Shown here: piece after piece, positions 1 to 64,000 of the stretch
Layout: every line of letters begins with the position of its first letter
How positions within the stretch are numbered: the stretch's first letter is position 1
Source: Pseudoips prasinana
Taxonomy: Eukaryota > Arthropoda > Insecta > Lepidoptera > Nolidae
Assembly: GCA_951640165.1 (NCBI GenBank)
Contig: OX621246.1
Location: 6,287,001 to 6,351,000 of the forward strand
Direction: 5' to 3'
Length of the DNA: 64,000 nucleotides
Translations under genes and position numbers: made by a program
Notes under the pieces: generated by a model
What the model saw: only the letters and a program-made list of their open reading frames with translations
Database searches by the model: none
Told to the model about the DNA's origin: nothing

Positions 1-56
1 ATATCCAACCTCCATAACTCTTAGTTTGTATTCGTATTGGTAAAATCACCTTTTCA

Positions 57-235
57 ATCTTCAATCTGGCGAGAGGCTATCCGAAAAACAGTCAGCATCC
101 AAGACAAAAACCACGCAAAGTGTGGCCCACCTATATTTATAACATCATTGCATTCGGAAAAGCCGAGTATACGATCGCAGAAGCAACGACAACCAGCATC
201 CTCTATGACCCTTAGTTTTCATCCGTATCCATATA
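57..235 (+). repeat. Dispersed direct-repeat module (copy 1)
   Basis: A stretch that includes 'aaaagccgagta' and 'ttcaatctggcgagaggc' is repeated, diverged, at about 880-984. No protein similarity was seen. The small open frame here is not supported as a gene. Confidence 0.5.
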
Positions 236-466
236 TAATATAATATCTAGGGACAATGTCAGACAGATCATCCTAGCCCCAAACTAAGCAAAGCTTGTAC
301 TATGGGTACCAGGCGACGATATACATACTTATATACATAGGAAACATCCATGACTCAGAAACAAATATTCGTGCTCATCACACAAATATTTGCACTTACC
401 AGGATTCGAACCCAGGACCACTAGCTTCGTAGGCAGGAGCACTACCAACTAGGCTACGGTGACCAT
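236..466 (-). mobile_element. tRNA-derived SINE (SINE-B family)
   Basis: On the minus strand it has a pol III A box (TAGCCTAGTTGGTAG) and B box (GGTTCGAATCC), then the common 3' module 'tacaagctttgcttagtttgg', and it ends in an AT-rich tail. The tRNA-like head with an unrelated body is the standard SINE plan. It is not a functional tRNA gene, because the acceptor stem and CCA-side pairing are lacking. Confidence 0.75.
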
Positions 467-471
467 ATAAT

Positions 472-699
472 GGCGAGAGGCCTGCTTTTTCACGTACTAA
501 CGTAAAGCAACAGTTGCACAAAACGTCTCTAAAACCACCACCCTCATGCATCTCCACGTCAGTAACTACCCAGAGTCGAGGTTAAAACGTTAAATGGGGT
601 GTCCACCGGCGCAGGTTATTAAGTTGTTTTTAAATTGCTAGACGGCTGGAGCCCCCGCTTATTTCTATTGTCCGGTGGAGCAGTGAATAATGTAGTCTG
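472..699 (+). repeat. Interspersed repeat, copy 1 of a direct pair
   Basis: The segment beginning 'gcgagaggcctgc' and ending 'gtccggtggagcagtga' recurs at 985-1210 in the same orientation. Shared landmarks are 'gcaacagttgcacaaa', 'catctccacgtcagtaac' and 'gctagacggctggagccc'. A shorter relative is near 41400-41490. Confidence 0.65.
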
Positions 700-879
700 A
701 TAATCTGAGTCCACAGAAAAACTGTTTAAAACTGTTTGTGGGCCTATGTCTTAGCTTTAAGAACTATCTGTAGTTGTATAATAATAATTTAAAAAAAAAA
801 CGTAGAGCAACAGTTGCACAAAACGACCCCAAACCTTTACGTCAGTCACCGCCCAGAGTTTTGTTCACCTTGATGTACA

Positions 880-1210
880 TAAAACATCACGGCATTTCGA
901 AAAGCCGAGTACGACCGCCGATGCGTCGTGTCTACCAGCGTCCTCCATGACGATTAGTTTGCCTTCGTATCTTCATCTTCAATCTAGCGAGAGGCCTGCC
1001 TTTTCGTGTGCTAACGTAGAGCGCCAGTTGCACAAAGCGTCTCCATAACTACCGGCCCTTTGATGCATTTCCACGTCAGTAACGGCCCAGGGTATGGTTA
1101 TAACGTTAAATGGGGTGTCCTCCGACACGTGTACTTAAGTTTTAATTTTGAATTGCTAGACGGCTGGAGCCCACGCTTATTTCTGATGTCCGGTGAAGCA
1201 GTGAAAAATG
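880..1210 (+). repeat. Interspersed repeat, copy 2 (both modules)
   Basis: It contains the 57-235 module (880-984) followed by the 472-699 module (985-1210), so the first 1.2 kb is an imperfect direct duplication about 500-800 bp apart. No ORF. Sequence between the modules (700-880) has no recognisable feature. Confidence 0.6.
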
Positions 1211-1221
1211 TATAATGTAAT

Positions 1222-1630
1222 GTAATGTCCTCCTAGCCGAATATTAAATATAAAAAAAATGGCCAGGCCCAATGGAAACTAGCCATCTGCGCGGGACATA
1301 TTCTAATACACAAGTATATGCGCAAACACAGGGGCACTTTTTATCCATCACTTTCATGATGCGATGGGACGCCTAGCGACACGACCGGAATGCGGTCAGG
1401 TACAAAACTAACGGCTTTACGTGCTCTCCGAGTACGGAGTGTAATACCGCCAACTCCCATACTTCGGGCTGTTAGTAAGAAATTTATCTTTTTACAGAAA
1501 AATCCCTAAGTCGCTTGTGAACTGTAGAATACTACCACCTACTACTACCTATTAACTGTAGAATAGTACTGCAGAATATGAACCCAGGCCTTCTTTATCT
1601 GCTACCTCTAAACCAACGAGACAGTCAATA
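1222..1630 (-). mobile_element. tRNA-derived SINE (SINE-C family), long copy
   Basis: Read on the minus strand it runs from a degenerate tRNA-like head near 1600 ('gaacccaggcc' is the B-box side) to the family 3' end 'ctaggaggacatt'. The body includes the landmark for 'cggctttacgtgctctccgag', which is found in six or more places in this window. Confidence 0.65.
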
Positions 1631-1639
1631 CATATGTAC

Positions 1640-2450
1640 ATATAATAAAACTTGTTAGGTTAACTACTTGCAGTGTATACGTACGACTTTCAGTCATAAA
1701 ATCTGAAGTAGGTTAGTTAGACGTTCGTGTAAATGGGATGACTAGATTATTTTGATGCTGACGACCAACTGAATGATAGGCAATTATAGAAATAATAAGT
1801 ATGGCGGCCACCTGGTGTCCTGGTACATTGACACATGCTGGGGATACATGTGTGCTTCCGCCAATTGTCGCGGCCACGTTGTTTTAGACGATACGGTTTT
1901 AATTTTAACTTTGACGGATCAATAAGTTAATTCAGGCAAACAACTCCCCGGTCCAAAAGGTTCCATGATTTAGATGATTTACGTAGAAACTTGCGCCTGT
2001 GTTGCAGATTTAGGCAGTTACTGGTAACACGCGTCTATCTAAGAAACTTTTTCACTGACGGGTCGTGTTGGACCAGTTAAGGGCCTACCGTGAAAATGAA
2101 AAGGCAAGTCCGCGCGTGCGCTCTAAGCTTTATAACATTATAACTTTATGAATGCGTGTCGAACGGTTGTATTTAAAGCATTTAGTATTCAATTAAAATT
2201 AGGAAAAGAATATATACCAATACGTACAATATTTAATTAAGCACAAATAGCAAACAAGCGTATAGAAGCCGATTTGCCATGGGCATTATCTACCATTCAA
2301 TCTGTGGATGGTGCAGTGAAACTCTATAGGTGCCCCAAAATGGACCATTAAAATTAACGTACAGGTTATTTATATACAGTTAATTATTATCTATATTATA
2401 TCCTTATACCAGCGCTGCATTTAATATGCCGTGTGGTTTCCGGACCAGAA
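1640..2450. other. No recognisable gene
   Basis: AT-rich sequence with only short open frames. I see no tRNA box, repeat match within the window, or protein similarity. Confidence 0.5.
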
Positions 2451-2454
2451 AGAA

Positions 2455-2600
2455 TAACAGGACCACCCCATACCATCCCATGGGTGTCGTAAAAGGTGAC
2501 TAAGGGATACACCAGGTAGTCGGGCAGCAACGCCTCCTGTGTACTAGCTACCTCCTTACGGCGGTCGCCAACTGCTGCCAAACGCGGTGGATAAGGTAAA
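2455..2600 (+). repeat. Interspersed repeat with 'accccataccat' motif
   Basis: Matches the reverse complement of 26930-27062 over most of its length (shared 'gtcgtaaaagg', 'gactaagg', 'aggtagtcgggcagca'). The type resembles the UTR of a lepidopteran LINE. The 61-codon frame on the other strand is judged non-coding. Confidence 0.6.
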
Positions 2601-4240
2601 CGCCTCCAAAAGGCAACGTTTTAGAAATCTTTGAGCGAGTCTAGTGCTAAGATGAGACCAATTCAGGCTCGCACATATAATTGTTGCACCCCATATTCTG
2701 TATCTATCAAGCAATTTTGTATATATATGTTTCAATATTATTATTTTCTTTTTAAAACAAAATCTGTGCTAGTTCACGGAATAAACGTATATTCTTTTAA
2801 TAGTAAAATCTAAAAGAGGCCTGTGTTTAATGGCCAATACGGTTAAGTTACATAATTACGCCAAGATTCTATTTCTCGGATGTGAGTGGACTGTGGAAAC
2901 TCACCACAGTTCTTCGACAAATCTTTTAATACATTACAAGATGCCACACGGGCAGCACTAATGTCAATTAACACACATTAATTACATACAATATACATGT
3001 AATACTCTGAATTCATATGGCGGGTATTACTATTTATTGCTATCATACTCACACAAGCGAGTAATTATGAATTAGGCAGTTATTAATAAGATACCACTTC
3101 TTAGACAACTGATTAATTTTGGACTTCTAAGTAATTTTATGAAGTTGTGATTCATCATTATCAGTAAATGAATAACGATATGATACTTATAATTAATTCA
3201 TATTATGTGGACTTAAGCCGTACAATCCTATTTATTCTGTAATATTTCTTGTTCCATGAAACGATGACTAATTAGGTATTTTTATTGGTGTGAATTGTCT
3301 GTTACTGTGTAATATATAAATTTGGCAGTCATCCATCTCATCAATAATAATATTAGTTCATTTCGAGTAATGGTATGGGTATTACCAGTGTCATACTCTT
3401 CTGTAACCGCTTACCATCCGGGGAGGCTGTATGCTCTTTGCTCCACCTACTATATTATAAAAAGCCTTCCAGTAACCATTGACGTCTGGGTAGTCGTAGC
3501 ACTATGTGCCCTACGAAGTACCGAGGACTCAGAAATGCATTCACTAGTGGCTACCCATCCATCTGTATACAGACCATTAGCCTAGTTGTTAGTCGCCGAT
3601 CGATTACGAACCAGTTTACTACGAACTAAGAACGCCTCAAACGAAAGTCAAACGTACGCAAAACGACGTAAAAAATAGTTAGACTTGAACATATACTTAG
3701 AAAATATTAATAGGAATGGCATCATGATATGACAGTAAAAAACCACAGACTAACAGTACTTGTTTCAACCTATCATCAAAATCATTTTAACAAATCCACT
3801 GTTACGTTTCAATACTTTTTTTTACTATCATAAGCCATACAAACTTCCTGTTATAAATTCTTTGTGGAGTATTTTTTACTGAACAATTTTTACGTGTCAT
3901 TATCAATTAAAAAGTCGTTCGTTTAGCCTATGTCTAAACATTTGATCAATAGCCATTTATATTATATGCACGGCGAATGTTCTAGATTGATGTTCTGATA
4001 AAAGTCTAGAAAAAATAGGTGTATGGCCGAGAGGCTAGGCATTTTAAGTGACCACTAGAACTAGGTAGCTTATAGACACCCTATTGATTTTCTAGTCAAG
4101 TTCAGTACACGCATAATCCATTTGGCTATGCCTTTGACCGTGAGGAGTATTACGGCCCCATCTCATCCCTTGGGCCTTGGGGGATGTAGAAGTTGTTTCT
4201 TAATAGATTTCTCTAGAGAACGTGTAGCAGCGTCTAAGTA
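2601..4240. other. No recognisable gene
   Basis: AT-rich. Open frames at 2631-2813 and 3322-3585 have no recognisable similarity. Part of 3395-3480 faintly resembles a LINE 3' end ('ccggggaggctgtatgctc'), but too weakly to call. Confidence 0.45.
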
Positions 4241-4244
4241 ACTC

Positions 4245-4350
4245 ATCAAGTTAGCCAAAAGACGCGCACAGCTGGACAAAGCCCTCCCTCAAATATTACT
4301 CAATTATTTGGGAGAGTAAGCCATAATAGACACGCTTTGCAGACGGATTC
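4245..4350 (-). repeat. Degenerate RTE-type LINE 3' tail
   Basis: Read on the minus strand it has 'ccgtctgcaaagcgtg' and later 'ggctttgtccagctg', matching the better copies near 6625-6750, 29340 and 40125-40250. Strongly diverged and non-coding. Confidence 0.4.
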
Positions 4351-5235
4351 GTGATCGCAGTACGGTGGTCATAGTCCTCAGAGAGACACTGCTACCCGAT
4401 CTCTGGTAGACTGCCTCGTGACGACTTCTGCGAGCCACCCGTATGAGATGGGATGTTGATATTCACCACGTACTGCTTAGTGACTGCGTTTTTGCGTTTT
4501 TTCGTAGCAAAGCTCGTATCAAAATATAAGTTTGAAGTTCCAGCGTCTGAATCCAAAAACTGCACGTTTCGAATTTTTTTTTTTTTTTGAAATAGTCTGC
4601 ATTACAGATATTTGAACTATAATATGTATGTATAAGTTATGGCCAATTACAAGTGTTGATAATTCATAATATAATGGCGATAGTAATCATTGATGACATA
4701 TATGCATATATAAATTGAGGTACCTAACATATTATTACACAGGATATTTTTCACTTGTGAAAATCTCATGTAAAAATTACCAGTATCAACTCTCTGGCGC
4801 AGTATTGAACGAACAAGAAGAATGAATTTAAAAATGTCAAAAGAAATATTAATAATCTTTAAACAAATAAAAATAGCTTTTTTCTCTTTACGGCGCGATG
4901 TCTAAGTGATATAGTCTGTGGCGAGTACATACCTATTGGTAGATGCAGATTATATGAACATACGTATTTGAATTCTAATTATTTGTGGTTTGATTCGTAC
5001 GTGGTCTGATCATAATCTCTTTAATAGTTTTTACAAGCCAAGCTACCCGAATAGTAATACAGTGAATTATGAATACACGAATTTTCAGAATTAACTGTTA
5101 AAGAATAACTTTACACCATGAGTTTCTAGTCATATTAAGACGTTATTACCATGGGGGTCTTATTATTGCTAGTAGCCAATGTTGTCAAAGTTTTTCAAAC
5201 TCTGGTAACTAATGTCTCTCTACAGGTTTCTACCA
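4351..5235. other. No recognisable gene
   Basis: AT-rich, with one poly(T) run near 4575-4589. No feature is supported. Confidence 0.45.
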
Positions 5236-5495
5236 TAACCTCATCTGTTCGAATCCAATTGCTGGCACCGGGCCTTATGTGTTAGGTGATATAAAGCACC
5301 TAGGCTCGCGGTCATTCTATAGATGGATGACCGTCAAAGTGGTTTTATTTGATGCAGTCGCGTGCTTCTATGAGCAGGTTAAGCTAACGGTCGCGGTGGT
5401 GGTCGTTATACTTAAATTTCTTTTTTTCGTTTCCCTGGTGACATTGCTTAACTACTATTTTCTTTATACAACAGTCGTTAAGAGCACGACTGACC
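5236..5495 (+). repeat. TAAG-tailed interspersed repeat S, degenerate copy
   Basis: Landmarks 'aggctcgcggtca', 'tagatggatgaccgtcaaagtggtttt' and 'cgttaagagc' align with the better copies at 8990-9188 and 28140-28450. The open frame over it is incidental. Confidence 0.55.
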
Positions 5496-5604
5496 GCTTA
5501 ATGTGACTTCTGAAGCAAAGAGGCGCTCAATAATTAAACCACTTTAATGTCACCCATATCATAACAATATCCATCTGATCCCAAACTAAGCAGAGCTTGT
5601 GTAA

Positions 5605-5814
5605 CTGGGACTGTCAAATAGCCCGATCTGCAGGACCTGTGGGGAAGAAAATGAAACAGTGCTGCATATAATATGCAAATGCGATGCATTGGCGAGACAC
5701 AGAATGGCAATCCTGGGGCTGGTATATCCAGAGCCAGGTGACTACAAGGATCTACCCCTAAGAAGCGTACTGGATTATGTGCAGACTTCATTCAGGGCTC
5801 TAGAGATAGAATAA
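5605..5814 (+). pseudogene. LINE ORF2 C-terminal fragment (zinc-knuckle region)
   Basis: The frame reads 70 codons to a TAA. It contains C-R-T-C-x-E-E-N-E-T-x-L-H-x-x-C, the CCHC motif that follows the reverse transcriptase and RNase H parts of jockey- or R1-like non-LTR retrotransposons, then 'LARHRM'. The in-frame stop just upstream marks the 5' truncation. It lies in a 290-bp insert (5601-5890) flanked by 13-bp direct repeats AAGCAGAGCTTGT (5588-5600 and 5891-5903), as expected for target-primed reverse transcription into a SINE. The clade cannot be fixed from so short a piece. Confidence 0.75.
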
Positions 5815-5904
5815 AACCAGTGGGGGATAATACAAAAGATCTTGAATGGTCGAAGTGCTGTACACAAGTACACCCCAAACAAGATAAGATAAGCAGAGCT
5901 TGTA

Positions 5905-6027
5905 CAGACGCCAGCACATCAAGCTACCCAAATCTCTCAAATTTCCCCAATTGATGCTTTTGTGATAAAGTTGAAAATCTATGAAAGAAATTTGACAGAT
6001 TGGGGTAGCTGGATGTGCTGGCGTCTG
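5905..6027. mobile_element. TA-flanked MITE, copy 1 (123 bp)
   Basis: Terminal inverted repeats of about 45 bp begin CAGACGCCAGCACATC. The element is flanked by TA (5903-5904 and 6028-6029), and the uninterrupted host SINE reads 'gcttgtactatgg', so TA is the duplicated target. This fits a Tc1/mariner-mobilised MITE. It matches 21499-21633 except for a 12-bp internal deletion. Confidence 0.85.
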
Positions 6028-6299
6028 TACTATGGAAACTAGATAACTGACATAATACACATACTTCCTTTCTTTTGTAAATACCCACTTATATAGATAA
6101 TTACTCTCAGACTCAGGACAAACAGACATGTTCATGCACGCAAATATCTGTCCTGGGTGGAAATCGAACCCACAACCTGCGGGTGAAAAGCAAGCATCTA
6201 CCAACCATGGCAATAGATTGATCGTTGCCCGCGTGCTTTACCGCGCCGAACACACATATAGTACATACATTACATACTGAACGGTAAGTGGAACTGCCT

Positions 6300-6400
6300 C
6301 TGAGTGCCTTCTATGCTACAGTTTTTAAGCCATATCAGAGGCCTACTACTCAATCAACTCTGATTTCAGGGTAACCACTGACCACACGTTAAAGAAATAG
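6300..6400 (+). repeat. Fragment of repeat S (3' part)
   Basis: 'taagccatatcagaggcct' followed by 'caactctgatttcagggtaacc' matches the 3' end of repeat S. The TAAG tail is lost. Confidence 0.5.
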
Positions 6401-6624
6401 AATTGATTGGACGCTGTAGAGAGCAATAAGTATTTGTTGCATTGTTAGCTATACTGTCATAAATGACACAAAGATAAATCATACCAGCGCCCGCTAATTA
6501 GCGGGAAACAAGGTACGAAACATTAATAATTGAACACATCCCATTCAAGTATCTGGTATCTCACACATGAGGTGGGTCGTCCATTTATAATATTTATATG
6601 AGAGGCCTATAAGTCGTCCCGACG

Positions 6625-6750
6625 GAATACCTAACAGGGAACGTGCAGCAGAGTCTCTTTGGGATGACCTTACGGCGATCGCCAATCCGTCTGCCAAGCA
6701 TGGAATATCCCCCTTTATTGGGGGAGGTCTTTGTCCAGTTGTAGACGTCA
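6625..6750 (+). repeat. RTE-type LINE 3' tail fragment
   Basis: It contains 'ccgtctgccaagcatgg', then 'gggggaggtctttgtccag' and 'gacgtcatttggct'. This is the same order as at 40125-40250. Non-coding. Confidence 0.55.
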
Positions 6751-6954
6751 TTTGGCTAAGAACTGTTAACAAAATTTATTCCTATATTTGGTATAAAAAA
6801 ACACATCATTTCATACTCAACAGTATGGCGGTACAAGTCACAATTTAGATTAAACATAAAAAAATGAAGATAACATATTACGTGTTTCAATTGTCAACGT
6901 GGTCATTTACAGGGATATACGTAGGTAATTAGTATTTACTCTCCAAATTAGTTT

Positions 6955-7020
6955 TACAACGTCATTATCAACATGTCAGCCGAAAGACGCTGCTGAGACT
7001 GCTGAACGAAGGCCTCTCCA
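6955..7020 (-). repeat. RTE-type LINE 3' end fragment
   Basis: 'catgtcagccgaaagacg' followed by 'gaacgaaggcctc' is the reverse of the 'ggcctttgtccagcagtgg' end seen at 18898, 42588, 48847 and 54480. Confidence 0.5.
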
Positions 7021-7209
7021 ATGATCCAATTAGTTGTTCAGAATTGGTTATATAAGTTACCATTATGACTTTAAAGAATTCGCGATAAAAAATTGTATAC
7101 ATACTATGAACTTGTCTTATTTAAAATGATAAACTATTATTATTAATTAACTTTCACAATGTCTTGTTATAAAATTCGTTTTTGAATAATACTTTTAGGT
7201 AATCCGTCT

Positions 7210-7350
7210 TCAAGGCAACTGGTTCTCCTCGGTGTTTTGCTCCTCAGATGCATAAACCGTATGCTGCTAAGCCAGAGGTCGTGGTTTCGATACCCATCCA
7301 GGCCAAATGTTTGTGTGATGAGCATGAATATTTGTTCAGTATCTGAGTGT
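7210..7350 (+). mobile_element. SINE-B head fragment
   Basis: 'gctgctaagccagaggtcgtggtttcgatacccatcc' (given here as landmarks only) carries the B-box-like 'ggtttcgatacc'. The SINE body stops where a Helitron begins at 7353. Confidence 0.5.
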
Positions 7351-7352
7351 TA

Positions 7353-7525
7353 TCACACTAATATTATAAAGGTGCTAGTTTGTGAGTGTGTATGTTTGTT
7401 ACTTCTTCACGGAAAACTACCGAACGGATTGTCATGAAACTTTGCAGTAATATAGCTTATATATCCGAATAACATATAGGCTTTAATTTAAAAAAATTGA
7501 CGCGGGTAAAACGGTGGGACACAGC
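7353..7525 (+). mobile_element. Non-autonomous Helitron (Lep1-like)
   Basis: Starts A|TCACACTAATATTATAAAG and runs to 'gacacagc' near 7525. This is the start and end plan of lepidopteran Lep1 Helitrons, although the terminal CTAG is lost here. No coding capacity. The mariner relic starts directly downstream. Confidence 0.7.
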
Positions 7526-7529
7526 GGAG

Positions 7530-8696
7530 TTTGAGTTGCATCTGTTATTTATATTAAATACAGTGCTGGTTTTAGTAATATCATATAGTGTGTATTGCGA
7601 ATTTCATAATGGACAAAAATATCGAACAAAGAGTTTGTCTTAAATTTTGCATCGCTAATGGAATTTCGTGTTCGGAGTCACTGAAAATATTACAGAAGGC
7701 TTACGGTGAATCGACTTTATCAAAAACTCGTGCTTATGAGTGGTTCAAAGCGTTCAAAAGCGGTCGAGATGTGATGAAACATTTGCCTCGCTCTGGTAGG
7801 CCATCAACGTCTGCAACTGAAGTTAACATCGCAAAAGTGAAGGAAATAGTGACTGAAAATCCTCATTCAACTCTGAGAGAGATAGCCGTCGAACTTTCTG
7901 TATCTCACGAGTCGATTCGTACCATTTTAACTAATCATTTGGGTATGAAACATGTTGCCGCTCGGCTAGCCCCAAAAGATCTGAATTTTCTCCAAAAACT
8001 CAATCGCATGAAAGTAGATGAGGACATGGTAGAACGAGTCAATTCCGACCCAGCATTCATGAAACGCATTGTTACTGGTGACGAGACGTGGGTTTACGAG
8101 TTTGACATGCAAACTAGTCAACAAGCTTCGGAGTGGCGCCTTCCAACTGAACCGAAACCGAAAAAACCACGCCAAAGTCGATCAAAAGGCAAAGTCATGT
8201 TGACAGTTTTCTTTGACTATCGCGGTGTTGTGCACTCTGAATTCTTACCGGAAGGTCGAACGGTAAATAAAGAATATTATTTGAGCGTTATGCGGCGTTT
8301 AAGTGAGCAAATTCGACGAAAAAGGCCAGATTTGTGGAAAGAAAATTCTTGGATTTTGCACCACGATAACGCGCCTTCGCACAAGGCCATCATTGTGAAC
8401 GAATTTTTGACCAAACACTCAACAAATACCATCCAGCAACCACCATATTCACCAGATATGGCTCCAGCTGACTTCTTTCTTTTTTCTAAACTCAAATGAC
8501 CACTTCGTGGTACCCGTTTTCAATCGGTAGAAGATATAAAGGAGAATTTGCGGCGAGAACTGAACTCAATTCCGTATTCGTTGGCGTAAGTGTATCGTTT
8601 CTGAAGGAGCATACTTTGAATGTGATGAAATAAATTTGGATGAATAACAAACATTTTATATTATTGCTCTTTTCCCGGTACTTTCTTGACAGAGTA
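7530..8696 (+). mobile_element. Mariner element, 5' end not recognisable
   Basis: It surrounds the transposase frame. The right terminus is probably the 'gctcttttcccggtactttcttgac' region ending at a TA (8695-8696), which resembles mariner terminal repeats. A matching inverted copy is not visible upstream of the ATG, so the 5' end seems lost or overwritten next to the Helitron. A non-autonomous relic. Confidence 0.7.
7609..8499 (+). pseudogene. Mariner transposase with premature stop
   Basis: The start is the ATG at 7609 (MDKNIEQRV...). An N-terminal paired-like helix-turn-helix DNA-binding region (about residues 1-110) is followed by the catalytic domain. The D,D34D triad is complete: 'TGDETWVYEFD', 'HHDNAPSH' and 'YSPDMAPADFF', with 34 residues between the second and third Asp. 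The frame ends at TGA 8497-8499 inside 'KLK-stop-PLRGTRF'. In-frame sequence continues after it ('FQSVEDIKENLRRELNSIP'). A deletion with frameshift then removes about 15-20 residues, and 'RWRKCIV...INLDE' follows to a natural stop near 8647. So the C-terminus is broken twice although the catalytic core is intact. In this family the protein cuts and pastes DNA at TA sites. Confidence 0.92.
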
Positions 8697-8699
8697 GTT

Positions 8700-8989
8700 T
8701 TCCATTATCAGATGGACCTCTGAGGTATGAAATTATAGTTCTCATTTGCAAACAGACGTTTTTGAGTGGTAACACTTTATAATGAGATCTGGCATTCGAT
8801 TTCCAAGTCATGGCTAAAACTTATTAGTTATCGGGATTTTACAAATATTTGAAACTCTCATCAGCAGCTCAGGGCTTTGCCCGTACCCCGTAGAGTATGT
8901 AAATCTAATGAAAGACCATCAGCTGGACGTGCACTCCTAATTTCGCTCTTATCGTTTGGAATTGCTGTACCATAGCATCAAAGCAGTGA
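8700..8989. other. No recognisable gene
   Basis: Short unique stretch between the mariner relic and repeat S. Nothing is supported. Confidence 0.4.
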
Positions 8990-9188
8990 GAGAGGCGCTC
9001 ATACCCAGATGCTCTCATCGGTCCGTAAGTGATTGGCGAAGTCAAGCAACTAGGTTCACGGTCAGCCCATAGATGGGTTGACCGCCAAAGTGGTTTATTT
9101 TCTGTTAAGCGTTATTTCACGTTAAGCTGTCGGTCCTGGTTGTAGACAACAGGCAACAGTCGTTAGGGCATATGAGAGGCCTAATAGG
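8990..9188 (+). repeat. TAAG-tailed interspersed repeat S, cut by a LINE
   Basis: A good copy: 'cccagatgctctcatcggtccgtaagtg', '...gggttgaccgccaaagtgg', 'gcaacagtcgttag', 'gagaggcctaatagg'. It stops at the poly(T) of the LINE at 9189, so the LINE landed inside an older S copy. Confidence 0.7.
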
Positions 9189-12085
9189 CTTTTTTTTTTT
9201 TTTAACGGGACTAGTCCCTCCCTCTTACCCACCACTGCAACTCCTGTAAGCCAGGATCAACAGTGGCACACAATGAAATGACACTGAGCGGTGAAGCTCA
9301 GGCATGTCCCGGGGAATCGCTTTAACTGTCTTGGATCCCGCAACGAATTTAATCAGAAACAGAAAAAAGGAGGAGTTAGAAAATGAATAGTTCCACTTCC
9401 CTCCAGAGCAAAGCGGGAGACAGAATGATGTAAAGAGGCTATAGCCTCATAAAATGAGAGATTTGCAACTAGAGAAGCCAGCTGCAAAAGCACCGAGGAT
9501 CAATTTAAGGGTCCTAAGTGAGCTGTTATATTTGATTCCAATAGTAGGTATGGCAAAAACGCTTAAACGCACGGAAGTTGTTCCTTGTTGCTACAAGATC
9601 CGTATAATAAACTACTCCAGATATTGGTTGCAAGCTGTTTAACATAATATCACGCTGATTTTGCCAGAGATCACACTCCCACAGGATGTGGTGAGCAGTT
9701 TGTTCATATTCGTTACTGGACGTTGAGCACAGACAGATTGGTGAAGATACTAATTTGAAACTATACAATTTACTTTTAAAATTGCCGTGTCCGGTAAGAA
9801 ATTGTGCAACACAATGGTCTATGATTAGCCAAGTTTTATTTAACCGTTCGCGTACGTCCGGAAAGAACTGGTGCAGATGGCGACCCTTGGTTGAAGAATT
9901 CCATCTACATTGCCATTCATTTAGTAGTTCGTTATTTAAGTCAGCTATTGGCATAAATAGCCTGGTTATTTTCGCACGGTCGCGTAATGATAAGAAATCA
10001 TTTTCTAAATTATCGCGCGTAGAATAATACATTGCTGCTCGTCTTTGTACTTCAAGATCAACCGGTAGTACACCCGCTAGGACAGGTAGGGCCTCTGTGC
10101 TCACTGTTCTATAGGCTTTACACAGAAATATCAACGCCAACCTCTGGCTTTGTAGTAATTTACGGCGAGCAGCTCCGATGGTAGCCCTATCAGCCCACAC
10201 AGGCGAGCCGTAGCATATACACCCAAGATAGGTTGCCCCGTAAATGATTTTAAGAGTATTAAAAGAGAGGCCCCAGGTTGCCGTCGATATCCTTGTAAGT
10301 GCAAAAAAGTTTCGCTTAGCTTTTTCCCCAACTGATTTAATATGTTCTATAAACGAGAAATTCTTTTCTAAAACTAAGCCCAAATAACAGGTTGATATTT
10401 TGCGTTTTACAGTAACATTATTAAGTTTTACGCCCGGGGGGGATTTTAGTTCACCTTTAAGAAGGAGTTGGTAGGTTTTATGAGGAGCAAATGTAAGGCG
10501 ATTTCTTTTACCCCATTCACTTATCATACTTAAGCAAGTTTGAGCCAGATTTTCCAACTCTCTCCTGGAGTTACCCTGTATAAGTAAGAGGCCATCGTCA
10601 GCATATGCCGTTAGAGAGCAGCGTGATGGCAAGGGTAATGTCAAGAAGTCATCAAAACCCAAGTTCCAGAGATACGGCGCGAGCACTGAGCCCTGGGGGC
10701 AACCCATGGTTAACGATTTAGTGACTCTGAAGTGACCAAGCTTAAGAGTTGCAGAGCCATGTACGAAATAAGATGTGATTATCGAATATATATTACTGTA
10801 ACAACCGCGTAACTTAAGTTTTTGTAACAAAATTGGCCACCAAGTATTATCAAACGCCCCTGAAATATCTAGGAATATGGCCAAAACGTATTTACATTCG
10901 GACGAGTTTACAGCTTTCCTCACTGAGATAGCTGCGTCCACTGTCGATTTACCCGCAGTAAAACCAAATTGATTTCCGTGAAATTTTGGTCCTCCCGGCA
11001 GCAATCGCGGTACAATAAGTCGTTCTAGAAGCTTGCCTAAGGAAGGCAGTAACGTTATTGGTCGGTATGACTTAGGGTCTTCGGGCAGTTTATCGCCATT
11101 TTTTGGTATAATACGAATAAAACCGCTGCGCCAAGAACGCGGAAAAGTCCCTTCAGATATGCAACGATTAAAAACTTTTAGTATTGAATCACCGGATTGT
11201 TTTGTGGCTTCTATTATCATTTTGTTGGATATTTTATCTTCACCTGAAGCTTTGTTAACAGGTAGCGATTTCACAGTATTCATAAACTCATTAATTGTAG
11301 GAAGACTAGACATATAGGTAGCGGGTGGATTGTTTGCCCACTGTCTAATCTGCTTATGGTAGTCATTATCGTTCAAGGAACTATCATCAGGTATGAGCGA
11401 ATTAAGTAAGGATTCCGTGGTCTCCTCTATGCCACTGGTGTAGGTATTATTGATTTTTATGTTTTGAATATAAGCTAAATCTATAGACCTATTTGCTTTA
11501 AACTCATGGTATAGGGGCGACCACGGGCCTTCTTTATCTAATTTATCGACTATTTTTCTAATAAGATTGCCTTTGGATTTCTCTATTGACGAGCGGTAAT
11601 GTGAACGAGCTATTTTGAGATTTATATATGCATTATTTAAAACATCGCCTACAATTTTACGTTTTTTTAGTTTATTATATTTTTTACGTGCTCTCCGAAA
11701 TTCACATCGAACTTTAATTAAGTAGTTATTCCACCAATCGCATCTTCGAATATTAGTGATAGGGACGCGGCCTATGGCAATATCGGCACAGTAGGTAAAA
11801 GTGTCCGACATCATTACAGCACATTCCTCTGTTGTTAGTTCATCCCGGGTGAAATCCCTGGCATGCAATGGATCGAATGGGGTAGCCTTGAAACAGTCGG
11901 AAGTGTTCAGTAGTATTGTTAATCCTATATCAATTCGGTCTATGTGTCGATGACCTTTTGTAATCCAAGCTACTCTTACTAATCCTAAGATTAAGAACTT
12001 TTCCACGAAAATCCACAAGCGTTCTTGACATCTCAAAAGTTCATTCACCCCAATCCTTTGGCATTCCAAAAAACTATTCTAATGA
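9189..12085 (-). mobile_element. R1-like non-LTR retrotransposon, copy 1
   Basis: A minus-strand element. Its 3' end is a poly(A) tail (poly(T) at 9190-9203), preceded by a UTR of about 320 bp and the RT frame at 9526-12069. The start region keeps an endonuclease-like 'IVFWNAKGLG' in another frame near 12040-12075, then most of the endonuclease is missing, so this copy is shortened at the 5' side. The 3' 456 bp is identical, apart from a 2-nt indel, to the copy at the right edge of the window. Confidence 0.85.
9526..12069 (-). CDS. R1-clade LINE ORF2: reverse transcriptase (5'-shortened)
   Basis: 847 codons are open, but the nominal first codon is TTG, so it is a truncated frame rather than a complete gene. 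In order: a short endonuclease remnant, a linker ('WWNNYLIKVRCEFRRARKKY'), then the reverse transcriptase with 'NQFGFTAGKSTVDAA', the palm motif A 'FLDISGAFDNTWW' (near 10847-10880), 'GCPQGSVLAP', and catalytic 'AYADDGLLL' (near 10594-10605). The C-terminal part has the CCHC motif (C-L-C ... H-H-I-L-W-E-C). In this family ORF2 nicks target DNA and copies the RNA in place. The RT motifs look intact; the endonuclease does not. No stop interrupts the frame, which suggests the copy is young. Confidence 0.9.
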   Translation of the reverse strand: MECQRIGVNELLRCQERLWIFVEKFLILGLVRVAWITKGHRHIDRIDIGLTILLNTSDCFKATPFDPLHARDFTRDELTTEECAVMMSDTFTYCADIAIGRVPITNIRRCDWWNNYLIKVRCEFRRARKKYNKLKKRKIVGDVLNNAYINLKIARSHYRSSIEKSKGNLIRKIVDKLDKEGPWSPLYHEFKANRSIDLAYIQNIKINNTYTSGIEETTESLLNSLIPDDSSLNDNDYHKQIRQWANNPPATYMSSLPTINEFMNTVKSLPVNKASGEDKISNKMIIEATKQSGDSILKVFNRCISEGTFPRSWRSGFIRIIPKNGDKLPEDPKSYRPITLLPSLGKLLERLIVPRLLPGGPKFHGNQFGFTAGKSTVDAAISVRKAVNSSECKYVLAIFLDISGAFDNTWWPILLQKLKLRGCYSNIYSIITSYFVHGSATLKLGHFRVTKSLTMGCPQGSVLAPYLWNLGFDDFLTLPLPSRCSLTAYADDGLLLIQGNSRRELENLAQTCLSMISEWGKRNRLTFAPHKTYQLLLKGELKSPPGVKLNNVTVKRKISTCYLGLVLEKNFSFIEHIKSVGEKAKRNFFALTRISTATWGLSFNTLKIIYGATYLGCICYGSPVWADRATIGAARRKLLQSQRLALIFLCKAYRTVSTEALPVLAGVLPVDLEVQRRAAMYYSTRDNLENDFLSLRDRAKITRLFMPIADLNNELLNEWQCRWNSSTKGRHLHQFFPDVRERLNKTWLIIDHCVAQFLTGHGNFKSKLYSFKLVSSPICLCSTSSNEYEQTAHHILWECDLWQNQRDIMLNSLQPISGVVYYTDLVATRNNFRAFKRFCHTYYWNQI

Positions 12086-12089
12086 AATT

Positions 12090-12740
12090 TCATTCTAACA
12101 AGTGACGGTCCTATCATCGCTCTCCAACCGTCAGCAAGTTGACAGAATGCTCATCAATTATCCCCCACCTAGACTTGACAGTCCACGTGTGACAACTTGA
12201 CAATTTTACACGAAAAACACACCATTAACAACCCTATTGCCCCGTAATAAAGACTACCAAAAATAACAATATTTTTTACCTAAGCTATGCCGTTGACCGC
12301 CTGTTTTTGCCCAGGACATTAATATCATGATATTGTTTTTTAATTAACTAAATTACTATATTTACGCCATTGACACACGACAAATGGTCTAGGTTTATAA
12401 TGTTGATGGTAATTACGGCAAAAAATATTTAATTCTTTAATGTTATTTGATATAATATAGTAGCAAAAGCAGGTAGGTAGATTCATACTTGACATATACG
12501 TATTTATCATAGTAGATTCACTGAACTATGCAAATAAAGTTTTTCTACGGATTTTTTCGCGTGCATAATACAGGACGTTATAAATATATACTTAAAGACA
12601 AATTCTTTTAAGATATAGGATGGTTAATTTACTACGAATATTTTAAAAAATCTATTTATTTATATTCAATATTTTTAATATATCATTCGAGCTTTGTGAG
12701 TAATTTTTTTTAAAGACAACTTCCGCATTAGTATCTTAAT
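12090..12740. other. No recognisable gene
   Basis: AT-rich sequence upstream of the LINE. Possible LINE 5' flank or unique DNA; nothing firm. Confidence 0.45.
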
Positions 12741-12744
12741 CCCT

Positions 12745-12893
12745 GTGTCGCGGGGTTCTTTACAAACATATAATAGACGGACACAAATTACAACCAGACT
12801 CAGAACAACTATCTATGGGTCACACAAATAACTCAAACCCGCGACACGAAGCGGCGAGGCGACTGTTTTAGCCGCTGCGCCACACGTGCAGTT
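12745..12893 (-). mobile_element. SINE-D copy
   Basis: On the minus strand it has 'gtgtggcgcagcggctaaaa' (A-box region) and 'gggtttgagttatttg' (B-box side), and a body ending 'aagaaccccgcgacacagg'. It matches the plus-strand copy at 21122-21350. The head is tRNA-like and there is no ORF. Confidence 0.7.
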
Positions 12894-13011
12894 ATTATAT
12901 TAATCTGGTTTACAAATAAGTCTCCCATAAGAATATCAGTTCTATTAGAGATAAGTTATTAATTCTCTATATATTGAGAGTTTATAGCATACTCTGTTTA
13001 TAGAGAGACTG

Positions 13012-13350
13012 CCTCGTTGATCTAGCGGTAGCGTGTTCAGCCGCTAATAACGAGGTCCTGGGTTCTAATCCATTGGCCATAAAATTGATTTTGGGATTAT
13101 TCTATCAATAAATGTGCCATTCAATGAATGCCGAATGAATCACCGGAGTCTCTAGAGTTGGAAGTAGCCACAGAGTACAACCCCGTGATACGGAAAGCAG
13201 GTAAAGTCGTCGTCCTGACCTCTTTCCCGTTGTGACGCTAATCATCCCATCGGATCATGAGAGTGATAGTGAAAAGAAGGTACCTCCCCCCTGTGTTTGC
13301 ACACACTTGTGCACTATAATATGTCCTGGCTAAAATTCGACCAGAAGGAC
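13012..13350 (+). mobile_element. SINE-C copy with good tRNA-like head
   Basis: A box 'tgatctagcggtagcgtg' and B box 'gggttctaatcc' are 30-40 bp apart. The body includes 'cccatcggatcatgagagtgatagt' and 'cacacttgtgcactataatatg' and ends 'cagaaggacataatagg'. This is the most complete SINE-C in the window together with 61440-61800. Confidence 0.75.
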
Positions 13351-14460
13351 ATAATAGGTATTTAAACTCGACATTCTGAATATTTCATAATAAATGAGGT
13401 ATTCCATAACTTTGAATCAGTTAGATGATAGAGATTCTGTAATTCCTGGTTACTTGGAATTCTAGTCTGCTAATTCTAATAATTCACCACTAGACCGATG
13501 TGCAAAGTTTTAAGATAAATGACATCACAATTAGTCAATCTTGCTGTTTAAGAAATATAATTATGAACGGTAAATAAACCTGAGATGATTATTAATCGTA
13601 AAATAAAATTTTACTACGTACAGCCTTTTCTAAATAATTTTAGAAAAGGCTCTCCGTAAACAAGTTTTTATTCACATTCCGGTATAATTAATGTTTTGCG
13701 TATACAATTCTTAAACATTAGCCATCCGCCCCAACATCTAACAGGTTGTTAGATAGAAAGATGATTCTTTATTTTTTTAATTAAGACTGTATTTATTACT
13801 GGGACAAATAGATTACCATACACTTAAAGTCATCATGTTTCCAATTTACGCCTATTTTGTTGTTTGTTGGCTAATTTGAACAAATGCCGTTATTGCGAGT
13901 AGAATACAATATTTAGATCAATAAATTAAAAGATTATTAGTGCATAATGATGAGTACTATAAACATTCTAGTATATTATTTTATGTATCATAATTAGTAT
14001 TCACAATGTATGCTAAATAATATCTTTTATAAGTATAATTTTAATACCTTGGGTTACATTATTGTAATTTTCGTAGTGACCTCTAATTTTTATGAAATTA
14101 AAATACAGCCCATGTATAATGTGGCTTTCCATCTTGATTTTTTAAACTTACTCTTCCACTGTTCTCTGTTGCTAAGTTCACATTTCTATTCTGTCTCCAA
14201 TCATACCGCCCATAGTGATTAGAAAATTCACAGGCATATTGAATTATTCATTAAATGGCGATAAATAAGTCGTTTGAATGCAACAACTGTTCTAATTGAT
14301 TGATTCTACAAAATTGCTATGATGCCATACAGACTATTACCATAATACAACGTCTTCTTAGTATTACTTGCATTTGTTGAGGATAACATCATAATAATAT
14401 ATTTGATGCTGGTCGTATGTCGCCTCTGCCGTCGCGACTGATCTCAATGTGAGCCTATCC
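13351..14460. other. No recognisable gene; one short hairpin
   Basis: AT-rich. A 13-bp perfect stem with a 4-nt loop lies at 13622-13651 (agccttttctaaa). The 70-codon frame at 14010-14222 is AT-driven and not supported as a gene. Confidence 0.45.
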
Positions 14461-14461
14461 T

Positions 14462-14854
14462 TCAGCGCTTGACATAGTTACTTTTGATCGATTGATTTTT
14501 GCACATAGCCTCCTGATAGGGCCATTGTACGTGAACTTGTTTGGCTACTCGAACCGTTTCAGTTTCATCCAGAAATCCAAGAGGAGCTCGAAAGCTTGAC
14601 TTGAATGATTGAAGCAGTATCTTCGGATCGTCTAAGAACTTTGCCCGTTGGCTGGCAACGCTATTGCAGTGTAGCAGTACGTGTGTCGGTGTTTCTTCAG
14701 ATTCAATGCATTCTCTGCACAAGGGGCTGTCTGTGACGCCAATCTTGAAGAGGTGTTTATTTAGTGTGCAGTGTCGGGTGATTGTGCCTATCACCATGCG
14801 TAGGTCCTTTCTGTTCAGATGTAGAAGACTGCTAACAAGTGTGTGCGCAATCAC
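14462..14854 (-). pseudogene. LINE ORF2 C-terminal fragment (RNase H / zinc knuckle side)
   Basis: A 130-codon frame contains 'LRMVIGTITRHCTLNKHL', 'GVTDSPLCRECIESEET' and 'HVLLHC', that is C-x2-C ... H-x4-C. This is the pattern following the RNase H domain in jockey- and I-like non-LTR elements (a 'TGHC.LN.HL..IG' helix then CCHC). The RT domain itself is absent, so this is a 5'-truncated relic. It is flanked on the right by SINE-C sequence (14885-15015). The exact clade was not determined. Confidence 0.75.
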
Positions 14855-14884
14855 AGGGGTAGTTTGTATTCCTTCCCTTTAATG

Positions 14885-15015
14885 GTCCTATGGGACAGTT
14901 AGGCGATACGACCGGAAGAGTTCTTGTATACGAGATCAACGCTTTTATGTGCTCGACGAGGCACGGTGTGTAACACCGCCAATGTCCAGAATCTTGGATA
15001 TTGAGACTTAAGTAA
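14885..15015 (-). mobile_element. SINE-C fragment
   Basis: 'gcgatacgaccggaagag' and 'gtgctcgacgaggcacgg' followed by 'gtgtaacaccgcca' match the middle of the SINE-C minus copies (1222, 22690, 45290). Confidence 0.55.
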
Positions 15016-15049
15016 AACTAAGAATAAACATCTTGGAACAACTAACACA

Positions 15050-15360
15050 GTGCCATCTGATCCAAACTGGGCACAATATCAGTTGTCTGGTTGCGAATGA
15101 GAACCACCATTTAGCACCTTATAGGTCCAACTGTTTATGAAACGCAATAAATAAATAAATATCACTGCCATCTGATCCCAAACTAGGTAGAGCCTGTACT
15201 ATGGCAACCATAATACTGATAAACATACTTATATATGTATTTCGAAATACATATTATAGATAAATTACACCCAGCCCACAGAACAAATAATCGTGCTAAT
15301 CACACAAAGATTTTTCCTGAGTGGTGATATCTGCACATCGCAATAATGCAAATACTGCCA
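15050..15360 (-). mobile_element. SINE-B copies, partial
   Basis: A short 3'-module piece (15050-15110) is followed by a longer copy at 15157-15360: 'gccatctgatcccaaactagg', 'ctatggcaacca', 'tagataaattacacccag', 'tcgtgctaatcacacaa'. The tRNA-like head is damaged near 15350. Confidence 0.65.
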
Positions 15361-15394
15361 AAAGTGTGTACTAATGCTATATTGCAGAACGGGG

Positions 15395-15494
15395 CTACTC
15401 CAAAGGAATGCATTTGTGATGTACATAAAAGTGTTTAACAATGTTTATTGTTAAACACTTTTATGTACATCACAAATGCATTCCTTTGGAGTAG
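15395..15494. repeat. Perfect 48-bp-arm palindrome
   Basis: Left arm 15395-15442, loop GTTT 15443-15446, right arm 15447-15494. The arms are fully complementary by eye. It lies next to SINE-B sequence. See findings. Confidence 0.95.
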
Positions 15495-15751
15495 AGATAG
15501 ATAGAGTAGATAGAGCTTATTTTAATGTATATTGTACCTATATTTTGAGCAAATTAAATAAATTTGACCTTGAATTTATCGCATTTGTCGGGTTTAGCAG
15601 TCAGAGTCTCACTCACTTTAACCACCAAATCTGTCATAGATGGAATTGATATTTTAACTCGGAAATTACTAAGTTATCTTAATATTTACTAGCAAAAACT
15701 TGCCGATGATTAATTGTAATTATGTATAGCGAATGATTAACTGTAATATAC
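15495..15751. other. No recognisable gene
   Basis: AT-rich spacer with no supported feature. Confidence 0.4.
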
Positions 15752-15840
15752 CATTTTTCTGGTTTCCATAGTACAAGCTCTGCTTAGTTTGGTATTAGAT
15801 GGCCGTGTGTGAATAATGACCCCGGATATTATTATTTGCC
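15752..15840 (+). mobile_element. SINE 3' module
   Basis: 'ctggtttccatagtacaagc' then 'tctgcttagtttggt' and 'agatggccgtgtgtgaataatg' form the common 3' module of SINE-A. The tRNA head is absent. Confidence 0.65.
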
Positions 15841-16084
15841 TTACATTATCAGAAACAAACCATTAAAAACTTAATAACCATATAAGCTTTTAAACTCCCG
15901 GATTTGTTCTCGAGAGATCTGACCAAATATGCTGCCGAGTGAATGTGCATTCCACACTCTCGGAATGTCCAATATGGCGACTGCAGTGCATTGAAAAGTC
16001 CTTTCACTCACACTTGAACCTAATTAAACATTCAATACCAATATCGAAAGGTGAATTTAAAGAATGCTGGGTACTTACTTACTT

Positions 16085-16315
16085 ATCGTATGAGTAGTGG
16101 TTACCTTAGTGTCAGAGTTGTTCAAGCCGCCCAGTAGGCCTCTGACATGGCTTAACGACTGTTGTCTAATGACTACAACCAGGACCGATAGCTTAACGTG
16201 CCATCCGAAGCACGGAGACGCCCATGGTCACCCATCTATGGACTGACCGCGAGCCTATTTGCTTAACCTCACCGATCACTTACGGACCGGTGAGAGCATC
16301 TTGCTATAAGCTCCT
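16085..16315 (-). repeat. Repeat S, near-complete
   Basis: On the minus strand it has 'gctctcaccggtccgtaagtg', 'gaccatgggcgtctc' and 'gccatgtcagaggcctactg', and ends with 'catacgataagtaagtaag', the TAAG tail. The right-hand end 'cttacttacttatcgtatg' begins at about 16075. Confidence 0.7.
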
Positions 16316-16382
16316 AATAAATATAATAATAATGCTGGGAAATAATAATCTTAAAATTGGAAAGGTCTTGTGAGATTGGTCT

Positions 16383-16705
16383 AATCGGTTGCCATTAGAA
16401 AAGTTGAAGACTGTTCTATGTTGTTAACGGACTTCAAAAAAAGATGGCTATCAATTCGACTAGTTATAACAGGGAATGCTATCAGAATGGTTACTGGCAT
16501 TTAAATTTTGTTAAAATCGGTTGCCATTAGAAAAGTTGAAGACTGTTCTATGTTGTTAAACAACTTCAAAAAAAGGTGGCTTTCAATGCGACTAGGTAGA
16601 ACAGGGAATGCTTTTAGAATGGTACCTGCCATTTGAATTTTGTTAAAATCGGTTGCCATTAGAAAAGTTAAAGGGATTTCTATGTTGTTATCCGACTTCA
16701 AACTT
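16383..16705. repeat. 132-bp tandem repeat, about 2.5 units
   Basis: 'aatcggttgccattagaaaa' starts at 16383, 16515 and 16647, exactly 132 bp apart. Each unit includes 'cttcaaaaaaaggtggc' and 'acagggaatgct'. The frame at 16501-16701 simply reads through the repeat. Confidence 0.9.
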
Positions 16706-16774
16706 TAATTATACTAGCTTAGCTACTCTATTATATGAAGTGCTTTCGTAAGAAGTGGGTATAATAATAATAAT

Positions 16775-17025
16775 ATCCTGGATCATTATTTACACACAGC
16801 CGCGCCGTCTGATCCCAAACTAAGCAGAGTTTGTACTATGGAAACCAGATAACTGATATACCTTCTACTTTTCTTTTATAAATTGCTTATGTAGATAATG
16901 GGACACCCAGACTTAGGACAAAGAGACATGTGCAGCACATAAATATCTGTCCTGGGTGGGAATCGAACCTACGACCTCCGGCGTGAAAAGCAAGCATTTG
17001 CGAACCAGGCCAACGGGCCCGTCTA
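16775..17025 (-). mobile_element. SINE-A, full copy
   Basis: From 'atcctggatcattatttacac' (3' end) through 'tcccaaactaagcagag', 'ctgtcctgggtgggaatcg' and 'aacctacgacctccggcgtg' to the head 'ccaggccaacgggcccgtc'. On the minus strand the B box reads GGTTCGATTCC. Confidence 0.8.
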
Positions 17026-17455
17026 TTTTATTGTATAGTGGTATATGTATTTATATTAGTGTTAATATAAATAGGTTGCGGCTACTACGGACACTTAACC
17101 AACTTCTTACTAAAGCACTTTAAAGGTATAACAGAGTAGCTAAGCCATGTGAAGTAATTTCTATTGTCCAGTAAACCAGTCAAAATTCTAACAATGCCAG
17201 ACGTCCTAATGGGGTTCGAACCTTGACCCCGGCTAGGTACTGATGTGGGGGTGCATGAGAGGATCGGTCGCTCTACATTAATACACGAATACAGTCGTTC
17301 ACTTGAGGATCGGAGAAGATATTTCATTTCATCAGGTCAGGAGATAATTTCTTGGAGCAAAGCTCAGGTTGGGTTAAACCAGCGACTTACTACTGTATAG
17401 GACAATATTATGCTTTTCAGTCTTCAAAGACATAAGCCTAATATTTTTTTTATGA
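17026..17455. other. No recognisable gene
   Basis: It includes 'ggggttcgaaccttgacccc' (17213-17232), a B-box-like core, but no A box or body is recognisable. The 80-codon minus frame here is not supported. Confidence 0.4.
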
Positions 17456-17665
17456 CGGGCCTTTTGGCGTGGTTGGCAAATGCTTGCTTTTCACGCCGGA
17501 AGTATTGGGTTCGATTCCCACCTAGGACAAATATTTGTGTGCATGAACATGTCTGTTTGTCCTGGGTGTAATTAATCTATATAAGTATGTATTTACGAAA
17601 TAAAAGTTGGATCAGATGGCCATGTGTAAATAATGTCCCAGGATATTAATTAATATTTTTTAGGC
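17456..17665 (+). mobile_element. SINE-A, full copy
   Basis: A box 'tggcgtggttggcaaatg' (17466 on), B box 'gggttcgattcccacc', then 'aggacaaatatttgtgtgca' and the 3' end 'ggatcagatggccatgtg' with 'aatgtcccaggatatt'. An (ATT)-rich tail follows. The internal part 'ggtttccatagtacaagc' is deleted in this copy. Confidence 0.8.
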
Positions 17666-17669
17666 TTAC

Positions 17670-18695
17670 AATCACTATTTATATTCTAATCGTGTGGTAA
17701 CACTTATACTGAGCAGTTAAAATGATTTAAAGTATCGTTAAAAGTTAATTCAATACGACTTGTACATCTACTTATACACGAGAAGTAAATTGTAAAGCGT
17801 GCGGCGGTACCACAGATTAAAAAAATACGTAGAATGGAGATTAATCGTTGATTCTATAATTTATGCACTATGTTTATTTAAGTACTTTTTGCTGTGTATA
17901 AATAGTATCCACCACCGATTCGATTTGATAAAATAATCGATTTATTTAAGAAGAACTTTTGATCGATTGAATGCATTGATATTATTATTTTAATTTTAAA
18001 TATTAATATGATTAGTTATTTTTATTATTTAAAAAAAAATACATATACTTACGTTATATTATTAATTTATATAAATATGTTATTTATACATATTGATAAT
18101 ATAACGTTTTAGAATTCGAATTATAAACAGGTTATCACTAGCAACACCATAACGCAAGGCATCGCTGACCCGTCAGCGCCATTTTGTCGTCACTTGCTTC
18201 CTGTGCTCGTCACGCGACGCTCGTCACGGCCAATCTATAAGAACTCAGCTCCTTATGACTCTATCATATAACTTGTAACTTCTATCGTCCCATAAGCACA
18301 CCTTTTTATCTGTGTACAACGTAAAAGAAGGATTAGTAGGCATAATATAAAGATAACGAGGACTTCAACTGTATGTCACATCTGCATAATTACATTCTAC
18401 ATTCTTTAGCGCATTCCTCTGCGTACTGCAGTCATGGGAGCGAGGTTAAGCTTTCGGCTCAAACTCGAAGTCATATATCCCGTAATATGGCATAATGTCT
18501 TCTTGGTCTTACTTAGGCCAGTCTCAGACACAACTAGCCCGTGGTATGCCATTTCAGGTATCAATGTTATTATATAATAAAACTTAATTGTAATTGCGCA
18601 TCTAATTATAGGAACACCATTTGCTTGGATATTGAAACGGTTATGATTTTATATGATAAACATAATTCTATTTGTACTCTATTCGAATTATCAGA
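17670..18695. other. No gene; short GC-rich patch at 18165-18245
   Basis: Mostly AT-rich. The 18165-18245 patch has several 'gtcac' words and 'ggccaatctataagaa' (CCAAT and TATA-like words), which could be promoter-like or chance. No ORF follows. I call no promoter. Confidence 0.4.
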
Positions 18696-18699
18696 CTGG

Positions 18700-18895
18700 C
18701 ATCAGACTGTTGGTATAGTGGTTACCCTAACTGCTAAACCAGAATTAGTAGGTTCGATCCCCACCCAGGACAAATCTTCCTGTAGTTTATCTATAATATG
18801 TATGTATGTATTTATAAATATATGAGTATGTCTATCAGTTTTCTGGTTGCCATAGTAGTCACCGCTTAGTTTGGGATCAGGTTTCAGTTTGTTGT
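18700..18895 (+). mobile_element. SINE-B copy
   Basis: A box 'tggtatagtggttaccc', B box 'aggttcgatccccacc', then 'caggacaaatc' and a 3' module 'ttctggttgccatagtag' and 'gcttagtttgggatcag'. Confidence 0.7.
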
Positions 18896-18897
18896 CT

Positions 18898-19170
18898 CAA
18901 GATATCATCATCATCATATCAGCCGAAAGACGCTCACTGCTGGACAAAGGCCTCCCCTTAAGATCTCCACAATTGCCGGTCTCGCGCTATCCGCATCCAA
19001 CAGCTTCGAGCGACCCTCACAAGATCATCGGTCCATCTTGTAGGGGGCCTGCTCACGTTGCGTCTTCCGGTTTGTGGTCGCCACTCGAGAACCTTTCTGC
19101 CCCAGCGTCCGTCGGCTCTACGAACTATGTGCCCTGCCCACTGCCTCTTCAGCTTTTTATATCTCAAGAT
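18898..19170 (-). pseudogene. RTE-type LINE ORF C-terminus and 3' end
   Basis: The minus-strand frame reads 'KRQWAGHIVRRADGRWGRK', 'VLEWRPQTGRRNVSRPPTRW' and 'TDDLVRVA', the conserved C-terminal tail of lepidopteran RTE-type reverse-transcriptase proteins. It continues into the short 3' end 'ggcctttgtccagcagtgag' and a (ATG)n-like tail at 18905-18920. The RT core is missing (5' truncation). Five other copies of this end are in the window (4245, 6625, 42588, 48847, 54283). Confidence 0.85.
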
Positions 19171-19194
19171 ATGTATATATTTATTTAAATATTA

Positions 19195-19371
19195 TCAGAC
19201 TAATATACTAAAGGCGAAAGTTTGTGAGTGTGCATGTTTGTTACTTCTTCACGTCTAAACGGCTGGAGCGTATTCAATAAAATTTGGTATGGACTTAGCT
19301 GACACCCTAAATTAACACGTAGGCTATAATTTATACAGTTTAACGCGGGTAATAGCGTGGGGCACAGCTAG
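19195..19371 (+). mobile_element. Non-autonomous Helitron (Lep1-like)
   Basis: Starts A|TCAGACTAATATACTAAAGG and ends GGGCACAGCTAG|T. The Helitron hallmarks are all present: 5' TC, 3' CTAG, insertion between A and T, and no target duplication. 177 bp, no ORF. Confidence 0.85.
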
Positions 19372-19915
19372 TTATAAATAAACAATAAAAATAATAAGTG
19401 GCATTATAAGAGATTATTAATAGAAACTAAATTAAATGAACACAAGAAAAGATTTAATGAATCTAACGCTATGTTCGTGGAGGTATGAAATCAAATGATT
19501 AAATTTCCTATTATCTTTAATCTTCTACGTGATTTAGTTCGAGTTTAAACTCAAGAGTGTCGTAAAGGCGACTTAAGGATTATGGGAGTAATAATTTTCA
19601 AATTAACACGTTCATGTTTACAGCATATTGATTTATACGGCTAACAGTTGGGTGTACACCTGAGATCGAATGTATGTAGAAATCTTAATTATTATTAATT
19701 TTTATTATATAACTTGACAATTATTAAATTTGACATATATTTCTTAATTAATTTATTGACATTGTGTTATGTAATTATTGTTTTAATTTTGTGTTAATTA
19801 TTGTATGCCCAAAGGGCGGGACATGGCTGATCTTAAAATTGTTCAACATCTGTATTTTGTACCTACCTATGATCCACGATAAAGTATCTGAATCTGAATA
19901 TTTATTAAACGAATT
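19372..19915. other. No gene; small repeat fragment
   Basis: 19548-19592 ('gagtgtcgtaaaggcgactt') resembles part of the 2455-2600 repeat. The rest is AT-rich without signal. Confidence 0.4.
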
Positions 19916-19919
19916 CAAA

Positions 19920-20035
19920 ACTGGCCTGGTAGTCTAGACGTTAGTGGCTGGACTGCTAAGCCAGAGATCGTTGGTTCGATCCCCACATAGAACAAATCTT
20001 TGTGTTATGAACACCTTTATCTGTTGAATACTTCT
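19920..20035 (+). mobile_element. SINE-B head
   Basis: A box-like 'tggtagtctagacgttagtgg' (landmark) and B box 'tggttcgatccccac', followed by 'agaacaaatctttgtgt'. It is cut off near the Helitron pair at 20062. Confidence 0.65.
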
Positions 20036-20061
20036 TAAAATCATAGTTTTTATAATCACAA

Positions 20062-20395
20062 TCACACTAATATTATAAAGGCGAAAGTTTGTGAGCGTGT
20101 ATGTTTGTTACTTCTTCACGGCTAAACGGCTGGAGCCATTTTTATAAAATTTGGTATGGAGTTAGCTGACACCCTGGATTAACACATAGGATATAATTTA
20201 TAAAGTTAAAAAGTTTAGCTGGTAATTTTATAAAGGCGAAAGTTTGGGAGTGTGCGTGTTTGTTACTCTTTCACGCAAAAACTACCGAACGGATTTTAAT
20301 GAAACTTTGTAGTAATATAGCTTATATATTCTAATAACACATGGGTAGGTTATAATTTATAAAGTATTACGCGAGTAACACTGCGGGGCACATAG
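20062..20395 (+). mobile_element. Two Helitrons in tandem (Lep1-like)
   Basis: The first begins A|TCACACTAATATTATAAAG at 20062. A second head, 'attttataaaggcgaaag', starts near 20225 before the first has reached a CTAG end. The pair ends 'gcggggcacatag' near 20395, with the terminal CTAG mutated. Head-to-tail Helitrons are a known outcome of rolling-circle transposition. Confidence 0.75.
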
Positions 20396-20519
20396 TTAGA
20401 TAGTTTACTATGATTTCAGTTATTACTTTTAGTATTTTAAACTGAACAAGTTTCAGTTAAAAACGTCCTAAATGCGTTAAGAAAATATTGAAAGGATTCT
20501 ATAAATTTGAGTCTGAGAA

Positions 20520-20600
20520 CCACGCGGTGGCGGAGCGGTTAACGTGCATGGGGGCGGATACCCCGTGAGTCGTGAGTTCGTTTCCCACCCGCACTTTAAT
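20520..20600 (+). mobile_element. tRNA-like head of an unassigned SINE
   Basis: 'ggtggcggagcggttaacg' fits an A box and 'gtgagttcgtttcccacc' a B box, but the body does not match the other SINEs. It is probably not a working tRNA gene, because no paired acceptor stem is evident. Confidence 0.45.
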
Positions 20601-20637
20601 TTATACAATTCATTTTAAAAATATCAATAGGAATTGG

Positions 20638-20672
20638 AACACAGAACAAATATTGAATATTTGTTCTGTGTT
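20638..20672. repeat. Short perfect palindrome (16-bp arms)
   Basis: Arms 20638-20653 and 20657-20672 (aacacagaacaaatat) with a 3-nt loop. Confidence 0.9.
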
Positions 20673-20974
20673 TGAGTATTTCGAACTAGTTTGCCTAGTT
20701 TTCGAATAAACGTCAGTAAGTTATTTGTTCCAAGATATTTATTATTAATTTTATTCTTAAAAGAAGAAGTTTATCAAGTAGTATGAGTAATTTTTAAATA
20801 GCTATGGAATGTTTTCGGAACTTGCTATAATTCCAAAAAGAAATGCCAATAGAAATGAGTGAATACGTACTTCTAAGATTTGATTATATTTATATTGAAG
20901 ATAAAGACAGATGACACTTGGTGCCTACTGTAAATATTTCTCCGTATATTTTTGCTATTGAGGAATAGAAGGTT
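20673..20974. other. No recognisable gene
   Basis: AT-rich, no signal. Confidence 0.4.
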
Positions 20975-21085
20975 TACCCGTGTTTGTACACATACTTTTG
21001 GAACATGTCCCGTGCAGATGGCTAATTTCCATAGATAGTTGACTGGCCGCTAGGGCTGAAATTAAACTAGGAGGACATTATGAAA
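20975..21085 (+). mobile_element. SINE-C 3' end
   Basis: 'cccgtgcagatggctaat' and 'actggccgctagg' then 'aggaggacattatg' form the 3' end of SINE-C. The head is absent. Confidence 0.6.
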
Positions 21086-21121
21086 TTATAATAAATGCGT
21101 TTTGGTTGAAACTTAAGTCAG

Positions 21122-21350
21122 TTGACTACACCTGTGGCACAGCGGTTAAGACAGTCGCCTCGCCACTTCGTGTCCCGGGTTTGAATCCCGCGCAGGACAG
21201 TTTTTGGACAGACAATTATTTCCGTAACCCATAAATAGTTGTTCTGATTCTGGATGTATGTTGTGTCCATCAATTATATGTTTGTAAAGTACCCCGCGAT
21301 ACAGGGCTAATTTCACTAGTGAGAGCGTTGTTTAATATTTAAAAAAAAAG
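21122..21350 (+). mobile_element. SINE-D, full copy
   Basis: A box 'tgtggcacagcggttaag', B box 'gggtttgaatcccgc', body with 'aacccataaatagttgttc' and 'gtaccccgcgatacaggg', then a short A-rich tail. Clean tRNA-like head about 70 bp long. Confidence 0.75.
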
Positions 21351-21496
21351 TTGTATAATAGCACCTGCTGCATTGAATCCGCCAATGAACTCGGCAAAGA
21401 CAAGTTCACCAACCACTCCAAAAATGTATGAAGTCATCGTCGTAACGAATAATTTCCTGTTTTAATCAGTGGTCATGTGTAACGCGATAACTGAAG
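21351..21496. other. Short spacer without a feature
   Basis: No ORF or repeat is recognised. Confidence 0.3.
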
Positions 21497-21498
21497 TA

Positions 21499-21633
21499 CA
21501 GACGCCAGCACATCAAGCTACCCCAATCTGTCAAATTTCCCCAATTGAAAGTGAACCTTATGCTTTTGTGATAAAATTGAAAATCTAAAAAACAAATTTG
21601 ACAGAATGGTGTAGCTGGATGTGCTGGCGTCTG
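21499..21633. mobile_element. TA-flanked MITE, copy 2 (135 bp)
   Basis: The same element as 5905-6027, with TIRs beginning CAGACGCCAGCACATC and TA at both sides (21497-21498 and 21634-21635). It keeps 12 internal bp that copy 1 lacks ('aaagtgaacctt'). Confidence 0.85.
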
Positions 21634-21639
21634 TACGTT

Positions 21640-21960
21640 GCGGGCAAAAGGGTTGACTAATTAATGTGAGACGATGAACTTGGCTCGATAATGTTAATTG
21701 TGTTACGATTAAGCGGGTTACTGACTAAAGTCGGAGTGGATTAAATATTGGACTCAAGTCGCTTTCGGCAAAATGGCCCCAATTCTGATCTGCGACGGGC
21801 AGCTTCCAATTTGTAGTAGATTTAATTTTGAGGATCAAATGTTACCGCGTTTGTCGGCTTTAGCTCGAGTGACCAATGAGTATTTATAAGAGTAAACAGT
21901 AATACTAACACACAAAGGGCGATCTTATCGCTGGCGAATTATTCTATACAACTTACTAAA
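21640..21960. other. No recognisable gene
   Basis: Unique sequence, no signal. Confidence 0.4.
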
Positions 21961-21964
21961 CAAA

Positions 21965-22120
21965 TCACACTAATATTATAAAGGCGAAAAAATGAGAGTG
22001 TGCATGTTTGATACTTCTTCACGTCTAAACGGCCCGAGCGATTTTAATAAAATTTGGTATGGAGTTAGCTGACACCCCGGATTAATACATAGGCTATAAT
22101 TTATAAAATTTAACACGGGC
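21965..22120 (+). mobile_element. Helitron (Lep1-like), 3' truncated
   Basis: Starts A|TCACACTAATATTATAAAG and runs to 'aatttaacacgggc', then joins repeat S sequence without the terminal CTAG. Confidence 0.75.
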
Positions 22121-22190
22121 CATGTCAGAGGCCTATTAGGCGGCATGAACAAGTCAGACACTAGGGTAACCATTGCCGAGTAAGTAACGC
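22121..22190 (+). repeat. Repeat S, 3' fragment
   Basis: 'catgtcagaggcctattagg', 'cggcatgaacaag' and 'actagggtaaccattgcc' up to 'gagtaagtaa' match the S 3' end. Confidence 0.65.
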
Positions 22191-22344
22191 ATTATAAAAA
22201 TCGTGATTAACTTACCAGCTTTTGGTGCCAACTAACATTTTTCCATTGAAGAAATGTTCAATTAAAAAATTGTCCTTACGTCTGAAAGACACCGCGAGGA
22301 ACATATCATTGATATGTTGTCGCAGGCTTTGTGGAGAGTATAAT

Positions 22345-22517
22345 ATATATAATATCCTGGGACATTATTCACACACTGCCATCTGATCCCAAACTAAGCA
22401 GAGCTTTTACTATGGAAACAAGATAACTAGATAAACTAGATAACCACGCCAACGGCGTGGTTATCTAGTTTAGTGTGGTTTGACGGACCCGTTGCAACGG
22501 GTCCGTCAAACCACACT
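22345..22517 (-). mobile_element. SINE-A fragment ending in two adjacent hairpins
   Basis: SINE-A 3' module (22355-22430), then hairpin 1 (arms 22433-22450 and 22454-22471, loop AAC) and, directly after it, hairpin 2 (arms 22472-22494 and 22495-22517, no loop). The arms contain the SINE head words 'accacgcc' and 'gggtccgtc', so the hairpins are rearranged SINE-head sequence. Confidence 0.85.
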
Positions 22518-22689
22518 CGAGTTCTAACTATGGCCGATAATTTACTCAGGATTGTTTTCTATTGGCCATATCATCTACAAATTTCGCATAAGACATGCGG
22601 CTGAAGGCAAATAGAAGGTTGGTGGCAAAGTTTGCTACCTGAAGTTGATTGTGCCCAACAATGACACTTTTAATGCGGAGAATATTATA

Positions 22690-22885
22690 ATATAATAATG
22701 TCCTCCCGGCCGAATATGGGCCACGGCGGCCTGTCTCAATCTCAACTGCGCAGGACATATTGCATAAGTGTGTGCGCAAACACGAGGGCACTTTCTATGA
22801 TCCGGTGGGACGACTAGTGACACGACCGGAACGAGGCCAGGTACAGTACCGATGGCTTTACCTGCTCTCCGAGGCACGAGTGTGT
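22690..22885 (-). mobile_element. SINE-C, partial
   Basis: 'atgtcctcccggccgaatat' with 'ctgcgcaggacatat', 'cgacactagt'-type and 'ggctttacctgctctccgag' landmarks. Cut off near 22885; a further piece lies at 23160-23312. Confidence 0.65.
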
Positions 22886-23159
22886 ATTAACGAATAGCGA
22901 TATGTAGTAAAAATATAGCTAACATATAAAATTTCGATAATTAAACCTACACATGATCCTTGACAATAACTTAATTTAAGTTAGCTAAATGTCGTTACTA
23001 TTATAAAATAAATCTTATTGTAAATTATTTCCTACGATTCGTGTGATCTATATGAACCTAGAAATAATTATAAATTAAATATATATCACTACAAGCATGT
23101 TCTGACTATTTACAAGCCCTTTTTTAAAGTCTACGTGAATAGAAACCTTTTTTATTTTA
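22886..23159. other. AT-rich spacer
   Basis: No feature is supported. Confidence 0.35.
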
Positions 23160-23312
23160 TTTTATTTATTTAAAACGCCAACTCCCAGACTTAGGGCTGA
23201 TACTGAGAATTTTCTATTACGGAATAATTCCAAAATCACTTTTTGGCCCGACCCGGGATTTGAACCCAGGACCTGATTAACTGCGGTAGAACATGCTACC
23301 GCTAGACCAACG
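23160..23312 (-). mobile_element. SINE-C head region
   Basis: 'gggatttgaacccaggacct' (B-box side) and 'ctaccgctagaccaacg' (A-box side) on the minus strand, with 'aacgccaactcccag' from the body. Confidence 0.65.
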
Positions 23313-23659
23313 AAAAATACTCTAATATATTGAAAGCTGTAACATTTATCATTAGTTAACGGTTACAGATCATGTTCCAAACTCGTAAATGTCACTTTTC
23401 AATGAATTCACATTGAATCTTCACACGTTTACGATTTATTTCTCACGCTTTTTCTAAACATTGCGAAAATACACGTTACAATATTGTCACGCTTAGGATC
23501 AAGAAGCCAGTAAATTGAAAGTCAAGCTTTGTTCTGTGTCTATTTATGTTATTACTATTGAAATTTGTATTATGTTCTCAGCAATTTGTTTTGAGCAACG
23601 CACCTTTAAATCTTAGTAACTAATCTAAATTTAACTATTTGAATGGGCCGCATATGGCT
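23313..23659. other. No recognisable gene
   Basis: AT-rich sequence, no signal. Confidence 0.35.
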
Positions 23660-23667
23660 AGATTTAC

Positions 23668-24165
23668 CTTACCGGTCCGAAATTTGATTGAGGCGCTTAT
23701 TCCTAGATAGATGATCTTACCGGTCCGAAATTCGATTCAGACGCTTATTCCCAGATAGATGATCTTACCGGTCCGAAATTTGATTGAGGCGCTTATTCCC
23801 AGATAGATGATCTTACCGGTCCGAAATTTGATTGAGGCGCTTATTCCCAGATAGATGATCTTATCGATCCGAAATTTGATTGAGGCGCTTATTCCCAGAT
23901 AGATGATCTTACCGGTCCGAAATTTGATTGAGGCGCTTATTCCCAGATAGATGATCTTACCGGTCCAAAATTTGATTGAGGCGCTTATTCCCAGATAGAT
24001 GATCTTATCGGTCCGAAATTTGATTGAGGCGCTTATTCCCAGATAGATGATCTTACCGGTCCGAAACTTGATTGTGGCGCTTATGCCCAGAAAGATGATC
24101 TAACCGGTCCGAAATTTGATTTAGGCGCTCATTGCCCAGATGGATGCTCTTACCGGTCCGTAATT
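23668..24165 (+). repeat. 48-bp minisatellite, about 10 units
   Basis: The anchor ACCGG (ATCGG or ATCGA in two variant units) recurs at 23671, 23719, 23767, 23815, 23863, 23911, 23959, 24007, 24055, 24103 and 24152: a constant 48 bp, with 49 in the last step. The unit reads 'ccggtccgaaatttgattga' then 'ggcgcttattcccagatag'. The last unit runs straight into repeat S. It is not a CRISPR array, because there are no distinct spacers. Confidence 0.95.
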
Positions 24166-24330
24166 CATTGGCGAAGTTGAACACTTAGGTGCGGGTTCAC
24201 GTCATAGAGCCTCTCCGTACTTCGGAGGGCGCGTTAGGCTGTCAGTCCAGGTTTTTGTCTTTGAACAACAGTTGTTAAGCTTTGTTAGAGGTCTACTCAG
24301 GGATTTGAACAACTCTGTAACTAGGGTATG
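24150..24330 (+). repeat. Repeat S copy adjoining the minisatellite
   Basis: 'accggtccgtaattcattgg' 'cgaagttgaac' ... 'gttaagctttgttagagg' ... 'aacaactctgtaactagggt' follow the S order. The S 5' part is homologous to the minisatellite unit. Confidence 0.65.
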
Positions 24331-24376
24331 TACAGTATAGTATTATTCATATTTAAACAAGTATAAGTATATATTG

Positions 24377-24618
24377 AAGTTATACTTCTTTTGGCGCGAT
24401 GGAGAAAAATGATGAGAGTGAATTTTTACGATGCGCGCGCACACCGACACCAAAAAATTTAACAGCATGAAGTTAGTTCTAGGTGGTATGAAAATGTATG
24501 AGAGTGAATTTTTACGATGCGCGCGCATCGTAAAAATTCAAATAACAGCATGACGTTAGTTCAAGGTGGTATGAAAATTGATAACTATGTTCAAGTTGTA
24601 TATTAAGAAGTATAACTT
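24377..24618. mobile_element. Small inverted-repeat element with internal 86-bp duplication
   Basis: 14-bp TIRs (aagttatacttctt at 24377-24390 and its complement at 24605-24618). Inside, 'gagagtgaatttttacgatg' occurs at 24414 and 24500, 86 bp apart. The second copy ends in a perfect 36-bp palindrome (24505-24540). No ORF; MITE-like, superfamily unknown. Confidence 0.6.
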
Positions 24619-24724
24619 CTAACGCGTGTACATAAGTACACACAAGTTTTTTTTAATGTAACTTGTACATAACATTGTACATTGTATCCACACGATAGTA
24701 CACTTAGAACTACCGCCTTTTCCA

Positions 24725-24862
24725 TCTCACATTTCCTCGTCCACCCAACGATTGTCTGGAAGAGATCGTTATAAAGCGATAAGACCGCCGATTGTACCTG
24801 TTTTTTTTATTAAGATAATGTATTGTGTTTTCTGGTGCAATAAAATGTATTCTATCTATCTA
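24725..24862 (+). repeat. LINE 3' terminal fragment
   Basis: 'gattgtctggaagagatcg', 'gcgataagaccgcc', 'gtgcaataaaatgtattcta' and a (TCTA)n tail match the well-known 3' end of a lepidopteran non-LTR family with an AATAAA-like signal. No coding part remains. The overlapping 65-codon frame is incidental. Confidence 0.6.
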
Positions 24863-24864
24863 CC

Positions 24865-26320
24865 TAAACACTGCTCACTCGAGAAAAAAAGAAATAATTT
24901 AGAGGTTGAACTACTTCAGAAATATCTTCTTCGACTTTGTCCACGATGACTATAGATTTGAGTCCAGAAGGGAAATGAAATATTTGCCATTAAGCGTTAT
25001 CAAAATTAGACCATATTCTGATAGCCATAGTTGGTTTGGCCATATACCTAGATTAAGATAAAGGACACTTTTATACCAGAAAAATGTTGAATACAAAATT
25101 TCTAGTAAATAAAAAAATAAAATCTTTTTTCGACCATCCTAGAAGAATCTGGAAATCTAAGATAAAAAGTAGATATACTATGTGTTAATCCAGTGCAAAA
25201 ACTGCCTGGGTACGATATATAAGTAACATTTCGACGCAACCTAGAGGAAGTATAGTGGGATCTACGAAAAGCAGTCTGCTGATTATCTTTAAGCAAATTT
25301 ATAAACTTGTTGCGATCTTTATTGCCCGGCGAATTTACCTACCAGCTTAAAATAATCTGAAATAAATAAGAAAATATCTGACTCATACCTTTGCCTAACG
25401 TTGCCCGAATCTCATGGTCACCCGTCTGTTGCGATCATATTATTATGATGTGCAGAATTGATGTTGTCGTTATACATTGAAGTAGGCGGTCGGCAATCAC
25501 GGACTTGGACGAGATTAATATCTCGATTGATTTCTGCAATTAATAATAAGCAATCCACATGCATGGTGCTCCATCACTAAGAGCAATTTAATAGCTAGTT
25601 GAGGCGAAACACGTCACTTAAAATCGTAGTAAATCATACTACTTACGAAAATTTTCCTTACGTCACAAATGAATCATTTCGGGAAAATTACGCAATATTT
25701 AAAATGGCGTCAAAATTAAGAACAAACTGCATTGTAAAGCCAAAGAGTTCTATTTTCAAATGTCGTAATTAGTTTTTAAATATTGTTGATAAAAGCGACC
25801 ACTTCCGGTAATTTTTGGTGCGCCTGAATATGTATACACTATCTACGTTTAAAATAGTTTAACACGTTTACCGTCCAGTGATACCAACATGGTATCACGG
25901 GTGAGTGCATTCAAGATAGTTCGAAGTCGGAGTTTGATGCACACATTTAGGTACACTAATGCTAGTATCCTGAACACCTGAACACCTTTCATTTAATAAT
26001 TTTTGTGGATTATGTAACGACACGCCGGTGAGCCGACAATAAAGAAATACTTTTTATTGCCGGCGCAAGACAATTCTGGGCCTTGGTCGTGAAAACTTTT
26101 GTGAGGCCCCAGTTGCAAGCTGCGCGGGGCCTTGAACCGGATCAGTGCTATTCTGTTATCAAATAAAATATTTTATGTTAGAAGTGCCATTGCCAATTCT
26201 TACCAAGTACAAACTTATTGTTTCCGGCGAGGAGGCGCCTTGGCGCACTTTGCGAACTATTGAAATATCGATTATTTACAACTGTTTGTTATGTCGACCC
26301 GTATGTTCGAGCGGTGAAAA
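24865..26320. other. No recognisable gene
   Basis: Probably unique intronic or intergenic DNA. There is a weak inverted repeat around 'gccgacaataaa' at 26030-26065. No ORF shows similarity. Confidence 0.45.
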
Positions 26321-26322
26321 CT

Positions 26323-26530
26323 ATTTTTTTACAGGAATTCTCTCCCTCTTTCCCACCACTGCAACTCCTGTAAGCCAGGATTAACAGAGGCACATAAAAT
26401 GACACTGAGCGGTGAGGCTCAGGTATGTCCCAGGAAATCGCTTCAACAATCTTGGACAACACACCACAACGAATTTAATCTGACAGAAACATGTATAAAA
26501 AAAGTTGTTCCACTTTCCTCCAGAATAAAA
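26323..26530 (-). mobile_element. Old 3' fragment of the 9.2-kb R1-like LINE
   Basis: It matches the 3' UTR at 9205-9410: 'ccaccactgcaactcctgta', 'agccaggat', 'atgacactgagcggtgaggc', with scattered substitutions and a poly(T) at 26323-26330. 5'-truncated in the UTR, so it has no coding sequence. Confidence 0.8.
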
Positions 26531-26929
26531 TGTCATTAATTTGTTTAATGTGTCTACTGATTAGTTTCAGGGTCCCAGAGGTTGACTGTCTGTGCCTCGG
26601 ATAACACGTTAATCCAGCTGTACCGGTTTGTCGTGAGAACATCTGTGACATTCGTAGGTTCTAAGTAGATTGTTAGACTTTGATACCATTTTACTTATGG
26701 GTTCCAAGATCAAATGGTCGTTCATTCTGGTACCTATCGGCTAAGTGTGACTGGACCGGAACAGGAATGTTAAGAAAGAAGATTACAGAGTGTTGTAAAG
26801 AATCGAGCAAGTTGACTGGTGTATATATTTCCTGTCAGTAGGTCTATATTTCAGGCAGATAAATAATATTTTAACTGCCTAAAATATAGAATGTAAGTAT
26901 TACCGTTTTGACTCATGATGGATGATGGA
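26531..26929. other. No recognisable gene
   Basis: No repeat or ORF is supported. Confidence 0.4.
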
Positions 26930-27062
26930 TCTGGCACGATTGTATGAGGCACTGCCTGGCTAGTTAGGTAGTCGCTAGTACGCAGGTAGCGCTGCTGCCC
27001 GACTACCTGATGTATTCCTTAGTCGCCTTTTACGACACACACGTATGGTATGGGGTGGTTCT
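26930..27062 (-). repeat. Interspersed repeat, inverse of 2455-2600
   Basis: 'gcccgactacctgatgtatt' 'ccttagtcgccttttacgac' and 'ggtatggggtgg' are the reverse complement of the earlier copy. Confidence 0.6.
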
Positions 27063-27104
27063 GTTATTTTTCTGAGCACCAGACACCTCAAGAATAGCGG
27101 TAGT

Positions 27105-27422
27105 TTATTCAATAGTAGATAATGCTCCTGGACCCTGGAATCTAATCCCAGATTGGCTCAAAATGTGTTCTGTCAGGAAAAATCTCAGTAGCAGCCCAGA
27201 ATCAAGAAATGAGGGGTGTCATACCCCCGTTAAACAGTAAAGCCAGTTAAGCCTGTACCTGAGCTTTCTGCGGTCGTGTCAGCAAGACCCCCCCCCACCC
27301 TCCCGCCGCTTCATGAAAATGGGGGAATAAGAGTGCACCTGTGTTTCTGCAATTTAACATGTCTTAAGTAGATAGCTATTCTCCATTGAGACTCAAATTC
27401 AACCAGGAGAACATTATTATCA
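27105..27422 (+). mobile_element. SINE-C, degenerate
   Basis: A head remnant 'aatctaatcccagattgg', the middle 'gcggtcgtgtcagcaag', and the 3' end 'ctccattgagactcaaat' with 'aggagaacattattat'. It contains a C-rich run near 27290. Confidence 0.6.
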
Positions 27423-28009
27423 GGACTGCGAACATGTGAACCGGTCGAAACCAGTTTTGCGGCCCCCATTACATACCACGCAAGTACCAAATAAACAAAC
27501 AAAACTAATTTTAATAGCGCAGACAATTTTTTACCGAAAAAATACGAGTACCTACTTATACCTACGTCTAAAAACAGTAAAAACTCAATGAGTAGTGAGC
27601 ATCCAAAAAACTGTTAGTTCAAACCCAACGACCGAAACTTACTTAACACCAGAATTTTTACCGCGTTTTTTTCCCGCCATGATGTAAGCGGGGTCGTTGA
27701 CCCAACACCTGTTGCTTATGTTTTTTCTTTTTAATCATGAAGACTGGACATTCGTCTATTAAGCTCAGTTTTTGTTGCAAGCTCTTAGCTGATTATTATT
27801 GATTCGTGGAGTAAACGTAATGCGGTGATTTCTTCATAGATCGGAGATAAGGTTTGCTTGCATTACAAGTTTATATATAGAACGTTGTGCAATAACTTTT
27901 TTAATGAAAGCTAATTATGAAGAAGAACATTATTAGTAAGCCATTGCTCCATAATAGGAGTGGGAAAAAAAAATTGTATCCTACATTATTGCCGCTAATT
28001 CTGCACAAT
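27423..28009. other. No recognisable gene
   Basis: AT-rich, no support for the short frames here. Confidence 0.4.
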
Positions 28010-28770
28010 ACTGTCGATCCTCTTCGAGTCTTTTCTACCACTAAACTGGTGGTCGTAAGCAGATGTTCTCACCGGGCTATAAATGATTGGATAGGTAAAG
28101 CAACTGGGCTCGCGGCCAGTCCATAGATGGGTGCTGCCCATAAGATAAGTAAGTAAGTATACACTGCTGGCGATTCTCTCGGAGCGCGAGTCTTTTACAC
28201 TACTAAACTAGCGCTCATAGCGAGATGCTCTCACCGGTCTGTAAATAATTAGCGAGATTAAGCAACTAGGCTCGCTATCAGTTTATAGATGGGTGACCGC
28301 CAAAGTAGTTTAATTTCTGTGCGTAGTTCAGACGGCACGTTAACTGTCAGCCCCAGTTGTAGCCATTAGGTAACAGCCGTTAAGCCATGTCAGAGGATTA
28401 GAGCGCGGCTTGAACAACTATGACACTACGGTCACCGCTGCCCATACGATAAGTAAGTATACAATGCTAGCGGTGCTCTTCGAGTGTGAGTCTTTTACAC
28501 CACTAAATTGGCGCTCATAGGCAGACTTTCTCACCAGTTTGCAAGTGATTAGCGAGGTTAAGCAACGAAGCTCCGGGTCAGTCCATAGATGGGTGACCGC
28601 CAAATTGGTTTAATTTCCTAACGCCTTCGTGCTTTGGAAGGCACGTAAAGCTGTCGGGCCCGGTGTTAGCCGTTAGGCAACAGCTGTTAAGTCATGTCAG
28701 AAGCCTAATGGGCGGCTTGAACAATTCTGAGACTAGGTTAATCACTGTCCATACTATAAGTAAGTACCGC
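28010..28770 (+). repeat. Three repeat-S copies in tandem
   Basis: A truncated copy (about 28030-28160) and two fuller copies (about 28160-28460 and 28460-28765) all run in the same direction, each ending 'gataagtaagta' or 'ataagtaagta'. Each has 'gagtcttttacac', 'atgctctcaccgg'-type, 'tagatgggtgaccgccaaa' and 'gttaagccatgtcag' landmarks. Confidence 0.8.
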
Positions 28771-28814
28771 AAACTTAGTCAAATGTCATTCATTACATCT
28801 TGTTTGTCTTGTTT

Positions 28815-29135
28815 ACGGGGACAATACGTTTCACGCCGCAGGTCATGGGTTCGATTCCCACCCAGGACAGATATTAATTTGTGTGCATGAATATGTCTGT
28901 TTGTCCTGAATCTGGATGTGTAATTATTTATAAAAGTATATATTTATAAAACAAACGTTATTTATGTAATATCTGATATATTACATAAATAACGTTTGTT
29001 TTGTAAATATATACTTTTATAAATAATTTTATTTTATTTTATTATCTGGTTTCTACAGTACAAGCTCCGCTTATTAAGGAGCCAGATAACCGTGAGTGCA
29101 TGATGTCCCAGGATATTATTATTATTATAAGTAAG
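28815..29135 (+). mobile_element. SINE-A split by a 96-bp-arm palindrome
   Basis: B box 'gggttcgattcccacccagg', body to about 28923, then a palindrome (arms 28924-28971 and 28979-29026), then the SINE 3' module 'ctggtttctacagtacaagc' and an (ATT)n tail. The palindrome arm is itself the SINE body plus a new segment. Confidence 0.8.
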
Positions 29136-29225
29136 TAAAATTTTGCTGCCGGCTCTATTCTCCTCTGAATTAATATTTATTAGTAATTGTTTTTGTTTTA
29201 ATTTAAAATTAGTTTAACTTACTAA

Positions 29226-30405
29226 TAAGCCCTCACAATTAAGAGGCTTACATTCGAAGTAACAAGAAACCAATTACATCACAGTGTGAATAAACTTAGG
29301 ATAAAAAATATTCTTACGCTTTTTACATCAATCCAAAGCAAGGGCCAACCCGTCTGTCAAGCGTGGCGATTATGACTTATCTCCTCAAATGACAGACGCA
29401 ATTAAACCGCGGTCCTCGACAGCCCTGCTATTCCCAGCCGTGTTCTGCCTAAACGTTGCCTCACTGCTCCTGTATTATGCAGGAGCAGTGCGGCAACGTC
29501 CAGCCTGCCTGGCTGGCTTATCGTACTCATATACTATATATGATTATCGTACTCATATATCATATAATAACTCATGGACATATACAATAATGGAATTATC
29601 ATAAAACTGAAGTGTCTCAACTTTTGAATTTCTCAACAGATTCTATATAATAGAAGTAGTATGAATAGTTATGATAGTATATGAAACGTTTAATATTTTT
29701 ACAGAAGAAAAAAATACGCAATGAAATATTACGTATTAGGAGGAATAGCATTTTGTTTACTTTAAATAGTTTAGTTTCATGTTCAGGTCTTCAACGTCCA
29801 CTATATATTGTACACCTTGTATAAGACTTATCTTTTTGTTGGGAGCTAAAATTGCCTACCTATCTACTAAGTAGCCCGTTTTATTTACATAAACCCATTA
29901 TGTGCACTTGTAAAATTAAATAGTCTACACAATATGCGTACTATTAAAACTACGTTTATAGAATTGCTGATTCCTCGTCATTTGAGGTGCGATCTTGTTT
30001 TTATACAACTATGCGATGAAAACTGATGCGCTTTCCTGATGCGCCGCGTACGGGTCAGCCCCAACATTATCATGAGCTGTGTGGCCAGCAGACTCGATTG
30101 TCTGTATGTGAGTCGCTGCTGCAAGCTGTCCACCTCAGTGTTAAAAGAGTGGCAGTGATCGTGTATGTGAGTGTAGTTATAGGAATAGAAATACTAATAT
30201 AGGTGTAAGAATTATTTTTAAATTATTGAGTCGTGTTACTTGAAATAAATAAATTATTATTATTATAATCGCCACGCTTAGCAGACGGGTTAGGCTTTAC
30301 TTTGGATTTATGTAAAAAGCGTAAGAATATTTTTTATGCTAAGTTTATTCACACTGTGATGTAATTGGTTTCTTCCTACTTTTTATAAAACATTGTGAGG
30401 GCTCA
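29226..30405. repeat. Long inverted repeat (about 145-bp arms)
   Basis: Left arm 29226-29375, right arm 30265-30405, inverted, with matching stretches such as 'accaattacatcacagtgtg' and 'atattcttacgctttttaca'. The arm inner ends carry the RTE-tail word 'agcgtggcgattat'. The 890-bp centre has a 19-bp-arm hairpin (29454-29498) and no gene. Confidence 0.8.
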
Positions 30406-30664
30406 TTCGTAAATCAAACTAATTTTATTATAATATGAAAAGCAATTATTATTACATATTTCTATATATTTAATTTATATGAATGGAAATTCAATGGAGA
30501 ATAGATTCAGGAACAAAATTTTATCAACTTATGCATAATGTCCCCGTTTTACCGTTACCAACGTATTCCACATTTTCACCAAAGAGTTTTAAAACTAGAC
30601 CAATATTTTCGTAAGCAATTTATATATGATCTACATACATAAGTACGTGCATTCCAGCGCATTT

Positions 30665-30930
30665 TACGGGCCTGCTGGTGTGGTTGGCAAGTGCTTACTT
30701 TTCACGCCGGAGGTCGTGGGTTCGAGGAGGATCACAGATATTTGTGTGCGTGAACGTGTCTGTTTGTTCTGAGTCTGGGTGTAATCATCTATATAAGTAT
30801 GTATTTACTAAAGAAAAGTAGTATAATATGTAGTATATCAGTTATCTGGTTTCCATAGTACAAGCTCTGCTTAGTTTGGAATCAGATGGCCGTGGGTAAA
30901 TAATGTCCCAGGATATTATTATTATTATAT
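30665..30930 (+). mobile_element. SINE-A, full copy
   Basis: A box 'tggtgtggttggcaagtg', a B-box side 'gtgggttcgagga' (partly lost), 'gtgtgcgtgaacgtgtctg', 'tctggtttccatagtacaag', 'atcagatggccgtggg', and an (ATT)n tail. Confidence 0.8.
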
Positions 30931-31169
30931 TTCAAGGCACGAAGGATAGTCTATTATCCAACCTGAGCTCGAAAGCATATATCGGGAATCAAATCCACCC
31001 ACCTAGCAGATGACTTACACAACCCGTTACAGTTTACAACAAACTGTACATAGAGGTGAAGTCGAACCTTTTTATATTGTTAACATTAATTTATTGTTCT
31101 CAAGTAAGTGACATTTGTGTATGTTTTAAAGAATTAAGAATAAAGTTTCTTTAAACATAACCCGGAGAT

Positions 31170-31183
31170 AGGTCGTCAAACTA
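31170..31183. repeat. Target-site duplication (left), 14 bp
   Basis: AGGTCGTCAAACTA, repeated exactly at 36931-36944. A 14-bp duplication is characteristic of R1 insertions. Confidence 0.9.
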
Positions 31184-31821
31184 GGGGTGCTAGGTCGGAA
31201 AACCTCCTCGTGGTGCACCCTGGGCACGAGCGGCAGTCTTTCTTAATATTTTGGGAGAGACTGCTGCTCGTGGCGAATATTCCGACACAGGGGGGGGGGG
31301 GCGGAATCTGCCAAGATCCTGTGGTCGTATCTTGGCGGACCTTCCATACATCATGTATGGTAGGAATTCCGCAACGACCACCCGCGTGTTAGTGCCGTGC
31401 GCGGGGACCCGTACGGGGGGATGAAGGAGTCCTGGAGGTTGAGTTGGTGAGGGGTCGGGCAGTAGTTATCCCTCACCCGCAACACGCCTCTTTGGTCCGG
31501 ATTTCCCCTTACACGGGCGGTCGGGGTCTAGCCGGGCCCCGATCAATCGGCTGCGACGTCCGGTCGGACGGCCGTCAAGGCTAGCCATGGGTAGGCGTAA
31601 CTGCAGGTGGCGTCTGGGCTGGCGCCGTGTGCCGGTCTGCAGACGAAGGCGCGCGCCGTGCTGGACATTGGGCTGTCCAGTATCAGTTCGCGTTGGAGGT
31701 CTCGCAGATTGGCATAATCCCATGGCTATACCGCCCAATATCCCTGGTGCTTGTAAAGCATCCCCTTTGAGGGCTCGATGGAGGGTGGGGAATTGGGTTG
31801 GTGAACGCCATTTTATCATTT

Positions 31822-33690
31822 ATGGAAGAAAAACAGAATACACAAATTGCCCAACCGCAAGTTAAGGTAATCGCCTTAACTCCTGAGGAGCTAGCGGGTG
31901 TGCCAGGTGTGGTGCACCCCATAGCAGATAAAGAGGTGAAGGTAGCGAAGGCTGCTTCTAAGAAGAAGGCCGCTAGAAAGGTCAGGGAGACCTTTTCCCG
32001 TCCGGCCACTCCAGTACCTGGACCATCGAGGGAACAAGCCGCGGGCACGGAGAGCGATAGCTCTCTTAGGTCCGCGGTTTCCATGGAGTCGGTATCCAGC
32101 CGAGATGGCCGCGCGGAGACTCCTGGCTCGAAACGGACGAGACGCGCCGAAAAGGATGGGCGTCAGGTCAAGGCCGCAAAGCTTTGTGGGAAGACCGACG
32201 GGAGTGTGCTGGAGCTAGAGAACCAGCGGCTACGCTCCCAGTTGGCCTCCTTAGAGGCGCGGGTGGCCGCCATGTCGGCGGAGATGGCGGAGCTTCGTAA
32301 GAGGGATATCGGGGCTTATCCGCCATTGCCTTCGCCATCCCAGCAGTCACCACCTGCTCCGCGGTCAGCGCCGTCTTTGAGACCGTCTCCGCCGCCGGCA
32401 CCGGTTGTCCACGCTCCATCGTCGCCGCAACCGGCACCGATAACTTGGAGGAGCAATTTAGATGCTCCCCGTGCTGTACCTGCTCGGGAAGACCACGTCT
32501 CGCCTGAAGACAGATTTGCGGCCATTCTGGACCGCAAACTGCGAGAAATGGGGCGCATCTGGGACCAGCGTTTGGTTCAGATGCGCCAGGAGGTCATGGC
32601 AGAGGTCTTTCCGGGCAGGGCCGTCCGCCCACCACTCGCTGGGAGCGGAGCGCCGCCCCAAGTGCCACCCACCGCGAAACGGGGTGGCCGGCAGCGGAGA
32701 CGGGCTGCCGCCGCAGAGGCCGCTGCGGCTAGGAATGCGACGATGCCGGTGCGGTCAGCGCCACCGCCACCCGCCGAGGGTACATGGGCCCAGGTGGTTG
32801 GCCGAAAGGCCAAGGCCAAGGCTGCCCACCTTAATCGGCCACTGCCGCCTTCGCCTCCAAAGAGGCCTATCGCACTGCCGCGACCTCCACCGTCCGCGGC
32901 AGTGACGATAAACTTGCCGTCGACCTCGGCCACTACCATGGCCGAGGTCTTGAAGATGGCAAGGACCAAAGTCCAATTGCAGGACCTTGGCCTGGAGGCT
33001 GGCCTTCGCCCCAAGAGGGCTTTGACCGGGGGTCTTATTTTGAGGATCCCTGGTCCAGAGGGGTCCGCGAAGGCGGAGGCCCTCACTACTCGGCTAAGGG
33101 AAGCCTTAGCTGAGACGGGTGCGGTGGTGGCGCATCCTGTCGTAATGGGAGAGCTCCGGGTGATGGACCTGGACGACTCCGCCGACCCCACCGAAGTGGC
33201 TGAAACAATAGCCACGGCGGGAGGATGTGCCGTCGCCGACGTAAAAGTCGGCGAAATTAGGTTCTCCCCGTCGGGCTTAGGTTCGGTGTGGGTTCGGTGC
33301 CCACTAGTGGCCGCCCGCAAATTAGCGGTAATCGGCCGGGTACTAGTGGGCTGGATGTCGGTCCGGGTGGTGGCGCTTCCACCCAGAGCTCTCCAGTGCT
33401 ACCGCTGCCTGGAGAAGGGGCACGTCAGGGTTCGGTGCACAGGGTGCGACCGGAGCGCGTCGTGCTTCGTCTGTGGCCAACAGGGCCACAAGGCGAAGGA
33501 ATGCATGGCGCGCGCCCCTCACTGCGTAGTGTGTGCCGACCTTGGCAGGCCGGCAAACCATCGCCTGGGCAGCGGTAGGTGCACGCCACCCAAGAGAAAG
33601 GGAGCGGGACGTCCTGCCACGTCCGCTCCTACATCGTCGCGGTCCAACGATCCGGGCTCTGGCCCCGGTGGGGTGTCCATGGAGGTCTAA
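31822..33690 (+). CDS. R1-clade ORF1 (Gag-like nucleic-acid binding protein)
   Basis: The start chosen is the first ATG, at 31822 (MEEKQNTQ...); 31798 would be a TTG. 622 codons, uninterrupted. The N-terminal third is charged and Ser/Pro-rich. Residues about 129-161 look like a coiled coil ('ELENQRLRSQLASLEARV'). A Pro/Ala-rich middle follows. The C-terminal part has a knuckle series: C526-x2-C529-x4-H534-x4-C539, C548-x2-C551-x4-H556-x4-C561, then a third, irregular one ('HCVVCADLG'). In this family ORF1p binds the element RNA and forms the RNP that carries ORF2p to the target. ORF2 begins in another frame around its stop. Confidence 0.92.
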   Translation: MEEKQNTQIAQPQVKVIALTPEELAGVPGVVHPIADKEVKVAKAASKKKAARKVRETFSRPATPVPGPSREQAAGTESDSSLRSAVSMESVSSRDGRAETPGSKRTRRAEKDGRQVKAAKLCGKTDGSVLELENQRLRSQLASLEARVAAMSAEMAELRKRDIGAYPPLPSPSQQSPPAPRSAPSLRPSPPPAPVVHAPSSPQPAPITWRSNLDAPRAVPAREDHVSPEDRFAAILDRKLREMGRIWDQRLVQMRQEVMAEVFPGRAVRPPLAGSGAPPQVPPTAKRGGRQRRRAAAAEAAAARNATMPVRSAPPPPAEGTWAQVVGRKAKAKAAHLNRPLPPSPPKRPIALPRPPPSAAVTINLPSTSATTMAEVLKMARTKVQLQDLGLEAGLRPKRALTGGLILRIPGPEGSAKAEALTTRLREALAETGAVVAHPVVMGELRVMDLDDSADPTEVAETIATAGGCAVADVKVGEIRFSPSGLGSVWVRCPLVAARKLAVIGRVLVGWMSVRVVALPPRALQCYRCLEKGHVRVRCTGCDRSASCFVCGQQGHKAKECMARAPHCVVCADLGRPANHRLGSGRCTPPKRKGAGRPATSAPTSSRSNDPGSGPGGVSMEV

Positions 33691-36600
33691 AATTCTTTCC
33701 CCCCCAACTTATTTTGCAGGGCAACTTGAACCACTGCATCGCTGCGCAAGCTCTTCTTGCGCAGACGATTGCTGAGCGTTCGGTTGCCCTAGCGATAGTG
33801 GCGGAGCCTCACTCCGTTCCCGACCACCCTCGTTGGTTCGGGGCGGATGGGGGCCTCGTCGCCATTTATTGGGCAGGGGGGGAACGTGACCCCTATTGCA
33901 CACTCCTGGCCAAGGGGCCCGGATTCGTCGTCGTGGAGTGGGGACCAGCAGTCGTGGTGGGCTGCTACATCTCCCCGAATTGCGGCCTCGCAAATTTTGA
34001 GGCGTACCTGGACGAGCTAACGAGCCATATTAGCTCTTACCAGTCCCGTCCGGTACTCGTCCTGGGCGATTTTAACGCCCACTCTAGCGCGTGGGGCGAT
34101 GCCCGGGACGACGTTCGAGGGGAGTTACTGCTGGAATGGGCCGCCGGACTGGACCTCCGTCTTTTAAATCGGGGTTCAGTCAGCACCTGTGTGCGGTGGC
34201 AGGGGGAGTCGATGACCGATATCGTCGACTTGACGTGGGCGACTCCCTCGGCCATGCACCTGGTCTCGGGGTGGAGAGTTGCGGAGGAAATTGCCACGCT
34301 GTCGGATCACCGACACATCGTTTTCAGCGTGGCCTTCCGTCCGCCCCGAGGCGGCCCTGACCGCAGTAATGTTGTCCCACCGCGGCGCTGGTGCCTACGC
34401 CGCTTGGACCGCGACATGTTGACGGCTGCCGCCGTCGCCATCGCCTGGGGTGCGAGTGAGGGTGGAGAGAGGATCCCGTCCGATCCCAATTCGCAAGCGG
34501 GCTGGTTCCGGGGCATCATGTCTCGCATCTGCGACACGTCGATGCCCCGGATCCGTCCGGGTGACAGACGAGGCTCGCAGTATTGGTGGTCGGCCGAAAT
34601 CGCGCGACTCCGTACGGAGTACGTCGCAGCGCGTCGCCGACACCAGCGGGCCCGTCGGAGGAGGCGAGCCAATGCCGAAGAGGCTGCCGGAGCGCACAGG
34701 GCGTATCAAGTCGCCGTCAAGGCGCTATCCATCGCGATAGTGGAAGCCAAAGCTCGGTCCTGGAACGAGCTCATCGAGGGACTGGATAGGGACCCATGGG
34801 GGCGCCCGTACAAAATGGTACTGGGCAAGCTCAGACCGTGGGTCCCTCCGTTGACGAGCACCCTGGACCCGGACTTTCTGAGGAGGGTGGTGGACACCCT
34901 CTTCCCTAGGGTCCAGGACAGTCCCTCGGACCCTCCGTCACCGTCGTACCATGATTGGGACGACCAGTTGGAGGTGATGGAGGGGGAGCTGGACCGAGCA
35001 GTACGGCGACTTGCGGCCCGAAATACCGCCCCTGGCCCGGATGGGATACCGGGCAGGGCGTGGGTTTGCGCCCTGGCAGTCCTGGGAAACCGGTTGAGGC
35101 AACTGTTCACCAGCTGCCTCCGTAGTACCGTGTTCCCCACCTGCTGGAAAGAGGCAAGGCTAGTGCTCTTGAGCAAGCCGGGCAGGACCGCCGATTCTCC
35201 CTCGGCGTTCCGACCAATATGCTTGCTGGACGAGGTGGGCAAGCTCTTTGAGCGTGTCATCGCCGCCCGTCTCAGACATCGTCAACGCCTTCAACTCCGT
35301 CCCCTGGCGGGCGATACGGGAGGCACTGGTCCATCACAACGTGCCTCCCTATCTCCGTGGTATAGTCGGGGCATATTTGCGCGACAGGACGATTCAATTC
35401 GTCGGTCGGAACGGGACTGAGTTCCGGAGGGAGCTCTCCTGCGGGGTTCCTCAGGGGTCCGTGCTAGGACCTCTGCTATGGAGCCTCGCATACGATGCGG
35501 TCCTGAGGATAAGCCTCCCTCCCGGGGTGAGCGTCGTCTGCTATGCGGACGACACGCTCGTCATAGCCCGGGAGGCAAGTTTCCAGCGGGCGGTACGGCT
35601 CGCCGAACTCGGTGTCGCGTGTGTCGTCGCGGCCATAACGAGACTGGGCCTTCGGGTAGCGCCTCACAAAACCGAGGCGCTATGGTTCCACGGCTTACGC
35701 CGTAGGGAGGAACCACCCAGTACATCGATGCGTGTAGGTGACGCAGAGGTCAGGGTGGGGCGGTACATGAAGTACCTGGGCCTCACCCTAGACAGCCGAT
35801 GGGGCTTCGAGGAGCATTTCGAGCGTCTGGCCCCCCGAGTGCGCCGGGTAACCGGCGCGTTACACCGGCTTTTGCCGAACCTCGGGGGTCCCAGGGAAGA
35901 AGTTCGCCGCCTCTACGGAGGTGTCGTGCGGTCCATGGTCCTTTATCGGGCGCCCGTCTGGTCTGAACGCCTGACGGGCGCCTCCCGCTGCAGGGCTATC
36001 TTGAACAGCCTGCAGCGTGTGGTGGCCATACGGATCGCACGAGGATATCGAACGATATCCTTTGAGGCGGCGACACTCCTGGCGCGCTTTCCACCGTTTG
36101 ATCTCCTGGCGGCAGTCGACGCGACGGTTTTCACCGAAATCCGCGTCCGCCGGGAGAGCGGTGAGGCGCCAGAGCAGACGCTCGTTGCCTACAGGCGGGA
36201 AGCACACCGGCGCGTACTTGTACAGTGGCGCGCAAGGCTTGAGTTGCGGCTGAACGCGCGCCAACGTGCCGTCGGTGCTATCCTGCCTCACCTCGAGGCC
36301 TGGGTGGGAAGGAAGGGCGGTTGCGTCACCTACAGACTGACTCAGATACTCACCGGACACGGGTGTTTCGGTGAGTATCTGTGCCGGATCGGCCGAGAAG
36401 TGACGACACACTGTCACCATTGCGGGAGCGACCTGGACTCTGCCCAGCATACGCTGGAGGAGTGCCCGGCCTGGGAGGCCAAGAGACGAGTCCTGGTCGC
36501 TGAGATCGGACGGGATCTTTCGCCGCCAGCAGTCATGTATGCGATGCTGGCTGGCGACTCCACCAAATGGGACGCCGTGGTCTCCTTCTGCGAAGCAGTC

Positions 36601-36693
36601 ATGCTCCAGAAGGAGGCCGCCGAGCGGGATCGGGAGCGAGCCGACCCCGCTCGTAGACGGAGGAGGCGTCGGGGCGGCGGCGGCAGCCGTTAG
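33672..36693 (+). pseudogene. R1-clade ORF2 (endonuclease-RT), broken by internal deletion
   Basis: Frame 1 starts around the ORF1 stop with no ATG nearby, so coupled reinitiation or frameshifting is likely. The AP-type endonuclease has 'LILQGNLNH', 'VAEPHS', 'LVLGDFNAHSSAWGD' (about 34058-34100) and 'SDHRHIVF' (34302 on). The RT starts with 'NTAPGPDGIPG' and reaches 'GKLFERVIAARL' near 35277. There the frame changes to the one reading 'DIVNAFNSVPWRAI', 'GVPQGSVLGP', catalytic 'CYADDTLVIA' (35542-35553) and the CCHC 'HCHHCGSDLDSAQHTLEEC', with a stop at 36691. Compared with the other R1-like protein in this window, about 45 residues (the 'GFxxGxST' segment) are missing at the join. The deletion shifts the frame, so no complete ORF2p can be made. 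Confidence 0.93.
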
Positions 36694-36930
36694 CCCTACT
36701 CCCCTCGGGGTTGCGGTGGCAGTATGAGAAGTGTCCTCTACTGCTGCCATGTGCAAGCAGCCCCGGGAAGACAGCGAACTGTTTGTGGCACAGTCGCTGT
36801 GCCGTACTGGCAGGAGTCGGCAAATGGGGAGGGCAACTCACAGTCCTCCCCGGTGCGTGTCCCGACCATCTGGGACACGGCGCAAAAGGGGGGCACCGGA
36901 GCAGCATACCCGCGTTCCCGGGGCTCAAAA

Positions 36931-36944
36931 AGGTCGTCAAACTA
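36931..36944. repeat. Target-site duplication (right), 14 bp
   Basis: An exact copy of 31170-31183. It follows the element's 3' 'ctcaaaa'. Confidence 0.9.
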
Positions 36945-36994
36945 AATCTTCTTAAAATTCTATAGTATGAATGGTCGCACTGTTTAGTATGGCG

Positions 36995-37100
36995 GTTTTG
37001 ACTGCCCCGCAGGTCTAGCGGTAGCATGTTCAACCACAGGTAATGGTTACGAGGTTTGAATCCCAGGTCAGCCCAAAAAGTTTTATTGGGATTTTTGCAT
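36995..37100 (+). mobile_element. SINE-C head fragment
   Basis: 'gcaggtctagcggtagcatg' (A box) and 'gaggtttgaatcccagg' (B box), then the body start 'ttttattgggatttttg'. Not a functional tRNA: the stem does not close. Confidence 0.65.
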
Positions 37101-37159
37101 GTTGATGTGCTACACGTTGTTCAATTCGATAAGCCAATCTCTTTAAATTCGTCCACATT

Positions 37160-37390
37160 TGTGTTACGCCGCTAGTCGTGGGTTCGATTCCCATCCAGGA
37201 GCAGCAATTTGTGTGCATGAACTTGTATGTTATTCCTGAGTGTGGGTGTAATTATCTATATAAGAATGTATTTACAAAAGACAAGTAGTAAAAGTAGTTA
37301 TCTGGTTTTCATAGTACAAGCTCTGCTTAGGTAGCGATCAGATGGCCGTGGCCGTGAGTGACTAATGACGCAGGATAGTTATTTATTATT
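37160..37390 (+). mobile_element. SINE-A, A box lost
   Basis: B box 'gggttcgattcccatcc', 'aatttgtgtgcatgaac', 'ttatctggttttcatagtac', 'aagctctgcttaggtagcga', 'tcagatggccgtggcc'. The 3' tail lies near 37390. Confidence 0.7.
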
Positions 37391-37394
37391 TTAT

Positions 37395-37930
37395 TTATTT
37401 ATCACAACAAAAAGTTCTTAATGTACACAAAAAAAACTAGTTTGTTTTGAAAAGATAGGACAAAGTTTGGAAGTTCCAAACGCAGGGATTTGAAGCAAAG
37501 TTCAAAGGTTTAAAGAGATAAAAGCTGGGTTTTGTTACTGGAAATCGATGCCGAGCCCCATGAAAAGGGGATTTGTAACTTTCTCAATGTATAGATTCAC
37601 CTTTTTAAACACAGAGTAGTAAATCAAGTAGAAGCCCCTTTTTTGATAATTCAAAAAATGTCTGCGGGTGGGTATGTCGGAGTAGCACCGTCTGAACGTA
37701 ACCTGTCGTATCTCGGCGTCTGATGGCACGGGTACGCGGCTATGAGGTGTCGTTTTTGTGGTATTCCGTAGAGTCTGATTCTATATAATATAATGTGCCA
37801 TGCACATAGCTTATTCAATATAATGTTTAACCAAGGCTTTGTGCCGAGATCACAGCTCAATTTCTACATTACAAAACAACGGGTGGTATAGACGTGAAAC
37901 GTGGCATTCAGAATTAATAAATAAATATTT
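37395..37930. other. No recognisable gene
   Basis: Overlapping antisense frames at 37535-37860 have no recognisable similarity. Possibly the UTR of an unidentified element. Confidence 0.4.
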
Positions 37931-37934
37931 ACAA

Positions 37935-38240
37935 CTAAGACACCGCCATCCCAAACCAGGCAGAGTCTGTACTATGGCAACCAGACAACTGATTAACATA
38001 CTTATATAATCTAAATAATATTTAATTATTTTTTAATAATAATAATAATTTATTACAGATAAAATTCTTAACAACTAAGACATAAAATAAAACTACAAAT
38101 ACAATTTTTTTTAATTATAAACTACAAATACACCCATATTATAGATAAATTGCACAGTGCTCATCACACAAAGTTGGGGATCGAATCCGCGACCTTTGGC
38201 TTAGCAACCAGGGCCAATAACCACTAGCCCAAAAGCCAAC
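37935..38240 (-). mobile_element. SINE-B with inner AT-rich expansion
   Basis: 3' module 'ccatcccaaaccaggcagag' and 'ctatggcaaccagacaactg', an (AAT)n/A-rich expansion at 38000-38110, then the head 'ggggatcgaatccgcgacct' (B-box side) and 'aaccactagccc'. Confidence 0.65.
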
Positions 38241-38394
38241 TCATAAATTTCAATTTGTGTCTACATATTTCTTTCTTGAAACTTATGTTCGTCAAGAAAT
38301 ACAGTAATTTACTGACATGAGAAAAAGCTAGGTTTTTATAAAAATATATTTTAATAAAATGCTTAACTTAAATATACTAAAAGAAAGTCGCTAC
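38241..38394. other. Short AT-rich spacer
   Basis: No feature. Confidence 0.3.
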
Positions 38395-38521
38395 GTACAC
38401 ACGGCTACATATCAAGCTATACGTTTCTAATATAAGCTGACCTCTCATTGTATGGAAATCCTATACAACTCGAGATCAGCTTATACTGGAAATGTATAGC
38501 TTGATATGTAGCCGTGTGTAC
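38395..38521. mobile_element. Fold-back MITE, full copy (127 bp)
   Basis: Arms of about 50 bp (38395-38444 and 38472-38521) begin GTACACACGGCTACATATCA and pair with a few mismatches. Relatives: a half copy near 58436-58495 and a shorter fold-back at 59395-59466. All share 'gtatagcttgat' and 'ataagctgacct'. Confidence 0.8.
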
Positions 38522-38602
38522 ATCAAGGGTGACGGCCGTTGGTTTTATATAAAAAGTATACATGCACGCCAACAACCCACGCTACAAATCAATTTTTTAC
38601 AC

Positions 38603-38607
38603 AGTCG
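38603..38607. repeat. 5-bp target duplication, left (AGTCG)
   Basis: AGTCG directly precedes the element terminus CACAGTG and is repeated at 39939-39943 directly after the other terminus. Confidence 0.8.
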
Positions 38608-38855
38608 CACAGTGGTTCGTGTAGAACAAGCTAGCTGGACAATATTATTTGTTTCGATTTTTATTTATAAATGAGGTTATTAAGCAAAGATATAAGGGTC
38701 ATAATACTATTTGAGGTCCATTGGTCGTTTGAGCAGGTATAGTGAAATAAAAACACAATATTTTTTTAAACAATTTTATAAATAAATTTAACTATAAATG
38801 TAACTATAAAATCTAATATTAGATACATAAAATACCTACTTAAAAACTAAATCGA

Positions 38856-39413
38856 TCACTCATCATCACTATCATCAGATGAATCATCCATTGAATAGTC
38901 ATGATCATGAGTGGCAGAACTATGAAAACTAGAAACTATATTAACATTTTGTTCCTTAAAGCTAGGTTGAACTAATAAATCTAGGACTTCGATAGGGAAT
39001 GAACCTATTTTCTTCCGGGGAATTTCTCTTAAACCATTTATTACAGGGTCAGATGTTATCAATAACATATTAAGTAAATCTCTATTCGTAGCTATTCGCG
39101 ATCGTTTTCGTGTGTTGTGTTCACGAAATCTTCTGCAGTCCTTATTCCGAGCTTCCTGTGCTTCCTCGGAAAGCTGGCCTATAGGCAGAAGTGACGATTT
39201 AATTACCTCGCCACTGTGCAGAAGTATTTTGTGAACAGTCGCGGGCATATAATACCATGGATAGAGATTTACGTAAAGTTGTCTGGTTTCTTGAGCTAAG
39301 GTTACAAATTTTTCAATATTTATGTCATATCCTGATGATAAAGTACGAAGTAGTATGCTAAATTTTTGTATAAGTGAAACATCTAACCCTGTAATATCGG
39401 CACTTGCCGTTTA
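38856..39413 (-). CDS. Transib transposase, C-terminal exon (partial)
   Basis: Reading from 39408 to a TGA at 38856-38858, about 184 codons are open without an initiating ATG at the front. The internal ATG at 39248 is not the likely start. Upstream on this strand is a long pyrimidine tract, then an AG, as before a 3' splice site, so this is probably a terminal exon. It contains 'VHKILLHSGEVIKSSLLPIG' then 'QLSEEAQEARNK', 'RRFREHNTRKRSR' and 'LLITSDPVINGLRE'. These line up with the end of the RAG1 core (helix with HK..H, the 'SE' glutamate of the DDE triad, and NK..RRFR). It ends in an acidic tail 'MDDSSDDSDDE'. It supplies the third catalytic residue; the two aspartates would lie in the lost upstream part. 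Confidence 0.8.
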
Positions 39414-39898
39414 AAGAAAAAAAAAGAAAAAAATTTGTTGTGCAAATAATTCGCAATATTTTTTTCTACTAATTACTACTAGATACTTGTGAGAATCATA
39501 TAAAATAGATTTTACAGAGTGGACATGAGTGGACATGTAATATTTTGACTATTGAATTCAAAAATATGGGTGAAAAAGTCCACTTTTATCGAAACATTTA
39601 ATTTAATAAAATTAAATAATGAAGATCCTGTGATAAAAATTAACTAAAACAAAACTACTTACCCTTATGTACACAATCCATCACAAAAACACTATCACAA
39701 ATTTCTTTTAGTGACTTAAAATAATGTTAACAATATGGTGTAAAAATGCAAATGAATGCACTTTGAATTATCAACACTTTATATACTTACCTTAATGACG
39801 GGCCTAATGAGGGTAATTACGAAAATTAATAGATGTATTCCTTAATGTATAGGGCTAATGAGTTCATCTTAATAATTAACTATTAGGAATTGAAGAGT

Positions 39899-39938
39899 TG
39901 TTTTTGTCCAGCTAGTTTGTTCTACGCGAATAACAGTG
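39899..39938 (-). promoter_or_regulatory. RSS-like terminal repeat (heptamer-24-nonamer)
   Basis: On the minus strand: CACTGTT (39932-39938), a 24-bp spacer, then ACAAAAACA (39899-39907). The nonamer differs from the V(D)J consensus in the last base only. The other terminus (38608-38647) has a perfect heptamer CACAGTG but a weak nonamer. In this superfamily these are the transposase binding and cleavage sites. Confidence 0.75.
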
Positions 39939-39943
39939 AGTCG

Positions 39944-40095
39944 GTAGGTACTCCATATTTTTATGAAGCCTTTTCATGTCAAAAAGCCGTTACATTTTAA
40001 AGAGTTTAAGTGTGTTAAGGGAGTTAGACTCTGTTTGCCTAACTGACAGCAATGAATATCATGACCCCATTTCATCTCGTAGGGCGCCGCATCTC
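39944..40095. other. Short spacer
   Basis: No feature recognised. Confidence 0.3.
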
Positions 40096-40099
40096 AGCG

Positions 40100-40253
40100 T
40101 CGCTCTGTGTACTACCACCATGCGATAGTCAACCCATCCGCCAAGTGTGACGATTATGACATATCCCCCCAACGAATGGACACACTTTCATTGTGGAGAT
40201 ATTTGGGGAAGGCCTTTGAGTCCCAGCAGTGGACGTCATTCCGCTGATATGGC
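40100..40253 (+). repeat. RTE-type LINE 3' end
   Basis: 'ccgccaagtgtgacgattat' 'gacatatcccccc', 'gtggagatatttggggaagg' 'cctttgagtcccagcagtgg' and 'cattccgctgatatgg'. Non-coding 3' end. The next element begins directly after it. Confidence 0.65.
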
Positions 40254-40261
40254 GAAGGCTC

Positions 40262-41108
40262 GGCGCACGAATTGAACTCGCACGAAACGTGCGAATCGAT
40301 TCTTTTTAATAATAATATTTTTTCTGTAGGCGATTCGCACGACGTTAATTAATTGGTGTGCGAATAGACTCCTCTAAAAATATGTAGTAGGCTATTGGCA
40401 CACAAATTATTTTTTATGAAATGCAGTTAAGATAAAGTATACTTGAGTTCATAAGTAATAAGGGTAAAATGTGTTTTATTACAAAAGAAAAACAAACAAA
40501 ATACAAAATAATCAAAAATATCTTTATTAAAATTAAACCTAAGTACTTAACATCCTCTAAGCTCACTATGACCTGATTTGAGGATAAAAATGTTAAAATA
40601 TCGATCACAGAGTAATAAATTAGTGATACCAAGCGCAGGATACCAAAAAATAGAGAAGTACCAAAACTAGTGATGAAAAATAGATTTACGCGAGTGAGCG
40701 TGATGGAATATAGTGCTTTCTCTTTAAATTTTTCCTATAATAGGCAAATATTGCTGTTTTTCTCTTATTGTTTTGTATTAATAAGCGTGTAGATTTGCTA
40801 CGTTTTAGGTGATAATTATTACTTATTTAATGCAAATCTTTCTTACTTTCAAGTATTTTTTTTTTATTAAAACTTGGATTATTTTTTAGTTTTATATCAG
40901 TGACGGCTGTGTACGACTGTACTTACATTTTTTTATTCCTTAGAATAAAATGTTTGCCAATAGCCTACTACATTATTTTTGGAGGTGTCGATTCGCACAC
41001 CAATAAATTAACTTCGTGCGAATTGCCTACAGAAAAAATAATATTATTGAAAAGAGTCGATTCGCACTTTTCGTGCGAGTTCAATTCGTGCAAATCGTCC
41101 AATAAGCT
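40262..41108. mobile_element. DNA element with about 135-bp inverted repeats
   Basis: The left arm (from 40266) and right arm (to 41090) are inverted matches of roughly 135 bp: 'cacgaattgaactcgcacga', 'ttttttctgtaggc', 'attggtgtgcgaat', 'atgtagtaggctattgg'. 'attcgcac'-type words recur inside the arms. GAAGGCTC occurs just outside at 40254-40261 and 41109-41116 and may be an 8-bp duplication. The 540-bp centre is AT-rich and has no gene. Superfamily not assigned. Confidence 0.75.
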
Positions 41109-41116
41109 GAAGGCTC

Positions 41117-41495
41117 AAGCAAAAGTACCTAACTGTCCTCGCCACTTCTGGTATCTTTTCTATGTTTTAACGGTCTAGAGTTTTTATAAAAACAAACTTT
41201 GGTTGAATCCTCATTGATCTCCATAGTTTGATCCGAGAAAAAAATAAGCATCTGAACGGTTTTCGAGTTATGTTTTTATATTTAACTGTATTTATCAACC
41301 GACCTCAAAAAAGAGGATGTACCCAAGTCGACTGTCTTTTTTTATGTATTTATTTGATTTACCTTTGAAGTTAACTATACTACTATAATACACGTAGTGC
41401 GGCAAATACACACGATGTCCCTAAAAACGGACCCAGCATGCATCTCCACATCAGTAACAGTCCTGACCCGAGGTTTGAACCCTAAAGGTGCTCTG
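41117..41495. other. No gene; two short repeat fragments
   Basis: 41294-41340 ('ccgacctcaaaaaagagga') is a common lepidopteran repeat end. 41400-41490 resembles the 472-699 repeat ('catctccacatcagtaacag'). Confidence 0.4.
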
Positions 41496-41499
41496 AAAT

Positions 41500-41695
41500 A
41501 ATGAAATTTATTCAGGGTTTGTGCATGATTATTTGTTCCATATCTTGGTGTAATTTATCTTTAGTAAGTATGTATTACGAAATATATAAGTATGTTGTCA
41601 GTTGTCTGGTTGCCATAGTCAAGGCTCTACCTAGTTTGGAATCAGACGGCAGTGTGTTAGTTGTTTCAAAATACTTATTTATTCATAAATTTGAC
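41500..41695 (+). mobile_element. SINE-B, 3' part
   Basis: 'ttatctttagtaagtatgta' ... 'gtcagttgtctggttgccat' ... 'ggctctacctagtttggaat' 'cagacggcagtgtgtt'. The tRNA head is missing. Confidence 0.65.
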
Positions 41696-42585
41696 ATGTT
41701 GGAGTCGGTTGTATGTTTTTTTAACCTTAATCATAGTGTATGTTCATAATTCATTGGGCTTAGCTCTTATTACAACATATTAAAGTTTAAAATGCCCTGG
41801 TAACTGTTATTCAGTTGTCCAATTGGGGTTAAAGCATTTTTTGATGAGAAACATCTATAGCACGCAAAACAGATTTCTGGCGTGGCGACGCATGCCGTGG
41901 CGCATGTGCAATCGACTTTTTATTTTGCCATTTTGACATATTTAGTTCCTATCACAATATGTTCTTTTCTGCATATTACTTTTACAAAATAATGTCGATG
42001 TTTCACATCTGCCAGGCGTCCCGTGACGGCTAACATTTTTTTTTATTCCAGAATCACTTGCATTCTCTTCTGAGAAAAGTCGTAAACTCCTTTTTTCAAG
42101 AACTTAAAAGATACGCTTTCTCACTTTTATGACATCACAAAACAGCGATTAGCTGTACAAGTACCATAAAGTGTCTACTTAGTTTTTAAACCGCAATCTT
42201 ACAGCGTGATCTTAGAAGATTCGGGACAACTTAGAGTTCAGTTTTATGAGTTTTTAAGTGGCCATTATGACGGTGGAAGGCCGGTTAATGTCTTTATGTT
42301 GGGGGACAGTCGTGCATGGAAATTTTGTTGAGCGCCATTTAAAGGTGGCTGAGCCCTTCGATATTACCCGCGGTATAGTAGTATTTTATACACTATGTAT
42401 TATTTCATGATATAAGCTATCTACATTCCAAATTTTGTCCGAATTCATTCCATTGTTTTGGCGTTATTGAGTAACAAACGTATTCACGCAGGAGCGTAAA
42501 ACCTCTTCTGTGAAAACCTTTCTACAGGTAAAGACCTCCTAAACTTAATTTAAAAAAGGAAAGTAACTGTATATTATTAAAAAAA
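41696..42585. other. No recognisable gene
   Basis: AT-rich, no repeat match or ORF with similarity. Confidence 0.4.
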
Positions 42586-42587
42586 TA

Positions 42588-42725
42588 TATATCATATCAG
42601 CCGAAAAGCATCCACTGCTGGATAAAAGCCTTCCCCAAGGATCTCCACAATAGCGGGTCCTGTGCTGCCCGCATCCAGTTCCCGCGCGCGACCCTTGCAG
42701 GATTGTTGATCCACCGTGTAGGGGA
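42588..42725 (-). repeat. RTE-type LINE 3' end
   Basis: 'atatcagccgaaaagcatcc' 'actgctggataaaagcc' and 'gcccgcatccagttcc' match the 18898-19170 copy. The coding part is reduced to a few degenerate codons. Confidence 0.65.
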
Positions 42726-42904
42726 AAAATATATATATACTTACTTTTAAATATTCTATTCCTGTTAAGCTAAGAAACTCTTTATAACCTTTTGTTATAT
42801 TAGAATGAAAGTAGACTGGTAGCATATTTTGATAAGTATATACAAGATGTAACATTGTTTGAATTTTTCAAGTTGATCAGTTCCATAGCCAAATTGAGCT
42901 TTTA

Positions 42905-43110
42905 GCTCTTACAGCCTCGTAGGTCTAGCAGTAGCTTGTTAAATCGCAGATTCCGTCGGCGTGAAAATTTGAATGAAATACATGCTTTATTTTATTGAGC
43001 AGCGTGACTGGGAAAGCTTTCCACGTAACAGACACCACTTAAGGGTAAGGTTGTGAGCTGTCTTGCCTTAGAGAGCATGTAAAGCTCGTGGTCCAGCACA
43101 TGTATTGTGC
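42905..43110 (+). mobile_element. SINE-C, degenerate
   Basis: 'cctcgtaggtctagcagtag' (A box), no clear B box, then 'ttagagagcatgtaaagctc' and 'cagcacatgtattgtgc' from the body. Confidence 0.5.
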
Positions 43111-43300
43111 AATTTAACAAAAAAACATTCGATGATAAATAATAAGTCATAATACATAGTGTTGTAATACCTTGACCAACAATTCAGCTTTCATTAACGA
43201 AGTGATCCTCTCGACTGAAGTGGAAATTTCATCCTTATCACCTGGATGAATGACAGCGTGCATATCACAAGAAACTATTTACCGCGGACAACTACACTGA
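43111..43300. other. Short spacer
   Basis: No feature recognised. Confidence 0.3.
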
Positions 43301-43314
43301 GGAATCAATTAACT

Positions 43315-43440
43315 GCATATTTCCGAACTGGTATCATATGAAAACCTTCAAGAAGCGAGCCTATTCCTTTTTTAAAAGCCGGCAATGCACTACCGGCCTT
43401 TTATCCGGCTTCTAGTGGCAGTGATCATTTACTATCACGT
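43315..43440 (+). pseudogene. Probable LINE ORF2 C-terminal fragment
   Basis: One frame reads 'IFPNWYHMKTFKKRAYSF' then 'FKSRQCTTGLLSGF' and a stop. Aromatic-rich 'FP..Y....FK+R...FL' tails like this end the ORF2 of jockey/CR1-like elements. Too short to classify. Confidence 0.45.
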
Positions 43441-43444
43441 GGCC

Positions 43445-43838
43445 GTCTTGCATGTTTCATTTGCTATTTAAGAAAAGAAAGTTATTAGTTACTAGGCATT
43501 AGTCGTAAAAAGTCCTTCAAATAACTCCCAAACTGCAACAGTATGACAGTTAAAGCTGACGTGCTCCTTCCTCATTCATTTGTAAGAAAAAGTAGCTGTC
43601 TGCCGCCCCCCTCAGTTTGTTTATTGATTTCAATTAGGTAACGATGACTAATCGCCGGAGTTCACTTTGGCCGTTGTAATGACGAATATAAATGCGTTCT
43701 AAGCTTATAATAAGTTAAACTGCCTCGTTGCTCGTGATGGGCGTAAGTTGTATAGGAAACAAAATAATCTATTTAGGTCAGCTCGTAGTCCAACCAGTTG
43801 TGGCTATCAGCATTCTACGAGCTATACGAGTAGTACAA
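43445..43838. other. No recognisable gene
   Basis: No signal. Confidence 0.4.
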
Positions 43839-43839
43839 C

Positions 43840-44055
43840 AATAATATCCTGGGACATTATTTACACACGGCCATCTGATCCCAAACTAAGCAGAGCTTGT
43901 ACTATGGAAACCAGATAACTGATAGACTACATATACTATTTTTCTTTTGTAAACACATACTTATATAGATAATTACACCCAGACTCAGGACGAACATACA
44001 TGTTCATGACCTCGGGCGCGAAAAGCAAGCATTTGCCAACCACACCAATCATTGA
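43840..44055 (-). mobile_element. SINE-A
   Basis: 'atatcctgggacattattta' 'cacacggccatctgatccca' ... 'gtactatggaaaccagataa' ... 'cctcgggcgcgaaaagcaag' 'catttgccaaccacacc'. The B-box region is deleted. Confidence 0.75.
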
Positions 44056-44089
44056 AACATAGCAAACCGGTAACCAAGGGGTGGATGTC

Positions 44090-44265
44090 AGATTCTACGG
44101 CTTAACGCATTTTCCGAGGCACGAAGGGTAGTTGAAGATCCAACCAGAATCTGAAACAGACTTTTTATAGTACAAAAGTATTTATTCGGCTCGGGAATTG
44201 AACTTACGACTTTCCGGGACGCAAAGACCGCAAAGCTTATAACGTTCGGACACCATGGCTGTCTA
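44090..44265 (-). mobile_element. tRNA-headed SINE, other family (SINE-E)
   Basis: Minus strand: 'gacagccatggtgtccg' leading to the B-box side 'cgtaagttcaattcccgagc', then 'cgtgcctcggaaaatgcg'. One copy only in this window. Confidence 0.5.
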
Positions 44266-45285
44266 ATGTTTTCAAACCATTTTTCCCAATTTTGCTGAAA
44301 GGAATCTCATATTGAGCTAAGCAAGCCTGTGTACAATATTATTTAGTTTATTTAATGTACAAATGTGATTTCTGTGTACAATAAAGAATAAGATCCACTG
44401 TATATAAGCAAATAAATACATTTGATTCAAACTCGACTTAAATTACATTACATAAACAGATTATCATTAACTACTAGTACATAATATATAGGCCTATATG
44501 GTAGTGTTAAGCATTAAGGTAACCTGCGTCATGGGTTCTAGTTTCTTCCTAGAACCGTAACTCCAAACATTTTTAAATTGGGATAAACATCTCGGAAAGT
44601 GTCTAGCTAACAGTTGTGTGGTTTCATAAGACATATTAAACATCAAAAAGCTCTGAAAGTTCATAAGTTCCTTGCCAGACTTGCAAATTCTGATCAGGAG
44701 GCCTAAGTCGCGGGTCATCGTGATCGTGATCGGCGTTCAAATAGATGTAGGTTAAAAATGACTAAATCAAAGCTTCCATGAGCACATGTGACGTCATAAA
44801 TGGTCCGGAATCGATTTTCAACGTTGAAGCTGCTTGAACTTATGATTAAGTAATATTTATATTTCGTCTGTTTGATCGCCGATCACCCTGATACGTGTCA
44901 CCGATCTGTTCTATATAGGAGTTGCATAGGCCACATGTATGCTTTCCGTATAAGCTTTATAAAAAAAAGGTTAAAACAAGCCCAAAATAAAAGGTGGCAG
45001 GATGTGGTGCCACTATTTTTTGTTTCATCTTGATGACACAAAATTATTAGGTAACGCGATACTTACCGTCATTAGATAACTACTTTATAACCACAATGTA
45101 ACTTCTAACTTTCGTGGGAATAATTTTATAGCAGTTTTTGACACTTTGGAAGTCTGCCGCAGTGAAGAGAGGCGCTACTTTACTGTATTATCATTTAGTT
45201 TTATTGAGTATACAAAATTTCACGTTAGCTCTTAAAAAGATCCCTTGAACCTTCGCTTGCGATTTTTGTCCGATGAAGCAGTGAA
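44266..45285. other. No recognisable gene
   Basis: The minus frame at 44494-44718 (74 codons) has no recognisable similarity. Otherwise AT-rich. Confidence 0.4.
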
Positions 45286-45289
45286 AGCC

Positions 45290-45645
45290 TCCATGATTAT
45301 AATAATAATGTACACCTAGTCGGATTTCGATCGCGGCGCTCAGTCCCAATGAAAATTAGCCATCTGCGCGGGCATATAATAGTGCACAGGTGTGTGCACA
45401 AACACACACTTTCTACTCATTCACGGTCATGATCCGATGACCGATGACTAGTGACACGACCGACAAGAGGTCAGGCACAGAACCGACGGCTTTACGTGCT
45501 CTCACAGGCACGGGGTGTAACACCGCCAACTTTCAGACGTCGGGCTTACTGAGAATTTTCCTTGAAAAATCTCCTTAATTCGCTTTTTGGACCGTCCCGG
45601 GTTTTGAACCTAGGACCTCATTATCTGCACTAACAAGCTACCGTT
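45290..45645 (-). mobile_element. SINE-C, nearly full
   Basis: 3' end 'aataatgtacacctagtcgg', the middle 'ggctttacgtgctctcacag', and the head side 'cgggttttgaacctaggacc' and 'aacaagctaccgttgcc'. Confidence 0.7.
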
Positions 45646-46450
45646 GCCTGTAAATTGTTATTATAACATTTTTTTTAAATAGAGGCGGCTATAAATAAAA
45701 AAAAAATGAAATAGCGCTACATACATTAAAAAACATACCTCGTTTCAAAGTCGGTATAAAATGATATATGGGTCCAAGGATATTAGCAAATCCATGGCTT
45801 CGTGAAAAATTGGAGTTTCATTAGATATATGCCAAATCAATTTTTGTTTTTTATTGGTTACCATGTTTTGCGAGGTTTCAATCTAAACTCTAGATTAGGA
45901 CATAAGAAATTTATTCGTCGGTCGGTAATGCCGTAAGATTTAAGATTTTCCTCTGATAGTGTGGAAATTCTGTTTCGTTTCCGGTTTTACCTGTTGAGCA
46001 CAGGTAAAATCGCGACCGGATAAGTTAATTTATATTTTCGCAGTTAGAAAAATGTCAGATGCGCCACTTTTGACAAACTGACATATTACCACTATGCCAG
46101 TCATTTGATTTGTCCATGTTTAGCAAATTGCCAGGTTTGAGCAATTGACCCCTTTCTCATAGATTTCACATACTAAATTTGATTGTTCTGGAGTAATCAT
46201 TTTCGCGTTATCTGTTTGTGCTTAACTTTCTAAGTTGCTAAAGGGTCAGGTAAACTGTGAAAATGTTTGTAATTTATGAGAACACAAATGGCTTCTCTCA
46301 ACAATTGTGATATTTTCTCTTGTGTCAGGATAAAGGAATATTCTTCGGTACGCGAATGCTATAATTTGGTATTGGTAATTTGGTGGCTAACACTTGGTAT
46401 TTTAGTATTCCGCCTGTCTAGTTGCTAAATTCAGATATAAACGATTGCAC
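45646..46450. other. No recognisable gene
   Basis: AT-rich, no ORF or repeat. Confidence 0.4.
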
Positions 46451-46454
46451 TGTA

Positions 46455-46665
46455 TAATAATAATATCCTGGGACATTATTTACCCACGACCATATGATCC
46501 CAAACTAAGCAGAGCTTGTACTATAAAAACCAGAGAACTGATATACTACATATACTACTTTTCTTTTGTAAATACATACTTGCACACAAACATCCGACCT
46601 GGGTAGGAATCGAAGCCGGCGTGAAAGCAAGCATTTGCCAACCACGCCAACAGGCCAAATAAAAC
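46455..46665 (-). mobile_element. SINE-A
   Basis: 'atatcctgggacattattta' 'cccacgaccatatgatccca' ... 'tcttttgtaaatacatactt' ... 'ctgggtaggaatcgaagccg' 'gcgtgaaagcaagcatttgc'. A stretch after 'catactt' is deleted. Confidence 0.75.
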
Positions 46666-46739
46666 AATTTTAATGTGTATGGTACGGTATCTCAGTCACG
46701 CACGCTCGCACCTACAAACATTATACGATGCAGCCCCTT

Positions 46740-46872
46740 AGGGCCGGGACACATAAACACGATACGACGTCGTGTCGTACCACGATGCGGCGTACATAAA
46801 TGGCCTATGCGTACAAATACGCCGCATCGTGGTACAACACGACGTCGTATCGTGTTTATGTGTCCCGGCCCT
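46740..46872. mobile_element. Fold-back element, 55-bp arms
   Basis: Arms 46740-46794 and 46818-46872 begin AGGGCCGGGACACATAAACA and differ at one position; the spacer is 23 nt. Each arm holds the self-complementary word CGACGTCG. Single copy here. Overlapping small frames (46675-47024) are by-products. Confidence 0.9.
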
Positions 46873-47051
46873 TACTCTGCCACTACAGGACAGGACATAG
46901 GCCACCACGCTGGTCTAGTGTAGGTTGGCGGACTTCCCAAGCCATCAAGGACATTTCGGAAGACTTTCAGGCATGCAGGTTTTCTCACGATCTTTTCCTT
47001 CATCGTTTCAATTTCAAGTACTAGATTATTGATTTCTAACAGGCACGTTAC

Positions 47052-47107
47052 TTTAGTGAGTTCACGTCATCATTATTATGGTGATGATGATGACCTGAAC
47101 TCACTAA
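47052..47107. repeat. Imperfect hairpin
   Basis: 'tttagtgagttca' pairs with 'tgaactcactaaa', with inner 'gtcatcat' pairing to 'atgatgac'; loop near 47080. Confidence 0.75.
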
Positions 47108-47418
47108 ATTGCACAGTTTTACGGTCCATCCACCAGGCTATCTCACAGACATCATAATCAATTTTTATAAACCTCGAATAAGTTAAGGAGACATGTGCAA
47201 TAACCTAGTAAGGAGCTGTCCTAGCTGTCTGCTATAATCTTTAGCAGAGGTGTGTTTCACCCTGCCTATTAGATATCCACTGCGTCATTAGTAATGTGGG
47301 AGCATGTTCTGGGCTAAAATATTGAGAGTCTGCAAATATCGTATTGGGATTTTACTGTAAAGAAGAATCCTTCATTAGCATTAACAGCCACAGAGTCGGG
47401 AAGTTCATCATCTTCATG
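47108..47418. other. No recognisable gene
   Basis: No signal. Confidence 0.35.
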
Positions 47419-47770
47419 TCGAATGACGCCCAATGCTGGACAAAGGCCTCCCAAAAGATCGCTACATTGCAGTTGCATTGCGCTTTGAAAGGGACAGCAA
47501 AATAGCTACAGCAGAATTAATACCGTCCAAAAGTTCTGGTTAAAACATTATCAATCAACGATTCTCCTTTATCGCTAGTTAATTTTTTGTATGACGCCCA
47601 CTGTTGGACGAAGCTCCCCCCCCCCCCCCCCCCCCCCCAACAGAGCGGCACAATGCAGTTGCCTTGTATTTTGAAAGGGGCAGCAAAATATCTGCAGCAG
47701 TGCTAATGGTCCAAAAGGACTGTGTTAAAACATTATCAATCAACGATTCTCCTTTATCGCTAGTTAATTT
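47419..47770 (+). repeat. About 175-bp direct duplication containing a C23 run
   Basis: Two units (about 47419-47588 and 47591-47768) share 'ttgaaagggacagcaaaata' and an identical 3' block, 'aaaacattatcaatcaacga' followed by 'ttctcctttatcgctagtta'. Unit 2 has 23 consecutive C at 47616-47638 where unit 1 has 'ggcctccc'. The units start with RTE-tail words ('gacgcccaatgctggacaaa'). Confidence 0.85.
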
Positions 47771-48630
47771 GTGTTAAAATGCCTCCTATAACGGAGTAAA
47801 TGACGTATCGCTGTCTCTTTTACGATGGTCATACGCCGATACCTGTATCCACGTTTTTATTGACAGATAAATCGCTCTGGTATTCAATGAGTAAGATAAA
47901 TTAAGCTTCTGAGATATAAGCATTAATAATTTGCAATAATTACAGGTGATTGTCTGTAAATAAATACATTGAAATCGTGTGGTTATACTTCAAGAACACA
48001 ATTGCCATAGATTGATGGACTGAATGGGAAAATAATTTTACATTATATGGCGAATTCTTTCAATAGTCTACGCGCCAACTTCGCACATGTGCACTACAAC
48101 GTCTTGTAAATTCTCACCTTGATTTTAAGGGACATTTTAGAAAGTATTCTATATAAGTATAGTAGATTTAGGGTGGTCCTATGAAGCACGGATCGCAGGT
48201 GGACGCAGACGTTTTGTTACATATCTTTCCCAATCTAACTTGCTTAATATGGGGACTATAGTCCTAATCCTAATGCTTACCTGTCAATCCTGCTAATCAG
48301 AATTGACAGCGGCATTATATAAAACTAAATATATTACCAGAGTGCAAGGGACGTCTCCTGACGGCGCGATTGCTCCTTCCAGCGACGCGTGAGTTCTTCA
48401 GTGTCTTGGAACATAAAAGTCCTCCCCTTTAAGTTCCATGACACTTCCACACTCTTGCACTATGCAGAAAATAGAATAATCAGTTCCATAATCAGAATAT
48501 ACAGAACACCTCTTGCATATTTGTAAAGCCTAACAAAATACAGGGATTAAATTTTTTACAAATAAAAAAACGCCGATGGTGCTGGAGGTCTCTGCCCGAA
48601 TATAAATCACCAAACTATTTTTATTTACAG
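47771..48630. other. Probable intron, no other feature
   Basis: Unique AT-rich DNA before the exon at 48631. Weak inverted words lie around 48340-48470 ('gagtgcaag' and 'cttgcact'). No other exon was found. Confidence 0.4.
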
Positions 48631-48754
48631 GTCCATAGAAGTATGGATGAAGACCGGGAGGAAACACAGTGAGATCCTGGCTGAGCAGAAGTTGAGCGAG
48701 GGCCAGCTCCGGAGACCCGGAGCCACCATTATCTTCTGGCTTAAATGCGAACAG
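48631..48754 (+). CDS. Internal exon of an unidentified host gene
   Basis: 124 bp between a textbook acceptor 'tttttatttacag' and donor 'acag|gtaagt'. It is distinctly GC-richer than its surroundings. Only one of the three forward frames is open: it starts with the last base of a split codon and ends on a whole codon (phase 2 in, phase 0 out). The 41 residues include 'SIEVWMKTGRKHSEIL', 'AEQKLSEGQLRRPGA' and 'TIIFWLKCEQ'. I do not recognise the protein. The 'FWLKCE' end faintly recalls the FWLACE motif of RGS domains, but the preceding residues do not support this. It is unlike any TE protein in the window and not repeated here, so it is most likely a genuine host exon, with the rest of the gene outside the window or in unrecognised exons. 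Confidence 0.75.
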
Positions 48755-48846
48755 GTAAGTGATATTGGTCTTAGTTGTAATACAATCTTAGGTACGAATT
48801 TTTACGAATTATCTTGTTACACTTAATTTATCATTACAATTATTCG

Positions 48847-49035
48847 TATCATCATCATCATCTCAGCCGAAAGACGTCCACTGCTGAACAAAGGCCTCCC
48901 CCAAAGATGTCCACAATTGTCAGTCTTGCGCTATCCACACCCAGTGGTTTCCAGCTACTATCACAAGATCATCGATACAGCTTGCCCTACCCATGCGGCG
49001 TCTTTCGGTTCGTGGTCCTCACTCGAGAACCTTTC
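48847..49035 (-). pseudogene. RTE-type LINE C-terminus and 3' end
   Basis: (ATC)n start 'atcatcatcatcatctcagc', then 'ggcctcccccaaagatgtcc' and the reverse of the C-terminal codons (landmark 'tcgagaacctttctgga'). Degenerate, about 190 bp. Confidence 0.7.
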
Positions 49036-49042
49036 TGGATTT

Positions 49043-49245
49043 TTCGAGGATGTGGTTCAAGTTGTTCAAGCCGCCCAGTAGGCGTCTGACATGCTTAACA
49101 CCAGTGTCTAATGTCTAAAACCGGGACCGCCAACGAAATTAGACCAGTTATATGTTCACCCATCTATAAACAGACTTCGTACCTAGGTGCTTAATATGGC
49201 CGAGCACTTACGAGATAAGATCCACCAATTAACTGTGACATACAC
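49043..49245 (-). repeat. Repeat S, diverged
   Basis: 'gttcaagccgcccagtaggc' 'gtctgacatgcttaacacc' 'aaaaccgggaccgcc' and 'tgttcacccatctataaac' match the S copy at 16085 in the same orientation. Confidence 0.65.
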
Positions 49246-49509
49246 ACTAACTAGCAAGGATGTTCTTTTTATTTTCACAATTATAAGGCAGGTGCTGTGT
49301 TTCGGTCGGGAATCGAACGGCACTGATATAGATGACATTCAACGAGCGCGAAGGCTAGAATGTTAATTTTCTACAATATTTGTAGGGGTAGTTTTTTTCT
49401 ACATTATTTGAATATTCATATTTGAGTCTTAAAGGTCCTTAGGCGGTGTATTGCCACCCACATAGACCATTAGGTACCGTCGATAGTTGTTTATTTGTAA
49501 ATTATATAC
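49246..49509. other. Spacer with SINE-like hint
   Basis: 'tcgggaatcgaacgg' at about 49306-49320 resembles a B box, but nothing else supports a SINE. Confidence 0.3.
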
Positions 49510-49518
49510 ATTTTTTGG

Positions 49519-49790
49519 GGTTCCGTACCCGAAGGGTAAAACGGGACCCTATTACTAAGACTTCGCCTTCTGTCTGTCACCAGGCTGTATCTCATGAACC
49601 GTGATAGTTAGGGAGTTGAAATTTTTACAGATGATGTATTTCTGTTGCCGGTATAACAACAAAATCAAATCAAATAAATATTTAATCGGGCTCCCATACA
49701 ACAAAAGTGAATTTTTTGCTCGTTTTTATAGATAATGGCACAGGACACTTCGTGCGCGAGTCCGACTCGCACTTGGCTGGTTTTTTCTGT
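49519..49790 (-). repeat. Interspersed repeat G, full copy
   Basis: On the minus strand: 'ccagccaagtgcgagtcgga' 'ctcgcgcacgaagtg', 'ttatctataaaaacgagc', 'ttgttgtatgggagccc', ending 'cgggtacggaacccc'. It serves as the uninterrupted counterpart of 51221-51773. Class unknown. Confidence 0.75.
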
Positions 49791-50575
49791 GTAAGCGCAA
49801 TTGTAAATACTTACTATGCAAATATTTTAGGACTGTTGTTAGGTGTAAGTCGTTGCATAGCAATAAAAATAATTCTATAATAATAAAGATAAGTAAAAAG
49901 TTGCATGAAATAACAATTAAGTAAATAATGTTAACAATATTAATTCAAAGTTCTTGTTTTATAAAATTAATTTCATGCATTTTTAACTGACCGAAAAAAG
50001 GAGGAGGTTCTTGATTTGACTGTATGTTTTTAACCAACTCCAAAAAAGGGTGTTATCAAGTTGCCTGTATATTTTTTTGCTTTTTGACGCAAGGCCTGTT
50101 GTTAATCAGCCGATTTTAATATTTTTTTTTTATCTATAACTATTAGGTAGACGTTAGATATGATTGCAGGATTTTTTTAAATTTATTTATTGACCATAAA
50201 TATTATATCCTTCAGTCGTAATAACTTTATAATGGTTTCGTTATAGAATGTATGCAGCGTATAAAGTCCGTTTAAAGTCTGTCACAGTTAAGCCAAGGTC
50301 CTACCCTAGTAAGACTCTACTAGATGCTTTTTTGAAGTTTTCGAATCAACACGGAAAATCGCAGTTCAATATGGTACTAACTGTCCTCCTGTTGTGTAAG
50401 ATGTCGAAGAGGTTGTCTAAAAATGTACCATATTCACACATTAGGACTCGAATTAACACCAATTTAAAAAATTAAACAATGTTTCGAGGGCAATCCTTTC
50501 AAAATGTTGCCATACGAATTTTGTTCCTATCGATTGTGTAGAAGAAAAATTTAAGACGTTTTTATGTTTATTAAA
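49791..50575. other. No recognisable gene
   Basis: It includes repeat-end words at 49985-50050 ('accgaaaaaaggaggaggtt'). The 75-codon frame at 50248-50475 has no recognisable similarity. Confidence 0.4.
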
Positions 50576-50577
50576 TA

Positions 50578-50947
50578 CTAGCTGTGCCCCGCGGTTTTAC
50601 CATTTTACATTCCCATAAAACTTACATATTTCCTTAAAAACTTTCATCTTCTATTCCCTATTGTTATCATACATCCTTGAGGGTAAAACTTTTATAAACT
50701 TTGAATATAATATTTTATCGAATCAACACCTTAAAAAGAAAGTTTCAAGATTCTAGATCTAAAAATGACGATACTTCCATACAACTTTTCATCCCCCCTT
50801 TCAACCCTTTACAACACCTTTTCATATTAAAATATAACCTATGTTCTTTCTCAGGCTCTTGACTATCGGTGTACCAAATTTCACTTAAATCAGTTCAGTA
50901 GTTTTGGCGTGAAAGCTCATAAGACAGAGTTACTTTCGTATTTCGTT
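50578..50947 (-). mobile_element. Helitron, long variant, 5' end lost
   Basis: Minus strand 3' end GGGCACAGCTAG at 50578-50589 (reverse), with T outside. The other end shows 'gacagagttactttcg', the reverse of the 'cgaaagtaactctgt' head seen at 59868, then joins LINE sequence. No ORF. Confidence 0.75.
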
Positions 50948-51035
50948 ATCTCCGCGGAATTGCTTTGACTATCTTGGATCCCACGACGAAAGAAACAAGG
51001 AGTTGGGAAACAGCGGTTCCACTTATTTTTTTACT
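50948..51035 (-). mobile_element. Very short relic of the R1-like LINE 3' UTR
   Basis: 'gcggaattgctttgactatc' 'ttggatcccacgacgaa' and 'gcggttccactt' align with 9315-9400 of LINE copy 1, with many differences and gaps. Confidence 0.55.
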
Positions 51036-51220
51036 AATGGATTTAAAAATATTGTGTTAGGTTTATTTTAGAGTAGTCGTCTGAATATCGGTAGCGACTT
51101 ATTTTCGGTTCGAAGATATGTCCCACGTGTGACCTGTAACCCTCGTTTCCTCTTGCGACGTATACAAATAGCGATGGCAAAACACATCTCGAAGCTAACT
51201 TGCTTTTAAAAAAACCGGCC

Positions 51221-51773
51221 AAGTGCGAGGCGGACTAAGGCGTTCCGTACAAAGGGCCGAGGCGCACAAAGGGTTCCGTAGCATCTATACAATACAAATA
51301 ATTAAAATTGAAGTGTCTGTTTGTAATATTGAGATAACATTTTTTACAATTTTTTTCTGTCTGTCTGTTTGTTCCGGCTAATCTCTAAAATGGCTGGACC
51401 GATTTTGACGGGACTTTTGTTGGCAGGTAGCTGATGTAATAAGGAGTAATTTAGGCTACTTATATTTTAGAAAAATATTTTATCTTTAAAAAAACAAAAT
51501 AAACTAATTAACACGCGGACGAAGTTGCAGGCACAGCTAGTTATCTATAAAAACGAGCAATAATTCACGTTTGTTGTATGGGAGTCGACTTAAATATTTA
51601 TTTTATTTTGTTATGTATTGAAATACATCATCTGTGAAATTTTCAACTGTATAACTGTCACGGTTCATGAGATACAGACGCCTGTATGCCTGGTGACAGA
51701 CGGACAGACAGACATCGAAGTCTTAGTAATAGGGTCCCGCTTTACCGTTTCGGTACGGAACCTTAAAAAGGAC
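51221..51773 (+). repeat. Repeat G interrupted by a Helitron
   Basis: Left piece 51221-51283 ('aaaccggccaagtgcgagg'), right piece 51541-51773 ('ttatctataaaaacgagcaa' to 'cggtacggaacctt'). Joining them reproduces the order in the 49519-49790 copy. Confidence 0.8.
51284..51540 (+). mobile_element. Helitron inside repeat G (257 bp)
   Basis: Starts A|TCTATACAATACAAAT and ends GCACAGCTAG|T. Inserted between A and T without duplication. Internal words 'ctggaccgattttgacggga' and 'cacgcggacgaagttgcagg' are usual for lepidopteran Helitrons. Confidence 0.85.
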
Positions 51774-51838
51774 CGTCTCCCGATCTTAAATTAATTATTA
51801 TGTGATACATTCAGAGATGGAATTTATCAGCTGGTGTG

Positions 51839-52330
51839 TCCAAAAAGTGATTAACGCACGCGTTTAGTTATTTATGTTTGGGTACCTTCATATTCCCGAA
51901 AATAAATTGTTAGTGGATCTTTAATATGTCTTATATTTTTTCTGGTTTGGTCGATTTAGTTTTTGCTTATGGATTAATTCAACATTTTCTCTAGATGTTT
52001 TTTTCCAACTTCTAAGACAAAGGAGGATGTCAATAAATTAATAAGCCAGAGATCAAAAAATCTGCTAAAAATAAAATTGGTAATGCAAAATAGGGGTTGG
52101 TAGTAGAGGGATGAAAATTTAGGTTTGTCCAAAAAGCAAATAATGAACGCGTTTAGTTATTTATGTTTGGGTACCTCGATATTCCGAAAAATAGAGTCCT
52201 ATATTTTGACTATTTTGGTCGATTTAGTTTTTGCTTATGGATGAATTAAACATTTGCTCTAAATGTTATTTACTAACTTCTAAAACAAAGGAGGATGTCA
52301 ATTGACTACTAGGCCAGAGATCGTAGGTTC
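51839..52330 (+). repeat. 288-bp-period direct duplication
   Basis: 'gtccaaaaag' starts at 51839 and 52127, followed in both by 'cgcgtttagttatttatgtt' 'tgggtacct' and later 'ttggtcgatttagtttttgc' 'ttatgga' and 'caaaggaggatgtcaat'. No ORF. Confidence 0.8.
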
Positions 52331-52745
52331 AGTGCTTGCTTGATTCCTGTTAGATAATGATGATTTGCCGAGGACAAATCTTTGAGTGCTTAGCAAGATT
52401 AGTTGTTCTATGCCTGGGCGTAAATTTATAATATAATATCCTGGGACATTATTTACACACGGTTATCTGATCCCAAACTAAGCAGAACTTGTACTATGGA
52501 AACCAGATTACTGAACTGGGTGTAATTATCTATATAAGTATGTATTTACAAAAGAAAAAGTATTATATTATGTAGTTACATAATATAATACTTTTTCTTT
52601 GCCAATTGCTTTTCACCCTAGATAATATAGTTATATATTTCTAGATACATATCTAGAAATATATAACTATATTTATCAGTTCTCTGGCTCTACCTAGTTT
52701 GCGATCAGATGGCAGTGTGTTTGTAGTCCCAACATATTCATTTAT
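52300..52745. mobile_element. Scrambled SINE cluster with two palindromes
   Basis: SINE-B head (+, 52300-52425), SINE-A 3' module (-, 52430-52513), SINE-A body (+, 52515-52560), palindrome 1 (arms 52551-52574 and 52577-52600, perfect), a scrap of SINE-A head (-), palindrome 2 (arms 52625-52647 and 52650-52672, perfect), then a SINE-B 3' module (+, 52680-52745). Confidence 0.8.
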
Positions 52746-52872
52746 TTATTTTATTCGCTGGGAAATATTTTTTGTATGTTTACATACAAATTTTGTTCAT
52801 TTCAATCGGTAAAAAAAAGTTGAAGTCCGTTGCATGTTTTTAGAACAGCAATTAAGGTAGATTAAGTTTATG

Positions 52873-52966
52873 CTTAGACATAACCAGGTTCAGAATTAAA
52901 CATAGAGCCGTTAATTAATTCATCAATCAACCGTTCTGTTTTATTCTGAACCTGTCTATGTCTAAG
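52873..52966. repeat. Inverted repeat, 24-bp arms
   Basis: 'cttagacataaccaggttca' + 'gaat' at 52873 pairs, with two mismatches, with 'attctgaacctgtctatgtc' + 'taag' ending at 52966. The loop is about 46 nt. Possibly a small MITE. Confidence 0.75.
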
Positions 52967-53935
52967 ATATTTATAATTTATATCTTAAAATACTGGCCGC
53001 TCATAGCTTGTTACCCTCAGCTGGCAGTACGATAACGACATGTGAGGTTGAGTACCCTTAACTACTACTACTACTCTAGCGCAGTCAATGCTTCTTCATA
53101 AAGAAATTAAAAGAGTACAGTAAAACTACTAGCTAAACTTGAGGTAGCTAGCCTGATGGATGATCTGGGTTACGCTCGTTGGCAACAAGCGCTTGTTAAA
53201 AGCGTTCGGGCAGAGATTATTGTACTTCATCCTAACACATGTTTCATAATAGTACATATTATTTTACACACAGATGTGTAAGTACAAAAGCCTAAAAGTC
53301 AAAAAAATATGTGTCTATATGTCGCTAGTGTTAAGAACTTAAGCAATCAATCATCCGGTTATTAAATATCATCTATAATAATAACTCTAGCAAGTGTGAC
53401 CGAGGCTAATTAGAAAAGGCACACTTGTCATACCGTAGCTGAATAACATGTTATTTATAATTTAATGCTGACATCCCTATTTTTATAGAAGCATCTGCAA
53501 GGGTTGTTCACTTTTTCCATTCCCTCGTTATAGGGCTGTCAGTCATAGAACGCACGCACTATCAATTACCTAACTAATTGAATTTATCAAATGCCTTAAG
53601 ACATTATTGGGGGAAAAAAGCTTACTGACCACTTGATTTTAAGCGATTACCGTAATCTATAACACTTGTGATACACATGTATGGTATCCTTGACGCGTGG
53701 CCGACCGTTCCCCTTCCCAATGATCTCCGGCGACCTTACTAACACTTAAAACTACAATATTAACATAATAAGGGTAGTCTAATAGTTTATTCTGTAAAGT
53801 GGAGGTTCTTCCCCACTTAAGGTATTCATAGAAGGAAAGAATAGCATGCTCTCCCTTACGTAAAATCTTATTTTTTCTAATTAAGGATTTCCTAAAAAAG
53901 TATATAATTGTGAAAACGTGCTATTTTATTTAATA
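52967..53935. other. No recognisable gene
   Basis: Unique sequence. (CTA)n-like 'actactactactac' near 53068. Confidence 0.4.
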
Positions 53936-53936
53936 A

Positions 53937-54251
53937 CTAGATCTGCCCGGCGGTTTTACGCGCGTTAAACCATATAAATTATCACAGCTCCTCCCCCGTA
54001 GGTTATAGCGTGATAATATGTAGCCTATATGTTGACCCGACCTCTGAGTAATATTCATGCAAAATTTGAAGGAAATCCATGCAGTACATTTTGAGTTTAG
54101 CCCGGACATACATACAGACAAACAGACAAAAATTCTAAAAACTATATTTTTGGCTTCGATATTGAATGTAGATCACGCCCCAAGTATCCTTTTTTTTAAA
54201 TATTCATTGTACAGTTTTGACTTTCCTACGATTTTATTATATGTATATAGA
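53937..54251 (-). mobile_element. Helitron type B, copy 1
   Basis: Ends CTAG (53937) and TC (minus-strand start at 54251), flanked by A and T. It shares 'cgtaggttatagcgtgataa' 'tatgtagcctatatgttgac' with the copies at 57709 and 62543. 315 bp, no gene. Confidence 0.85.
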
Positions 54252-54282
54252 TTATTATTTTGTATTCTATTTGAATAGTCAA

Positions 54283-54490
54283 ACTGAAGTGGCAGTGGGC
54301 TGGGCACATAGCTCGTGGAACCGAGGGCCACTGAGGCAGAAAGGTTTTTGAGTGGCGAACCGGAAGACGCAGCGTGTGCCGGTCCTCCACGAGGTGAACG
54401 AGGTCGCGGGAAGCCGCTGGTTGCGAACTGCATTGTGGAGATCCTTGGAGGGACGCCTTTGTCCAGCAGTGGACAACTGATATGATGATG
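54283..54490 (+). pseudogene. RTE-type LINE C-terminus and 3' end
   Basis: Plus-strand codons 'LKWQWAGHIARGTEGH' then a stop and 'GRK' show the RTE C-terminal motif with a nonsense change. The 3' end is 'gcctttgtccagcagtggac' and the tail 'tgatatgatgatg' is complete. Confidence 0.8.
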
Positions 54491-55010
54491 TATTCTGTTT
54501 TATTTTTGCAGTAATCAGCTGTGCGAGATCTATTTAACACAAATCTTGTTGCCTGTATGTCTTATTAAGGCATGCCAATCAGTGCTTTAGGACGAAATTA
54601 TACCTAAAATATAAGAAAAAAGATTTAATGAAAAAAGTGGGCCAAAATTGCGCCTAAAGTAGTTGGTTACAAACAAACATAAAAGTGAAGCTAATATGGA
54701 GCGTGTAAAATTAAGTCGATGTTCGGTCGTCTTATATAGTAATATAATCTTAACTAAAAATAGTAGGCAAGTTCAATCTCACATTGTTGTATTTCTGGAA
54801 CCTCAATTTCAATGCATTAACATAAATTAGTTAAACATACTGACCTAAAAAAAATTAAACAAAACATAATTCCTAATTAATAAATCAATTATCCATTAAG
54901 CTTAATTATAAATCAATACGTTGTCTCCTTTAAGATAATTTACGACTGACAATTAGATATAGCTCCTTGAACATGGTTGAAAAATAGTTTTTGGACATTA
55001 AAGAATTCCA
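54491..55010. other. No recognisable gene
   Basis: AT-rich, no signal. Confidence 0.4.
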
Positions 55011-55014
55011 TATA

Positions 55015-55160
55015 ATTCCGTTAAGGAATCTGCCGTCACCTGGCAACCCTATCCCTTCCCTCTCCTTCCGACGCAGATGCGCCCGCGCCACCTGCCAATC
55101 TCGGCGGGCAGGTGAAACAGTGTTTACGTTTTTTTACAACCCTTGTACCGACCGGCGACC
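55015..55160. other. GC-rich patch with three CACCTG/CAGGTG E-boxes
   Basis: 'gtCACCTGgcaac', 'gcCACCTGccaa' and 'ggCAGGTGaaac' lie within about 75 bp; the last two form an inverted pair. The patch contrasts with the AT-rich surroundings and matches no repeat in the window. It could be a regulatory element; not proven. Confidence 0.35.
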
Positions 55161-55344
55161 TCCACGAAAGGGCGATTAATACGAAATAACGTCACTTTGT
55201 TGCTGTCTTATTTGGTTTAATTTAACGTTTAGGGTTGATTAGGGAAGCTTTTTAAGGGTTGACACTTTAAAAAAATTAAGATTAGATGTAAATGCATTGA
55301 GTTATATTTTTACGGATTTTACGTCTTTCGACTGTCTTTTTGGT

Positions 55345-55430
55345 CAAGCGGTGGACTTTTCAAATCCCGGGTCGAGCTAAAAAGTGACATTGGGATTTTC
55401 TGTTAAGAAACATTCTGACTCTGTTGATCA
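55345..55430 (+). mobile_element. SINE-C head, degenerate
   Basis: 'tttggtcaagcggtgga' (A-box side), 'caaatcccgggtcgagc' and 'aaaagtgacattgggatttt' from the body start. Confidence 0.5.
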
Positions 55431-55439
55431 AGTAATACT

Positions 55440-56169
55440 TGTAAAGTCAGCAGACGAGCTACAGGAGATGGTACCATTTATGCATGAAGCTTTTAAAAGA
55501 AAATGATTGTTGGTAAGAGGAAAGTTATGATATCTGAGAGCTATGTGATATTGAAATTGGGGGAAAGAGTGTCGAACAGGTGAGTTTGTATATTTGCGAA
55601 CTTTGTTTAAGAGAGGTGAGAAATATGAAAAAGATATTGAAAGAAGAATACGTGGGGGGAACCGAGTGAATAGAGCTCAGCTCTACATGCATTTATGAGT
55701 AGTCGGCGAACTTCAAAAAAAGATCGACTGTCACCAGAAGAAAGTTACCCAATTTTCTTTTAGTGCCAGTCGGGCTTTTTAAGACAAAAAAAAGAATTCA
55801 CGTAGAATAAATGCAGTGGAAATGATAGCTCAAAGAAGGATGTGTGGTGTGACTTTCAGAGACAGAATACGAAATGCTGTCTTAAGTCAGTATTTCGTAT
55901 TGTAGTGTGAAAGAGAATGTAATCACAAAGATTGAAAAAGGTATGCTATGACAAAAGCAGTATAACTGGCCTGTATGAATGGTACAACCGGAAGCGGAAG
56001 ACGTCGTTAAACATTCTCTGACCAAATTGGAGATGTTCTTAAGAAAGGCCAGGTCAGAAGTACCCTAAGCGGGCGAGCATGTATGAAGAGTAATAATGAA
56101 GCCAAAGAGGTGTACAAGGATCGTAATAACTTGAAATCTGCTGTCTCAACCTTCTCCTCTGAGAATTAG
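55440..56169 (+). pseudogene. Decayed non-LTR reverse transcriptase C-terminus
   Basis: Frame pieces in order: 'DELQEM', 'EFVYLRTLFKRGEKYEKDIE' then 'RRIRGGNRVN', 'NAVEMIAQRRMCGVTFRDRI', 'RNAV', 'VITKIEKGML', 'GSGRRR', 'TFSDQIGDVLKKGQVRSTL' and 'SGRACMKS'. These are the ordered C-terminal landmarks of a LINE protein common in Lepidoptera. Several stops and frameshifts, including one stop where a Lys codon is expected before 'TFSDQ'. The RT active site lies outside the preserved part. Confidence 0.7.
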
Positions 56170-56189
56170 GCGTGAATCTATAGATGTAT

Positions 56190-56250
56190 GAAATTTAAAG
56201 ATTGAACTCCCCATACAACTCTTGTATGGGGAGTTCAATCTTTAAATTTC
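56190..56250. repeat. Perfect palindrome, 29-bp arms
   Basis: Arms 56190-56218 and 56222-56250 with a 3-nt loop; begins GAAATTTAAAGATTGAACTC. It directly follows the LINE relic. Confidence 0.95.
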
Positions 56251-56561
56251 AAAATCAGCTGATTCAATTTGTATGGGGAGGCAAAAACTATTATTTTGGA
56301 TTTCAATCATTCATTTTCTTGAATCTGTTAAGTTCTACTATTTATGTAACACCTTGTATTAACTAAGAGAACTTTATTGCCTTAAAGGTCATGGCCCATA
56401 ATCCGACCCGGTTCAAAAATGTTTTTGTACAAAAACGAAAATAATGGTAAATAATGCAGGCATAACCATAATGGTAAATAACACTGTTCATTATATGTAA
56501 AAAGAAAAAAATAATTCAATGGAGAGATCTTGCAGTAGACCGATCAAAATTGGATAATAAT
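56251..56561. other. No recognisable gene
   Basis: AT-rich. Confidence 0.35.
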
Positions 56562-56890
56562 TAGCTGCACCAGCGGTTTCGCCCGTCTCTAAATTATTTT
56601 ATCCCATGGAAAAATGTCACTGGGATAAAAAGTTTACTATGTCCGTCTACAAATCTAATATGTAGGTATATACGATATATTTTTTTGTCTATTCATAGGA
56701 ATTTGACATGACATGATAGATAAAAAATAATTAAATAATGTATTTTCTTAATCTATGCTATGCACCTAAGGTATTAAACAAATACTCATTCTTTACATGT
56801 ATACTACGGGGCAAGCAATTTAACCAAAATCGGTTCAGTAGTTTAGACTTGAAAATGAAACAAGCAGACTTACTTTGCCATTGTTTTGTT
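56562..56890 (-). mobile_element. Old Helitron-like relic
   Basis: 'agctgcaccagcggtttcgc' 'ccg' at one end and 'aaaatcggttcagtagttta' with 'aagcagacttactttg' at the other are degenerate forms of the minus-strand Helitron plan. The ends are no longer exact. Confidence 0.5.
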
Positions 56891-57705
56891 AAATAAAAAT
56901 ATCATCGTGACACTTAATAAGCAAACTCGTTCGGTCAGGTAATAAATAACACGTATATTGCTGTCTCGGTCTCACCCGAGCTTTGTTGCGGTCGCGCAAT
57001 AATACAATGTATTATATTTTATTTCATGATCCCCATCGGCCACAGTAATGCACCACTTACCATTGAAAAGTATAATCATTTGTCTTTGATTCCCCCCATA
57101 TTTCATTTCTGTACGCCGTAGGTATATTTTTCATACTAAATGGGCCATTACCTTTATAACTTCATTTAAAAATATGTTCTTACTTATCCCTAATTACAAT
57201 TATCTATTGTAAAAGTGCTACTTTTATCACTAAAATGATATACAGCTTATATACTAAAACCTTGCAAAAAATGTACGTTCATGTATAATATTTTTTCTTT
57301 TTAATAACTAAAACACAGCCTCAAAATTAAAACGCCTAACTAGACAAAAACCAGCTGTCTCAATTAAAACATATTATTTATATATCTAACTATATACCCT
57401 ATCACGCAAGCCATGTGCATACCTTGCCTAAGTCTGTTGCGGTTTATATAAAAAATATTTAGACGTCATATTGGCATTACTTACTAAAACTAATAAACAC
57501 GGTAGGTACTATACAAACTGTAAGAAAAACACAAAGCTTTTTGTGAGCTTCTAGTACACCTTTGTTTTTAAAGTTCACCGCCCGTTAAGAGAAAAAATGC
57601 CAATGTTATCGGCAACTCATACAACTAATGTGAACAGGAAGTAAAATATTTGTTAAAAATGGTATTGTATTTCAATTATCTGGACGTTTATAAGTATTTA
57701 AATAA
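56891..57705. other. No recognisable gene
   Basis: AT-rich, no repeats recognised. Confidence 0.4.
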
Positions 57706-57708
57706 ATA

Positions 57709-58030
57709 TCTATACATATAATAAAATCGTAGGAAATTCAAAACTGTACATTGAATATTTTTTTACAAAGATACTTGGGTCGTGATCTACATTCGATATC
57801 GAAGCCAAAAATATAGTTTTTAGGATTTTTGTCTGTGTGTCTGTTTGTCTGTATGTATGTCCGGGATTAACTCAAAAAGTACTGCATGGATTTACTTCAA
57901 TTTTTGCATGAATATTACTGAGAGGTCGTGTCAACATATAGGCTACATATTATTACGCTATCACCTACGGGAGAGGGAGCTATGGTGATTTATAAAATTT
58001 AATGCGGGTAAAACCTCGGGGCACAGCTAG
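57709..58030 (+). mobile_element. Helitron type B, copy 2
   Basis: A|TCTATACATATAATAAAATC to GGGCACAGCTAG|T. 322 bp, opposite orientation to the copies at 53937 and 62543. No gene. Confidence 0.88.
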
Positions 58031-58055
58031 TCTATAAATAAATATCTTTTGACAG

Positions 58056-58125
58056 CTAACACCCTGCCATCTGATACCAAACTAGGCAGACACTATGCCA
58101 TGGCAACATGACAACTATTAAACAA
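58056..58125 (-). mobile_element. SINE-B 3' fragment
   Basis: 'ccctgccatctgataccaaa' 'ctaggcagac' and 'catggcaacatgacaac' are the 3' module of SINE-B. Confidence 0.55.
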
Positions 58126-58435
58126 CGTCTCAAAAATACAAAGCTTGAAAAAGATTACATATTTGAGCTGTTTGGAGTGGAGACGCCCGCGCCATGGCCT
58201 TAGGCCATGATGGGGTCCGAGAGCGCGGGCTTTTTCTGCGAAATATCTAAACGATTGGTCGCCGCTACATGCGACCAGAGGGCTGGCCAATTTTTTTGAC
58301 AGCGTTTAAGCTTTGCCATCCAGCTTGGCAATGTTGCCAGTATTCTGGACTCACTGGCAGCGATGCCGAATTTTTAGGACTTAGACTTTTGTATTTAGAT
58401 TGTAAATTTACTTGTTTCAATTTCACGGCATCAAC
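58126..58435. other. Unassigned sequence with GC-rich hairpin
   Basis: The 58185-58230 hairpin has 'gcccgcgc' pairing with 'gcgcgggc' and an inner palindrome 'catggccttaggccatg'. The two opposite small frames (58093-58472) are not supported. Confidence 0.45.
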
Positions 58436-58495
58436 ATACGGCTACATATCAAATTATACATTCCCAGTATAAGCTGATCTCGCTTTGTATATGAT
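58436..58495 (+). mobile_element. Fold-back MITE, half copy
   Basis: 'acggctacatatcaaattat' 'acattcccagtataagctga' matches one arm of 38395-38521. The second arm is replaced by a Helitron junction at 58506. Confidence 0.65.
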
Positions 58496-58505
58496 TTTCA
58501 CAAAA

Positions 58506-59305
58506 TCTATATATGTATATAAAAATGAATCCCTATTTCCCTTGGTCACGCCATCACGCTTGAACGGCTGGACCGATTTCACAATTTTTTTTGTTGTTTT
58601 TGTTATTATCAGGACAAGGTTCATACGAAAGAATAAATTAAAAAATTGCGCGGTATATTAGAAAATTTAATAATACTTAACAACTATGTAATATTATTTC
58701 TAATCTAACCTTAGCGCTTCGGACAATATAAACTTTTTAATGTAACTTACTTTATGACATTTGACATAAAATTGACAGAATGCGTTCTCAAATATCATCA
58801 AAGAGGATGTAAAAAAAATTATTATAGTTTAAAACAAATGCTTCGATCTAAGTTATTTTATTGATAGAAAATACATGTAAAATAATTAAATTATTATTTC
58901 CCACAAAAAGCATGTAAGAAAACTGAATTTCACGGTTAGTTCAGAGACATTACGCCTAATATTTGTAAGGGCACCCGGTGCAAAAATAATGGACAAAGTC
59001 ATCGAACCCACAATTTTGAAAGGGAAGTACGAAATGTCGATAAATAAATCTCAAGGGTAGTCGCTAAGTGTTTGTGGCATCAATCTTTAAAATCCATGTT
59101 TTTCACATGGCCAGTTATATGTCGCCTGTTCCCGTGTTGAAATACCCACGAAACTATTTTTATACGCGCAAGAAAAAAAAACTAAGAATATTGTAAATCA
59201 TATAGCATTATAATAATAAATACACATACATGTTTTTTCTTAATTATACCACTTCGAGGTAAACAGTCATCGTTAATACAGGACAACGTCTGTCGGGTCA
59301 GCTAG
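58506..59305 (+). mobile_element. Helitron, 800 bp
   Basis: A|TCTATATATGTATATAAAAA at the start and 'ctgtcgggtcagctag|t' at the end. The head word 'cttgaacggctggaccgatt' is usual for lepidopteran Helitrons. The interior is AT-rich and non-coding. Confidence 0.75.
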
Positions 59306-59394
59306 TTTACAATAAATACGTATTAAAGATAGTTTTTTTTTATTAAATATATAAGTATGTTTATTTAAATATTTGCAATTGTTTGAACATTTAC

Positions 59395-59466
59395 TCACTA
59401 CATCAAGCTTTACATTTCCAATATAAGCTGACCTTTATATTGGAAATGTATAGCTTGATGTATGCA
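59395..59466. mobile_element. Small fold-back, relative of 38395-38521
   Basis: 'acatcaagctttacatttcc' 'aatata' pairs with 'tatattggaaatgtatagct' 'tgatgt', with one mismatch. It shares the 'ataagctgacct' centre. Confidence 0.75.
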
Positions 59467-59640
59467 TTCTATCTATAATACGCATTTATACATATTATAG
59501 ATAAACAACACCCAGACTAAGAACAAAATATGATCGTGCTCATTACACTATGATTTGCCCTGAGTGGGGATCGAACCCACGAACCCAGAGTTCATGGGTT
59601 CGTGGCAGTCACAATCACTTACAACAAGCATATAATTATT
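59467..59640 (-). mobile_element. SINE-B head with a small hairpin
   Basis: 'ttatagataaacaacaccca', 'atgatcgtgctcattacac', 'gagtggggatcgaacccacg' (B-box side). The head ends in a hairpin 'ccacgaaccca ... tgggttcgtgg' (about 59576-59605) instead of the A box. Confidence 0.65.
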
Positions 59641-59652
59641 TCTTAATTATTA

Positions 59653-59820
59653 TCTACTATATAAAATAAGTCGGGTTTTCCTTCCTGACGCTATAACTCC
59701 AGAACGCACGAACCGTATTCCACGGTTTTGCATTCGTTGGAAAGGTCTCGGGCTCCGTGAGGTTTATAGCAAAGAAAATTTATAAAATTTAACGCGGGTA
59801 ACACCGCGGGGCACAGCTAG
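59653..59820 (+). mobile_element. Helitron, 168 bp
   Basis: A|TCTACTATATAAAATAAGTC to GGGGCACAGCTAG|T, with the sub-terminal 'taacgcgggtaacaccgcgg' hairpin region present. Confidence 0.85.
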
Positions 59821-59867
59821 TTTGTATATGAATGAAACTACTGCAATTTGCTGCAGTTAGGTTTATA

Positions 59868-60232
59868 TCGTTACTAATAATATAAATGCGAAAGTAACTC
59901 TGTTAAAAATCTTTATCTGCCAAAATAACTGAACCTGAGTAAGGACATAGGCAACTTTTTAATGCGAATACAGGGTTGTAAGGGTTTGAAAGGGGGGATG
60001 ATAAGTTGAATGGAAGTATCGTCATTTTTAGAGGTAGAAGCCTGAAACTTAATTTTAAATATGTTTATTCGATATAAAGCACGGCGCGGTAAGGCGCGGC
60101 GTAGGTGGGGAAATATGCCTAAGTGTTCTTACCAGAACGGGCAGGCAACTGGGCCATAGGCATGCGAATACTGATTTTCGAATACTACCCAAAGACACTG
60201 TTCCACGCGGACGAAGTCATGGGCACAGCTAG
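59868..60232 (+). mobile_element. Helitron, 365 bp
   Basis: A|TCGTTACTAATAATATAAAT to GGGCACAGCTAG|T, with 'cgcggacgaagtcatgggca' at the 3' end. Same type as the minus copy at 50578. Confidence 0.85.
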
Positions 60233-61435
60233 TTGTTTATATTTTATTTATTATTCTATAAACAAACAACATCTGACATTCCCATATTTATAGTCGCAAT
60301 GCTTACTTTTTCTTGTTCTAAGCAGATGGTGATTACAACATACGAGTATGCGCAAGCGCTTACCATATAACAGGTGGTTGAAAAAATGAATTAATGGCAT
60401 TCTTACTTCTTTTTTTATAAATTGAATAGTGGTAGGTATTGATAGGTTAAACTATAACTAGGTTTGCAAGGTATTCTGCAAATAGTAAGTAAGTAATGCA
60501 AATGTTGAGCTGAGTTAAGCAAATGTTAATACCACAAACTTTTATATTTAAATGAAACATTTTTTTTGTTACTATTCCTCGGTAGCGTGTCCGATTTTTA
60601 TGAATTCAAAAATTTGCATTCACTAGTCCACTGGGTGAAATTTGAAAAAGATCGACTCCGCCTTTCAAGAGTAATACGATCAGAAATTAACTACATGAGT
60701 CGCTTAAAAAAATAGCATCGGTTACACTCAGCTCAATAATACAGTTTTATAAATTTATACAACAGATTTTATGCTGACAATATACGATTTGAAAAAAAAA
60801 TTGCGATATTACCTATCGTATGAAAAAATAATCTTATCACCTCTATCAATTCAATAATACAGCATACTTATTTATAAAAAGCATTTAAAATTACAAATAA
60901 GTATTAGAGGATGCAGTGAAGAGCCGCAATCACCAGACAAAAAATGCAATACCTCCGCCAAACAGAGGCCGTATCTAGGATGACCACTCTTGTATCTGAC
61001 CTTACCTGACGCAAGCTCCATGTACACCTCTTAGGTGTTTGTCGAGAGTCTTCGCTACAAAGCCACGGGCAGAAACAACTATAGTCATAATGAAATCATT
61101 ATGACTACATATAGTTGTTTCTGCCCGTGAGTTTGTATGATGTTCGATGTCCCATGTAACGAGTACCGACAGCAGAACAAAATTGATGAGAGAGGATTTG
61201 TTGTTTTCACCACTAATATAATTATAATACTTAAGTCACGAAACCTTAGAGCAAATTGTGCTAGATTGGCTCTTAACCTTTAAGTAGAGCTTATTAAGAT
61301 GCTAATTTCGTTAACCTGCGGTCTAGATAAAGAAGTAGTTAAACTCCGTTACGCAATTAATTTCGAATTATCTAAATGATTCAAAATTTTTATTTTTCGT
61401 GTAGTCATTAGAATATATTACCAAATGATAGTTTG
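60233..61435. other. No gene; one bulged hairpin
   Basis: A hairpin at 61064-61129 ('cacgggcagaaacaactata' arm) with a small bulge and an inner 'gtcataatga' stem. Otherwise AT-rich. Confidence 0.45.
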
Positions 61436-61439
61436 CCTA

Positions 61440-61800
61440 TTAATTATCGGCAGCGTGTTCAACCGCGGATAACGAGGTCCTGAGTTCAAATGCTGGATGG
61501 AGCCTAAAAGTGATTTTGGGATTTTTCTGTTAAGGAAATTTCTCAATATCAGCCCGAGGTATTGGAGTTGGCGTTATCACACCACTTGGCCTCGGAGAGC
61601 ACGTAAAGCCGTCGGTCATACCTTACCTCTTTCCGATCGTGTCGGTTATCGTCCCATCGGATAATGAGAGTGATGGAATAAATAGTGCCCCTGTGTTGGC
61701 GCACACACTTGTGCACTATAATATGCCCCGCGTAGATGACTAGTCTCCATTGAGACTGGCCGCCAGGACCAGGAGGAGATTATTATTATTTTTTTCATTC
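61440..61800 (+). mobile_element. SINE-C, nearly full
   Basis: 'cggcagcgtgttcaaccgcg' (A-box side), 'ctgagttcaaatgctgg' (B-box side), 'ctcggagagcacgtaaagcc', 'cccatcggataatgagagtg', '3' end 'gaccaggaggagattattat'. Confidence 0.75.
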
Positions 61801-62285
61801 GATTTGGAATACTAAACAATATTTCTAGCTACGAACTTACATACAATGTTTAATTCATTACTCTCTTTTTAGAGCTGTCGTAGTCGGGTATAAAACATAC
61901 AAATTGGCCTTAGAAAAAGAATATTCTAAGTAGTTAGCACATTTAAATATCTTCACGGCACATGCTATCCGCACCTGTTGTTCTTATATTTCTTATTTTA
62001 GATTATGAATATAATTTATTATAAATTCCTCCTCGATCACACCTTACGGCCATTTTATACTGTCAATTTCTAATTACACTAAACACATGTTACATTGAAC
62101 AATTATTGTACCTAATTAATCTAACTTATTGAGCACGCAATGGATATTGAACTTAATGTTTGTAGTTTTAAGAGTTATTTTTCATTAGAAGATCACATTT
62201 CATTATTCTTAGGTGCTTTTGCTTAGTTGCCGTGTATGTAAATGTTAATTTTTTCGAGCTAGATGTCGGTCTTCTTTCTTTTCTT
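61801..62285. other. No recognisable gene
   Basis: AT-rich. Confidence 0.4.
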
Positions 62286-62289
62286 TATC

Positions 62290-62505
62290 GTATGGGCAGT
62301 GGTTGCCCCGGTGTCAAAGTTGTTCCAGCCGCCCGGCCTTGTAGGCCTCTGACATGGCTTATTGAATGTTACCTGATGGCTACAACCGGGACCGACAACT
62401 TAAAGGAGACGCTCAGAAATTAAACCCTTCTTGATCACCATCTATCATCTATGGACTTCATCTATGGACTGTCATCTATGGACTGACCGCGAGCTTAGTT
62501 GTATC
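62290..62505 (-). repeat. Repeat S with short internal tandem
   Basis: 'cgtatgggcagtggttgccc' ... 'tgacatggcttattgaatg' ... 'gggaccgacaactta'. Near the 5' end, 'catctatggact' is present three times (62449-62484), a small slippage tandem. Confidence 0.7.
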
Positions 62506-62542
62506 TGTATATTATTTAGATATTATATTACTTTATATATTA

Positions 62543-62861
62543 CTAGCTGTGCCCCGCGGTTTTACCCGCGTAAAATTTTATACATTATCACGGCTCCTCC
62601 CCCGTAGGTGATAGCGTGATAATATGTAGCCTATATGTTGACCCGACCTCTTAGTAATATTCATGCAAAATTTGAAGTAAATCCATGCAGTATTTTTTGA
62701 GTTTACCCCGGACATACATACAGACAAACAGACAAAAATTTTTAAAGCTATATTTTGGGCTTCGATATCGATTATAGATCACGCTCCAAGTATCCTTTTA
62801 AAAAAATATTCAATGTACAGTTTTGACTTTCCTACGATTTTATTATATGTAATAATATAGA
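62543..62861 (-). mobile_element. Helitron type B, copy 3
   Basis: CTAG at 62543-62546 with A outside, and minus-strand TC at 62861 with A outside. Nearly co-linear with copy 1 (315 against 319 bp). Confidence 0.88.
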
Positions 62862-62939
62862 TTTTCTAGATATTGATTGATTGTATTACTGTCGGTCCCA
62901 GTTGACATTACACAGATTCACGTGCCCTCTGAACCACGA

Positions 62940-63045
62940 AAACGCTCAGAAATGAAGCTACTATGGTGGGACAGGAATCGAACCCACGACCTGCGGCGTG
63001 AAAGGCAAGTATCTACCAACCACGCCAAACGGTCTGTCAAAATAA
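62940..63045 (-). mobile_element. SINE-A head fragment
   Basis: 'aatcgaacccacgacctgcg' 'gcgtgaaaggcaagtatcta' 'ccaaccacgccaaacgg': the tRNA-like head alone, body lost. Confidence 0.65.
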
Positions 63046-63399
63046 TATTTAAGCTCTAACAAAGTACAGATTAGATAATTTTCGAGAACTTTTTCTAAGT
63101 TATATAATTGTAATAAAGTTACACGGTATCTTGTTGTATGGTGACGGCGGCGAATATCATCACCACCAGTAGAAGTCGAGCCGAGGAAGTAATAGCAGAG
63201 GACGGGCAGCATCATCCTTATGAGTTCAATAACAATGTTACTGCGAACCTGTCCCCATGATGATTCATGGGGGAGGATATTTTCCAGCAGTGTTCTTAAA
63301 GCTTTTATGATGATTTATAAGTTGATTCTGGAAGGCTAACTTTCGGTGTATGTGATTTGGTGGCCGACCTCAACGGAGACCTAGTGGTCTTATCGATGC
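63046..63399. other. No recognisable gene
   Basis: The 84-codon minus frame at 62961-63215 crosses SINE and unique DNA and is not supported. Confidence 0.4.
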
Positions 63400-63500
63400 T
63401 TCTTTACTTACTTTATCGTACCAGGACAGTAATCTTCTGACATGGCTTAACGACTGCTGTCTAACAACTACAACCGGGACCGTCACAAAGAACGAAGACT
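63400..63500 (-). repeat. Repeat S, 3' fragment cut by a LINE
   Basis: 'cttacttactttatcgtacc' ... 'tctgacatggcttaacgact' ... 'acaaccgggaccgtcac'. LINE copy 2 starts shortly after (63519). Confidence 0.6.
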
Positions 63501-63518
63501 AACCGTGTGCGTGCAGAT

Positions 63519-64000
63519 TATTTTTTTTTATTTTTTTTTTGTGACGGGACTAGTCCCTCCCTCTTACCCACCACTGCAACTCCTGTAAGCCAGGATCAAC
63601 AGTGGCACACAATGAAATGACACTGAGCGGTGAAGCTCAGGCATGTCCCGGGGAATCGCTTTAACTGTCTTGGATCCCGCAACGAATTTAATCAGAAACA
63701 GAAAAAAAAGGAGGAGTTAGAAAATGAATAGTTCCACTTCCCTCCAGAGCAAAGCGGGAGACAGAATGATGTAAAGAGGCTATAGCCTCATAAAATGAGA
63801 GATTTGCAACTAGAGAAGCCAGCTGCAAAAGCACCGAGGATCAATTTAAGGGTCCTAAGTGAGCTGTTATATTTGATTCCAATAGTAGGTATGGCAAAAA
63901 CGCTTAAACGCACGGAAGTTGTTCCTTGTTGCTACAAGATCCGTATAATAAACTACTCCAGATATTGGTTGCAAGCTGTTTAACATAATATCACGCTGAT
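63519..64000 (-). mobile_element. R1-like LINE, copy 2 (3' end, runs off the window)
   Basis: Poly(A) on the minus strand (63519-63540), then sequence identical to 9205-9659 apart from a 2-nt longer A run near 63703. It includes the 3' UTR and, from about 63867 to the edge, the last codons of the ORF2 reading frame. The rest lies beyond position 64000. Confidence 0.95.

Follow-up and report, generated by a model that had tools for sequence, protein, structure and literature searches.

The 1,331-bp element at positions 38608-39938 of the window (the whole stretch of 64,000 nucleotides analysed here, positions 6,287,001 to 6,351,000 of contig OX621246.1 of the moth Pseudoips prasinana) is very probably, at about 95%, a non-autonomous derivative, made by deletion, of a Transib family that was active recently, judging from its own sequence and those of its relatives. 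Transib is an accepted relative of the RAG1 core, and in this one genome intact parents occur together with about 480 left ends, copies that are nearly identical, and deletion derivatives of several independent origins. A recently spreading Transib accompanied by internally deleted copies is of a kind already described in Drosophila (PMC12974806, PMC12230796). The interest of this otherwise known kind is raised by two features of the family. The first is a natural experiment on one base of the terminal heptamer, in which one deletion with its filler is combined either with T or with G at position 7, the two forms differing greatly in number; the second is a site that resembles a signal joint laid down in the germ line. 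Both the heptamer contrast and the joint rest on few events.

The boundaries of the window element are clearly marked. The pentanucleotide AGTCG directly flanks it on both sides, at 38603..38607 on the left and 39939..39943 on the right, and this exact 5-bp target-site duplication, seen in the sequence itself, lies outside both ends as a preliminary description of this DNA had reported. Within it are terminal inverted repeats, the left one, of 35 bp, at 38608..38642 (plus strand) and the right one at 39904..39938 (minus strand). The left repeat opens with the heptamer CACAGTG (38608-38614), present as described, and the right one has the heptamer CACTGTT at 39932-39938. The two repeats match at 30 of 35 positions, whereas 60 mononucleotide shuffles of the two 400-bp segments containing them gave at most 23 of 35. 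The same two ends delimit the family as a whole: a perfect 5-bp duplication stands outside them in 57 of the 59 two-ended copies fetched. These duplications are GC-rich, as had also been proposed, with 69% G+C across the 57 copies compared with 49% in the adjoining flanks; their first base is C in 45/57 and their last is G in 46/57, and the exact form CGNCG is found in 14/57. Duplications of 5 bp are likewise made by Transib1 and hopper, two Transib elements of Drosophila, the latter of which reportedly prefers CCANTGG (PMC3276498). One copy of the deletion class B described below (L059; C1:36475496, minus strand) has unlike flanks, CGGCG and CGACA, and is possibly a recombinant or a copy with a mutated duplication. 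About 80 bp to the left of the window copy lies a separate hairpin element (window 38395-38521), with 59-nt arms that are 88% complementary and 9 nt between them.

The ends had been called RSS-like, on the strength of the heptamers and of the motif ACAAAAACA at a spacing of 24 bp from CACTGTT. The letters are as reported: the nonamer-like ACAAAAACA occupies 39899..39907 on the minus strand, 24 bp off the right heptamer, and agrees with the RSS nonamer at 8 of 9 positions. A nonamer on both sides is not borne out, the left end reaching 5/9 at equal spacing. Matches of at least 8/9 are found at 4 of 5,538 positions inside the parent element, both strands counted. A signal complete with nonamer was rejected: a match this good would seldom be met at a given place, but it was singled out post hoc and belongs to the right end only, and it is probably not significant. 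The RSS likeness of the window element is good for the heptamer only, and its ends are symmetric inverted repeats. The ends of Hztransib are reported to be likewise symmetric and clearly heptamer-like, with little or no nonamer (PMC8289069). HzTransib is a separate family from another genome, likened to ours here by protein match. With V(D)J signals and RAG1 the P. prasinana family shares the heptamer, a weak RAG1 similarity and one signal-joint-like site; unlike V(D)J signals, it has neither a 12/23 spacer pair nor a two-sided nonamer. Some other Transib families reportedly have near-12/23 ends (PMC8355894).

Full-length relatives of the window copy are present in the same genome. An element search of the P. 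prasinana assembly (1.126 Gb, 56 contigs; 40 of 582 candidates scored) gave 41 rows, of which 12 covered the whole or nearly the whole query, two belonged to one copy, and 27 were restricted to positions 1-801 at an identity that rounds to 100%. When the 27 loci of the last kind were fetched, 26 were two-ended, all 26 with matching 5-bp duplications; the one exception (L043) has no right end. Twenty of the fetched parent loci are exactly 2,849 bp long. The reference parent (L010) contains a single unbroken minus-strand frame of 683 codons, the one long frame among the minus-strand frames listed for the 2,849-bp element, and a frame of 683 aa is intact in 19 of the 24 near-full-length copies (2,839-2,849 bp; L066, from outside these 27 loci, is the 24th). 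The remaining five have frames of 682, 596, 596, 429 and 212 aa. Two longer loci on contig C25, L009 (C25:23546582, length 4,443) and L011 (C25:8738956, length 3,273), each contain in the 5' leader a nested insert bounded by inverted ends, of 1,594 and 424 bp respectively; these inserts are probably other transposons that arrived after the Transib copy.

The parent protein identifies the family. It matches HzTransib of Helicoverpa zea (6PQN) over parent residues 168-628, at 429 bits and an E value of 2.6e-127, and Pfam RAG1 at 25.6 bits, barely above the cut-off of 25. A RAG-like (RAG1L/RAG2L) transposon in place of Transib might be considered, given that heptamer-like ends and 5-bp duplications are reportedly common to both groups (PMC7204232); set against the 429 bits to HzTransib, however, no RAG1 chain scores above 30.7 bits and the RAG1L match (6b40) has an E value of only 0.007, which makes this exceedingly improbable. 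Among ten aligned proteins, the parent included, D272 and E585 are found in at least nine and D377 in all ten, and we take these three acidic residues to be the catalytic ones. The closest database protein, a 682-aa relative (P0240; longest contig 2,979 bases) known here from the protein alone, shares 86% identity with the 683-aa parent across 98% of its length, and the second closest is 70% identical (7,985 candidates scored). The nearer hits that carry species names include Lepidoptera, together with other insects.

Alignment to the parent shows how the window copy was made, and bears out its description as an internally deleted Transib that lost the front of the transposase and kept both ends. 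Its left piece (38608..39408) corresponds to parent positions 1-801, and its right piece (39409..39938) to parent 2320-2849, which is the 5' leader as far as 20 bp before the ATG. The junction at 39408..39409 (parent 801/2320) shows no microhomology and marks the loss of 1,518 bp, from 20 bp before the ATG through codon 500. What is left of the coding region is a minus-strand frame at 38856..39410, open over 184 aa and containing both of the peptides quoted in the preliminary description; it consists of codons 501-683 of the transposase (the last 183) and one codon made by the junction. The frame matches the HzTransib transposase 6PQN (E 6.2e-43), in agreement with its assignment to Transib. 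A similarity to RAG1 had been expected as well and is seen, though weakly: the Pfam RAG1 match scores 16 bits, under the cut-off of 25, and RAG1 chains are matched at an E value of 0.16 (RAG1L) and weaker. The region of the candidate third catalytic residue is retained, as had been stated, and E585 is the only one of D272, D377 and E585 that the window copy keeps; its codon (39153..39155, minus strand) pairs in the HMMER alignment with the E of RAG1 GNE, presumably E962. When 238 relatives were compared by tblastn with window positions 36001-42500, the best 25 rows beyond the frame showed weak similarity throughout (best E 0.005) and all fell outside the element, which gives no sign of other transposase pieces there. 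Viral and prokaryote collections contained pattern matches but no relative by tblastn.

The reading of the frame as a terminal exon does not hold. In the parent all 683 codons form a single uninterrupted frame, so the window frame is no exon, and its start is not a splice site, because it coincides with the deletion junction at 39408/39409. A wider proposal of this kind would have the element be a spliced Transib or a domesticated gene, its last exon kept for host or regulatory use, for example as a truncated repressor. The openness of the C-terminal frame over 184 aa and a pyrimidine tract just upstream of it could be read in this way, but the parent coding frame has no intron, which rules out the tract as a splice acceptor for the frame. 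In parents such as L010, the ATG is preceded by a long run of pyrimidines and then AAACAG; this is possibly the acceptor of a 5' leader intron, the AG of which was deleted in the window copy. Moreover, the first ATG of the window fragment is residue 55, the commonest class of deleted copies (class B) cuts into the same C-terminal part with a deletion that starts at parent 490, and the copies are too alike to show selection. Retention of an exon for use by the host is thus very unlikely, and the leftover frame would be a passenger in a deleted Transib.

That the deleted form is itself mobile is indicated by its copies. The junction 801/2320 is common to at least 13 copies (1,331 bp long in 12 cases and 1,237 bp in one), a lower bound because 40 of 582 candidates were scored. 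An intact 5-bp duplication of its own flanks each of 12 among these 13, and therefore the deleted form itself moved; the thirteenth (L035), without a duplication, is also the one among 55 aligned copies with an altered left heptamer. Six of the 12 full-size copies are identical at every base, the window copy has two private changes relative to its class, and the majority sequence of the class equals that of the parents at every compared base. The simplest account is that one deletion arose once and that its product then spread by transposition. Because the class cannot make a full transposase, the enzyme would have come from other copies, and the suggestion that a full copy could mobilize the window element is thereby supported, intact parents being present in the genome. 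We envisage that transposase from an intact parent binds both inverted ends of the deleted copy in trans and then nicks and hairpins its flanks, as HzTransib and RAG do; the excised copy would insert into a 5-bp GC-rich target.

The size and composition of the family were estimated from the left end. A 40-mer of this end, with up to two mismatches, is found at 480 sites in the genome, compared with none for the reversed control. We surveyed 100 of the 480 sites, all exact matches on contigs C1 to C6, reading the loci whole or by pieces of 61-321 bases; the sample is one by location, and is limited to copies whose left end is unchanged. Ten sites are of parent type (one without a right end, one recognized by its interior only), and one each is of the window class, of 1,768 bp and of 1,229 bp (class D, junction 663/2283). 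Class B or copies of its length with the right heptamer CACTGTG account for 76 sites, of which 20 were read whole (18 + 2) and the other 56 were assigned by right-end or joint reads, without the inner junction. Four sites hold copies of B length with CACTGTT. The seven others comprise three deletions seen once each (assuming an intact right end, about 1,550, 1,583 and 2,179 bp), two spots without element sequence, and a pair of neighbouring left ends, one of which is a 232-bp fragment.

In class B, the junction between parent positions 490 and 2119 contains 15 additional bases; 13 of them duplicate sequence close by, as would be expected of template-using end joining. The majority sequence of the class differs from that of the parents by one base, parent position 2843, which is base 7 of the right heptamer and changes CACTGTT to CACTGTG. 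CACTGTT is found in 24 aligned parents, in the 13 window-class copies, in the 1,768-bp copy and in three longer parents (two with inserts and one with a duplication), and CACTGTG in all 18 aligned B copies (e.g. L051). The B deletion and filler are nonetheless confirmed in combination with CACTGTT at three sites (L108, read whole, and L115 and L116, read through L133 and L134); a fourth (L143) is assigned by length only. The deletion therefore probably preceded the change in the heptamer, after which the CACTGTG form became some 20 times commoner than its predecessor among the sites surveyed. Copy length was rejected as the cause of these numbers, since similar lengths are found in three rare forms: 1,331 bp in the window class, 1,229 bp in class D and 1,236 bp in B with the old heptamer.

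Whether the heptamer base itself mattered can be judged partly from related enzymes. ProtoRAG is reported to prefer G at heptamer position 7, yet effects at positions 4-7 are slight to moderate and were obtained with several bases changed together (PMC8289069). In RSS, the TG at heptamer positions 6-7 is described as supporting a kink and as possibly critical for RAG binding, whereas among the last four heptamer bases the largest effects on binding are at 5 and 6, not 7 (PMC7337519). The abundance of class B may instead reflect chance, an older origin or escape from silencing, the base at position 7 merely hitch-hiking. Class B with CACTGTG is one lineage and hence one event, and its slightly higher divergence (0.09%, compared with 0.06-0.07% in the other two samples, which consist of top-scoring rows) may indicate a longer time of spread. 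Against this, the class B deletion is seldom combined with the old base (4 of the 100 sites surveyed, three of them confirmed), and other deletions of similar length that have this base are rarer still. On balance we incline towards hitch-hiking as the explanation.

A further observation bears on how the ends are processed. At C6:24858194-24860665 (L121-L123), two 1,236-bp copies, known from three short pieces and assigned to class B by length, lie head to tail with their heptamers abutting and no base between them; CGTTG flanks the pair on either side, with nothing in the middle. Had one copy inserted next to the other, 5 bp would separate the two, and unequal exchange would have left flanking DNA; neither is seen. 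The arrangement would most simply be the product of two excised ends joined before insertion, by analogy with a V(D)J signal joint, although it may be an assembly error. Reinsertion has been reported for circular hAT elements and RAG signal joints, and very few of the hAT circles had precise joints (PMC2803484). Among the listed titles on Transib with signal joints, circles, tandem dimers or heptamers, none names a Transib signal joint in a genome.

Taken with the heptamer contrast, the joint permits a tentative proposal, which we consider rather unlikely as it stands: that Transib copies are selected on the V(D)J heptamer, class B having risen after G at base 7 made both ends good substrates, and that the ends are precisely joined and the resulting signal joints can be reinserted. 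If true, the family would be a naturally occurring and recent counterpart of the ancestor that has been proposed for V(D)J recombination.

The copies of this family are very similar to one another. Their mean distance to the class majority is 0.06% for the window class, 0.07% for the parents and 0.09% for class B, in copies that all come from one assembly and, for the first two, were sampled from top-scoring rows, a choice biased towards young copies. A number of copies do not differ from their class majority at any aligned base. Both the low distances and the substitution-free copies point to recent movement. At a substitution rate of about 3e-9 per site per generation, distances of 0.06-0.09% would be of the order of 10^5 generations, an age that suits a family now dead, its copies being those of one ended burst with nothing moving today. 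The loss of the 683-aa frame from five of the 24 near-full-length copies, and the large excess of derivatives over parents among the 100 sites surveyed, such as late bursts show, would fit such an end, but 19 of these parents still encode the full protein, some copies are free of any substitution, and duplications are intact in 57 of 59. We regard extinction of the family as possible, if somewhat doubtful. A recent spread is on record for Transib1, which passed through D. melanogaster in 2013-2016, and two lethal insertions are reported to have internal deletions of about 1,500 and 200 bp (PMC12974806, PMC12230796).

The window also contains other long open frames. One at 7579-8499, of 306 aa, resembles a mariner transposase, as we take it from its motifs, and those at 9526-12078 and 31771-36693 presumably belong to non-LTR retrotransposons, whose proteins they resemble in having reverse transcriptase motifs.
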